Shown: piece by piece, positions 1 through 64,000 of the stretch
Layout of the letters: every line of letters begins with the position of its first letter
Numbering within the stretch: the stretch's first letter is position 1
Source of the DNA: Glutinoglossum americanum
Lineage: Eukaryota > Ascomycota > Geoglossomycetes > Geoglossales > Geoglossaceae
Direction: 5' to 3'
Length of the DNA: 64,000 nucleotides
Assembly (NCBI GenBank): GCA_020080175.1
Contig: JAGHQL010000008.1
Location: 184,624-248,623 of the forward strand
Notes under the pieces: generated by a model
The model's database searches: none
Told to the model about the DNA's origin: nothing
The model's input: the letters and a program-made list of their open reading frames with translations, nothing else
Program-made: the position numbers and the translations under genes

Positions 1-901
1 AATACCACAATGCCGAAAACGCTTGCCGCGCTCCCGAGCAACCAATATGCGACAACTTTTTTGTTTGTCTCCGGGAAGAATTTACTGGATGTAGCCCCGC
101 CAATCGTCTTGCTTAAATTTTTCAGCGGAGAGGAAACTTTGCTGACCAAATTTGAGGTATTTGTGCTATTAAAGCGTATCAAGCTTGGTGAAGTGGGCCG
201 GCCAAAGAGCCTTGCCGGTCCAGAAAGCCTTGCGGTTATCCGACGGGGAAGTAATTGCGCCTTCTGAAAGCACTGACAGCACGTAAAGAATTCATAAGAC
301 AGACGAGGAGCTGCTCGCTGTAGAGCCGGCAAGGCTGTGCGAAGGAGAGGCATTTTCGGGGATATAAGTCATCGATTTGGTATCAGGCTTTGTCGACGGG
401 GCACTATTTTAGGTCGATGATCTGATTAGAAGCACGGACCACTACCTAATCAGGAACCCGGCTGGACCCCGCGCTGTTTCAAGTGCTCACGTTCGCTTCG
501 ACCTGGATGGGCAACGCCGCACTAAATACTCTACTCAAGAGTGAGAGATCCATGACGGATTGCAGCGATACAGATTAATACTCGTGGTTATATAGGCACC
601 TGTTCTTTTGTTTGGTGAGTTGATGATATGTCCTGCTGTCATTGCGAGACCCTTTGGATCACGCCGTTAACACGGGAGAATGATGGTTTTAGACCCCAAC
701 CCCAATAACCCCCGTTCCCGCGATGCCAAGTAAGATACGAAGCTGACTTGGCCCAGCCCACGTCTTAATCTTAGCTATCCCAATCCCTGAGTGAGAGCCT
801 CAAATTGAAGAACCTGTTATTCGTTGCTCTGATCTATATATGATCGATAGCAGAGCCCTCTGAAGAACCGAACTGATAGCCCATCCCCGTCCTCTTATCC
901 G
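1..901. other. Intergenic/upstream region, no gene recognised
   Basis: No coding segment here resembles a known protein. An open frame at 10-267 (85 codons) has no recognisable motif or splice context, so it is left unassigned. A TATATAT string at 835-841, about 60 bases before the ATG of the BTB gene, is a possible core promoter element but is not proof of one. Confidence 0.4.
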
Positions 902-3809
902 ATGGAGAATTCTGGCTCCGAAGAGGCCAATCCAGTGCAAGGCCTCCACAGTTTGGCCTCAGCTTTTGCTCCTCTAGGCCCAAACGCCCCACCTTCAGTA
1001 CCCTACTTCGCAACAGCGGCTGGCGAAGGCCCGGGTACTACTTCGACTCAGCCAACACTCTTTAACACTCCCAATCGCTCAATCTTCCTTTCGGGCCCCC
1101 CAACGTCGTCTCTGTCGGCCAACACAGCTCAGGCCTCAATGACGGCAACATCTCCCTCTAGTTCCTCGCGTCCGCTGTCTGCTCTCACCACCCCCTTGTC
1201 GGGTTCTAGGCGATCCACCTATATCAACAATGGGACTTCTTCCGCGCCAACGAGAAGCAGACGCGCCCCTAGTGCGGAGAAGGATGTGGATGATCCGTCT
1301 TTGACAGTGGCCGACACGCCAGATATAGCAGAGCGAAGGGTGAGCTCCACCCCAAATGCCCTATCAAGGCTATTCGCAACTTCCGGGTCTTCTGCTTCGA
1401 TGGTTAGCCAGAACCGGATGTCGAGTATATCAACCTACACTAGTGGTAATGTCTAACCACATCCCGTATCGTGTTGAAGGCCAACTAACATGAGATAGCT
1501 CCTACCGAACCATCGCCCCTTCCACACCACCTTTACACTCGAGGTTTCGTCGATGGCCGCCATTCAGACATTTCTATCCACGCGTTTAATACAACCTACT
1601 GCCTTCACCGGCTCCTACTCGATCGTTCGCCATTCTTCTCGTCTGCGTTCTCCGAGCCCTGGTTCGAGAGCTCCGCGAAAGAGATAACACTCCACCCTGA
1701 GGACATTGATCCAAACATAACGCAAGCTGCGTTTGAACTAGCTCTGAAGCGCCTCTATGGATCAAGCGTATCAGAGGAGGAGGATAAAGAGGCTTTGGGC
1801 TTACTCGCTACAGGGTGCTGGCTTGAAATGTCAGATCTTGTGGACTCGTGTGTAGAATCATTATTACGACAGATGTCCACCGCTACATTAGCGTCAACCA
1901 TTAGAGTAGTCACTGGTAGTTATTATGGTACAGCTGGTGTGAGAATCCTAACATCCGCGAAAGCAATGCTTTGTAGAGATGGATGGAAGATGCCTCTAGG
2001 GTACTGGGACGGCATACCGGGCGATGTAATCCGCGAGGTAATCGGAGGAGATGGATTCTTTGTACCTGATGAGTGGGAAAGATGGGGTCTTGCTAGACGG
2101 GTGTACAACAGAAGGCTTGAAGCTTTGGCCGGAGGCGCGGGCACCGCCGAGACAAAACCCCAGGGCAAAGCAAGTTCAGTGCTAGGGAAAGAAAGACCAC
2201 CATCACCTACAACACCAAAGGATAGAGAGACCGATATATATTCTCACCCAGATATCCAACAGCTTTCAATTCTCTTAAACGAGGGCATCCACTACGTTCA
2301 CATGAGCTTCGAGCAACTGCAGCATGTTCGAGCATCAAGGGATACTTTTATCCGCCACCACGTCTCTGAATCGGTTGCCACTAATGCGGTGTGGATGTCA
2401 TTGGAACTAAAACAAAAGGTTATCAATGCTAAGGAGGAAGATGTCGAACTTGGCTTGAAGCTGCTTGCTGATCAAACTAATGAACGCCGAGATGATGCTG
2501 GCTGCGATGACATAACTGGACGTACATCCGGTGATGACACTCGTTCTGATGGTGATAGGGAGAGCTGGTCTGACACCGAAGAGGATTTCGATGACTCTGG
2601 ACCGTACCGCTGGGACGGCACGGGTTTGCCTAGGAAGTTCTGGATACCAAGTGCCGACTCAACTACTATTCTAGGCGATAGCGGTGACCCCAATGACCTT
2701 TTATCCTCCGCGTTGCGTCACCAGAGAATTGCGGCTTCTAAGGACTCAAAAACGGCTCGGGCTTCACGCAAGCCAACAACCGAATCTCCCCCACCACGTT
2801 ACTACACCCAATACCCTCCATTCCGATTCTCTGCCGAATTTCCGAACCCTGGCCTTCTCAAGGAAAATAAACGTGTCTTCAGTAAGCAAGACTTACGCTT
2901 CGTTAGTTTTAAGATACCTTCCCGCTGACTTTATATCAGGCCGTACGTTGTGGTACGCAGGTTCTCTATGGAAAATCTACATTCAAAAGGTGCGGTCGAG
3001 TAAGGGTGCCTCGCGGGGCTCCGGGGGGATGCAGTTGGGTATATACCTTCATAGAGCTAGGGAGCGAAAGGGAGGAGATGAGGTCCATAGCGGGACAGGT
3101 ATTATTGCAACACCCGGGCAGGGTACCGTAGATGAAAGAACTGCAAATTGGGAGAACGATGCGCGCGGGACGTGGAGAGCGGCTCTTGAGAGGAGAGGGG
3201 GTAGACAGCAGGGCGAAGATCTGGAGGAGGAGAGCAGTGGTTCTGGAGGTGACTCCAATCCCACCCTCCTTTCAGATCTAACGACTACTCCTGGCACAGT
3301 ATCAATGGGTTTCAACGGCTTGCTGGGCCGCGATGCCACAAGACATCTTCGGAAAGCATCACAGACTGCTACTCTCACCCTTTCGAGTATTCCAGACAGT
3401 GCTTATGGAACCAACACTGGAGTATGGAATGCAGAAAGTTGGGATGCGGAAGACGACCTTCCGGACCTCCCCCCATTCTCGGCAACTATGCCCCCGTATA
3501 CGGACGGGAGGCCGAACATCCAGACCTACTTCAAGATTTATTCACCCAGTAAGGGGGGACGGATGCTAAGTGTTTATGAAAGTGCACCGGATGGTTTCAA
3601 TTTTAGCCAGAGTTGGGTAAATATTCTCCTTTTGCTTCATTCTGCCCATTGTAGCTATGCGTCTATAAGATCTACTGACGATAGTCGTGCAGGGCTGGAA
3701 GAGCAGCACGCTCATCCTCGATGAAGATGCCGTTGACCGTGCAGAGAAGGCCTCTAAAGGGAAGGATACTGGACGGTTGAGGTTTATGGTCGTGCTTGGA
3801 AACGTATAG
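902..3809 (+). CDS. BTB/POZ domain protein
   Basis: Four exons (902-1445, 1499-2881, 2940-3616, 3693-3809) give about 906 residues. Residues ~1-180 are Ser/Thr/Pro-rich and look disordered. A BTB/POZ fold follows at ~190-290 (seen: 'FVDGRHSDISIHAFN', then 'LHRLLLDRSPFFSSAF', and an acidic-hydrophobic end). BTB domains mediate dimerisation or cullin-3 adaptor contacts; the role of this protein is not known. The middle is acidic and low in complexity, and the end of exon 3 plus exon 4 ('WKSSTLILDEDAV', 'LRFMVVLGNV') resembles the C-terminus I recall for fungal BTB relatives, which supports the stop at 3807-3809. The reading frame changes at each intron and is restored exactly by the GT-AG junctions. 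The start is the first ATG of exon 1. A further 3' exon cannot be fully excluded. Confidence 0.85.
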
Positions 3810-4221
3810 TGCCAACGTAATGCGCTGATAAATTAGCATGCGATATGGGTTTTACTTTTCTTCTATCCTAGCGTGCCTGTTTTTAGACTCTGCATTGATG
3901 AGGCGCCCCGCTTGCGTTTCTCCCAGAAACCTCCTGGTGAACTACAGTTTGGGAATTTCGGGGAATTTTGGCACTCATCCATATCTGACCATCGGCCGGT
4001 TAACAGGGCGTACTTTAAACGTTATGGAAGGAAGGTCGTGAATCAGCATTTGTATCCAAATGTCGGTCATAATTCTTGAGCTTTAAAAATACACCGGGTA
4101 TCCTAGAAGATATCAGCCCGATGAAACCGGTGATCTAAGCGCATTCCAGTGGGAGATCAAGGGTTGACTCTGCAGCATAGAGATCGCCTGGAACACCTAG
4201 ATGTGTAATTGCTTCCGTAGA

Positions 4222-4247
4222 CGGTGGAAAAAATATGGTTTCCACCG
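4222..4247. repeat. Perfect inverted repeat (hairpin)
   Basis: CGGTGGAAA at 4222-4230 is the exact reverse complement of TTTCCACCG at 4239-4247, with an 8-base loop. It lies in intergenic DNA between two same-strand genes. No flanking direct repeat or mobile element was seen. Confidence 0.7.
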
Positions 4248-4474
4248 CAATTTTCAGAGCCTTGCTCGGCATCGGGTTTCACTTGTATCGGGAGGGGAGG
4301 TTTCTCGAGAGCCGATCGCTTGTGTCGGCCGCCCGGTCCACGCGGCAGTTCTTGTCCACAACCATGTTGCTATCAACGCCCACAGCACACTAAGAATAGC
4401 TGCTGCAAGTTTGAGGGTGAGAGCGAGGATGAGAACGTGGGTGAGGAGTTTGGAGTGTTTTTGTGATATGCATC

Positions 4475-4528
4475 ATACGGAGTACGGAGTAATTATTGTA
4501 CCGAGTAATTACGAGTACCAGTACGAGT
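4475..4528. repeat. Cluster of TACGGAGTA/TACCGAGTA-like words
   Basis: Overlapping copies of TACGGAGTA, TACCGAGTA and GTACGAGT occur within about 54 bases. Short, near-palindromic words of this type are common in ascomycete intergenic DNA. No function can be read from the sequence. Confidence 0.5.
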
Positions 4529-5198
4529 GCTGTTAGCCACACAAATCTCACAGTCAATAATCGCCTCGCCGTGCTGTGCGACTCGGCGCGGTTCGTCGTC
4601 AGCCACTCCCGTCATAAGAAGGCGCACAATCAGCCTGTGTAAGCTAGAGGAGGAAGGAATTACGGGATGACTTGTCAATGTTACCAGAAGACCTGGGAAA
4701 TTATCGTTACTCGAGTTGTTCGAGTTTTGTGGTTGCCAGCGCAAGGTTCAGACATGGCTCACTCATGGGGTCCATGCAACGACCTGGAGTGCCCTGGACA
4801 CTTGCAGTTGGTCGGTTTCTGAGCGACTTAGATACCGAAGGCCCTGCCGTTTTTGCCCTTGCGACATTGCTTTTTGTTTATGTCCAGCGAATTTGCGACT
4901 AACCGTCGGCTCAAGTCTCAGCTGTGAAAGAGACACAAAACGAGCAATAGACGCGACGTTTAGTGACTGAACGAGTGAGAGAGTGAATGAGGCTTTGTTG
5001 GAATAGTGGCGTGGGGCAATCGAATTAAGCGGGCTTGCGGCAAGTACGCAGCAAGCACTCCTCCCTCACCGAAATCATCGACCGGAACCAGCAACGCGGT
5101 TCCCGGTACTCTTTTTCTCGAGCCGTCCTGGAGCATTCCTAATCGATTCAATTTAAAGCGGACCGAGACTGTTCCATACTTGTGGCTGAAACTGGAAG

Positions 5199-8099
5199 AT
5201 GACTGACCCGTCAAGCGCCTCCAGCCAGAAACATCGCCGACGAATCACCAAGCCCCCTCCGCCAAAGCCCAGCGGTGCCTACCCAGAGGTGTCCAGGGAA
5301 CGTTCTCTCAAAAGTTCTCGCAGCTCTGGCTCAATTCAACGGACCCCCTCTGCCCCTGTCTATCCGCGATCGTACGGTACGGCGAGCGGCAGTAGCCTCA
5401 GCCACCAGCGCACCACAACCTCGCCCAATCCCGCCGCATACGCCTCGTCAAGCTCTTCACTTGATCGCCAGAACTCAAAGCCATCGCCCATACTCGCCGG
5501 CACAGAATTTAGCGCACAATCAGGACCCCCGGCAAGCTACAAGCCACAATACCGTTACTCCCCTCCGGAACGTGAGCTGGTCGAGAACGGCTACGACGAA
5601 GTGATTGGCTCCGCACCAGACGGCGGGGGTCTGATGGCGTACGACTCTTCGAAAGGCACAAGCTATCAAAATCCTCTCCGACACCCTCCACCCTCTGGTG
5701 TCATTCAACCTCCTGCTGATTCATACAACATGACACCTGCGTTGAGGCAATCAGCAAGTTTTTCTGCTATTGACAGGCGGCCAATGGAGACTAGTCCGCC
5801 GCGTCAGGAGCCCGCGGCTATCGATGTTAAACGATACTCCGACGATGGAAAGGACAAGTCCGTTCAGAAAAAGAAGGGCGGATTTTCGAGTTTTGTGAAT
5901 AGCATGCTTGGGTCTCCGCGAAGGATTAACATCTCAGCACCTGAAAACCCTGTTCACGTTACGCACGTTGGGTACGACAATGAAACCGGCCAATTCACTG
6001 TACGAGAACCAAATGATATTTCTACTCGACGTAAGCTAATGCGATAGCAGGGCCTTCCGAAGGAATGGCAGCGAACGTTGGAGGAGAGCGGCATATCGAA
6101 GAAAGAACAGGAACAAAACCCGCAGACTATTATGGACATCATGACATTCTACAAGAACAACACTGAAGGCAAAGAGGACGATGGTGTATGGAAAAAGTTT
6201 GACCATGCGAGAGCGCAGGAGATACAACAGCATCAGCTCCTCCCGCGAATGCCGATTAGTCCTGGCCCTATATCTCCAGCATACTCATCAATAAATCCCA
6301 TGGCAAGCCCACCAGCGAGCCCGCGGTTCCCGCCAGATCATGAGAACAGCTTTGAGAATCCCCGTCGGCCTCCTCCAATTCCCCCAACTAGCAACCGCCA
6401 GCAGGGACCACTCTCGCCTAGCCTAACTCGAGAGGTCCTTATTCCAAATCGGCCTGCCCCTCGGCCTCCCGGTGTGCCTGCTGCCTCTCCGCGCGATATC
6501 GTTCCTGCTCGTGCTGCACCTGCACCGCCAACGTCGGCAAAAGAACCACCGGCCATCCAGGGCCGATTACCTGATGATCTACCCGCGGTGGCATATATTC
6601 CTCCCACACCACCGGCTCACACTCCTGCACAAGGGAACCTGACGCCTACTTCATCGACGGACGAGCAACGGAGTAGATCGAACTCAAAAAGTAATGGCGC
6701 CGGACCCATTCATTCGCCCCAGCAACCCCAGATGCGAGAACTGGGCTCTTCGCAGGTTGCCCCGCATATCATTGGTCAGCCACTTCAGTCGCCGCAGAAG
6801 ATGTATCAGCAACAGCAAGAACAAGCGGCGTTTCAAGCGCAGCAAACAGTTGCCAAGCAGCACCTTGAACGAAGTCAGAGCCAGCGAATCCAGCAATCTC
6901 AACCAAACCAATCAACGACTGGACAACAGTTTGTGCAGATAGATCCGCACGGCGCCTCCCAACAGTCTCAGCAGGCGCGCGTTGGTCCTGCCCCCCGACC
7001 ACGACAGCGGACGCGACAAAGCAATGGGTTTGATATCGTTGGGCGCCTGAATGCCATCTGCACCAACGCGGACCCTACTAAGCGATACCGAAGTCTTAAT
7101 AAGATCGGCCAGGGCGCGTCGGGTGGTGTCTACACCGCATACGAAGTTGGCACGAATCGATGTGTCGCAATAAAACAGATGAATCTAGAGCAGCAGCCGA
7201 AAAAGGATCTTATCATCAATGAGATTCTGGTGATGAAGGATAGCAAACACAAGAACATCGTCAATTTCATGGACAGTTTTCTCTATAGAGGCGATTTGTG
7301 GGTCGTGATGGAATATATGGAAGGGGGTAGTTTGACTGACGTTGTTACCTTTAACGTAATGACGGAGGGGCAGATTGCTGCTGTCTGTAGAGAGGTAAGC
7401 CGCTAGCAAGATTATAGTAAACTCTGTTAACAATGCAGCAGACGCTCTCAGGACTGCAGCATTTGCACTCCAAAGGAGTCATTCATCGCGATATCAAATC
7501 AGATAACATTTTACTCTCGCTTGAGGGCCATATCAAATTGAGTATATGCCCCTTGGCCACTCTATCCGTTCCATTCTCTAACAGTGTATAAGCCGACTTC
7601 GGATTCTGCGCTCAAATAAATGAAAACCAGAACAAACGGACGACCATGGTCGGCACACCGTACTGGATGGCGCCAGAAGTGGTAACGCGGAAAGAGTATG
7701 GCCGCAAAGTCGATATCTGGAGCTTAGGCATCATGGCTATAGAGATGATTGAGGGTGAACCCCCGTATCTCACCGAGTCGCCTCTTCGAGCCCTCTACCT
7801 GATTGCGACCAACGGCACTCCTATACTCAAGGAACCGGAAGCCTTAACTACAGTTTTCAGGAATTGGCTGAGCTTTGCTTTGAAGGTCGATCCAGAGAAG
7901 AGAGCATCCGCACATGACTTACTCAGCGTATGTTTGAAGTCACTCTGTCGTTTTTTAATTGGATTTTTGTTATCTATACATATACTGACTATCTCAGCAC
8001 CCTTTCATGCAATGCGCTGAACAGCTTATCAGTTTGGCTCCGTTGGTAAGAGCCGCCCGAACTGCTCGCCATATGGAGCGCCAAAACAAGAACACTTGA
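5199..8099 (+). CDS. STE20: PAK-family serine/threonine kinase Ste20
   Basis: Five exons (5199-5999, 6051-7394, 7442-7541, 7593-7927, 7998-8099) encode about 893 residues. The order is a disordered Ser/Pro N-terminus, a CRIB/p21-binding domain at ~245-300 ('[16 protein letters not shown]', joined across intron 1 to '[17 protein letters not shown]'), a Pro- and Gln-rich linker, and a kinase domain at ~612-863. Kinase motifs seen are the glycine loop '[10 protein letters not shown]', 'VAIKQM', catalytic '[11 protein letters not shown]', 'DFGFCAQI' and '[11 protein letters not shown]'. There is no PH domain, which separates it from Cla4/Chm1 PAKs and favours Ste20. In fungi Ste20 is activated by GTP-bound Cdc42 and phosphorylates MAPKKKs such as Ste11, acting in mating, invasive growth and polarity. 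The start ATG is followed by the 'PSAP.YPR' type N-terminus I recall for Ste20 orthologues. Confidence 0.93.
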
Positions 8100-9082
8100 C
8101 TTATGCTTCCCCACCAACCCAAACCAAGTGTTTCCTCCTTACTGCTCTTTTCCTTATTTAATCAACTCGAATAGGGAGGCCTTGAAGGGTTCATATTGTC
8201 TCAAGATACTTCAATTATCTCTATGAGAAAATTGCTCTGGGCGAGGCGTTCTGGCCGTGGTTCGTTTCGGGTTATAATTTTCTCTGGATCCTGCAAATCT
8301 TAAACTTCATCGTGAATGGGGAGCCTGCGAATTCTCTGTTTTTGGGAGCATCTGTCTTTCGCAATCAGGATATTCATCGAGATGCCGAGAAAGCGATTTT
8401 GATGCTCTTTCCGTGTGTTTGAGGTCGCTTGCCTGTTCTCCATGATTGTGCATTTCGGGGTAAACGCCTTCATCTTGTCCATTTCACACACCAACTTATA
8501 CACCAGGTTTTGTGGTGCGATGACAGCGAAGAGGTTTATGCTAGCCCGAACCCTAGTTTCTACTCGAATGTTTAGTTTCCATGGCTGGAACGCAGAATCT
8601 GAAGACAGCGAATGTCCTGTTGTTAGTCTCTTGCTGGCATGTACTTCCCTTCACAAGGAGGGGAGGCGGATAGCTTCCGAGGAGTTTTGTACCTATCTTG
8701 ATGGTCATCTAAGCGATTTCGAACAACTACCTAGGTAGGCTTAACGATATAGACTGGAAATGGGAGAATGAGAGAAAGCGATAGGAGGAGTTAAAAACCC
8801 CCCCCCCCAAAAAAAAAGGGCACCAAATTTTATCGTTTGCTTACTGAGCTTCGTGAGCTTGTGGAAACGTATTCGTCATGCGTGACGTTGCCTAACTACC
8901 CATGCTGTTACATCTTTTCTTTCTCATAGCCCTACTCGGAACATAAGCTGAGCCTCAGCGGCTTCCACCGAGCCTAATATTCACTTGCGCCGTCTGCTCA
9001 CCCCACTCACCTCCCCTCTCAACTACTCCTCTCTAGGATTACTCGTTTAGAACACCGCACAGGCCCAGGTTTATTATTCATC
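8100..9082. other. Intergenic region between STE20 and HSE1
   Basis: No supportable gene. An open frame at 8415-8738 has no motif. A C11A9 homopolymer junction lies at about 8798-8817. The right part should hold the HSE1 promoter. Confidence 0.5.
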
Positions 9083-11564
<2,482 letters not shown>

Positions 11565-13146
11565 GAAGGGATAGCTCTCGGTAGCGAGAATGTTCCTTTC
11601 CCTTCCGTGATGGGAGGTTCTCCCGTCCATAATGCTTGACATATCCTAACGCAGCTCTGCCGACGTATGGAAGAGGAAGCAAGAAGAAAAATGGAATAAC
11701 TTTTGATGGCGAGGGTTGTTATTAGGTTTTTGGGCTGGTTGTTTTATTGCGGGATGCACCGTCCATGGGGCCCAGATATATCTCGGCGTAGCTTCGCTTC
11801 TATGGCATGGATGTATGTATACGTGGCACTTACGTTTTCCTAGTCTCCGATCACCTGTTTGATATTTTGCCCTTGCGCAGGTGCAGGCTGTTGTTACCCC
11901 CCCTACCTTTTCAACCCATATTCACACGAATTTCAGAGCAAAATGCCTCCGCCTGTTTATTGTGTATTATATAATCACTATTTCCCTAACCTTACACACC
12001 GCCTCCACGAGAAGAGGTTTTCAATTGGGTGTTTTTTTTCCCCCTGCGACTTCTTTTGTGGCTGAGATGAGATGCTACAAAGGAAAAATTAAATGGCTGA
12101 GAAATTATTTGCTAGTTCCCTCATACGCTAATAGAGAGGCTATTTATAAGGTTCCCATCAGATAAGTCGAGCCATGGAGGAAGGATCGAGGCCTAGTAAA
12201 GATTCACAACAAAATGGTGTCACTGCAACGGCCATAGACCTAGTTATAGCAGCAACCAGAGTTAACCCCCATAACGCATCCGGACCCATGGGGGATACCT
12301 AAAGAGCGCGGGGCCGTCAGTCAGTTCAAGCTGGTTCCAGGAGGTGTGTTCGAGAAATTTCAAGCTAAAGCTCACAAGGAATATTTACAGCGACAGACGA
12401 ACAGCGGGACGAATTTAACGGTGAGAAGGAAAAACGGCAAACGAGTTGCCCAACGGCGTTTCTGGACGGCTTTCTCTTAAGATATGGCGGGTGTCCGGGT
12501 GCCTCACGTTGATCGATTAGGGCGTAACCCCAAACCCCGCCTAACCCACAGGGTTGAGACCTAAACTCCCCCCTCAATACGATGCAGCGCTCTAATTTGG
12601 CTTTCATAGTATCTCTGGGTGAATGGGTGGATGCGTGCGGGTTGATATCAAGTACGGAATTTATAACGGTGGGGTAATGCTGATTGAATTTGAATTGACC
12701 CATCCGTCGATCCGTTAATTCCTAGGCACAAAGTGAATTACTCGCGTTACCTGCATAACAACGACGCCGAGGGGCTTGTTTGAGAGTGCATGTGGGAAGC
12801 ACGATCACTATTTCTGGGAGAATAAGTGTTCATCTCTAAAAGCGCATGAGGGTAGGTGCTTGAAAAGGGGCTAAACAAGGAGATCTAGTGGGTTGGTAAA
12901 CGTTTCCGGGAAGCGATTTCTCCTCTTCTCTTCTCCATACTCTTTCCTTTCCGTGCGTGAATGCAGCTAACTCATCTATAGACTAGGGCTCAGTTCGATT
13001 CCCGTGAGCATCCGTGAACGCGGTGATAACCACACGCTCATATACACACACGAACGCGGCACAGGGACGAAGCAGCGCGTCGAAAAGCCCAGGGAAGGGG
13101 CGGATACGAATGCGAGTGAGCAATTGAGCAGACATCCAATAGAGAA
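11565..13146. other. Intergenic region downstream of HSE1
   Basis: No gene recognised. The left part is presumably HSE1 3'UTR. Open frames of 68-112 codons on both strands lack motifs, and a search by eye for tRNA T-arms found none with paired stems. Confidence 0.45.
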
Positions 13147-13211
13147 GTAAGTCACCGCCACATTTCTACAACCCAGACATCTCCACGCTAATCCTAACAA
13201 CTCACCCACAG
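13147..13211 (+). other. Probable 5'UTR intron of the small Cys/His gene
   Basis: A strong GTAAGT donor at 13147 is followed by CTAATCCTAAC branch-like sequence and a CACCCACAG acceptor ending at 13211, 22 bases before the ATG at 13234. It matches the intron style of the other genes and argues that the downstream small frame is transcribed. Confidence 0.6.
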
Positions 13212-13233
13212 CTTCACTCACCATCCAAGCACC

Positions 13234-13548
13234 ATGTGTAAAACTCGCACCTACCACTTCCCCTGCGCGCATACCAAAACCCTTCACACACCCTGCCCTC
13301 ACCCCATCACGCACCTCCGCCGCCGTAACCGCCGTCTGCACACCCTCCCGCCCATCTACTTCCAAGACGCCTGCCCCCAGTGCCAGCTAGAGCGAGAAAT
13401 CACCGGGTTTGAGGCTTGGCCCTTGGGTGGCGGGTTTGGAGTTAGGGGAAGAGGGTTCGCGACGAGGTGGAGGTGGAGGTTGAGGGTTTGGAGGGAGAAG
13501 CTGTTGGAGAGGTGGGGTGGGGTGGGTGCGCGAAGGGAGGGGAAATAA
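13234..13548 (+). CDS. Small Cys/His-containing protein, function unknown
   Basis: A single-exon frame of 104 residues. Cysteines and histidines are grouped at the N-terminus ('MCKTRTYHFPCAHTKTLH', 'CPHPITH') and around residues 48-51 ('DACPQCQLE'). This CxxC plus Cys/His arrangement suggests a small zinc-binding fold, similar to short uncharacterised proteins common in Pezizomycotina. The C-terminus is Gly/Arg/Trp-rich and less convincing. Support for a real gene comes from the probable 5'UTR intron ending 22 bases upstream and an AATAAA at 13602-13607 downstream. It converges with the cytochrome b5 gene. I do not recognise a named family, and the function is unknown. Confidence 0.55.
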   Translation: MCKTRTYHFPCAHTKTLHTPCPHPITHLRRRNRRLHTLPPIYFQDACPQCQLEREITGFEAWPLGGGFGVRGRGFATRWRWRLRVWREKLLERWGGVGARREGK

Positions 13549-13743
13549 GGACGGTATGAAACGAAGGGTGGGAGGGGAGCTTGTTGAGCTAATGGAATAA
13601 TAATAAAGGATGTGAATAAGGGGTCAACGAAGATCTCGTACCTATAAAAAGCCAGGTTCAGCCCAGTCCGATCCAGGGCGAGGGACCTCTTTCTTATTCT
13701 TATCCCAGAAACAGTCAGACCCGAAAAAAGTCAAGTGTCAAAA

Positions 13744-13776
<33 letters not shown>

Positions 13777-14247
13777 GCCGATGAATTAGAATCCCAGGAA
13801 TCTACAAGGATGAAACCCACACGAAGCAAGAAATGAAACTGAGAACACATCGATGAGGAATCTCTGTTCTATTGGTAAGGAAGACGACAGATAGGACCGT
13901 GGAGGAGGAATGAAAAGAAAATTTGCGAGGGAAGAAAAGCAGTAGTCGAAATTCTAGTTATCCGCCAGACCACCACAGGTATGCATGAAATTTACCGGGC
14001 GAAATCGTTTTTCGACCCGACCCGATCAAAGTTTTTTCCCTTGTAGACTCAACATCATGAACCCTCCTTCTTTCTCCCAGACGATCTTCGAGAAAATATC
14101 CCATCCACCCTTCATGAAGTACGCCCTTCTAGAAACAAAAGACCTCATCCATATCTTGGAATCCACGGCTCACCCCCCTATCATCCATTACAACATCCGC
14201 GTCCACCTCACAACACCATACTGCACTGTCATCGCTTAGGTGTCATA
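13549..14247. other. Intergenic region between convergent genes, with (AC)15
   Basis: This holds the 3' ends of two convergent genes. A microsatellite (AC)15 lies at 13745-13774. No further gene was recognised. Confidence 0.5.
13745..13774. repeat. (AC)15 microsatellite
   Basis: Uninterrupted AC dinucleotides over 30 bases in intergenic DNA. Confidence 0.95.
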
Positions 14248-14938
14248 TCATGCACCCTGCATATGATTTTCTTGCATGTACCGGTACCCGAAGAAAGCTA
14301 CGAGGCCACCGATGAGGATTAGTGCGTAGATGCCCACTCCGAACCCTGCGTCAGGGGAGGTTGTGGTCGTGCCAGCTGGAGGGGCTACTTTGGGGATTGG
14401 GTCGCCGGGCTGGATTGAATTGTTAGCGGGGTTTAGAATGTTTTAATCAGGGGTGAGTGGGGTTGCTAAGTTGAGTGTGGAGTGGGTGGTCGTCCGTCAG
14501 GAACGGAGAGTCTATTTCCACATCTTACCTTACGCTTCAACTTCGCAACCAAATGTCCACTAAGTATCTCGCGCGCCTCATCGGAATGCCCAACGTCCTC
14601 GAAAGCCTCTGTGGCATCTAGTCCGCCCACGTCGAGAAGAACTTCGTCACCGCCTCTATATATTCACATCATGTCTAGAAATTAGCGACAAGCCTCCAAT
14701 GTTATCCACAAAGAAAATAATTTTTCTCTTTCGGGGGGTTTTTTTTGTTGGGAGGCTGTTGGGCAAGGGCAGACAACGTGTGGAGCACCAAACGGGATAG
14801 GTTAAGAGAGATCCTAACGTACGGATGTTCATCCACAAAGTTCGAGACATCATAGACTTGGTCATGAATCACGACATATAGATTCTTCTTCGTATTGTGG
14901 TCCGAAACCTCGTCATATGTGAGCTCCTTGGTAGCCAT
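14248..14938 (-). CDS. CYB5: Cytochrome b5, tail-anchored
   Basis: Three exons on the minus strand (14823-14938, 14529-14655, 14248-14409) encode 134 residues. The heme-binding domain fills ~1-85, with the signature 'VDEHPGGDEVLLD' assembled across intron 1, giving the first axial His in 'EHPGG', and 'EDVGHSDEAREIL' giving the second axial His. A Thr/Pro-rich linker precedes one C-terminal hydrophobic helix ('GVGIYALILIGGLVAFFGYR') and a short polar tail, the form of the ER tail-anchored protein. Cytochrome b5 passes electrons from NADH or NADPH reductases to desaturases, P450s and sterol enzymes. Length and architecture are ordinary for fungi. The start ATG sits at the usual distance from the heme domain. 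Confidence 0.95.
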
Positions 14939-16151
14939 CTTCTCCTATTATTCCTCTTGAACTCCAATCCAATCCGGTCAGTCTTCTCTATCTTTCCTTC
15001 TCTCTCAAAGGTATCGCAAAATAAATGAGTGTATCGAAAGGAAGACGGCAACGACAATGTTGGAAGAGGATCAGGTCGGGGAACAGAAGAGCAGACAGTA
15101 CGTTAAGTTGATTGGCGAAAGGAAAGGGAGTTCGTTGGAGCGTTTTAGCCAATTGGAGGGTTGATTAGTGCTTGTTGAGGCTTCGTGTTCGTCGGCAAAT
15201 CGGGAGTTTTTCCCCGGACAAGTTAGATCACACTTAGCCCTCAGACACCAGGATATCTGCAGGAGAGCATTAGTTAACCGTTACTTTACTCTGTAGTCAG
15301 TAGACAGCAGAGGTGCCTCAAGATGAGCAATATCCGCAGGGAGGTAGAGATATCTTGGGCACCTCCTCGCAGACTACTCCCACCTGTTTTCCGGTCATAC
15401 ATTGGTAGGCGACAAAGGTGGCCCCCAAACTTCATCTCTGTTCGGTACAATCAACGTTGTTAATTCTGCAATACCAATGAATGCCCTAGGAGGCAAACCC
15501 GTACACTATAGAATTTCCATTACGCTGTGCGTATCGCTGTCGCGAGAGATTCCTGGTTCCTGGGGTGCGCAATCAGACTCAATACACCCTCTCCCAAGTT
15601 CCACTTGGGAGATATTTCTCCGGCAGGTCTCAAAATGGGCTCGCACTGGCAAGGGTTGATCGAGTTTACTTCCTTTATCCCGGCCTGCTCTTCCTCCCTA
15701 ATTGGAGCACCTGACCGCTTGGAGCACGGAATTGGACAGACAGGGCTTCTAGACCCAAACTCCATACACTTGCCCACAAGAATCTATATGCAAAACGCAA
15801 ACCCAACCATTTTATAAGAAACTGTCGGTATCTTTAAAAGGATACTATATGGAGAGCTCTTGAGCTGTACGGTTGAATAGGTTGATGAAACTTGCTGTGA
15901 CTAAATGCGTTAGGGCACTAGTACAAAAAGGGTTTGATACTTCTCCGTCGAGTCACTATGGAAGGACGAAGCTGGCGTTACCGCTCACGGCAGAGTCTAT
16001 ATCTGAACGTTGAAGATAGAACTCCTAAGACGATATTTAAGGGTACAGAATCCTGACTGTCATTGAACCAACTTTGCTCAAACTAGTAGATACGAACGCT
16101 TTCTTGACTTCCCTCTGACCGGGGTCCCTCTAGCCGGGTAGTAAAATCGCC
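14939..16151. other. Intergenic region, no gene recognised
   Basis: It lies upstream of CYB5 and downstream of the DUF3431 gene (both minus strand). Overlapping open frames at 15402-15817 on both strands show no motif. Confidence 0.45.
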
Positions 16152-18646
16152 TTAGACCATGTCGAAGCACTGACAATCCTCAACATTCCCCCCGGTCCTC
16201 CACCTACTCAACAACGATGGACACTTCACAGCAATACCCGGCTCCGAGCACTGCATCAAAATTGACCAGAGCCTCTCCACCGTAAACCCAAGGAAAGGCG
16301 CGCTAGGTGAATCCAGCCTGCCCTTAACAATCGCCTTGTCGTGGGCCCAGCCGACCCCAGGAGACGTAATACCGTCATAGAGCTTCTTATAGATAAACTG
16401 CGGGGTCCCCCGAATACGTCGTGCCGAAGCAACAAACTGGCCTTTGTAGGCGAGGAGTGCCTGGCTGCATGTGCGGTTGTATATTTGCTGGTACGTTGGG
16501 GAGACCAAGCCATAATCGTCTGACCATCCCCATCGATCACTGCATGCGTTACAATCGCAGAGCACGCCGGCGAAGCCTAGGCTGAGCATTCCGGTGTTAG
16601 ATCGGAGGTAGTTGTTCAGGCGAGGGACAAACTCTCGCATGTTATGTACGTGTGCTTGGATGAACATTGTCTGTTCAGCAAGGTCATCCCACCGGTGGAG
16701 AATATGGTGTAGGAATGTTCCTCCCTCTCTTCCGCGATTTTCCAGCTTCTCTACCACGTCCGCCCCTATAGTGGACTTGAGGGAGGCTTCATCCGCATCC
16801 AGATGCTTAGTATAAATGAATATTCGGTGTGAGAGTGTGGAGATGTAGTTGGTGGCCTGTATTGCTGATAATATTCTCGCGACATCTTGGGGGTCTTCGT
16901 CATACATGCTAATAACAATATCAAAACGGTGAGTGGGCCTAAAATGCATATCGAGGTGCGGAGTGACAGAGTGGTCAACGGACTCCAAAGCCAGAGCTAC
17001 CCCACGGCAAAGAAGCCATGTGAAGGGCGTGATAAGCGTTAGAAGGAAACAAACCACAAAAACGCCTCCGCATCTCAGCCCATAGTGGGTGCCCGCAGTT
17101 TCACCAAGCCTTGGTGATCTCGTGCAGAAACGACGACCTCGGTCAATCAAGTGGTCACAGGCCAGTTGAATTGTCGAAAAGCCAAGTAGAGACATGGATG
17201 CGAGCAAGAATGCCGCAATCTGGACGGGCGAAGTATATACCGTGCCGGAATGAGTTGCAACGATAAAGACAATAAGAGAGGCTACTGTTGCCGGAAGTAC
17301 CTGATAGGCGGGTAGAGGTATACCACAGTGGAAAGGAAAGGAGTCTCTAGCCAAAACTGGCGAAAATGCTAGTAAAGACGCTCCGAGTATGACAGCACCC
17401 ACAGCAGATGCTGCGGCAACAGATACTAAAGTCATAGTAGCTAAGCCCCTCAGCTTGGTAAGCGGCTCGCTGCCTTCCACCGCAACGCTGCAGAGACCAG
17501 AGATAGCGAGACCAACTACGAGAGCCAACGTGATGAAGCTATGGCCAAACGCAGGGCTAGCTTGACTTCCTTCATGAGGAGCGGCCGCATTGGAAGATAT
17601 AACAAAGCACGCTCGAAAAATGCCAAGGAATACGGTTCCAAATCCGCAGAAGAGAAGGCCGTTCACGGTAAGCCTATATTCATCATATAGCGCCACAAGC
17701 GATGCAGATGCGACCACCCATATTTCTAGTGTGACCCTCTGCGAACTGTGAATATCTTTGACGCGATTCTCGGTAGCAGTAAGGCAGTAGAAGACTATCG
17801 AGTCCACCACATGCGCAAGAGGCTGGCGTTTTTCGATTCAAATAAGCGTAGGTCAAGGACATGTCTGCAACCGAGCCACGGTAAGGGCTACCTACGAAGA
17901 ACACCACAAACACAGGCAGGTTTTGCATATGTAGTAGACCCTGCATAAGGAGAGGCAGTGAGATCGCGCATGTGACAGCCGCGGACATCATGACCATCCA
18001 ATGGAGAAAGTCGTGTCGGCCAGGAAGCCAGTTCGCCCTCCCAAAGACACACCGAACACGTTCAATGACCGGCAAGTCTGGAAGGACTGATTGTTGTTGC
18101 TGAAGAGTGTAGAGAACTAACAATATAAGAATGTATATAAATGACAGGGCCCACGCTAGCGTATCGTTAGGATGAGAAAAGTGGAGCATGGTACCGGGCG
18201 CGGCAACCTACGATAATCTAGATGCCGGTCAGCGGAGGTCTCATTTGGTCAGAGAACAGCGGACCCACGATATGCATGATCGACCATTAGTGATTTCCCA
18301 GAGAGGATAGATATAGCGGAAAACGTAGCCCAGACGCTAAAGCCGGGACAAGAACGTTAACGACGCTGCTATCCCATTGATAGAACATAGAAAAGAAAGC
18401 ATCCTCCAACCTTGCTCTAAGCCAGCCCATCACGCCCTCATTCACAGCTTGCTTCCCTGCCCCTTCGAATGCCTCTCCGCTCTCCGAGCTGGATGACGAA
18501 GCGAGCTCTACTCCATAATCAGAGTCGACACTGGGAGCCATGAAGGCGTACAAAACGACGCAAAGGGAAGAAGCTTTTAGCCATCTCACAAGTACAACAT
18601 AGTCCCTATGGTGGCTGGTGGCTGTGCTTTGTGGCGGCGTAGGCAT
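16152..18646 (-). CDS. Polytopic membrane protein with C-terminal DUF3431 domain
   Basis: A three-exon minus-strand model (18325-18646, 17896-18155, 16152-17822) gives about 750 residues. The N-terminal ~440 residues hold roughly ten hydrophobic segments, the count and spacing of drug/metabolite (TPT-like) transporters. The C-terminal ~230 residues match DUF3431: 'FDIVISMYDEDPQDV', 'RIFIYTKH', 'NRGREGGTFLHHILHRWDDL', 'GFAGVLCDCNACSDRWGW', 'KGQFVASARRIRG'. DUF3431 has a glycosyltransferase-like look but no established activity. Similar transporter-DUF3431 fusions occur in other ascomycetes; a role in sugar-nucleotide use is inference only. The last intron (17823-17895) is well supported, and the first (18156-18324) uses a weak GTTTTC donor and is the least certain part. 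It is divergent from the Bye1 gene. Confidence 0.72.
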
Positions 18647-19158
18647 ATGATTATAAATGTGAAAGTGGCTTTCAGGAAGTGACAGTATTTACGCGTGATA
18701 CGTGCATATTTAGTTCTATCCCACTCAGTCCCTTCTAACATCATCAACACATTTTCGCAAACCACATCGTCACTTACCATCTCATACTTCAACATCAAGT
18801 GGACGAAACCAGACTGCAGCGCAACAAAAGCTACTTCTGCGACGTCTAGAGCGCGACTTGGGGAAGGAGGCGCACTAGGCTTGGGAAGGGCTTCTCCAAC
18901 TCAACAGAAGAACTCGTGCCGGAGTTTTCTGAGAGAGCGCGCGCACGCGAGAGACAGACCCAGACGCAGAGGCGAGATAATTGCAGGCCTTGGTCTCCTT
19001 TTGCTTTCTCAGCATTTCAACGTTATTACATACACGCTTTTGTTTGTAGAAAGGTCGCGTTGTGAGGCTCGGTGCGAGCGAAGACAGCTTCTGTACCTCA
19101 ATCAAAGCAGAGATAGTGCACGAGACAATAAAGTATCATATCTCGTGTGTCACAAAAT
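18647..19158. promoter_or_regulatory. Shared upstream region of DUF3431 gene and BYE1
   Basis: 512 bases separate the two divergent start codons. It must contain both promoters unless an unseen upstream exon exists. A GC-alternating stretch lies near 18930-18955. An open frame across it has no motif. Confidence 0.45.
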
Positions 19159-22068
19159 ATGGCTGGTAAGCACAATAGCAATACGTGGTCTCTGCCTATA
19201 TCTAGAGTTCACGTACCCCAGAGGCATTCATTGATGGCTATTGATAACTGACATTCAATTCATAGATGAACCAAGGCGATCTGGTCGCGCAACGAAGGGC
19301 CGTAACCCAAAGAACCTTGATGAAGCGGTAATCGCACCCTCGCCTCGCCCAAAGAAGGTGCGAAGGTCTACAGCAAAAGCTACGCCGGAGCCGGAGCCTA
19401 CACCTTCTGAAGCCGACAATGGTGCTGATGCTATCATCCGATGTATCTGTGGTGCCACTACAGAGGACCCAGATGATGAGCGGATGATGATTTGTTGTGA
19501 TCAGTGCTCTAGTTGGCAACACAATGAATGTATGGAACTTGATGAGGATGAAGCAGCGTTACCAGACCGCTACTTGTGCGAAATTTGCCAACCGGAAAAC
19601 CACAAAGAGCTGTTGGATAAGGTAGCTAGAGGCGAAAAACCCTGGGAAGAGCGAGCGAAAGAAAAGGAACGAGAAGAGAAAGAGAGAAAAGGGCGAAGAA
19701 AGAAGGGCGGGAAAAGAGGAAGACCTGGAAGGAAGCCAAAAGTAGCCCCTGATGCAGAAGAAGAAATGTCCAAGGATGTGAACGGGAAGTTAAAGATAGA
19801 AGATGAAGGTCCCGGAACTAGTGAGCCCATGGTTGTGGACAGTACGGAACAGAAAGAGGCTGCACAACCCCCCCCTAAAATAAAGTCCTCGCCCGAAACC
19901 CCACTGCGGCGTGGAGCTGGAGCTAAGCGGAAGACAAGGGAGACCGAAGGAGAGGAGGTGGCCCGTTCAGAATCGGAAAAGGTTCGTTTTCTATCATCAA
20001 ATAAATTCATACAATACGCTTACTGTGATGTTAGGAGCCTCAGTTGAAGATCCGGAAAGTGTCATCTCAGTACATTAAGGAAACTAACGCCAAAGAAACT
20101 AAGCCCGAACCACCCAAGCGACCCCCCCCTACACCAAGGGGCACAGCAAAGAAGCCTTCCGCTACGACAAGAAAAGTTCCTCCAAAGGATGGCCAAGTCC
20201 AAAACGAGCTTGTTGAAAATATCTCGGACCTGGAAAACGGAGTCCGTAGGGATTCGGTGGGACTTCTCCTCAAGAGCTTTACCGATCATAACTCAAAAGC
20301 CGAATCTGGAGGCACATCTACTACCCCACACAACCAGACAAGCGAAGAATTTGCAACAAAGCTGGCACTGGAGGTTGAACATTCTGTGTTTTTAAGTTTC
20401 TCGAGCTCTTTGGGAGACCCATATCGCCACAAACTCCGTTCTATGGCCTTTAACCTGAAGAAGAATCCTGCTCTCCGTGACCGTCTTCTGCAAAAAGATT
20501 TGTCTCCAATTGAATTTTCAAAGATGACGACGGACGAGATGGCGAGTAAGGAACGGCAAAAGCAGACGGAACATATGAAAAAGGAAGCCGAGAAGCAGCA
20601 TATCCTAATCAAGGACGATGGGCCACGCATTCGAAGAACCCACAAGGGTGAAGAATTCGTAAGCGATGACAGAGAGAATGGTGTGGGAAATGAATCGATT
20701 TTCTCGGCAGCGCCAACTCGACGAAGAGAGAGTGCGATTGATATCGAAGCCTCAAAGGCGGCCATGAGTCCCCCAGAAGCAGTTGGAAGTCCACGAAGCC
20801 CTGTCACTGTTGAGCTACCCGAAGACGTGCATAGCACCTTCAATGAGCGCGGCTCAGGATCACCAGCTCGAGCCAAGCCATTAACAGTGGAAACAAAAAC
20901 CTCGCCGAGTGTGGCAGGCCCTGAGAGGAAAGCTTCGTCCTCTCACTTCAATATTCAAGAAGTCTGGTCCCATGTGAAGTCACCAGACGTCGATAAGCCG
21001 CACATTCTACACCAGCCTGTGGTGCCTAGCGCTGCTGCCCCTGCCACAGAGGGGCCGGGTGATGATCCAGAAATTGACCAGCTCCTAAAGGACGAAGATG
21101 TAGAATCACCACCATATTCGCCTCCGGCGCATGATTATGATGCTGATCCCGCAATAGTCTGGCGGGGCAAGTTATCGATGAGTGGAGTGGCGGAATTCTC
21201 CGCTAGTGCCAAGCATGTCGGCGGCGCAGACCTCGGGGCAACTTTTCCGTGGACACAACTCATGCCTGAATCGCTTGCGGTTGATGGTCGCATCCAAATC
21301 GAGCGTGCCAATGAGTACCTCTGTGGCCTGCGTTGGAGTAGAACTAACGATGTTGTTGTTGTGTCTGTCAATCCCCCAGGTGACTCAACAGGACATGCGC
21401 AATTCGATCTGCTGTTCAACTATTTCAATGACCGTAAGAAGTATGGTGTTATTGGCAAAAACCTCCATTCGGCTGTCAAAGACACCTATGTCATCCCAGT
21501 CGAACTTGGAATGGCCAAGCTACCAGAGTTCCTTGCCAACCTCCAGCATTGTATGATCGACGATGGCCCACGACCTGAGCGCTTAATCCTTATCACATTT
21601 GTTGTCCGTGCGGCTGATCCGCCCTCTACTCATGCAACCCCCGGGAATCCTGATGCTACCCCATCCCACGCAAGTCCCGGCACCCCAGGTGTTGGCGTTC
21701 ACGCTACACCAATGGGCCATCCCGGTTCTTTCATTTCACCCATCAACCCGTATGGCAACACGCCCATCTCCGCTCACGCACACACTCATAGCCACAGCCA
21801 CACATACTCCTATTCGAACTCCCCGACCCCTCAGCTTCGCCAAGGCGGGTTCGCAGCGGGTGCTCTTCCAGACAATGTCCCCAGCGAAGTTGGCCAGATC
21901 CTCGGGGCATGGATCAACGCACCATCTGTGAGGGAACTGCTTCAAGGGGAACCGAGACTACCTTCTGAGGTTGTCCTGAATGTTCGCCGTCTCTTGGAGA
22001 GCGTTCCTGAGGCACAGAATGACGTTACTGTCCTGAGGACTTTGCTCAACCAAAGTACAGCATCGTAG
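19159..22068 (+). CDS. BYE1: Bye1-type transcription factor (PHD, TFIIS-central, SPOC)
   Basis: Three exons (19159-19165, 19266-19981, 20044-22068) encode about 915 residues. Exon 1 carries only Met-Ala plus one base; it joins exon 2 to give the start '[14 protein letters not shown]'. A PHD finger lies at ~60-112 ('[20 protein letters not shown]', '[10 protein letters not shown]', '[11 protein letters not shown]'). A Lys/Arg-rich stretch follows, then a TFIIS central domain at ~309-450 ('[20 protein letters not shown]', '[18 protein letters not shown]') and a SPOC domain at ~613-770 ('[17 protein letters not shown]', '[10 protein letters not shown]'). In yeast Bye1 binds RNA polymerase II through the TFIIS-like domain and H3K4me3 through the PHD finger. 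A His/Ser-rich linker (around 21776-21820) precedes a conserved-looking C-terminal helix. The intron 2 donor is the weak form GTTCGT. Confidence 0.92.
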
Positions 22069-22825
22069 GAGGCGGGATTAAGGAGGTTGCGAGAACTAGC
22101 GATGAACGACTTCTAGGTGTCTTGTGGTTTTCATACATCTGTAAAAACACTAGGCCAATTTCTTCTTCGTGGTGTGCCGTTCCTCCAGCTCAGCATTCTC
22201 GTTACTCAAATCTCATGCAGGGATAGCTGCGTACCTTTTTCACATTGGGGTCAAATCCTAGCGGGCACCGTCTCATCAGTGTCTACAATCATGTATTCTG
22301 CACTCAAGCTCTAATCCGTTGGCAATTTCTTGCTCTTTTGCTCTTTTCATTTCCCCTTCGGCTATAACTTTTTGTCTTTCATGTTGCGGCAATCAAGTTC
22401 TGCTGTTCCTATATGTTTCGCTATGTAGAGCTGTTGTCGAACTTTGGAAGCCTGCTCTTCAGATAGAAACCCTTCCCATACTTAAAGGCAAACTTCATAA
22501 AAGGAAACAGCCCTCTCAACAGATCCTTGCATGAGTTTAAAGGGTTCATTGTTTTATTCTCTTCGTTTTTTCATTTTTCTGAAATACAGAAAAAGGGTTC
22601 GTGTAATTAGATTCGGCTTGAATGTGAGGGGGTGTGGCTTGTGGATTGGTGGGAGGTCAGGGAAGGTGGTTCGTCAGGCGCGTTTCGTCACAGCGCACGG
22701 CTTGTTAAGAAGATAATGAAAAATCGGTACATGTTATGCTACCAAGAAAAAGGGAGCATGAAAGATGATTTGCATTATGCTGGCACACGACCTACATATG
22801 ACCGACGCAGAAACATCTATGCCAT
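22069..22825. other. Intergenic region between convergent BYE1 and GPI16
   Basis: This holds the 3' regions of two convergent genes. It is T-rich in the plus strand up to ~22600. No gene recognised. Confidence 0.5.
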
Positions 22826-24844
22826 CTACTTAATTTTAGCCTCCATCTCAACTTCCTTCCTACCCTTCAACCTCCCCAACAACCCTCTAACCCTCCCCAC
22901 TACCCTCCCCTTAAACACCTTAAAATCCCACTGTAACCCCGCCTCCTCCGCTGCCACGAACCTCCTCACCAACAAATTAAAAATACTCCCAAACGCCAAC
23001 GCCATTACCGTGCTCGTTAGTATGATTACGTTATATGGCATGCTGAAATCAGGTGTTGGTAGGGCTAGTAGAAGACTTGTCGTGCGGATGTAGAGAGGCG
23101 GCGCGCCTACGGGGGTCGTGATCTTAATTATTGCAGGCGCGATGTCGAAGCCGCGGTTGGCATCGGGGGGGTATTCAGTGTAGCGGAGGACAGCTTTTTC
23201 GAAGTCGTAGGAGAGGGTTACGGTGGATGATGCAGGAACTAACATGCGGACTTCGAGCTGGGTACCTCGACGGCGGTCGAGGGCGGGGCGGTAGTAGATT
23301 TCTTTTATTAGAGACTCTTTGTCTGGAGAGGCGGTATAGTTGTTGCTGGCGTTAGTAAGCTTCACGCGGAGGGTATGAAGGTACGTTTTCATGAACCACG
23401 GTAGAGATTCGAGGTAGACGAACTCGACAGGGGAGTCGGGAGAGGGGTTCGTGAGGAGGGTTTGCACGCCGCCGCGTTCTTGACCGTGGCCGGTGAAGGA
23501 GCGTTCGGCATATAGAAGTGGATGGTCGAGAGGGGTGCCGGGAATAGCATCAGATTGGCTTTTGGGGATGATAAGGTCGAATTCAGCATTATCTATGTTA
23601 TTAGTTTGTTAGCTGCGTGATCAGAGTGGAATTTAGATCTTGGAATACCTAGGATTTTATAGCAGCGGAAGAAACCTCCAGGGTATTTGTGCTCGGCCGC
23701 TCCAGGAGAGCTATAAACCTCGCGCTGGTCCGAGATGTTCATGCAGACAGCTTCGGAATTCTCACCATCGGTCTCTGTCAGAGGACATGAGCCTTTGATA
23801 GGGCGGCCAAAGACTTCCGAGAGGCTCCACGGCTGGTCAAATGTACTATCAAGGGGGTAGCAGATTTGGTCAGAGGCATATGGTTTGCTCCCATCGCAAA
23901 TCAATTCTTCTGCTGGCCGTGGGCGAGGAATCGGGTTGTCTACCAGGTGGTCAGCGAACCGCAAATGCTATCACTAAAGATGTGTTTGAGTTTGACCCAC
24001 CCCTGTGGCGTTTTGACCTCTCAATATCCAGCACCATATCAACTGTCTGATCTATTTCGAGGATACATTCGCCACCATCCTCGGGACACACAGGCCGTAC
24101 ATCAATCGACATGCTCTGCCACGAGGCGTCAAAGAGCTTGTGACCATCCAATAGACTGGATATGCCTGCCTTGCCCTTACATGGTAAAAGCTTCAAAAAA
24201 GGAGTCAGATTCTCCGTACACACTGGCTCCCGCGGAAGTGTCCCATGGAGAAGATGAAGATTAGGAATCGTGGAATTTGAGTGGTGGCCAGAGGGCTGGA
24301 AGGACATAACAGGACGGATAGTCCGCGTGGAATCGATGAAATTTAGTGAGGCACAAAATAAACCAGAAAGCGCGTTCGTCAGGGTCAGCCATCTCGCATC
24401 CGCTCTGTTGGGACATTGATCTAGCATCAGCATGCGACATAAAATAATATAATCACATTGACTTGGAAAAACAAACTCTTCATCGCTCTCCGCCTCAACC
24501 CAAGCCCACAACTCGACTCCCGTCCCTCCCTCTCGCGCCCCACCCCATGGTCTCGCACCCCAATTCTCTGCATCCCACCTCCCCAAGCTAAACCGCAAAT
24601 GCAGCTCTCTCGTATTCGCATGCTGCAGAATCTGGCCTAGCGAACGAGGAAAATAGCGAAAATTCTGTTGCTCAAAGGATGAAGATGAGGCGTTGCTGCG
24701 GAAATTGAAAGATGCGAGGAGAGAAGAAGGGGGGAGAGGACGGAGAAGGAGTCGTTCGTGATAGTCCGCAGAAGCAGAGGTGAAAGGGGTAAAGAAAATT
24801 ACTAGAATAGACAAGAGAAAGGAAGGGAGAGCGAGGATTTCCAT
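22826..24844 (-). CDS. GPI16: GPI transamidase subunit Gpi16 / PIG-T
   Basis: Four minus-strand exons (24477-24844, 24001-24404, 23649-23939, 22826-23592) encode about 609 residues. The protein starts with a signal peptide (~1-26, 'LPSFLLSILVIFFTPFTSAS') and continues with PIG-T motifs ('YHERLLLRPLPPSSLLASF', 'FPRSLGQILQHANTRELHL', 'LTNALSGLFCASLNFID', 'DVRPVCPEDGGECILEI', 'YPGGFFRCYK', 'VEFVYLESLPWFMKTYLHTL'). It ends with one transmembrane helix near the C-terminus ('MPYNVIILTSTVMALAFGSI') and a basic cytosolic tail. Gpi16 is part of the ER GPI transamidase complex with Gpi8, Gaa1, Gpi17 and Gab1, which attaches GPI anchors to proteins. Intron 1 (24405-24476) is 72 nt, has no in-frame stop and keeps the frame, so a retained-intron form would stay open. 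It is divergent from LUC7. Confidence 0.93.
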
Positions 24845-25118
24845 GACGGCTAGAACAGCCGTAGCTGTGGAGATGTTCCGAACCTATTCGGTATTCACAC
24901 TTGTCCGAATATCAAGGTGAGAAAAGTGTCATCTAATCTTGTCTAATCTAATCTAGATCGGCGTATGTGTCAATCTAATCTAATCAATCACGTCCAGTTT
25001 CTTATGTACTAAGCCTCGCTAATCGAACCTCCAGGATAATTTGTTCATATGAGTTTCAAGAGAACGCGTTTCTGATCCCAATAACCAACATCATTCTTGC
25101 TTCTGAATAGCCTAAGCC
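24845..25118. promoter_or_regulatory. Shared upstream region of GPI16 and LUC7
   Basis: 274 bases between two divergent start codons, which therefore probably share a compact promoter region. It contains repeated TCTAATCTAATC-like words around 24935-24985. Confidence 0.45.
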
Positions 25119-26266
25119 ATGGCTGCAGAGCAAAGGAAGCTGCTTGGTATATATTCCACATCCCATACCTTGTCCCACCCCATGTTCTACCCCAGAAAAA
25201 TAGCTAATCCTCAACCCTGCTCCCAGAGCAGCTTATGGGCGGTATCTTCTCTTGTCCACAAAAGCCTTCAAGAAGACCACTATACTAACATTTTCTCCTT
25301 AAAACTAGAACAACTCATGGGCGTTGGTGCCTCCTCGCGATCATCGCAATTATCCTTTACCGACCCCAAAGTATGCCGATCCTTCCTTGTAGGCACATGT
25401 CCTCACGACCTCTTCACGAACACGAAACAAGATCTGGGCCCGTGCCCTAAGGTGCATAGTGAACAACTGAAGACGGAATATGAGAACGATAAGGAGAAGG
25501 CAAAGTATGGGTATGAATATGATTATATGAGAGATTTGCAGAAGTATATCGATGAATGCAATCGACGAATTGAGGCCGCGCAACGGAGACTGGAGAAAAC
25601 GCCAGATGAGATAAGACAGACGAACGCGCTAGTAAGTGATATCGCTCCCCCCTCAGATCCCATGTTCACAACCCCCCTCTTCAGCTCAAACAAATCTCCG
25701 ACCTCCAAAAAACCATCCAAACCGGCCTCTCCGAGATCCAAATCCTTTGCGAATCCTCCCTAATTTCCCTCGCCCTAACCGAACACTTCAAGCTCAAACA
25801 ACACAAGCAAGCCAAAGAGGAACGCGAACGTGAACTCAAAGCTCTATCCGATACCTCGGGCCCGTCAGGCCACCAAAAGTTACAGGTCTGCGACGTATGC
25901 GGTGCATATCTTTCAAGACTCGATAATGATCGAAGGTTGGCGGATCACTTCTACGGGAAGATGCACTTGGGATATGCGCAGATGAGGAGAACGTATGAGG
26001 GATTGCAGAAGGAGTTGAAGGGGAGACCCTTGCCGGTGCATTCTAGGCAGGAAGGGGGATCTGCCGAGGACTCAGCGGGTCCGAGGGGGCCCGGGGGCTT
26101 TAATGAGGGTAGCGGGTATGGGGATGGCGGTGGTGGTGGAGGGTGGGGTGGTAGAGGAGGCGGTGGGTATGGTGGGCGAGGGTTCAGAGGCGGAGGAGGG
26201 GGCGGTGGATATGGACGTGGTGGCGGGGGTTTTAGAGGCAGGGGCGGGTATGGAGGGAGGTGGTGA
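25119..26266 (+). CDS. LUC7: U1 snRNP-associated splicing factor Luc7 with RGG tail
   Basis: Three exons (25119-25146, 25309-25631, 25685-26266) encode about 310 residues. The order is the Luc7 N-terminus ('EQLMGVGASSRSSQLSFTD'), a CCCH zinc finger ('VCRSFLVGTCPHDLFTNTK', 'GPCPKVHSE'), a long helical region, a second C2H2-type finger ('LQVCDVCGAYLSRLDND', 'ADHFYGKMHLGYAQ') and a C-terminal Gly/Arg-rich tail with RGG/FRG repeats (~260-310). Luc7 helps the U1 snRNP choose 5' splice sites. The yeast protein lacks such an RGG tail, while metazoan LUC7-like proteins have RS tails. Intron 1 (162 nt) keeps frame and has no stop, so intron retention would insert 54 residues at the N-terminus. The start ATG gives the conserved 'MAAEQRKLLEQLMG'. 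Confidence 0.94.
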
Positions 26267-26899
26267 TGGTAATTCTTTGTAGTGCTAATCTCGGGTGCGA
26301 GACCTGTCCGTTTTAGCCTGTTCTTAGTCAAGGCGTAGGCGTCGATTATACATAAGGTTATGTTTTTTTTAAAAAAAAATAAAATGCCGTGTTTATCTCT
26401 TTTAGCCCGGGTATAGCTAAAAGTCCTCTTACGCCCTTCCCTTTGTCACGTCGCATCAAAGTCCAGTCCGGCCCCCTCCAGGTCCAGAAACGAGATGGAC
26501 AAAATGACGAAATCCAAAGAAAAAAAATTGAACGTTCCTTTTCGTTCCATTGTTTTTATCTAGAAAAAGCGTCCTTTCCTCTTCCCTCACGCCACACTTC
26601 CTCTCGTTACCGGCTCTCCAGGGGGAAAAAAATTCGAGCCATAATACAAACAGCCCAAAAGACGGGGAAAAAAAAAAATATCCAGACCCCGTGTATGCCC
26701 TCAATCGTCGGCTTCTCCTTCTCCCACTCCTTTCGGAGAGCAGGGAGCTAGCGGCTAATAGCCTCGATACGAGTTACAAGGACTTAGAAGATGGGGAGAT
26801 TCATTGCAGCCTTAACGGGGCTACGGCCGTCAGTTGGGTCACTGTCACAACCCCATCTCCTCTAGGGACCAGAAGAAAGTGACTGACCTCCTATCGGGG
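26267..26899. other. Intergenic region between convergent LUC7 and RGG gene
   Basis: A T8A9 tract at 26363-26379 followed by AATAAA (26378-26383) is a plausible 3'-end signal for LUC7. No gene recognised. Confidence 0.5.
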
Positions 26900-28352
26900 T
26901 CACGCGGTAGGCGTTCCTGCCTCCATCTGCTCAGCCCAAGAACCCCGTTCCACAGTCGGTGATTGCAATGGCGGAATAGCGATCTTTTTAGGGTCTTTAG
27001 CACCTATAGTGTTAGCTTTCCCCCATGAGGCCTCCTTGGCGTCTGTTTTTGACCCAGCGGATGAGCCTCCCTTGTCACTAGCTTGAAGAGGGCCTTGATT
27101 ACTAGTAGGACGTGTGGCCGAGCTTCCGTCCATACCGGGAAAAGCCCCCTCTCTCGGTTTCGTGGACATAGACCCCGGAGACCCTCCATTTGAGTTTCCA
27201 GGTTTGGGCGAATTGGATTTCTTGTGGTTCGGTCGTCGAGGAGATGATGGGGGTTTTGGGGATCCTGGCTTCGAGGCTTCTGGAGAGTTGGGCTTTTGAG
27301 GCTTTGCACTCGGGGGTGGGGGAGCGATGGGGAAAGTGAGCTTCGGAGGAGACGTAGATTTTTTATCCGGGAGACCGTTCTTAGGGCTTGGGAGCGCAGG
27401 AAACTCTGCGGTTCCACCTAGTTGGGAGATGGGGCCAGTTTCTCTCGACTTTACTGCTGTGGATCCTCCAGCAGGAAGTGCACCCCTTCCGCGACCAGCA
27501 CCTCGAGGCCCTCTCGGCGCACCAAATTCACCCCGACCTCTAGACGCAAAGTGGGAATCACCTCGGCCTCTCGGGGACGCGCCTGCAAACTCTCTGTCCA
27601 TATTACGGTAACCGCCTCTCCCTCCCACGACACCACCATGTGCGCCTCTCGAGTATGCGCTCCCGCCCCTACCGCCGGAGGTGTAGTCTTCCTCTTTCTT
27701 CTCCGCATCCCATTCTCTCCCCTCCACAGTCTTCAGCTTCCTCTGACGATTCTTCTCACGTTCGCCTTCCAAGACACGCCGATTTGCTCGTTCCTCAACG
27801 CGTTTAGCAATCTCACGTTGCTCCCGCTCTTGGAAGGAAGCTTCGTCAGCCTCCGCCCGGCGATGAGCAGCTTCAAGAGCAGCATTCCTGAGACGAACGG
27901 AAGCGAGACGGGCTTCGAGCTCTGACTCGGTGAGTTTGGGCTGAAATCGAAAGTCAGCAAAAGCTTCTAGTAAAGACTATGATCCGAATATTCGAGTATT
28001 CGACATGCAAAATGAAACACACCTTCGCAACCCCTCCAGTTGCTGTTCTATCACCGGTGGCTGCCCTGTCCCCTTTCAGCGTTCCAGCTTCCTTCCGCTC
28101 TTGCTTTTCGGCACTGGTTTCTGCTTTGGCTTCGCTATTGCCCTCAATAGTGCCTCTCCCACGCCCCCTCCCTCTGCCCCTCCCTCCGCGTTGGGTGTGC
28201 TCGCCTCTATTAGCCCGTGGCCCAGATGGGACTGGAGAATGCTGAGACTGCGTCAAGGTAGTAGGTTCAGCAACAGGTGTGAAGTCGTCATCGAAGAGGT
28301 CATCAGGCGCACGAGTTTGCGCAAACTCGTCGACTGAAAGGTCTTCGCTCAT
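26900..28352 (-). CDS. RGG-rich conserved fungal protein, putative RNA-binding
   Basis: Two minus-strand exons (28023-28352, 26900-27940) encode about 456 residues. The N-terminus is acidic ('DEFAQTRAPDDLFDDDF') and followed by an RGRGRGRG block. Exon 2 begins with a conserved helical, charged segment ('PKLTESELEARLASVRLRN', 'AHRRAEADEASFQEREQREI', 'REWDAEKKEEDYTS'), then RGG-type repeats ('GGRGGYRNMDREF', 'PRGPRGAGRGRG'), an 'AEFPALP' motif, a Pro/Ser/Lys-rich stretch and a C-terminal 'GSWAEQMEAG'. I recall this layout in uncharacterised Pezizomycotina proteins, sometimes labelled NTP-binding without good reason. It recalls ribosome- or mRNA-associated Stm1/SERBP1-like proteins, but I cannot claim homology. 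Function unknown; RNA binding is inferred from composition. Confidence 0.8.
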
Positions 28353-29202
28353 TATCGGTTATGCAGCGGGATAGCCCAGGGGCCCAACAAACGGTTGTCG
28401 GGTGTGTATTATATCTGCTCCGGAATATAGAGGTGATATATGCAGAATGATACGAGGATAAAGTGTAGTTATTGGCTACGTTAAGTGGTAGCGCAGGCGA
28501 AGTATAGTTGGACTGGGGTGAAGTAGAAGGTCTAGGATCATAGAGTGTGGATGTTTGAAGTTATTAACAGTCGTCGTAGAAGGGAGTGAAGGTTCAAGCG
28601 TGTGTAGGCAGGATATCTAACCGCAAGCTGGTCGTTCCTAAACGAGTCCAGGAACCGCCGAAATCAGACGAAGCAAGCGGGGCAGGCGCGGTAAAGAAAG
28701 ATCGACAGTAACGGTTTAAGGCAAAGAAACTCACTTCTAGCAAAACTTACTTGGGTGCGCTTGCTCTGGTTAATCGGAATTCGCCCAATGCAACATCCAA
28801 TCTCAGGTCTTCAACCGACAGCGTTCCGCCTCGGAATGGGAAATGGAGTAGAGCTAGCTTTTCCGGCCCTATGCTGCGAAAAACCGCTTCCGTACAGCTC
28901 TATATATATTGTACGGTGCGTTAATGGGCCCGTTCAAATCACATTAACGAACTCTATTATGCTTTAGACTGGAATCTCACGGCCGAGTACGGAAGTGTTT
29001 GTGGGGTGTACTGGGTGCACTGGTGTACCATATTCACAGTATGTATAACGCATCGACTCGGGTGCTGTAAGACACTAGGGTAGATTATTGTAATTATATA
29101 GTGTTGAATTGAAATGATGGGATCCCATTGCGCCCAATGATTCAATCAACGTAAGAGATTCACTCACCACCCGTAGCACTTTATACGGCTACGACGAAGG
29201 AA
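28353..29202. other. Intergenic region, no gene recognised
   Basis: 850 bases between two minus-strand genes: upstream of the RGG gene and downstream of the TAPT1-like gene. No motif-bearing frame was seen. Confidence 0.5.
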
Positions 29203-32051
29203 TCACCATATACGTTTCGCCACCATACTGTACCTACTCACGCCGCCAAAGCTTGCCTCCATCCTCACTTCCTTCTCCCTTATTGCTTTCTCCCTCTCCC
29301 TTAACACCCTTAGTCCCTCCGGGTCGTCCTTGTAGATCCACCTCCTCTTCTCTTCATTTACATCCACCATACCAAATCCCCCGAACCTCTTGCCCCTTGT
29401 GTCCACAACCTCCCTCTCGCGTTCCTTCATGCTTCTATATCTATTTCGTGAAAACCCTAAAAGCAGCATGCCCAGGACAAGCTTCGCTCCCAGCAAGAGT
29501 AGGAAAAGCCCAAGGAAAAATATGAGCATCGTCAGCAGTGCTATCACATCGTCTGTGTTCCACAGCGCTGTGATAGACCCGGATGGGCTACCGATGCCGA
29601 AGGAAGAACGTCCTAGGGCACGGCGGAGTATGTTATCGAAGTGCTGGAGGGCGTCGGTAGTGGTTGGAGACGTTGTGGATGACTCATCGAGCGAGGTAGC
29701 TGTTGACGGAATTGGGAGAGGGACGTGGGTTTCAAGGAACATGTGGTATGTTTGCAATGAGGCACGAATAAAGAGACATGACAATGGGATGACTGGAAGG
29801 CCAAGACGGCGAGTTAAATTCTGGTCTACAAAAGCCTATTCGGTGAGGTTAGCAATTACACCTCTCAAAGTCTCCCTAGGCGACAAAACCTACGTGTGAA
29901 TAGTAATCCTTTGCTAGAACATCTAAGAATCGACCGTAAATAGCCGGGCTAGTGTTGTTGAACTTTGTGATGTACGCGTGTTTCAACCAATCCACAAGCA
30001 TTTCGCTACCAAGAACGAGAAGAAAAGGGCCTATAACCTGGCCTGTCCACTTTGGAAAGATTGTGAAGCTCCTTGGAAGGATATTTCCGCCCGTTAGGGG
30101 AATGCCGTTGGTAACGCTGGCTCCAGAATCGCCTGAACTACCCACCCCAGTTCCAACCTCGATAAGGTTTCGCGATGCAATAATCAGGAGCATGAGCCAC
30201 AGCTGGAACCGTTCTACTATATCGGCACATGTGAGTTGAAAGAGATTCTCCTTTTCAAATCTCTTGAAGACAGTCGACTTAATTTCCACAAACTGGTTCG
30301 ACAGAATTAGAGCCAATAAGGCGTTTGAATAGGAGTTCACGGCCACATTGAGTGTAATGACCTGGTAGAAAAGCGCCACGGCATGAATCACATTGTAGCT
30401 AAGTGCTAACAAGAGCATCCCAAACGGCCGGAGAATCTTGCTTCTACCGTCAGGCTTGCGCTCAAGAGTCTCCTTGGAGAAAAGGCACTCAAACACGTCT
30501 TGGCCAAGAGCAGCGAGTAAACGATCGCTAACCTGCAAGGTTCATTTCAGCTACAGAGTGATTCATAGCGGGTGGAGCCACACCAACCTCGAGTACATTG
30601 TATATGACGTATAGCTTAATAGCCGCCTGCCCGCGAATGCTGTGATACATCCGGCTAGCGTCAAACCACATCAGTAAGTAGCAGCTGAAGATCACCACTA
30701 GACCTTTCAATAGATCGGCCTTGTGGCTTGGGAGCAACGCAGACGGAATTGATTTTGATCTCTTGCGGCCCTGAGCCGTTCCACCAGGCCTGGGGTGATC
30801 CGCTGGAGGATGAGGGTGAGAGTGCACAGCATTGCCATTCTCTGGAGCAAGGAGCATAGAACTACCAGCGTTAGGCTGAAGCTTAGGATTCAACCCAATT
30901 TGAGGCCGGGTGGCATCCGATAACGTCGGAGCAGAGTGCGATGCCGTACTCGCAACCTTTCGCCTTCGTCTCCTCCACACTCTCCCAACTCCTAGGTATA
31001 TGAACTTTGTAATTTCCTTTATCTCATTCACAAGGCTTTCACCGCACCATCGCGCAAGCATACCCAGTGCTTTAAGAAACCGCAGCGGTAGGATCGTAAA
31101 GGAGTATAGCCAAGAATCAAGACAAGCAAGCGCTCCAAACCATAGGACTCTTTCGAGCTGCGGGGCAAGTATAAGAAAATTTAGAATTCTCTCGAATGTA
31201 ATCTTCGAGGATTCATATAGGAGATCGCTCGTAGCTGAATGATGGATATACAGTGACGAAGGCTTAGTAGACGAAAGTTCAAGTTGGAGGTAGATCGGGA
31301 TCGAAAGCGGGGGTAATGGAATTGAGGAGGGTAGCATGGGTGACGGAGGAGGAACCGGAGAAGGAGGTGGCTTAGAGCTCGGAAAGGGATTATGTACAGC
31401 TGGGTGCCTTGGTATATCGACCTGCAGCTGCGCACGGTTGCCATGTTTTGGTGATGAATAGTGATGTGCGGCCCCATTGGACCGCACTGTAGAGTTTTTT
31501 CTCCGAATGGAAGGAGGAGTTGACACAGCTCGAGCAGAGAATCCAGACCTAAAGGCGTTATGAGTTGTCTGGCTATCTTTGGTGGTTGAGCTAAGCAATC
31601 TTGGTTCGACAACCCTTGCCTCTGCTAGGTTTACTATGCCATCCACAAGTCTCCCAGCGTTGGCTCTTCCCTCACTACCGTCTTTAGAGTTCGGCTTAGT
31701 AGTCCCTCTTTGGCCACTCAAGCCTACATCCTCAAAGATCGAGATCGAAGGGGTCACTAGAGGAGCTACGTGAAGTGGTAACGACTTCGGAGACGACGTG
31801 AGGCGGGCAATGCGGTCAGGCGAAAGTTTAAGCACCTTTCTCTCATTCTCTGACCCGTTGTCTTTCGATAGCGAGCCGTCTTCAACATACAGCTCTGAGC
31901 TCCATGAAGATGTCCTGGACATCTGAGAAAGTGCTGGGGAAGGAAGCTGTTCATTGTCGAAGGGTGAAGGAAGTAAAGTTCCTATGGACGGTATGGATGA
32001 CAACTGGTTCCCCGTTGCCGACTCCTTACCAGCCTCTTCGGCTTCACTCAT
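29203..32051 (-). CDS. TAPT1/Emp65-family (DUF747) membrane protein
   Basis: Three minus-strand exons (30588-32051, 29894-30532, 29203-29835) encode about 911 residues. The first ~270 residues are Ser/Pro-rich and disordered. The DUF747/TAPT1 domain follows, with several membrane helices and family motifs: 'FERILNFLILAPQLERVLWF', 'DLLKGLVVIFSCYLLMWFDA', 'YHSIRGQAAIKLYVIYNVLE', 'SDRLLAALGQDVFECLFS', 'GMLLLALSYNVIHAVALFYQ', 'LTCADIVERFQLWLMLLIIA'. A final hydrophobic segment near the C-terminus is 'VIALLTMLIFFLGLFLLLLG'. Yeast Emp65 and human TAPT1 are ER or ciliary-base membrane proteins; Emp65 acts with Slp1 to protect ER proteins from degradation. A basic low-complexity loop (encoded around 30720-30990) interrupts the domain. 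It is divergent from the DNA methyltransferase gene. Confidence 0.9.
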
Positions 32052-32902
32052 GTTGGTAGCTTCAGGAGAATTTCCCCGGGGCTTTTGTCGGCCATGCGGG
32101 GTGCATTAGGTGTATGTTCTAAAACGCTTGAACATTCGGGAACAGCGCACAGGCCACTTGAGTAGTCAGCAGCATCACGGGTACTTGCCCAATAGTACGG
32201 GAGGAACCCAGTCCGACCCATTAGGGTAAACATGTATGCACCAGTCCAGCCTCCAGGAAGTGCCTATGGTTATAAGAGTTTATCTCAAACCACAGACCCT
32301 AATATAACGGTGGCCTTCGGGGGTATGCCCCCAGTTATGGAGACCTCTCCCCAAAATGTGCAACTACGATGATACTTTGTTTTAAACTTTTTCGTAGCAT
32401 TTGAGGAATTATCCCTTCCAATAAATACATTACTTCAGAGGTTACCCTAACCCTAAATGTGTTTCCCAGGAGTCCCCCAAAACATATATATACACTCTAT
32501 AACTCATTGGTGGCCCCCAGAGGAATGCTTGAAGTTTAGACTTTTCTCACCGGCATGCGCAACTAATGCCGACAACATTTCGCGTTGACTTCGATAGAGA
32601 GTAGGGGTTTATTTAGAAGTCAATAGTGCAAGATGCCACCGTACTGGGTTAGAACTATTTAGCTATAGGCGCTCCTATGAGGCATAGCGTTGTAGTTAAA
32701 TGATTCTGCCACGGTACTTTTGACTAGCGGAGTGGTGGTGTTACGGGGATAAATAACACCGCTTTCAGTTTTCTATTTTCGCGCTAGGTGAAGTGTAACC
32801 TGGTAAATAAATACTCAATCGCGTTTTGCAACTCCAACATCTATGTAGATAAATATTTTAGCAAACCGGATCCCTACTGTGTCTGGATTTCTCTATGCAG
32901 CC
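32052..32902. promoter_or_regulatory. Upstream region shared by TAPT1-like gene and DNMT1 gene
   Basis: 851 bases between divergent start codons, with no recognisable gene. The middle part (32320-32870) is AT-rich relative to the flanking coding DNA. No specific factor site can be supported. Confidence 0.4.
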
Positions 32903-35900
32903 ATGCCATCACTCGTTAATTCAGATGAACTGGAAGAGACGTCTATTGTCAACGAAGCAGCTTTCAGAAGGAGCTTCAAGATTATATTCTCAGAGTTCCC
33001 TGGCATGAGCTGTGGTAAATATGTTCCCCCAATTGTCACCTCTATTATGATTTGACTATCTATATAGGCAAAATATATGATGCGTTAAGGTCAACCAGTC
33101 CTCAGTGGGACCAAATGGCTGCAATTGCGGATATAAGGTCACAGTTAAAAAGCAGCTCGGAGGTTTCCAATGGCGCTGCAGGTGCTGGTTTGATGGAAGA
33201 GGCCTCATCTACTAAGAGGGACATGGAGAGCTTAAGAGGGAAGCGGAAAACAACCGGGTTTTCCGATAATTCTGACAATGATATTGAGAAATCGGAGAGA
33301 AGGGTTGCCTTGCGCCCTTCCCTGAGAGCCAACGTTTCCAGATACATCACAAGCCCTGATGAGCTTATTGAAGATGAGCGGCTAGCCGTCATTGATGAGG
33401 ATCGGGATGAAGAAGATACCACGGAGCTCGGTGGTTTTAATGATGAATCATTGCCTTGCCGGACGTTGACTGAGTGGACGTTATTCGACGAAGAGCATGG
33501 ACAAAAACTTGTTGGCCTGGAGAAAATTGGCGAGGAGGGTTGCGACATCCGTGCAGTTGGAGTAGTTCGTCCTGTAGTTCTCGACATGCACCAGCTTCAC
33601 AGTTCTCGAGAACAGGATGAGGAGGATGATGAAATTGATGGTTGTGATGACAATGGCGAGCTCTCTGAGGATAGCGGCCTTAAGAGTCCAAGCAAAGGCC
33701 ATCAGATACTTCGACTAAGTGCCATTTTTCTGTGGGAAGTCGTGATGCAGGGTGACGGGGGATTGTGAGTCGAAAAGGTTCTAATATGCTGTCTCTTTGG
33801 GCACTAATGATCAATAGCGAAATATGGCTCCGGACTCAGTATGCTTTCTATCATCTCCTGAAGCCCTCCGAACAGATTCTTCCCTTTGTCGAAGGCATTT
33901 TACGACGCCTGTCATTGTCCTCAATAATCATATCAACTTTAGAAACGAGCCCTGATATTTCTACGGAAGACTTTCTCACACAACTTCAGGCCAAGTCTCT
34001 GCCAGCTCAGACTGTGGTCGGCATCTTGTCTTCATCCCAGGCGCCAGCAGAACAGGCAGAGTCAACCGGGTCTCTCTGGTTGACCAGATTTTCCTTTCCG
34101 GTGAGCTATATAAAGAAAGAAGCCCAGTACCTCCTAGGAGAGCTTTCTGCCTACATTGATTCGGGTCTAGATTCAGGCGAGACTATAGGGATGCTAGAGG
34201 CTCCGCTGCTTACATACATCACGAAACTGGCAAAAAATAAGCAGCTTTCCTTCGGAACTGACACCAGAGCCCCAAATCGCCGTGCTGGAGGGAGAAATAT
34301 CAACGATAGAGTACTGCTCCACGAGAACCCTACCACAGTCACTGAATGGATTGGACGACTGGCTGGTGGTTTGTTCGTGCGGACATTGCTTGTGACTGAT
34401 GGAGGCGATGCGGTTCGGACCTCCCCTGGAATCGAAGCCGCCGCAGGAGTAGATCAAGAACTTAGTAGTAAGCGCGGTGGTGAAGCTATCAAGTCGTTGA
34501 TCGACATTACCTGTGATCCTAAGGTTGCCAGACGCGAGGCATGGGAAGGGAGAGGAGAGACCCACAGCGTTAAATGGGTTGGGAATGCAATTTGGCGGAA
34601 CCGCACTGAACGAAGGACAGGTTATATTGCTGCAGATGTGGATGGGGATATAATTCGTGTTGGGGATTGCGTCGCGATTAGGCCTGGTGATGATAATCGT
34701 GGTGTTGCGCGACGGAAGGCAGGAGCGGATAATCTAGCAGATATTTGGTTTGCCCGAATTGCTTACCTATTTGAGGAGGATGGCGAAATGCTCGCACACT
34801 TCCGATGGTTCAGTCATGGAGGCGACACCTGTCTTGAGGAAACTGCGGGTCCTAGAGAGTTGTTTCTTTTAGATTCTTGCGATGACAATCCCCTGGAGAC
34901 AGTTGCAGGGAAGATTGACGTTGACTTTGCTGGTAGGAAAACGAGTGATGATAGTGGCGGACTTGGTGTAGTAGAGCTTGGAAGAGATTCCGGAAAAAAC
35001 AAATTTTTCTACCGCCTTTGGTACGATGAAGAACAAGGATGCTTTGAAGATGCGGCTATGCACGAAAGTCACTCTGATTGTGATTCTGCCTCTGGGACCG
35101 AGCATCAATTCTGCGTAAGCTGCGAAGCAGTCAGGAGGAAACAGGGGCTATCAGAACCATATGCAGAGGGCGGAGATTTATATTTCGGAGGACAGCAATA
35201 TCGAGTCCTTGATTTCGTGTATATTCTCCAAGGTTCGCCCGACGAGCCCTACGAAATAGGACAGATCCAAGAGTTCGCAATGGCCGACTTACCGGAGCAG
35301 CGTGAAGGGGTCCATAAGGGCAAGAGGGCTGACGGAGTTCACGTGAAGTTGCTAAAGCGTTACGACGGTTTGTATCGAGGTCATTACGCTCAGCTTCAAA
35401 ACGGCGAACCTCCGAGCACCAGGGACAACAGACGTCTCTACTTCACTAATAAGAGTGTGTTAGTCCCCGTTTATCGGTTAGAGGGCAAATGTATTGTCAA
35501 GCATATTGATGATATCGATGACCTGAATGCCTTCAAGGATCTCGATGATACTTTCTACGTTGCAGACAAACTCTCCCTACGGGCTAGCAACCGAGAGGAG
35601 CATCTTACCTCAGAAGTAGAGAGGCTTGATCACGCTGAAGTCTCCTTTTCGGATGCTACAGCATCTGAGTTCAACGAGGCACAGGAGAGGTTGGATACTT
35701 TTATGTCTGAAGGGCGGAAGCTCCGAGGCATGGACATCTTTGCGGGTGCCGGAGGATTGAGTATTGGCTTGGATCGGGCAGGAGCGGTGAAAACTGAATG
35801 GGCCATCGAATTCTCAAGCGCTGCAGCTCTCGCATTCAAGTCTAACCTTCCTAGCGTCAAGGCATGTTTTGTTGCTCCGGCTACAAAGCCCAGGGACGCT

Positions 35901-37500
35901 AACGATCACCTCAGGTCTACAACCAGGATGCGAATCTCTTGCTAAACAGGGCAATCAAGGAAGAAGCGGGATCTAGGCTAGAGGAACTTATTGACTTTCA
36001 GGGAAAGAAGACGCCACCAATGCCCAAACGGGGCGAGGTAGAGTTCATATATGGCGGGCCTCCTTGGTATGTTCACGGCTATTCTCATAAAGTATAAGTT
36101 ACTGAATATCCACAGTCAGGGGTTTTCAGGTATCAACCGTTTTAAAAAGACTAATGACATCAAAAACTCTCTAATTGCTACCTACCTCTCTTACGTCGAC
36201 TTTTACAGACCCGAATACTTCCTGCTAGAAAACGTAAGAGGCCTGTTGGTCCACAAGCTTGGTGGACAGCAAGTCGGACAGAATAGGCAATCTGGGGGGA
36301 TTCAGATGGGAACCGTGAAGTATGCATAGGCTGATGCGCTACCGTTGGCCTGCCGCTGATCCATTTCCAGGTTCATCCTAAGGGCACTTACATCTCTGGG
36401 CTATCAGGCGAAGTTCTCTGTCCTACAGGTAAGGCTCTATCCCCTACCACCTGAAAAATCACAAAATAGGCATGGTAACTAAGTACACAAGGCCGGTGAG
36501 TTTGGGGCTCCTCAATCTCGACGACGAGTCATTTTCTGGGGCATAAGGCCTGGCTTGAAGATGCCAATGTTCCCTCAGCCCACCCATACATTTCAGTCCA
36601 AGACCTCCAGTACGTCGATCAATTTACCTAACGGAGTCAAATTCTCGACAAAAACTCGTCGAGGAGCCCCCCTCCCAATGACAACTGTGGCTGATGCTGT
36701 GTTGGACTTGCCACCATTCGAATACGTGAATCCTCATATCCAGTATCCTGCAACGCCCGAACAAGCAACTGAAGAAACGGCCCGTAGAAAACGAATCGTC
36801 CAGTTCAAGGTTCGCTCAAGTGACCGTTGGGTGGGTAGGGAGGAGCAGTCATATGCATATCCACCATTGTCAGAGTACCAGCGAATGCTACGCAAGGGCG
36901 TATCAAACGACGGGGTCCGTTGTCACTTTACACGGCCGTGGAATGATATGGTAACAGAAAGAATTTGCTCAATACCTATGGTTCCTGGGGTAGACCATAG
37001 AGCCCTACCGGAAAAATTGAGGCCTTGGTGCTTAAGCGATCCAAAGAGTGCTGCTGCGAGACACAACTTCTGGCCTGGCTTATTTGGCAGGTTGGATTTA
37101 CAAGGCGCATTTCAAACAGCTCTAACAGAAGTGCATCCAAACAACAAACAGGGTGTAAGGATCCTTCCCCTTCTTCTTTTCATGGGGCAATAACCTTCCG
37201 CGACGAACCCACGCATCACCATACAAGAGATTTTACTGACGTGTTTAATAGCGGGTTCTACACCCAACACAGCACCGAGTTATCAGCGTGAGGGAACATG
37301 CGCGATCCCAAGGCTTCCCTGACAGCTACATATTCGCTAGTGACTCAGATCGGGTGAAGGATATGTATCGACAGGTCGGCAATGCTGTGCCCATACCAAT
37401 GGCTTACGCATTGGGACTAGAGCTTAGGAAAGTCTTCATGGAAAGATGGTTCCAAGAGGGGAGAGCCGATGCTAAAAGCAAGGGCAAGGCGAAAGCATGA
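32903..37500 (+). CDS. DNMT1: DNMT1/Masc2-type DNA (cytosine-5) methyltransferase
   Basis: Eight exons (32903-33014, 33068-33764, 33818-35861, 35915-36066, 36116-36319, 36371-36428, 36492-37154, 37252-37500) encode about 1392 residues. A replication-foci-like region spans ~168-400 ('[19 protein letters not shown]', '[16 protein letters not shown]'). BAH1 is at ~530-650, then a CxxC pair ('[13 protein letters not shown]'), BAH2 at ~723-860 and the catalytic domain from ~907. Catalytic motifs are complete: I '[17 protein letters not shown]', IV '[14 protein letters not shown]' with the nucleophilic Cys formed across an intron, VI '[10 protein letters not shown]', VIII '[10 protein letters not shown]', and X '[14 protein letters not shown]'. 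Motif I resembles DNMT1/Masc2 rather than DIM-2. Such enzymes methylate CpG or maintain methylation; Masc2 is the Ascobolus example. Intron 3 (35862-35914) has a GC donor. No break was seen. Confidence 0.92.
35862..35914 (+). other. GC-AG intron in the DNMT1 gene
   Basis: The donor reads AAG|GCATGT and the acceptor CCTCAG|GTC. Only the GC donor keeps phase 0 and joins 'NLPSVK' to '[10 protein letters not shown]', as expected between methyltransferase motifs I and IV. The one nearby GT (35866) would break the frame. Confidence 0.8.
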
Positions 37501-38513
37501 CCAGCCACTTAGATGAATGGACTTCCATTCTAGACACGCATTCTCGGGTGTTGTTATAGGGAGTTTGTTTTCGAGACTCCGCTGTTTCATTGTTTTGGAT
37601 GTTCTACCACCACCAGCATATGCAAATACCAAAATCAGTTTATTGCGCAACAGAGTTATGGGGACTAAAGGTAAAGGACCGGGTAGCCCGAACGCAAACG
37701 GGCTTCATGCAGGGTGGACTCTTATGGCTCGGGGCATGCCGCTAGAAAAATAAAAAGGGTGGAAGTACTTGTACTCACGGGAGCAGAGTAGAATAAAAAA
37801 TTGTGGCATTCGAGAAATTATCCTAATAAATGTTCTTTCAAGTTTTCCATATCACGATGTTGCCCTGTAAGTCTGTCCGCCTTAGTGCTACCGTTGTACC
37901 ACGGCGTACGTGGTTGGGGAAATGTCCTATGGCCACTAGGCACGCCCCAAGGAGTGTAAAGGGAATAGCTCAAGGGAAAACACTCGAAAACCCCTTTTAC
38001 ATGATTTCTTTGTTGCTTTAGACCATTAGAAATTACGAACCGATTCAATTGATGGGAACTGGCGGTAATGCGATTCAAATCATGTTATTTCCCGTCCCAA
38101 GGCCATGTACACAGGCTCTCGGACTTTCAACGTCATTGGGTTTGCTGTGTGTATGTACTGTATGTGCATTGCATGTTGGTACGTTACAGAGGCTGTAGCT
38201 ATTTCTAAGCGCTTTGGGGATCTCCCTCAGGGGCAAGGGTGCCCAGCTAGTGCCTTTCCTATTAAGAACACGGCATCGCCACTTTTTTTTTCGACCAGTG
38301 AGAGCATTGTCGCGCAGTTTGGTCACAATCCACCAAACTGTCCACGCGCTGAGCTTTATTGTCTGTTATACCTGGTCTCGACTCCCCCACGCCCGATGCG
38401 CACCAAGTTAAATAGTTTAGGATAATCCGGTCGTGCTTTGCTTTAGTTTCTGCCCGTAGGTCTGGGTTCAATCTCCTGTGGCGGGTGCGACTTGGCTTTC
38501 TACAGTACCACCA
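37501..38513. other. Intergenic region between DNMT1 and DUG2
   Basis: About 1 kb without a supportable gene. Open frames on both strands are short and without motif. Confidence 0.5.
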
Positions 38514-41500
38514 ATGAGTGCCGGATTTCGTGGTTTTCTGCTGTCGCAGACTATAGAACCTGAGAGGGAGCGTACCGCCACACCAGCGCCTCGTTCGTCC
38601 GCTTCGTCTGGTTCGTCTGGTAAGCCCAACTTCTGCATCGTTACCCCCGTTTTAATCCCTCCAAAAACTGCATCATGTCTGACTCTGGTGCAGACGATGG
38701 GAGAGATCAATCGTACGGACCGGCATCGGGTGGGCAGAGAGGGGGTGAGCATGGCGTGGTGCCAACGCTCTTTCATCGTGTCAAACACAACAATTCGATA
38801 CTCGCCCTGGTCGTCTCTCAACAGCACATCTATGCAGGAACCCAGGCGGGCGAGATTTTAGTTGGTTACCTGTAGTTATACACCTGAACGTAGAATGTAC
38901 ATATTGAGTGGGTATGCAGGTCTGGTCTCTCAAGACTTACGAAGTCGTTGCGACAATATATGGGCATAGGAGCAGCGTCCTCTGTCTCTGCCTCTCCGAA
39001 GACCAAAAGTTACTGTTCTCCAGCGCAGGTGACGCAATTATAAATGTGAGCAATCCCCTTGGAATCTACCACACTGGATTCCTGCTCACAATAGCTAAGG
39101 TCTGGTGTACGGGATCGTTGCTACGACTATATAGCATCTATTCTACTTACGACGTAGGGGATGTTTTTTGCATCGCATATTCGTCAACCCTCCATACGGC
39201 ATACTTTGGTGCACAAAATACAAGCATTCAGGCATGGAATTGGTTTTAACCAGCTCGGAGAGAGGGGTGTTGACTCTTGAATAGTGGTACGACCTCAAAG
39301 AGAAGGACACCCGTCCTCCGCCTAGACCCATACTTCATCCTTCCTGCAGAAACCATCGCTTTTTCGACTCCAAGGGTCCTGGTGGCGTCCAGACCCCGCC
39401 TCGACCGATTTCATCAGGGGAGGCCAACGCGCGAGCGCAAGGTGGCCAAACCCTTGAGATCGATAGCGAGCACATTATTCAGTATGCCCATTACGGATAC
39501 GTATACTGTATGTTGCTTGCGAGGGGATTGGGCCGGGACGAACCAGACGAGGAAGTCTTGATATCGGGAGGTGGAGACGGCACCGTGAAGCTCTGGGGTT
39601 TGGATAATAAGGCCGGGGGGGGCATTTCCGAGATTACAGAGCTAGAGAACGGTGATAGCTCTGTGCTGACTCTTGCATTGGACGGCACTTTGCTATACGC
39701 TGGGACTTCAGAAGGCGACGTCAATGTTTGGGATCTGGACACAAGACAAATGATTCGGAGTGTTAAGGCGCATGCGGACGATGTGCTGACACTGTCGATC
39801 GGGGGTGGTTTGATATTTAGTGCCGGTGGAAGCGGCTATGCGAAGAAGTTTAATCAGAAATACGAGTGTATCGGCCAATGGGAGGCCCACTCTGGACTGA
39901 TATTGGCATCTGCTGTTTCGAGTTACAACGATCGCCGGATATATGTCACGGGGGGGAATGACGATTGCGTCGCCATATGGGATGTTAGCGATTGCCTACC
40001 AGAACCCATCGGTGGATCCAAATCCAGCAATGGTAAGTTTAGAAGCAAGCTATTTTAGCTAAAGATTGTAGAGCTGACCATCCAAAACCAGAACAACTAC
40101 TTGGTGCTCTCGCAAGACTCATCTCCTTCAAGACAGTATCCTCAAATCCACAATTCGCCGAAGAATGTCGCCGAGGAGCAACTTACCTGAGAACACTCTT
40201 CAAACGTTTTGGTGCAATTACTGAAATGTTCAATACCGACAATAACCTAAATCCCGTTGTATTTGCTAAGTTCAAGGGCAACCCGATGGAGTCGAAAAAG
40301 AGGAAGAAAATTCTCTTTTACGGACATTACGACGTTATCGCGGCTGAAGATGATCAAGGAAAGTGGATTTCCGATCCATTCACGCTAGAAGGGGTCAGTG
40401 GCTATCTTTATGGACGGGGGGTTTCTGACAACAAAGGTCCGATACTCGCAGCATTGTTCGCGGTGGCAGACCTGGTTTCAGAACAGACACTCGACTCCGA
40501 TATCATCTTTTTAATAGAGGGAGAAGAAGAAAGCGGATCTCGAGGTTTTGAAAAGGCAATCAGACAAAATCGGGAGATTATTGGTGATATTGATTGGATC
40601 TTGGTAGCTAATAGTTACTGGTTGGATGACGAAGTACCTTGCCTTACATATGGGCTTCGTGGAGTCATCCATGCAACTGTCCAAGTGGAGAGTGACCACC
40701 CAGATCTTCACAGTGGTGTCGATGGAAGCGAGCTTATGGATGAATCTCTGAAGGATCTGGTCATGCTTCTTGCGAAACTTACTGGCCCACATGGCCGGGT
40801 TGAGATCCCAGGATTCTATGCCCCCATTCTTCCAGTCACCGACGCAGAGAAGGAGCGATATGCTGAGATTGCGAACACTCTCATCCATCGCAATCCCGCG
40901 CTCAGCGATTCTGAGACGCTTATCGCCTCGCTGATGCACCGTTGGCGGGATGCCTCCCTGACGATCCATCGATTCAAGGTCTCTGGACCCGAAAATTCTA
41001 CAGTCATTCCACGAATGGCATCAGCTGCGCTTTCTCTGCGTCTCGTACCAAACCAGGAGGTGTCTGTGATCAAGAAGTTACTGATTGACTTCTTGGAGGA
41101 CAGCTTTAAAAAATTAGAATCCAAGAATCACCTCACGATCGCTATTGAACATGAAGCCGAGCCCTGGTTAGGGGATCCTGAAAATGAGCTCTTCCGGACT
41201 CTAGAAGAGGCCATCATGGACGTCTGGGGACCCATCGGCGAAGGGAAGAGAACAAGCATATCCTCAGGAGCAGCAGCAAATGGGGTTTCCAAACCCAAAG
41301 CCTCCCCTATGACCTCCTCTACCCTCACGAGCGGCAGCGGCCATACACCAATAGCTTCTCCTACCAACACAGCTTTTCTCACCGATGCCACGCCCCCACC
41401 TCACCCTCACAACCAGAAACCTCGGAGACCCCTCTACATTCGCGAAGGAGGCTCAATCCCATCGATCCGCTTCCTAGAGAAGCAGTTCAGCGCGCCTGCT

Positions 41501-41626
41501 GCTCACCTACCATGTGGGCAGGCCAGTGACAGCGCGCATTTGGATAATGAGAGATTTAGGCTTGCGAACCTGTACAACAGCCGGGAGATCTTCAAGAGGG
41601 TGTTTAGGGAGTTGCCGAAGAAGTGA
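38514..41626 (+). CDS. DUG2: Glutathione-degrading Dug2 (WD40 plus M20 peptidase-like)
   Basis: Six exons (38514-38619, 38694-38860, 38920-39045, 39100-39231, 39285-40032, 40092-41626) encode about 937 residues. The first ~420 residues are WD40 repeats ('YAGTQAGEILVWSL', 'IYGHRSSVLCLCLSEDQ', 'SGGGDGTVKLWGLD', 'YAGTSEGDVNVWDLD', 'TGGNDDCVAIWDVSD'). The rest is an M20 metallopeptidase-like domain with metal-ligand motifs 'FYGHYDVIAAED', 'YGRGVSDNKGP', 'EGEEESGSRG' and the C-terminal 'REGGSIPSIRFLEKQF', 'HLPCGQASDSAHLDNER'. Dug2 works with Dug3 to open the gamma-glutamyl bond of glutathione in the cytosol. Intron 3 (39046-39099) is 54 nt, frame-preserving and stop-free; intron 4 (39232-39284) is a GC-AG intron. 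A Ser/Thr/Pro insert of about 65 residues (~808-872) lies just before the conserved C-terminus. Confidence 0.92.
39232..39284 (+). other. GC-AG intron in DUG2
   Basis: Donor CAG|GCATGG and acceptor GAATAG|TGG. This join keeps phase 0 and gives 'GAQNTSIQWYDLKEKD', as in Dug2 orthologues; the next GT (39243) does not restore the frame. Confidence 0.75.
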
Positions 41627-42899
41627 GATTTGCTCTTTTTTTTTTTACTTGGGCTATGTGAGTAGGATGGCTCTGGACGAAGCTTGTGTCTGGTAAGGAT
41701 CTGGGAATTCCTATCTTTGGACCGGGGTTATGTTATACAATAGGGATTTGTAGCACTGGCACATGGAGTACCTGTGTCGGCGTTTCGACTTGTATTCTAG
41801 ACCATGTAGTCACATAGAGGGTAATGCACCCACTAACATCCTTTTTACTCGAAAGCGTTGAAAACAGCGTTGCCACTCTTACCAGCTTGGGGGTTTGTGT
41901 CGTTCGATTTGTAAAGTTGTTTACACGGCTAGATCCTACGTTTTATGGCTAATTTCAATTCTTAATGCTGTTCACTCAAAGTAATCTCGAGACTCGTGAC
42001 TACTGATGCGGCCGCCACCAACAGCCGGAGGGCTTCCGGTATCGGGATTGGAGTGTAATGATGCTTGCTCAGAAGCATGCGGGGCTCGTTTGGGGATGTC
42101 AAGAAACCCTGTTTTGGCAATTTTATGGTGGCAATAAAAGAAATTAGGAGCTGCATTGTCGGTCATAAAATAATAAAGCATGAATGCCATAATTCCCGGT
42201 GGCTATGGGAGCCCCTCCCAAACATACGCGTTATAACGCAACAGTAGTACAGGACGTACGGCATACATCCTTACCCTTGAGCATGTGTCCATTCAAGACG
42301 CCAAGTTCTGCGCACTCGCAGCCAAGAGAGCTGAGAATACACCGCGAGAGGCCGATTTGCGGTAGGTTGCAGGCTTCAGGCCCTATCTACTGGTGCTGGG
42401 ATATGAAATTAGCCGCAATTGGTTTTCAGTTGCAGAACAAACATCAAGAACCTAACGCCACCGACCTTCAAACTCGGTTCCAGCACGCAGAGGCGTTGGA
42501 TCAAACTGGAGGCTGTGGGTCTTCAAATAACTGGGGAAAATCGCAGGTGTGTGACGGTTGCAGTGTGCATTGTGGAACATGGCAGGATTATGTTGCTCGT
42601 CGGAGAGTCACATAGCCTTATCCCATAGCTAAGAGCCCACAATTTGAGCAACTCGTAACTATATGCTGTGGTACGAACACCAATGTCCTATGTTCCCCCA
42701 GAAGGAGTTGAAGGCAAATTCGGCAAAGAGCTCTGTGCCGTAGTGTCCGTGCGACCCCACCCTCTGGGCTGATCGGGATTAGTGCGGAGTTTAAGACATC
42801 GCCTCTGAGGAAAGGGCATCACTTCCCAAGTTCACTATAAGTCTACTATATCTCGTTAACGGAGAGGTATCAACGCCTCCAACAGAGCGTTTCTGGCGG
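41627..42899. other. Intergenic region between DUG2 and MAM3
   Basis: About 1.3 kb. An open frame at 42199-42615 (138 codons) is the longest and has no motif or splice support. It should include the MAM3 promoter. Confidence 0.45.
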
Positions 42900-45393
42900 A
42901 TGTCGATATCGCAACATGCGCGAGCCGTGGTCCCAGCCACCAGTTCGCGGCCGGTGAGCGGACATTATTCCGCCACCAGGCCAGCCGTTCTTTCAATCGC
43001 CAAGCTCTTGTTCGTCCTATTCGCAAACCTACCATTCCTCCGAGCTTCTCCATTGGGTATGTCTCCAACTCCTGCATTCGTGGGAGATGGGGGCAGAGCG
43101 CAGGGCGATCCCAGGTTGTGGATTTACATGAGTACTGCTGTGGCTCTCGTACTGCTGGGTGGAGCATTTGCGGGCCTGACCATCGCGTATGTCTTGAGCC
43201 CTACCTAAAGCATTAATTCAACTTTAGACTACCTGGGCTAACGTGTGAAACACCTGTAGGCTCATGGGCCAGGATGAGATCTATCTACAGGTCATTCACA
43301 CCTCCGGTGATGGAATGGAAAAGAAATATGCCGCGGCGGTGCTTCGCCTTCTGAAGAGAGGGAAGCACTGGGTTCTAGTCACATTGCTGTTGAGCAACGT
43401 CATCACCAACGAGACGTTACCTATTGTGCTCGATAGATCTCTTGGGGGCGGTTGGCCCGCTGTTCTAAGCAGTACAGTGCTAATTGGTAGGTGATTTCGA
43501 GAGCAAAGTTCAATTCGACGTTCTAAGCATAGCAGTTATTTTCGGTGAGGTAATCCCTCAATCGATCTGCGTCCGCTATGGCCTACCCATCGGCGCGTAC
43601 CTCTCCCCGGTCGTACTGAGTCTCATGTATATACTCGCTCCTGTGGCTTATCCGACGGCGAGGCTCTTGGATTATCTTCTTGGAGAAGACCACGGGACTG
43701 TGTACAAGAAAGCCGGCCTGAAAACTCTCGTTACTCTACACAAATCTCTGGGACCCAGCCCTAGTGACCGCCTCAATCAGGATGAAGTAACAATCATTTC
43801 CGCCGTTCTTGACCTTAAAGACAAGCCAGTGGGCAGTATCATGACGCCAATGGGTGATGTCTTCACAATGTCTGGCGACACCATACTCGACGAGCGGACG
43901 ATGGATATCATTTTGTCAGCTGGGTACTCGCGCATCCCCATTCATGCTTCGGAGAACCCACACAATTTTATCGGCATGTTACTGGTCAAGATTCTTATTA
44001 CCTACGATCCTGAGGATGGAAAAAGAGTTAGTGACTTTGCGCTAGCAACGCTCCCAGAGACAAGACCTGAAACCAGTTGCTTGGACATTATCAATTTTTT
44101 TCAGGAAGGAAAATCACACATGGTACTTATATCGGACTATCCTGGGGAGAACTATGGCGCCCTTGGTGTCGTCACTCTGGAGGATGTCATCGAAGAGCTG
44201 ATTGGCGAGTAAGTCTGCGGCGTCCTTGGGAAGATGTCTTTTCTGTTCCGGAATCGTATCGGGCTAGCAACGATGAATTTGCTTTAACCTTCGTTGTCCA
44301 TCGGCTAACTCTCTCTTCCATCAACTTTAGGGAAATCATTGACGAATCTGACGTATTCATTGACGTTCACAAAGCCATCCGACGTATTGCCCCAGCACCC
44401 AAAGCTCGCGTTCCCAAAGTAGCCATTGTTGCGGAATCAGATGGTGGGGTAACATCTGAGAGTAACCTCATGGGTATTCTTGAAGCCCACGGAACAAGTG
44501 GGCCCCTGATTCGTACTCGCTCCGCAGAGGCTGGTCAAATCACGGATCGCAGGTCACCCCCCCCGGCTCCCTCCTCGGAATATGGCATAAGCCCGAAGAA
44601 TACTTTTCAAGTCCGAAGATCCTCAGGCACAGCTCACACCAATATCCCTCAAATGGCAGGACCAATTAGTCCTGAAATGATTGCTCACCTTAAACATTTG
44701 GGTCCGTCAAACCTGGCAAGCAAGCCGAAGCAGACACGCTACAACGCCGTGAAAATAAAGCCTGGGTCCAAGGATGATACCGTTAGGGTTCAACTTGATC
44801 CGGCAGAGGAGGCTCACAGGAAAAAGCTAAACTCGCCACTCCCTCCAACGCAGGGTAGTGTAGAAGTCAGCTTCAGCAGGGATGCCTTGAGCGACAGTTT
44901 ACAAATCCCTCGGAGACAGAGCCCAGAAATGACGTCTGATTTTACACAGACGAGTTCCAAGGCGAGGTCATCGTACTATGGCACATATAACCTAGAAGCA
45001 GCGAAGGACGGATCACAGAGTACATTAGGCTCCCTCCGAAGTCGACAGAGCTCTCGATCTCCAAGCCGCCACAAGGGGGTGGCGCGTTCCGGCAGTATCT
45101 CGGAGAACGTGATCGACGTCGGCGGAATACGAAAGGTCGTCCTAGAAACGACAAGCAGCTCGGAGGAAGCGGAGGAAGCTGGTGCCGCTGGGAACAACAA
45201 ACCCGCAAGTGGTTCGTCGTCATCGTGGCATACAGGGGAAAACGATAACAGCAAGACGAACCACAATAACGGGCATAGCACGAATCGGAGTGGTGATGGC
45301 ATAAGCAGTAGCGGTGGTAAGAAGAAAAGGAGGAGAAAACGTAAGAAGGCTGGTGAAGGCGAGACAGCACCATTGCTAGAGGGGAAGCGTTAG
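42900..45393 (+). CDS. MAM3: Mam3/CNNM-like DUF21-CBS membrane protein
   Basis: Four exons (42900-43186, 43260-43486, 43533-44208, 44331-45393) encode about 750 residues. A hydrophobic N-terminal segment (~33-48) is followed by the DUF21/CNNM membrane domain ('[20 protein letters not shown]', '[20 protein letters not shown]', '[20 protein letters not shown]'). A CBS-pair module spans ~265-410 ('[19 protein letters not shown]', '[20 protein letters not shown]', '[19 protein letters not shown]'). The last ~330 residues are low-complexity and end in a Lys/Arg cluster ('[15 protein letters not shown]'). Yeast Mam3 is a vacuolar membrane protein that affects Mn, Zn and Mg balance, and animal CNNM proteins are linked to Mg transport. 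All three introns are canonical, and the third interrupts the last CBS helix ('EELIGE|EIIDES'). Confidence 0.93.
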
Positions 45394-46183
45394 GGACGAC
45401 TCAGTAGCCTAGGGTGAAAGGGGCTAGGAGATGGTACATAAGGGACGTGTGACCCGGCAATGTCAAATCTCTCGATTTCGTCGGTCTGGATCCCGGGTTG
45501 TCTGTTGCTTCCTTGCGTTCCGATTCGGTAAATTCTTCCTGGGCACCTGAAAGACACGGCCGTATCCGATGATTGCTATGTGGATTAATGATGCGGGGCC
45601 TGCCTGCCGTGGTCTCCAATTCCACCTCTTGCATTACTTCTCTGCTGTATATTATATTCGCTTTTTCTCTGAGAATTATTCCACCAGATTATCTAACCTT
45701 TACATCCTAATTCTTCCTTCTCTTTCCTCGACCTTTTCAGACCTTTTGAGAATCGGGATGTAGAAAAGAGTCCGGATAAAGGGGTAGCCTCCCCGCGGGG
45801 GTGGTGGGGAGTGTTGATGGTTACCTAAGCTGGATAGGGTTCTAGTTTTTGTAGGTTGCCCATATTATGCGGACCATATCAGCAGTACCGTTGTTGTTGG
45901 TTGAGCATGAAAATATTTGTGACTCTGTGAGTGCGGGGATGTTATACCAAGTTATTAAATACCCAGCCCCTAGTCACCGCCCGGGCCAATTTGTGACGCT
46001 TGGGCGAATTACGGTAAGTCGGTGCCATCAAAATGTGCAGGGGGCGGATCGCGAAGAGCCGATAGTAGCCGCACCGCTCAGCAGAATCCCTCGCCATGAC
46101 CGCCATAACCACCAACACAGACACGCAATGCTGCTCCTCTTCATTCTTCATTCAACTGGCATGCGGTGGTGAGGACTGCGGAT
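45394..46183. other. Intergenic region between MAM3 and BCKDHB
   Basis: 790 bases without a supportable gene. The right end holds the 5' region of the E1-beta gene. Confidence 0.5.
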
Positions 46184-47645
46184 ATGAGGTTCCAAGCCAG
46201 CTCGCTGTCTTTCCTCCGAGGCCTCGCCGCAGGGAAACCTCCTCCGCCGCCACCACGAAAGGGACGACTACGACGAAACTACTCCACACACCCTCCTAAT
46301 GCACGCCTCAACGCCCCTATCGATTTCTCCAAGACCCCTCTCCTACACCATACCTCTCAGTCATGCCTCGCAAACCCCGAACTCGATCCGTCAGCCCGGA
46401 CTTCTCGGACCCGACAGATGAACCTCTTCCAAGCCGTCAACGATGCGCTCTCCACGGCCCTGGCGGCCGACGAACGCGTCCTCCTCTTCGGAGAGGATGT
46501 AGCGTTCGGCGGGGTTTTCCGCTGCTCCATGAACCTCGCGGTTCAGTTTGGCTCCGAGCGGGTGTTCAACACCCCGCTGAGCGAGCAAGGGATAGTGGGG
46601 TTCGCGATCGGCGCTGCCGCCGAGGGCATGCGGCCGATTGCTGAGATTCAGTTTGCGGATTATGTGTTTCCGGCGTTTGACCAACTGGTGAATGAGGCGG
46701 CGAAGTATCGGTATAGGGCTGGGGCGACGGGGATCAACTGTGGGGGGTTGGTGGTGAGAATGCCGACTGGCGCGGTGGGACACGGCGCTCTGTACGACCT
46801 CCTTTGGGGTTTGGAGGGGCTGCGCTAAGGGCTAACTAAGCTTTGCAGGTATCATTCGCAGTCTCCAGAGGCGCTGTTTACGCATATCCCGGGCCTACGG
46901 GTTGTGATACCGCGATCTCCCGTGCAAGCAAAGGGATTGCTTCTGGCGGCCGTCGCATGCAACGACCCCGTCGTATTCATGGAACCGAAAATCCTCTACC
47001 GATCTGCAGGTAATGGCCGACTACTGCTACCCTCCGTGGGTCCCTCACATCCGGATACCTCCCGCGCTAACCCTAAAACACTAAAATAGTCGAACAGGTC
47101 CCGACAACCGCCTACACCCTCCCCCTCAGCAAGGCCGAGATCCTCCGCCCCGGCACCGACGTAACCCTGATATCCTACGGCCACCCTCTCTACACCTGCT
47201 CCGCCGCCCTTGCGGCCGCGGAACGCGACTTTAGCATCTCCGTCGAGCTCATCGACCTCCGGACGATATACCCCTGGGACCGCGAAACGGTCATCGAGAG
47301 CGTGAGGAAGACTGGGCGCGCGGTTATCGTGCATGAGAGCATGCTGAATGCGGGGGTGGGCGCCGAGGTCGCGGCCAGCATCCAGGAGGGGGCGTTTGAG
47401 AGGCTGGAGGCGCCGGTTCGGAGGGTTGCGGGGTGGGCGACGCACATGGGGTTGGTTTACGAGAGGTTCATCATTCCAGACGTTGCGAGTGGGTTTTTTC
47501 TTTTCCTCCTCCTCCTTCTCCTTCTCCTCCCCCCCTTTTTTTTTTTTTTTTTGGGTTTCTTTGCTACGTGACGGCGTTCCGCGGCTAACGTGTGTTGGTG
47601 GGACAAGGAGTTTACGATGCAATTAAGCGCACTGTAGAGTACTGA
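46184..47645 (+). CDS. BCKDHB: Branched-chain 2-oxoacid dehydrogenase E1 beta subunit
   Basis: Four exons (46184-46791, 46849-47009, 47090-47488, 47608-47645) encode about 401 residues. Residues ~1-45 are basic and rich in Arg/Ser/Pro ('[18 protein letters not shown]', '[12 protein letters not shown]'), a mitochondrial targeting peptide. The transketolase-like domain follows: '[20 protein letters not shown]', '[13 protein letters not shown]', '[20 protein letters not shown]', '[15 protein letters not shown]', then '[20 protein letters not shown]', '[13 protein letters not shown]', and the C-domain '[17 protein letters not shown]', '[15 protein letters not shown]'. It ends with '[11 protein letters not shown]'. 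With E1 alpha it forms the thiamine-diphosphate E1 enzyme of the mitochondrial complex that breaks down Leu, Ile and Val keto acids. The last exon is only 38 nt. Intron 3 has a ~60-nt pyrimidine tract next to its donor rather than its acceptor. Confidence 0.94.
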
Positions 47646-47804
47646 GCATCTTCGGTCCGGTTCCGTTCCGTCCCGTTCCGCTTTGTTGGTGGGAGGATGT
47701 ATCCCACATGCATCGTCACGAGCACGAAGCTCGTCCTTGTCTATAGTTTCACGGGTGGAATATCTTGTGGGCGGCGAAAAGGAATGGCGGGAGGCAGAGC
47801 ATAT

Positions 47805-47842
47805 GTTGTTGTTGTTGTTGTTGTTGTTTTTTTTTTTTTTTT
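47805..47842. repeat. (GTT)n / poly-T simple repeat
   Basis: About seven GTT units run directly into a T-run ending at 47842. Confidence 0.85.
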
Positions 47843-48556
47843 AAAGCCACGATAAAACGCTCGATAAATTTACCACGCACTCCCGATTTTCGCCCTCTTT
47901 ACCGTGGCGGTTTCTGCTGTACTAGAGTTGTGCCGCTAGATAGAGCAAGCCGATCTTTGTGTCTCTCGAGTGGCTCCTGAGAGCATGGGAACCTCTAGAA
48001 TGCCCAAGGCGGCTAGCACATAGCCGCCTTGTCGTGTGGGTATTGCAATCTTAATACCAGGGCGCACCCGTTTCGCCATTTTCCAGGCCAAGCCAACGAC
48101 AGTCCGCGATACGATTTGAGGCATTTGAAATATCGGTTCCGACATTAGCACCGGCGGGTTAGACGATCCAATTTTTTTTCTATTTTTTTTTTTTTTTTTC
48201 GGGGGGCAATTGGAACCCGCCGTGGGCACCCCTAGAGTCTCACCTATTATTGCGACCATCGTTACCGCCATTATTTCCCGGCTTGGAAGTTTCACCGGGC
48301 GATTAATATTAAAAGATAAAAAAAAAACCACTGTCGCTCCTGTCCTATGGATGCGGACGCGCTCGCGGTCCTGGCACCGGTACTTGGCTATTTCGGGTTC
48401 CCTTCGCTCGTCGCGATTGACGCCCGACGCAGGCGCGCGACGGCGGGCCTCCAGGAAAAAAAAAAACCCGTTTGGGACGGTGGCTTTGGGAAAAGATCGG
48501 TTGGCCCGCTGGAATGCGATCTGCAACGGAAGCGCAGAGGGCGGATTCGGAAACTC

Positions 48557-48592
48557 TTTTTTTTTTTTTTTATTTTTATTTTTATTTTTCTT
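48557..48592. repeat. Poly-T and (AT5)n tract
   Basis: A run of 15 T is followed by three ATTTTT units. It lies upstream of the 49.5 kb gene. Confidence 0.85.
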
Positions 48593-49501
48593 TCTTCCGT
48601 TCCTTTCGCATGACGTACCGGGGCTATGCGTGCGTAGCAGCGTACCGTGAATGTATGACGACGGGACGCCGTCGAGCGTCCAGATCCAGCAGCCACGGGA
48701 AAATTCGCTCGATGCCCACAACCCACCAGGGAGAACAAGAGCGAACGGCCAAAATCCCGCGGCCCTTCCGCCTCCCATGCACTGCGCCCCAACACGTGCG
48801 TGCGTTTTTCAGCTCGCCGGGCTGAACCAGCCCGCGCTAACGCCTCGGCTCCCGCAGACAGGCCAATCAGCCGCGCCGCGCGCCACCACCGCCCGGGAAC
48901 CGCGAATGGGAGCCGGACAACGGGGCAGCGCGCGAGGCCAGCTGTAACGCGGCGCACGGGGGGTGCCGCCCACCAGAACCCGCCAAACCGCTCTCCCTTG
49001 CTCCTGGTGGGCCTCGCGCCGTCGCCCTCGCCTTCGCCTTTCGCACCCCGGGCGGTTCCCTGGGCGCGCCACGCATGTCAGGGCCCTTCGCCGTGGACGG
49101 TTAAGTAGCAGGGTAGGTCCCGCCCTGTTTTGGGAGTTTGTATTCTGCTTGGACGCCGTGCACTCTGTCGGATTCGATTCGAAGTCGGTCGAGGAGCTTG
49201 TGTTTTCTCGTTCGCTGGGCCCTGACCGCATCTCGCCCTGCTCATCCTCCTCTGCTCGTGTGCGCTGTGCTTCTTCTTCTCTCTGTTCTTTTCTTTTTCT
49301 TCTTTTTTTTTTCCCTTTGCGGAGACTTCCTGCGGGTTTATATACGTTGTGTTCGACCCGGCTTCAACCTCGACACTTCTGCAGGACTGAGCTCGTCATC
49401 GGAGTCTTGGATAGCCGCGTCGATAGTCCCTGTTGCTGAGGTTCACCGCAAGTTCGCATATACGCTCGACGCAAAGCAGCAGCAGCAGCCCCAGCGCAAA
49501 G

Positions 49502-50903
49502 ATGCTTCCGGGAGCCATCGGTGAGGCCATTTTCGTGGTCGACAAGTCTGGAACAGCCATCAACACTGTATGTGCCCCCTCTTCCCTCCAGCTGTACATT
49601 CCGTCCGTGATCCGTCCAAACCACACCCTGTGCAGACACAAGCGCTAACCTCATCCGCCTCCCGCTTTAGAGTAAAACAATCCTGAACGTCTTCAAAGAA
49701 GCTCGCGATGCCTACCGTGAGCGCAAAGCCGAAATCAATGCCGTTCGTTCCGCGGAACTCGAAGAGAAGCGTGCTCGCAAAGCCCTTGCCCGAGCTCGCA
49801 TCACCGAGATCGACGACGGTTATTCTGTCACCTCGCGAGACAGCCGTAGGTCCAAGAGCAGGCGACATCATGGCGATCGCGAAGGGGGTCGCGGGGGGTC
49901 AGGCCAACGTCACCGTCACCGGGATCGGGATCTCGAATATATCCCCGAGCGCGGCGGGCTAGCCCGCCGCCACACCACGGCTTCCCCCAGCATATCTCCT
50001 ACCTCCCCCTCGTTCTACGAAGGCAACAACCGGACCTACCGTGGCGACCTGGACCGCTCGCTTCCCCCCACACCCACACGCAGTCGCACATCTCCAGCTG
50101 GGATCGACATGGACCTCGCATACGGAGACGTGCCGCCTCCGCGCACGCCAGACCCCACGGACGACGAGGCCGAACTAGCGTCCCTCCTCACCAAAGTGAA
50201 CTTTGTCCTTGACGAAGCCCACTGCCTCCAACACTCCGTCACGACCACCATCGCCAACCTCCAAAAGAACCCCGACGCCCTCGCCGCCGTGGCGCTCACC
50301 CTCGCCGAAATCTCCAACCTCGTCGCCAAGATGGCGCCCGGTGCCCTCGCAGCGCTCAAAGGCGGTTTCCCCGCGGTCTTCGCCATCCTCGCCTCCCCGC
50401 AATTCATGATCGCCGCCGGCGTCGGCGTGGGAGTCACCGTCGTGGCCCTCGGCGGCTACAAGATCATCAAGAAGATGCAAGGGCGCAACTCCCTCCCGCC
50501 CGCCCTCGGCGGACCCACCCCGGGCCCGCAGATGGCCCAGCTGGAGGGCCTCGACATCTCGTCCATCGACCGCTGGCGCCGCGGGATCGCAGACGTGGAA
50601 GCCCAGAGCGTCGGCACGAGCGTCGACGGCGAGTTCATCACGCCGGAAGCCCACGCCATCCGGATGGCCGTCGAGGCGCAGCAGGACCGCCGCGAGGGCG
50701 CGCGCGACCGCGGGAGGCGCCGCGGCGACAGCTTCAGCGTCGGCGCGAGCAGCCCGAGCGAGCGCGGGGGCGGCAGCGCGAGCGGCGGGAGGAAGAAGGG
50801 CGGCAAGAAGGGCGGGAGGGGGAAGAAGGGCGGCGACGAGAAGGAGCGGAAGATGAGCAAGGTCATCTCCCTGTTCAAGCACGGGAATAGCGTCATCGCG
50901 TGA
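49502..50903 (+). CDS. Conserved fungal protein of unknown function
   Basis: Two exons (49502-49567, 49671-50903) encode about 432 residues. Exon 1 encodes 'MLPGAIGEAIFVVDKSGTA'. After an Arg/Ser-rich stretch comes the most conserved-looking part: 'LASLLTKVNFVLDEAHCLQH', 'LQKNPDALAAVALTLAEISN', 'MAPGALAALKGGFPAVFAIL', a Gly-rich hydrophobic segment at ~267-290 ('AAGVGVGVTVVALGGYKIIK'), and 'IDRWRRGIADVEAQSVGTSV' with 'DGEFITPEAHAIRMAVE'. The C-terminus is Lys/Gly-rich ('RKKGGKKGGRGKKGGDEKE'). I recall similar uncharacterised Pezizomycotina proteins but no named function. The hydrophobic segment could be a single membrane span or a buried glycine-zipper helix. The coding DNA is GC-rich. It converges with the GT32 gene. 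Confidence 0.85.
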
Positions 50904-51873
50904 CGGTAGTACTGCGTGACGGCCGACGAGATTGAGGATCTAGTTATTTTTTTGGTTTTTTTTTTTTTGGGATTTGGGATTTGGGTGTTTCTGCGACGAG
51001 AAAGGGAGTAAGTAAATAATTAAAAACACAGCCTTCTGTATGTATGTATGTATGCGTGTACGACCAAGGTCCCGGCGTTGAATCTCATCTCCCCCCCCCC
51101 CTTCTTACTTCTCTCTCTCTCCTCCCTCGTCTGGATATAATAAATGGGAAACGTGAAAAAAAAAAAAAACATTACCGTCCCCCCAGGGTGCTCCCCTTCT
51201 TCTACCGGGTGCGTATATATATACACATTCGTTCTGGTCAGCTTGGTTTGGTCTTATCGGGAGCGGATAATATCAAGGGTTTTTCTCTCCCTTCCATCTT
51301 CCGAGAGGGGGGGAGGGAGGGGGGAGAGGGGAGAAGGTAATTGAATGGGTTATAATTTTATCCAGCCAACTGTGCTCCGTGGCCCCCCCGTCGGGGCGAG
51401 TGAGCCTAGTAGAGCTCTGGGGACTTGTGGGTTTAACATCTAGTGAGTCGGCCGTTCTCTATCCCAGGGATATGGGCTTATGGCATCGTCTCTATTTGAG
51501 CATTTTTTTTCTTTTGTTTGACGAAAAAGAGGGGGAGTACATGTCGAGGTTGTGGAGGTAAAGGGGGGGAACATACGCTTTTGTTACACTCCGGGGGAAA
51601 AAAAAAGAAAAAGGGAAATGGATCCCACGAGCTCGCTCAAGCGCATATGCACCAGATACGCATGCAGGGCATGGTGATGACGATAAAAAGAAAAAGCTAA
51701 CCCTGGCTCCAACTATACGAGATAAAAGCCTGACGGGAATGTATGGTTGCCCTTTTTTTCGAAACGCCTCCGCCTTCTAGAAAACAAGACTGAAAGACCA
51801 CACACGCGCTAGTAGAACAAGAAGACATGTATGTATATACATCACATAATCCGTATAAAAGCGCTGGATAGTG
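50904..51873. other. Intergenic region between convergent genes
   Basis: This holds 3' regions of two convergent genes. It has GTAT-repeat (51039-51054), poly-A and poly-C runs, and GGGAGG-rich sequence near 51305-51335. No gene recognised. Confidence 0.5.
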
Positions 51874-53896
51874 TCATGCAAACTCCGGCCACCGACCGTA
51901 CGGCTCGACCAGCGGGCCTCTCCAGTATTCTCCGTAAGGATTTGACCGCTCGCCCCGGAAGAATCCGTCCTGGGCGTGTTCGATGACGTCGAACCAGGAG
52001 GAGGGTTCGGGGTGCTTTGTCCACTGCGGGGTATTAGGAGTCGTGTTAGAACGTCTGTACTATGAAAGGGGAGAGGTGGGGTTGGGGAGGAGATACCTGG
52101 TTGTGAATGTGGTAGCTCCAGCTTCCCCGAAAGAAGTTCTCCAAGGTCCGGTTGTTGGGAGGGTAGTGATCTTCATCGATTATGTAATCGGCTATCAGGC
52201 CGGCTTTCCGCAACTCGTCGATCTCCTGGCTTGTAGTGCTGAAAGAGTTCGATTCTTCGGCAGGCTCGGGTTTGGGTTCGTGTTGGTCGTTACGTACGCG
52301 TTCCGCACCAGCAGCTACTGTTCGTTTTCTTCGTCTTTGCGTCTCTCCTCGTCGTCTCAGACGATTTTCTAGTGTCCCGTGCCTCTCCACCAGAGATGCC
52401 GGGGCCCCAGCACGCTGGTGATGCGTAATATCTATCTCTTTCAGCCTCGGGCCATCATAGCTCTCCCACTCGTCTCGAATAGAGTCGACCCGCCCTTTGA
52501 AGGCGACACCGTAGTCCCTTATACAAGGTACCGTACATCTCCCTTCTCGATCCCAGTTGAACTCCGTCCAGATTGGATCGAATGCGGCCGTCTCAAGCAT
52601 TAGGAACTCCTGATTCCGCCCATCCTTCCAAGCCATTCGGCCGATCACTCGGGGATGGAAGTTTAGACCCATGCGTACGCCTCCGCGTAAAAGGTATGAT
52701 GAGAGTGACGAGTTGGCGGTCAAGGACATGACAGCGGTATTGTAGTCACCCTCGTGCGCGTGCGCCGCCCACCTCTCCGCGAAAGAATGTTGGCCGGTCT
52801 TCGGATCCGGGAGAAGAAGAGGCCTCATATCTCGGAGCATCAATATGTCGGTATCGCAGTAGACTCCTCCATGGAGATGCAGGGCGACGAACCTAAACGC
52901 ATCTGACACAGCCACTGGTAGGAATGTCATCTGTTTCTGCGTGAGAGCAAGCCACTCCTGACCGTTTGCATCCCGGACAACTCCGTCACCAACAGTAATC
53001 TCACCTTTCAGGTTAGGCTTTCCGGGGTTCTTGTAGTATCCTAGCCCGTCTGTGTTGTCGACATCTCTTGGTAGAGGAATACGGGAAGGGAACCTCCACT
53101 CTTTCAATTTTATATCTCCCCTCTCAACCAAAGGCAGGAATCGTTTGAACAGCGGATCGCGATGTAGCATATCATCCACGGCTTGCTTGTTCCGATCGCA
53201 GTCTAACCACAGCCACAGCCTCGAGCAGGGAAGGTTCTGTGTATAGAGGTAACTCTTGATGAATATCTCGACCCTCCAGGTGGCCGGACCAGTCCAGTAC
53301 ATATGATAAGGGATGATGGGTCCGGCACAGGTCCCTAGAGATTGCTTTGATGCTGCTAATGCAGTGACTGGTATGTCATAGCGTTCAAGGGTATTGCCAT
53401 GGCCGTCTGCATTCGCATATTCTGCCTTCTTAGGGTCTTGGCTGCTGGCTCGCAGGCTTGGTTCAGGCAAGTAATAGTACTCCTCCTCAGAGTTGGCCAG
53501 ATAAGACATACAGTCGAAGACATTTCTCATCTTCTCTAGGCCTTCTAGCGACCCCCTACATGCTTCCACTAAAAGCGGGAGATTGGCGACAGTATCCACA
53601 TGTGGGCGACGGCCGAGGTAGTCATCTTTTGCAATGACGAGACTTTCTGGTCTATTGAACCAATTGGCGTGAGGATTCAAATTAATTTTAGGATTGTGTC
53701 CGCCAAAAGTCAACTTTGTGCCTGAAGACGGAGGCGAGAGGGCTTGGGAAGGCAGAGCCTCGGGTCGTGTTATCGGATTGATCGAGCCTGTTTCTAAGAA
53801 GTGGATAAGGCTATAAATGATGGCATAGAGAGTAGCCGCTAGTAGTAGGTTTCTGAAGAGGGAGAGGACGTTCCGTGCGAGACCAGTGTCCGCCAT
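51874..53896 (-). CDS. GT32-like glycosyltransferase, type II membrane protein
   Basis: Two minus-strand exons (52097-53896, 51874-52023) encode about 649 residues. One hydrophobic helix near the N-terminus (~10-33, 'LFRNLLLAATLYAIIYSLIH') suggests a type II Golgi/ER anchor. The catalytic region shows 'IIPYHMYWTGPATWRVEIF', 'SRLWLWLDCDRN', 'AVSDAFRFVALHLHGGVYCD' and the DxD motif in 'CDTDILMLRDM' (~348), the sugar-nucleotide/metal signature of Gly_transf_sug (GT32, OCH1-like) enzymes. The small second exon adds 'KHPEPSSWFDVIEHAQDGFF'. GT32 members add mannose or other hexoses in N-glycan outer chains or sphingolipids. The acceptor here is unknown. An Arg-rich, low-complexity stretch lies around 52280-52400. 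The intron (52024-52096) is canonical. Confidence 0.87.
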
Positions 53897-55292
53897 ATTG
53901 CTGCCTGGACGAGAGAATATCTTCTTCCCAGCCGCGAAGGCTGGAGTCCCTCGTCACACCCGCTGTGGTATTGCTGAATTACGGTGCGTAGGTCGCACTG
54001 TATGTCTCTGCAGGCCGTGAGTTGATTCCTCGTTGACAATCATCCATAGACTTGAACCTTAGCTCAAATGGCTGAGAAGGTAATTATATTTACAGGGAAA
54101 ATAAGGCCGCAAATTGGGGCGTTTCAGGAGTCCATCGGCACCGACAAGCAGGCTGAGTGACCGGAGGATTGCAGAAAAAGGAAGCGTTTTTTATTCTCGC
54201 AAGGAGTGAAGAGAGGTCTGATTTGAACAGTCAAGAAGGACAAACGGGAGAGTCAAGAAACGAACGAGCGACAGTTAAGAAGGCTGAACGAGAGTTTGAA
54301 GTACTCTTAGCTCCTCCCCATGGGGCTGAGGCAGGTCGGGGGGCTGTGATGGAAAAGTTTAGGGGGCAGCGTATTTTCGATTAGGCGGCTCCTCCGACCT
54401 ATCCAAGTTGGGTAAAAGGCCACCGCATGGCTCGCTTACGCCACACGCGGCAGTCGGACTCAACCATGTTGCCAACATTGATATTTGTTACTGGGTGCTT
54501 TGATGAGAACGGGGATGCTGCTCTCAGGGCCGCTGTCTCGCATTCTGGGTGCATTGGTAACAGCATATCACTGGTCGGACGGGGATTGATCTGCGCGATT
54601 TTGCAGAGTTTTTGACATGTTGGTCAGTTAAGCGATGCTGTTGGACACCATTAATCAACTTTTTTGGGGCGGGCGGACGGCAGTGTCCCTGCGTGGGAGA
54701 GAGGGTACGTTACATATTAAAATACTGTGTTGTAAACGTTCAAGATATGGGTCTAGGGATGCATTCCGAAATCCTACAGAATCACATCACGTAATTGCAG
54801 GGTGACTGTGTCTGTTCCATTTATTCATATCCTGTGCCAAGCTCACCGCACATGGTATTCCCCTAACCCTGACAGTCTCGGTCCGATGAGATCTCAAGAT
54901 TCAGAGCAGGGTCTTGTAACCAACCGGGTGAGTTTTATTGCGACCATAAAATACACAATGAAAAGTTGTGGTATGCTGTAGATACGTTAGGAGAAACATG
55001 ACAGTCGCAGGAAGGTAGCCAGGAAGAACGGTATTAAAAAGAGGAACAGAATGGGTAATCAGCAATTTTAGAGATACTTCCGTTATACAAGTGCTAACAC
55101 CCGCTCCGCGAATTGGCACAGAATGTTAATGTAATGGGAACTCCCCGCCTATACGTGACCTAAGAGCAATGGAAGGAACCTCATCTTGAATTCCCTACCT
55201 ATCCACCTTCACGGTTTAGTCATGCCCCGTATCTCCATTGCAGTGTGTTGTCATCAGCCATGCTGCCATCGTAAAATCGAAACCGCTCGCAT
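53897..55292. other. Intergenic region, no gene recognised
   Basis: About 1.4 kb upstream of the GT32 gene and downstream of CDK1 (both minus strand). Short open frames lack motifs. Confidence 0.45.
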
Positions 55293-56552
55293 TCAATGAA
55301 AGCCATTTCGTGGGCCACGACCGGAATATGCACTGCTTCCATCTTCAAAGTATGGATGTTGGCACGCTTGCTTGGCCGATATCCGACCAGCCGGGTCATA
55401 CTCTAGCATAGAATTTAGGAGGTCTTGACCATATTCTTCTAAGCCCGGAACGAGAGCTCGAGTTTCATCACGTCTCCACTTGGGGAAAGAAGATTTGAAA
55501 TCGGGGAAGGAAGTAACGCCAGGCCACGTCCGTTCATCAGGTGTCCCCAACAACCTACGATACGGCCAATTAGCTAATTTACATTCTTAGGCGAGAGCTA
55601 TGCCCATGAACGCGATTCAAGGAGGGTTTCTCCATATCAACCAAGAACGACTAACCTGAATATCCTGAAAATCTCGTCAATCTCAGAGTCTCCGGGAAAT
55701 AAGGGTTTGCGGGTACACATTTCAGCGAAGATGCAGCCAACAGACCACATATCGACACCAGTAGAGTACTGCCGACCGCCGAGTAAGATTTCTGGTGCAC
55801 GGTACCATAGCGTTACGACCTGAGGGGGGGACATTAGCCATGCCCTAAATCTGAATTGTGTAGCAATCCGACAAGAGTCAATTCATACCTCATGGGTATA
55901 AGTCCTCAGTGGCACACCAAAAGCTCTTGCCAGTCCGAAATCTGCCAGCTTAAGATTGCCGTCCCGATCAATCAAAAGGTTCTGCGGTTTCAAATCCCGA
56001 TGTAGCACCCTGTGGCTGTGGCAGTACCGTACGCCTTCCACCAGCTGGCTCATGAACTTCTTGACCATCGCTTCACCCAACCCAAGCCTACTTAGATCCG
56101 GCCCTGAACCATGAGGTAATGCTTTGCCTCTACCGCCCTCGCTAACCGGGAGAGCCTCCATATACTTTTTAAGGTCAAGATCGAGAAATTCAAATACAAG
56201 ATAGAGTTTGTGACCTTCAGCGTGAACAATGTTAAGTAGCCGGACGATATTAGGGTCGTTCATTTCCTTCAAGAGGGAAATCTCGCGGATGGCCGTGCTA
56301 GGGACCCCTTCGTCTTCCGCCTCCAATCGAATCTTCTTTAAGGCGACAATTCGGGTTGGGTGCGTGAGATCGCGAGCCTTATACACGACTCCATACGTGC
56401 CTAGCGAGGAGCAATATCAGCGTCGGATATGAAAAAGCGCGTTGCGGCCTGAGGCAGCTTGTGGTCGAACCACGACCGAACTTTATACGAAGAACAAGCA
56501 AGGTAGAATCCTCACCCTCTCCAATCTTCTCGATCTTCTGGTAGTTTTCCAT
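55293..56552 (-). CDS. CDK1: Cyclin-dependent kinase Cdk1 (Cdc2/Cdc28/NimX)
   Basis: Four minus-strand exons (56516-56552, 55889-56400, 55656-55819, 55293-55554) encode 324 residues. Exon 1 gives '[13 protein letters not shown]', joined to '[11 protein letters not shown]', so the inhibitory Thr14-Tyr15 pair is intact. The PSTAIRE helix is at 46-52, followed by catalytic '[14 protein letters not shown]', '[11 protein letters not shown]', the activation-loop Thr in '[20 protein letters not shown]' and '[17 protein letters not shown]'. An insert after 'KKYMEALPV' is usual in filamentous fungal Cdk1. Cdk1 with cyclins drives G1/S and G2/M. All three introns are canonical. It is divergent from the AlkB-like gene, with starts 347 bases apart. 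Confidence 0.97.
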
Positions 56553-56899
56553 GGGGACGGTTGGGTTAGTCCAATTCCGAGAACAACTTTGGGTGCAGGT
56601 AGTCGATTTAGCTCGAACCGGTTGCTAGCGAGCGATCAATACGAAGCTGCGAGTCGTGCTATATAAGACAGCTAGGTCGAGTCTCGTCCGAGCTGCGCGT
56701 TGCTAGAAGGCTGTCGCGTCGAAGTCGTGGGTGGAATGGAGCAAACTTGTAGGTTCAGTTACTTTACAACTCGTCAACACACACAGCATTGCAACCCTCG
56801 CTAAGACGTAAAACAAACAACTAGCTGGCACAGCGACTGGCTGAGCCGCACAAATTTGAAACCCCACCCTGAGCTGGGCAACGAATTCTGACAATAACA
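56553..56899. promoter_or_regulatory. Bidirectional upstream region of CDK1 and AlkB-like gene
   Basis: 347 bases lie between the two divergent start codons. A TATATAAG string is at 56660-56667. Compactness suggests shared promoter elements, but no cell-cycle box was identified with confidence. Confidence 0.45.
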
Positions 56900-58131
56900 A
56901 TGGGAACATCCTTGCGTCTAGACGCGCATGCGGCACCACCGATCGGAATTCGCCATGAATACAAGAAATACCAGAAGTTAAGACCGCGGGATTTCAATGA
57001 AGACCTCGACATCATTGATTTCCGGCGTGGTCTAACCCGTTCTCAGGATGCAGATATCGTGCAGATCGGAGCGGTATCTGCGGAACGGATAGCCGCCGTG
57101 TGTCGCAGCTTCCACCAGACTGACAAACAACATATCCCTATCACAGAGAACACCGTTTCCCCCAACAGCATTCCAATTTACCAGCACAGAGATCTACCAG
57201 GTAAGTAAAGAAGGGCCTTTTGTTAATGTGGGTGAACACTACTGAAGCATTTTGTCTAGGACTTCACGTACTGCCAGCGCTTCTACCTCCCAAAACACAG
57301 CTCTATCTGCTCTCACGCTTGCTTCACCACGAGCTCTCCAACCCGGAGCACAATACTAACATTCACGCCCACTATCAAGTGCCGTATTTTCTGGATGCGC
57401 CATTTCCCACATCAGAGGCACAAAATGCATATAATATTACTTCCTTCTTCAGCCGATCTCCCTCATCATCTAACCTCTTTTCTCCCAAAGACTCCGCAAC
57501 TCATAGGCCACTCAGCATATCCCAGTTCTTACAGCGTAAGTTACGGTGGATGACACTCGGTGGCCAATATGACTGGACGAAGAAAGAATATCCTCTAGGA
57601 CCTCCGCCGCCCTTTCCAGTAGATATAGCAGAACTTTTGCATGGCCTCTTTCCGGAGATCAAACCACAGGCTGCGATTGTCAACCTATACTCCCCCGGAG
57701 ATACATTAAGTATGCATAGGGATGTTAGCGAAGAATGCGATAAGGGCTTGATCAGCGTTAGCCTTGGTTGTGATTGCATCTTCATGGTTGGTCTCGAGGA
57801 GAACAAGGAGGACCAGATAGATGACGAGGATATACGCCAACAATTTAGTGGCGGGGGACGACACGACAAAAACGCGAGAGTGCTGGCCCTAAGGTTACGG
57901 TCTGGCGATGTCGTCTGCATGTCGGGGAAGAGCAGATTCGCGTGGCATGGAGTGCCCAGGATCATTCCAGGCACTTGTCCTGAATGGATGCAAGAGTGGC
58001 CTGCCAGGTCCCTGCCCGAGAAAGAAGTGGGGGTTAATGGTAGTTATGGTAGTTCAGGGGAGTTTGAGGCCTGGAGAGGATGGATGGCATCAAAGAGGAT
58101 CAACCTGAACGTTCGGCAGATGTGGGAATGA
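56900..58131 (+). CDS. AlkB-family Fe(II)/2-oxoglutarate dioxygenase (ALKBH1-like)
   Basis: Two exons (56900-57200, 57260-58131) encode about 390 residues. The double-stranded beta-helix core shows 'LRWMTLGGQYDWTKKEYP', 'PQAAIVNLYSPGDTLSMHRD' with the HxD iron ligands at ~252-254, 'GLISVSLGCDCIFMVGLEE', and 'LRLRSGDVVCMSGKSRFAWH' with the second His at ~330. 'GVPRIIPGTCPEW' carries the Arg expected for 2-oxoglutarate binding. ALKBH1-type enzymes demethylate nucleic acids (tRNA m1A, DNA) in nucleus, cytosol or mitochondria. The fungal counterpart in fission yeast is Abh1/Ofd2. Substrate here is unknown. The N-terminal ~100 residues are specific to the fungal form. Confidence 0.92.
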
Positions 58132-58501
58132 CACCGCATCATCCATAAGAGGAAGATATCATATAATTGTACATTTTGATGGCCTCATTAAGAGCCTCAA
58201 TCAATTGTTGGCAAGACCGTGCCGAGTCTGCCGATTGCCGCGTATGATTTTGCATCATGTGCCAAGGATGGTGCTTACCGTACAAGCTACAATTAGTGAC
58301 CACCAAGACGTTTCGCATGCGTATATCTGGGCACGCCTACGCTGGAGCCGCTATTCGCACCGAGACACCCCGGATATCTCCTTTTTAGTGCAAATGTACT
58401 TGTACTTTATTCAACAGCGCTCTGTTCATTCAAAGAGCTTTGCTTATCCACCCTCCACATCTGTTTTGTAAATTTTGCATTGCCGGGGACGGCTCCCAAC
58501 G
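58132..58501. other. Intergenic region, no gene recognised
   Basis: 370 bases between two same-strand genes. It should hold the 3' end of the AlkB-like gene and the promoter of the zinc-finger gene. Confidence 0.5.
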
Positions 58502-60357
58502 ATGGCTGAGCCAGCCCAGGCTTCAACTCCCGGCTCTGCCACGAATACTCCACAGGGCAAATCTCCTGCGCCAAAGGACAAGAGTTGCCCCTTCTGCCAC
58601 CAGCACTTCACGTCCTCTTCTCTGGGCCGACACCTCGACCTCTACATCAAAGAGAAAAACCCGAAACCTCCGGACGGTGTGCACATTGTCGAGGAGATCC
58701 GGAAGCTTCGTGGCAATATCACCCGACGACAGGCGCGTCACTCTTCTGCCAAACGCGAGGGTTCGACGCCAGCTCCAGCCAGCTCAGCTCCACCTCCACA
58801 AGACGCCCAAAGATCGCCATCCATAAACCGTTCTGTCCCCGAACCTCTAGCTCCCGAACGGGTTGGAATGAGATTCAGTGGGGAATTGCCCTGGCAAGTG
58901 ACAGGAGTGATTAGGGACACTTCGAAACCTTTGAAAGAGATTGGAAGAAGATTGGATACCCAGAGAGAGAATGCGAAAAGGTATTACGCGAAGAATGGCG
59001 TCGACAAGAAGCAAAAAATTATAGAGGCAAGAGACAACGGTCGAGCTGCTGAGTTGGCGCTGAAGGAAGTTTTAGGGAGCATCAAAGCCGCGAAGTGAGT
59101 AAAAGGCCTATCCTTTGCGTAAGGCAGATTCTCTAGCTAACTTGCACGCTATGAATCTATAGTGCTCGAATACAAACTCATCACCCCCTCGACTTCAACC
59201 CTCACGCCCTAAACTTTCCGGCGTTAACCCTGCGCTGTCTCTCACCCCCTCCAACACTCTTCTCCGCCCATACATTCCCCAGCGTCTCATCGTGGTCTAT
59301 AGATCCGCCTGGGCAAATGCAATATGAGGGTCTAATTCACCACTTCCGGGATAAATTTCGCCAATGGAGGCTTGGACGCGGCGCAATGGACGGTGTTCAA
59401 AAAGGCGGTCAGAGTAACGCGAACGGGATGTTGAACGGGATGCATGTCTACGGAAATAGTCTCGGTGGGCATGACGCTTCGAACAACGGAGTTGATTTGG
59501 GACAACAGGAGGAAGAAAAGGTGCTTCAGCATTTACACGATGCCTTCAACTACTGGACGGCGCTGCAGGAGCAGAAGAAGAACGAATATTGGAGATTGGA
59601 AGTCCTCCGAGGGCTCTCCCACAGTGAGGAGAAGCGGAAAAAGGCCCAATCTCAGCTCGAACAAGCGGAACAGGAAATCGAACAGCTAAAGGCACAAGTT
59701 GACCGGCTCACCAAGCTCCAAAGGCCCGATGAACTCGTGCTCAACCCGACAACATCCCTATCCATCGCCGCCGCCACAGCCCGAGAGCTAAACAACGACC
59801 CTAACGCGAACCTCTGCAATTGGGACTACGATCGATTGGTTTCGAAGTGGAAAGCCGTGATTCAGGAGAACCGAAGAGCGGGCTTTGGCATGGCGGGACA
59901 AAGGTATTTACCGGGCACGCCCCAATCGGCAGGCTTTCCCACCGCGGGCGGCGCAGGAGGCATGATGGTCAACGGCACCTCCCAGTACGCCGGCATGGAC
60001 GAGGACGAAGAAGACGACGACGACGGCGACCTCGGAAACATGGACGAAAGCGAGCACAACCCGTCATCACGCCGCGCGCCACGAGCCATGATGGACCGCT
60101 CGGTGCTGGACGGAAGCCTGGGCGGCGGCGCCGGCGGGATGGCGATGGACTGCATCGACGGGCAGAACGACGTCAACTCGGAGGGGTTCCTGGGTGGACG
60201 CATGCTGATGGGCCTCAGCGCCAGCGACTTTGCGGGCATGAACGGGAGCATGAACGGGGGCATGAACGGGGGGATGGGCGCGGGCATGAACGGGGGGATG
60301 AACGGCGGGATGAACGCTGGGATGAACACTGGGAACGGCGACGGGATTAATGGGTGA
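58502..60357 (+). CDS. Zinc-finger/coiled-coil conserved fungal protein
   Basis: Two exons (58502-59094, 59163-60357) encode about 595 residues. Near the N-terminus is a compact zinc-finger-like motif, 'CPFCHQHFTSSSLGRHLDLY' (CxxC...H), followed by 'KPPDGVHIVEEIRKLRGNIT'. A basic region ends exon 1, and exon 2 begins 'HPLDFNPHALNFPALTLRCL'. A long coiled coil lies around 59510-59730 ('FNYWTALQEQKKNEYWRLEV', 'AQSQLEQAEQEIEQLKAQVD'), then 'NLCNWDYDRLVSKWKAVIQE'. The tail is acidic, then made of MNGG-type repeats (60238-60340). I recall the zinc-finger part in uncharacterised Pezizomycotina proteins. The Trp-containing segment suggests protein-protein contacts. Function unknown; nuclear location is inference. 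The start is the ATG that precedes 'AEPAQAS'. Confidence 0.88.
60238..60340 (+). repeat. Tandem MNGG/MNAG-coding repeat
   Basis: About ten short units of ATGAACGGGRGC/ATG-type sequence at the 3' end of the zinc-finger gene encode Met-Asn-Gly-Gly repeats. They may vary in copy number between strains. Confidence 0.75.
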
Positions 60358-61797
60358 TGTTGGTTTTTTTTCCTTTTCCTTTCCATTTTTCGGCCCCGGG
60401 AAGGGGAGGAGGAGCAAAAATGGTATATGTGCGTTCAGTCTTGTCTCGTCCTCGTTTTGTCCTCGTCTTTTTAGGTCTAATTGGACGCGCCGGCGGCCGG
60501 AGGGTGGGGGGGGAGGGGAGATTTTTAATCTCTGCGGTTAGAACGCCTTTTTTTTTTCTCTTCTTCTTCCTCCCTTTGTAGTTTTTTCAATCTTTGCGTC
60601 CCCCCGATCAAAATCTTTCTTTTTCTCCTTTTATTTGTTTATTTATTTTGGCTCTGTCATACCATGCCGTACCATACCATAGCCAACTCCTTTTTTTTTT
60701 TTTTTTTTTGTTTTCCCCACCTCTGGCGTTATCTTTTCTTCCTTCGAAATCCCCATAAAACCCCGTTCACAACTTCTCTCAAAACTACCCAAAACTCCCA
60801 AAAAAAAAAAAAAATCTCAAAACACGTCCCCCCATCCATCCATTCCCTTTTCTTTCCATATCTGCCATTTTTCTTTTTGTAAAACAGACGGTTTTTCACA
60901 CACAATAGGATACACACATACATACACATATATTTAGTAATCACGTCTTTTTTTCTCTCCCTCCTCCGCTGCTCTCGCTCTTTTCTCGTCTTGAGCGACC
61001 CTTCACTCACACATCCACCATCTCATCTCATCTGTCTAGTTTTCCCGGTTCTAGGAAAAGGGAGGCCTCCTATTTTCTCGCTCGTGCGTTCGTTCTTTGG
61101 TGGAGAAAAAAAAAACGAAAGGGGATGTGTGCGTATATATCTATCTATCTATTATATCCATAATTTCGAGTTTGATTTTGTGGGTTTTCGGTCGAGTGAA
61201 GTTTGGCCCTCTCGTTTTTTTTTTTTGTATCATCCCGTTTTGGTTTTTAGCTCGTCGTGTACTTCTAGCACTTAATCTCGGTCCCCTTGCGTCTGTTCTG
61301 TTGGGAAATCGTTGCTTTTTTTTAATCGTACGCGTACTGTACATAGATACATAATGATATAAACCGCCGCCCCTCCGCGCCCCGCCTGGATCCGGTGATG
61401 ATGATGATGGTGTGTCGAGATGGTACTAAGTAGTAAGTACAGTGAGGGTGATAGCCCCTCCCTATTTTATTTTCAGGTGGCGTCTCCGTGGATGAATGGG
61501 TATGGTTGGATGCACGCTCTGAAAAAGAAAAAAAAAAAAAGGGATTCGTTCCTTTAAGATCGTGTATATGTAGCTGGGTATGGGAGAGATAGGAAATCTT
61601 TCAGGTTAAAGTGACCATGACGTGTCTATCTCCTCTTTTCGCGCCAATGGGGGGTTTCTCGTGTCTCCACGTCCGTCAAACTGGGCGGGGATACGTGTGC
61701 CCCAACCTTCAGTTATATCCCCAAAAGCTGGCCACAGCATTCGCTCTCTTCCCTCTCTCCCTTCCTCTCAACACACCACCACCACCAACCACTACTA
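60358..61797. other. Intergenic, T- and A-run-rich region
   Basis: About 1.4 kb between convergent genes, with many T9-T19 and A9-A14 runs (e.g. 60690-60709, 60800-60814, 61107-61117) and a GATGAT repeat near 61396-61410. No gene recognised. Confidence 0.5.
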
Positions 61798-61944
61798 TTA
61801 TCCATCCGTGATGGATTCCCCCCCTCCCCCTCCGAAGAACCTCCCGAGGAGCTCTTGGCCTGCAAAGATGAAGTAGGCGATTATGGCGATGAGGAAGAAG
61901 AGGACGAGGATTATGATTGCGATGGCGATGTTGCGAGCTACCAT
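61798..61944 (-). CDS. Putative 48-residue single-span membrane peptide
   Basis: A short minus-strand frame runs from the ATG at 61944 to TAA at 61798-61800. It starts 'MVARNIAIAI' and has one continuous hydrophobic helix of about 25 residues (~5-29, Ile/Leu/Phe/Ala only), then 'FAGQELLGRFF', five glycines and a polar end. The positive charge before the helix and the short tail fit a small membrane protein of the ER, mitochondria or plasma membrane. I do not recognise a family. The hydrophobic helix uses varied Ile/Leu/Ala codons rather than a simple repeat, which argues for selection on the protein. It converges with the zinc-finger gene and is divergent from riboflavin kinase. A chance frame of this length is still possible. 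Confidence 0.5.
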   Translation of the reverse strand: MVARNIAIAIIILVLFFLIAIIAYFIFAGQELLGRFFGGGGGESITDG

Positions 61945-63059
61945 TGTGGCGTGGGGTGTGCGTCAGGGGTGCGGAAGAGCAGAGGTGGAAAGGCGGGCTG
62001 ACCAGCTGGTGATAGCTATCCTAGAGGAAAAGAGACGAGGCATTAGTCAATGTCATTCGTACGGAATGAGGAAGGAGGAATTGGTGGTCCAGAAGGGAAA
62101 GAACAAACTCTTTTTTTTTTCCCCAAAAAACGCCGTGGTTATATTTTTTGGTCTCGCTAGGGGACGATGGGTGTATGCAAGGTACTGTCTGTATGTAGCC
62201 GTTCCCGACGCAGGGCCCTCTTGCGAGCGATAGGTTCCTGCTCTTCTCTCTCTCCCCTTCCCGATCTCCTCCTCGAACCACGGGAACGCTGGTTAATTTT
62301 TTTTGCTTTTTCCTCCCTGGAACTTCTCTCCGCTCGAGAATTCCGAGATCTCGAGTTTTTCCGATCGGAGTCAGGTCGATTGGGTCTGGATTGGAACGGG
62401 GGGAAGGATGGACAAGGTGGTTTTAATCTGGGAGGGGGAAGGATGCCAAGGAGAGGTATGAGGGTATGTATGTGTGTATATATATATATATATATGTATA
62501 TACGAGTGGGGATGGATATGCAGCAGAGAGCAAGGGAAGATGGGAGAGACTGATGTACGTGAATGAACCAGGCGGGGATGGAGGAAGGAGAAAAAAAAAT
62601 CCGTTCAAATCAACGTCTCGAATTTCCCACTTTTGTTATTCCCGAGGCGCATCCGTTATCCTTTGCCCGGGCAACAATCGATTTGTTTTGAAAGGCGCTG
62701 ATGAGTAAACCGAGACAACACAACACGCAGCGCCATCGCCCTCAACCAACCACACGACGAATACTCCACCAACTGCTTCCGCCAACAGCTCCACTAACTA
62801 CTCCACCACTCACCGTCCATCGGACATCTGGCATCTGGGCCGCCACGACAGGCAGATACACACACACACACAGCATATACACACGGCATATACATACAGC
62901 ATACAGCATCTACATACGACGCACATACGCACCGCCGTGTGTAGAGGTGACTTGGACCAACGACACGCGAACAACAACGACGGCGAAACGACCCGAATAA
63001 ATAACAATAAATAGAAAATAATAATAAAAAAGATAGAAAAAAAAAAAAAAGAAAAAGAG
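61945..63059. promoter_or_regulatory. Region between small membrane peptide and riboflavin kinase
   Basis: About 1.1 kb between divergent starts. It holds (TA)9 at 62477-62495, T- and A-runs (63034-63049), and CACA/CATA-rich sequence at 62850-62915. Open frames here are compositional (Thr/His/Pro-rich). Confidence 0.45.
62477..62495. repeat. (TA)n microsatellite
   Basis: TA dinucleotides over about 19 bases, flanked by GTGTGTG and GTATATAC. Confidence 0.85.
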
Positions 63060-63846
63060 ATGCGCCCAGACGGTCCCCGCCCCGAGGTGGTCGGTCCACC
63101 CGACGGGCCCGAACCCCCCTTCCCACTCCGCCTCTCGGGGCCCGTAATCGCAGGCTTCGGACGCGGCAGCAAAGAAGTGCGTGAGTTTCCTTTCCTGTCC
63201 CTTCCCTCCCAACCGCCTCGACCGGGCAAGACTCACTGCGGAAAGAGTGAGAGACGGAGAGGGAGAGAGAGAGAGAGTGTGTGTGTGTGCATGCATGCTG
63301 ACCGAGAACGAGCAGCTGGGCATCCCGACAGCCAACATCCCCGTTGAAGGCCTCAGCGTCGGCGGATGCGAGGACGTGGAGAGCGGCATCTACTACGGCT
63401 GGGCGGGCCTAGGCCGCACCCCGCCCGCTGAGCAGCAGCCCAAGCAAGCCGCCGAACCCACCACCACCACCACCACCACCACCACCACCACCACCACCAC
63501 CGACAACCCCAACCCCGCCGAACCCACCGCCAACCCACCCCCCGACCCCCGCCCCGCCACCTACCCCATGGTAATGTCGATCGGCTGGAACCCGTTCTAC
63601 AAAAACACAGTGCGCTCCGTCGAGGTGCACCTGCTGCACGAGTTCCCCGCGCCCTTCTACGGCGCCGCGCTGCGGCTCACCATCCTGGGCTTCATCCGCC
63701 CCGAGTACGACTACGTGAGCAAGGACGGCCTGATCCGGGATATCCGCGCCGACATCGAGGTCGCCGGGCGGTGTCTGCGGAGGGCCGGGTACGCGCGGTT
63801 TGAGGCGGAGCCGTGGTTGGCGGGGGTGGATGGGGAGGGGGAGGAG
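63060..63846 (+). CDS. FMN1: Riboflavin kinase Fmn1, 3' end lost at junction
   Basis: Two exons (63060-63176, 63316-63846) encode about 216 residues before the fungal sequence ends. Motifs are '[13 protein letters not shown]' joined across the intron to '[17 protein letters not shown]', '[10 protein letters not shown]', '[16 protein letters not shown]', '[20 protein letters not shown]', '[20 protein letters not shown]' and '[19 protein letters not shown]'. The enzyme phosphorylates riboflavin to FMN with ATP. An unusual insert of about 45 residues separates 'GWAGL' from 'YPMVMSIGW' and includes 14 consecutive Thr codons (ACC, 63460-63501). The intron contains GA- and GT-repeats. No stop codon appears after '[15 protein letters not shown]': the frame runs into the foreign bacterial segment at about 63847, so the true end is missing. 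Confidence 0.9.
63261..63292. repeat. (GA)n(GT)n microsatellite in FMN1 intron
   Basis: GAGAGA runs into GTGTGTGTG inside the intron of riboflavin kinase. Confidence 0.8.
63460..63501 (+). repeat. (ACC)14 coding repeat (poly-Thr)
   Basis: Fourteen uninterrupted ACC codons in exon 2 of riboflavin kinase encode a poly-threonine run. Confidence 0.92.
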
Positions 63847-64000
63847 GATACCGTTGATCAGGCCGATCATGGGCATGAAGAGCGCGACGACGATGACGCC
63901 GACGATCACCGCGAGCATGACGATCATGATTGGCTCCAGGATGCTGGTGAGACCGGTGACCACGTTGTCGACTTCGCCTTCATAGACGTCGGCGACCTTG
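63847..64000 (-). CDS. Bacterial type II secretion/type IV pilus F-family protein, C-terminal fragment
   Basis: On the minus strand the last ~154 bases read without a stop as a bacterial T2SS-F (GspF/PilC) C-terminus: 'KVADVYEGEVDNVVTGLTSI', 'LEPIMIVMLAVIVGVIVVAL', 'FMPMIGLINGI'. The 'E-x-EVD...LTS-LEPI' motif and the following transmembrane helix are diagnostic of this family, the polytopic inner-membrane platform protein of type II secretion and type IV pili. Fungi do not have it. The match stops abruptly near 63847, beyond which the same frame reads low-complexity reverse-strand sequence of riboflavin kinase. The 5' part lies outside the window. The codons are GC-rich. It is best explained as a chimeric join or contaminating bacterial DNA. 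Confidence 0.85.

Follow-up and report, generated by a model that had tools for sequence, protein, structure and literature searches.

Terminal chimeric contamination of eukaryotic and metagenome-assembled contigs, in which foreign sequence is joined to a contig and the phylogenetic profile changes abruptly, is treated in two studies, for metagenome-assembled genomes (MAGs) in PMC7111523 and for reference databases in PMC10978663. The latter points out that vector contamination frequently sits at contig ends and that chimeric sequences in MAGs may stem from assembly errors. The window analyzed here, i.e., the whole 64,000-nt stretch of DNA (bases 184,624 to 248,623 of contig C296; the assembly comprises 317 contigs and 25.77 Mb), resembles these cases in that a fungal gene is joined abruptly to a bacterial one. 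It differs in that the foreign tail is only 154 nt long.

Both genes belong to described families. The fungal riboflavin kinase, which we take to be of the FMN1 type, has a whole Flavokinase domain, with 64 to 68% identity to the kinases of Geoglossum simile and Trichoglossum hirsutum, and differs from known kinases in the absence of a stop codon at the contig break and in a threonine-rich insert in the middle of the protein. The bacterial part shares its C-terminal residues with PilC/GspF (T2SSF), the inner-membrane platform protein, of Verrucomicrobiota (Methylacidiphilales and relatives) and differs in being a fragment with no start, stop, or neighboring genes. The features are listed in Table 1.

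Table 1. Positions of the features discussed (window coordinates unless a contig is named)
Feature	Location	Strand	Description
Riboflavin kinase exon 1	63060..63176	+	39 aa; splice-model peptide as in relatives
Riboflavin kinase intron	63177..63315	+	Donor GTGCGT, acceptor CAG
Riboflavin kinase exon 2	63316..63846 (end approximate)	+	177 aa, without stop; PF01687; run of Thr codons (ACC repeat)
Junction	63844..63850	.	Limit of identity to L005; placed to within a few bases; directly 3' of the G/A-rich run GGGGAGGGGGAGGAGGA
Bacterial tail	63847..64000	-	Verrucomicrobiota-like PilC/GspF (T2SSF), C-terminal 51 aa; last few residues and everything upstream missing
C20 start (L087)	G000:C20:1-258		About 258 nt; DegP/HtrA fragment; TIGR02037, E = 6.3e-27; Trypsin_2, 55.8 bits (cut-off 27.6)
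C55 end (L198)	G000:C55 end (L198, about 897-1000)		About 104 nt, about 34 aa; RhlE-like helicase; RhlE2 (NCBIfam), E = 5.7e-14
C115 end (L204)	G000:C115 end (L204, about 855-1000)		About 146 nt; S9-peptidase-like; tblastn only
SSU rRNA (L215)	G000:C161:27322-28793		tRNA 215 nt downstream

The two genes and their junction

The initial annotation had described a convincing fungal riboflavin kinase on the plus strand up to about position 63846, and the two-exon model bears this out. The joined exons encode 216 aa that score 103.8 bits with Pfam Flavokinase (PF01687; cut-off 19.6), over profile positions 3 to 123 of 124, and comparison with solved structures identified a clearly related riboflavin kinase (1n05; E = 3.7e-39). 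Among the best 120 of 1,864 homologous proteins, the two closest kinases, from Trichoglossum hirsutum (68%) and Geoglossum simile (64%), carry a MAG label. The kinase had also been said to lack its stop. No complete gene with a stop codon is present, and the plus-strand frame remains open to the contig end. In an alignment with ten relatives, all stop near the same residue, indicating that the kinase domain itself is whole and that only the stop codon, perhaps with a few residues before it, is missing. A search for the rest of the kinase elsewhere in the assembly found no match. The ACC repeat (about 63459-63501) encodes a threonine run that separates one half of the kinase domain from the other.

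On the minus strand, the segment from 63847 to the contig end had been read as the conserved C terminus of a bacterial type II secretion F protein, and family models agree. The 51 aa encoded by positions 63999 to 63847 score 26.2 bits with Pfam T2SSF (cut-off 25.2), covering only profile positions 83 to 125 of 125. NCBIfam returned two PilC models (E = 9.5e-14 and 1.9e-11) and a GspF model (E = 1.1e-10), all aligned to approximately the last 50 model positions. Five models gave scores of 24.6 to 51.3 bits, below the full-length equivalog cut-offs of 401 to 700, as is expected for a fragment of 51 aa.

A translated search of this strand, one of the checks proposed in the initial annotation, also pointed to bacteria. 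Relatives were collected in one scan of genome contigs, which gave at least 228, of which 80 loci were kept. Among the matches listed, the five best loci (L005 to L009) are all bacterial, with protein identities of 84 to 90% and DNA identities of 85 to 88%. They comprise three “Candidatus Methylacidiphilales” MAGs, one Verrucomicrobia MAG, and, as the best match, a bog isolate labeled as Bacteroidetes (BOG_genome_mining.178). The last of these, L005 (CAJCII010000117.1), is titled Bacteroidetes bacterium yet tops a list of mainly Verrucomicrobiota loci, and its label may be wrong. Methylacidiphilales-affiliated 16S sequences are commonly retrieved from acidic peatlands, according to a passage of PMC8706344.

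At the DNA level, the tail is 87.6% identical to L005 over 153 nt (E = 5e-50; the database, of 80 loci, was small), and the identity stops at the junction. The differences fall at codon positions 1, 2, and 3 in numbers of 2, 3, and 15, respectively, such that 15 of the 20 are at third positions, and the tail therefore reads as a live bacterial gene that was cut mid-gene. The genes of six relatives (L005 to L010) continue for 3 to 8 residues past the junction point and have 363 to 400 codons of open frame upstream, both of which the tail lacks. The statement that the bacterial gene is missing its last residues was thus correct.

Contig C296 (248,623 bp) stops exactly at window base 64000. Because the last base of the window is also the last base of the contig, the bacterial sequence forms a tail at the terminus and is not one side of an internal junction. 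The contig ends inside the foreign segment, fungal DNA is visible on one flank only, and a second copy was not found in the assembly. There is no N gap at the junction, which is directly preceded by the G-run-rich stretch GGGGAGGGGGAGGAGGA. Short-read coverage is often poor in stretches of this type. The proposed comparison of GC across the junction failed to set the two sides apart; GC3 was 0.88 in the tail and 0.87 in the kinase, and composition therefore does not separate them.

Bacterial-looking DNA elsewhere in the assembly

Both ends of 59 of the 317 contigs, including C296, were fetched, and 113 of these 118 ends were readable. The tails of C20, C55, and C115 were first chosen by eye from terminal translations, and a family scan was made later. 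Of 209 stop-free terminal frames, the 110 of low complexity were removed, which left 99 for scanning; as only ends with a stop-free frame that was not of low complexity could contribute, the survey gives a lower bound. Three of the 113 ends carry fragments that match bacterial family models, namely, the end of C296, the start of C20, and the end of C55. Together with the end of C115, each of these fragments is cut by the contig end.

The C20 tail ranks as firm, the C55 tail as moderate, and the C115 tail, seen by tblastn alone, as weaker. The C20 tail has a GC content of 0.67, against 0.43 in the adjoining AT-richer sequence, and its nearest match among plasmid records is from Cupriavidus (74%). 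Long frames further into C20 are of low-complexity make-up and fungal looking, and two that were scanned had no Pfam match. The C55 tail is graded as moderate because it falls short of the Pfam DEAD cut-off (24.7 versus 26), because DEAD-box helicases are also fungal, and because the tblastn match to a plasmid rhlE (89.5%) spans only 19 of 34 residues. The C115 tail matched a Caballeronia plasmid sequence in tblastn (66% over 41 of 49 residues) and no Pfam or NCBIfam family. Donor taxa for C20 and C115 were taken from plasmid records only; with 74% to Cupriavidus for the C20 tail versus a Verrucomicrobiota-like C296 tail, the donors probably differ.

The NCBIfam scan of the 99 terminal peptides matched 34 families; the DegP, RhlE, and PilC groups are among the best 25, as are AnkH (4 peptides), AnkY (4), AnkX (2), and MzaA (3), which we read, tentatively in the case of MzaA, as repeat proteins of eukaryotic type, ankyrin and others. 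In Pfam, these peptides gave ankyrin and WD40 types among the best 25 of 36 families. WD40-like and ankyrin-like repeats are located at several contig ends, e.g., L097, L109, L128, L188, L195, and L199, which is expected, since repeats break assemblies. For an internal control, 113 internal stretches of the window (one contig) were used, and 127 of their 148 stop-free peptides were scanned (21 were dropped). Six NCBIfam families were found (pyruvate dehydrogenase E1 beta with two models, AlkB, a kinase, and two hypothetical; best E = 3.3e-9), and no secretion- or envelope-type family occurred among these 127 peptides.

Other searches covered the whole assembly. The T2SSF family (PF00482) has one match at E <= 0.001 in 25.8 Mb, which is the tail itself, and the rest of the bacterial pilC/gspF gene was not found elsewhere in the assembly. 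When a 6,153-base region around the L005 gene was compared with the assembly, the tail was again the only match. PF13365 has five matches, i.e., the C20 tail and four internal places. Internal Trypsin_2 matches include G000:C145:8930-9358, which has three stop codons inside, and C116:2458-2820. Sigma70_r2 gave no match in the assembly, and bacterial rpoB (TIGR02013) gave five matches on three contigs, none above the cut-off, which we read as the three nuclear RNA polymerases (Pol I, II, and III). The bacterial SSU rRNA model gave one match (649.6 bits), on C161, which is probably mitochondrial; because only 5 of 454 candidates were scored here and 9 of the 14 control genomes gave a hit, the lack of a bacterial 16S gene is a weak negative. 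No clear or sizeable bacterial contig was recognized with the markers tried.

Origin of the tail

The tail of C296 is almost certainly a chimeric extension at the contig end of what is probably a metagenome-derived fungal genome. Most likely, the last 154 bases are a gene scrap of an environmental bacterium, joined by a sequencing or assembly mistake. The foreign part lies at a contig terminus, and further unrelated foreign tails are present on other ends within the surveyed set. The truncation of different bacterial-looking genes at contig ends is expected under chimeric extension but not under a single insertion event. The initial annotation had regarded the hard break in two unrelated genes as the mark of an assembly chimera or contamination, and the terminal position of the tail and the cut fragments on other ends support that reading. 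Counting against it, interspecies chimeric scaffolds are called rare in a passage of PMC7111523.

We propose that fungal DNA was sequenced together with that of environmental bacteria, probably from a field-collected fruiting body, and that the genome was obtained by binning. The kinase protein alone points to an earth-tongue-like, metagenome-derived genome. The fungal contig may have broken where the riboflavin kinase gene ends, in sequence rich in G/A and in runs of G, and the G-rich run could have contributed to the break. One or a few chimeric reads or fragments, or a false edge in the assembly graph, would then have led 154 nt into a Verrucomicrobiota-like pilC/gspF gene, inside which the assembler would have stopped. 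Tail lengths differ (about 104, 146, 154, and 258 nt) and have no common value, and no single assembler k-mer length therefore accounts for them. Among the 118 fetched ends, the terminal words of one pair agree at a length of 41 bases but not at 55, from which a k-mer size is not inferable.

A real and recent insertion of Verrucomicrobiota DNA beside the kinase gene, with the remainder lost to the contig break, was considered the lesser possibility in the initial annotation, and we judge it very unlikely. It would fit the intact bacterial frame, within which the contig would simply happen to end, and the undisrupted kinase domain, of which the stop alone is missing. However, the fragment is cut by the physical end of the contig, and other bacterial-looking fragments lie on other contig ends, for two of which the closest plasmid records are from Burkholderiales. 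Furthermore, no additional DNA like the L005 neighborhood was found in the assembly.

It is still more improbable that, instead of chimerism at the level of reads or of the assembly graph, scaffolding placed a separate small contaminant piece beside the fungal contig. Such a piece would look the same at a contig end, but the junction has no N gap, a stand-alone contig of 154 nt would be very short, and the other tails are equally short. The idea that the tail is fungal sequence resembling PilC/GspF by chance, antisense to a kinase frame that does remain open through it, is refuted by the DNA match to a bacterial gene, which stops at the junction, and its probability is negligible.

Consequences for gene calling and gene transfer

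Under the favored reading of a mistaken join, the junction is a commonplace artefact that says nothing in favor of gene transfer. For FCS-GX, sensitivity is reported to be lower in many replicates when 1-kbp contaminants are placed at contig ends and the host and contaminant species are excluded. End tails of 100 to 260 nt may be short enough to pass automatic screens. Because the kinase frame is open through the tail, gene calling could falsely extend the kinase by about 50 residues. In addition, the tail could yield a false case of bacteria-to-fungus transfer, and the significance of the finding is one of data hygiene only.
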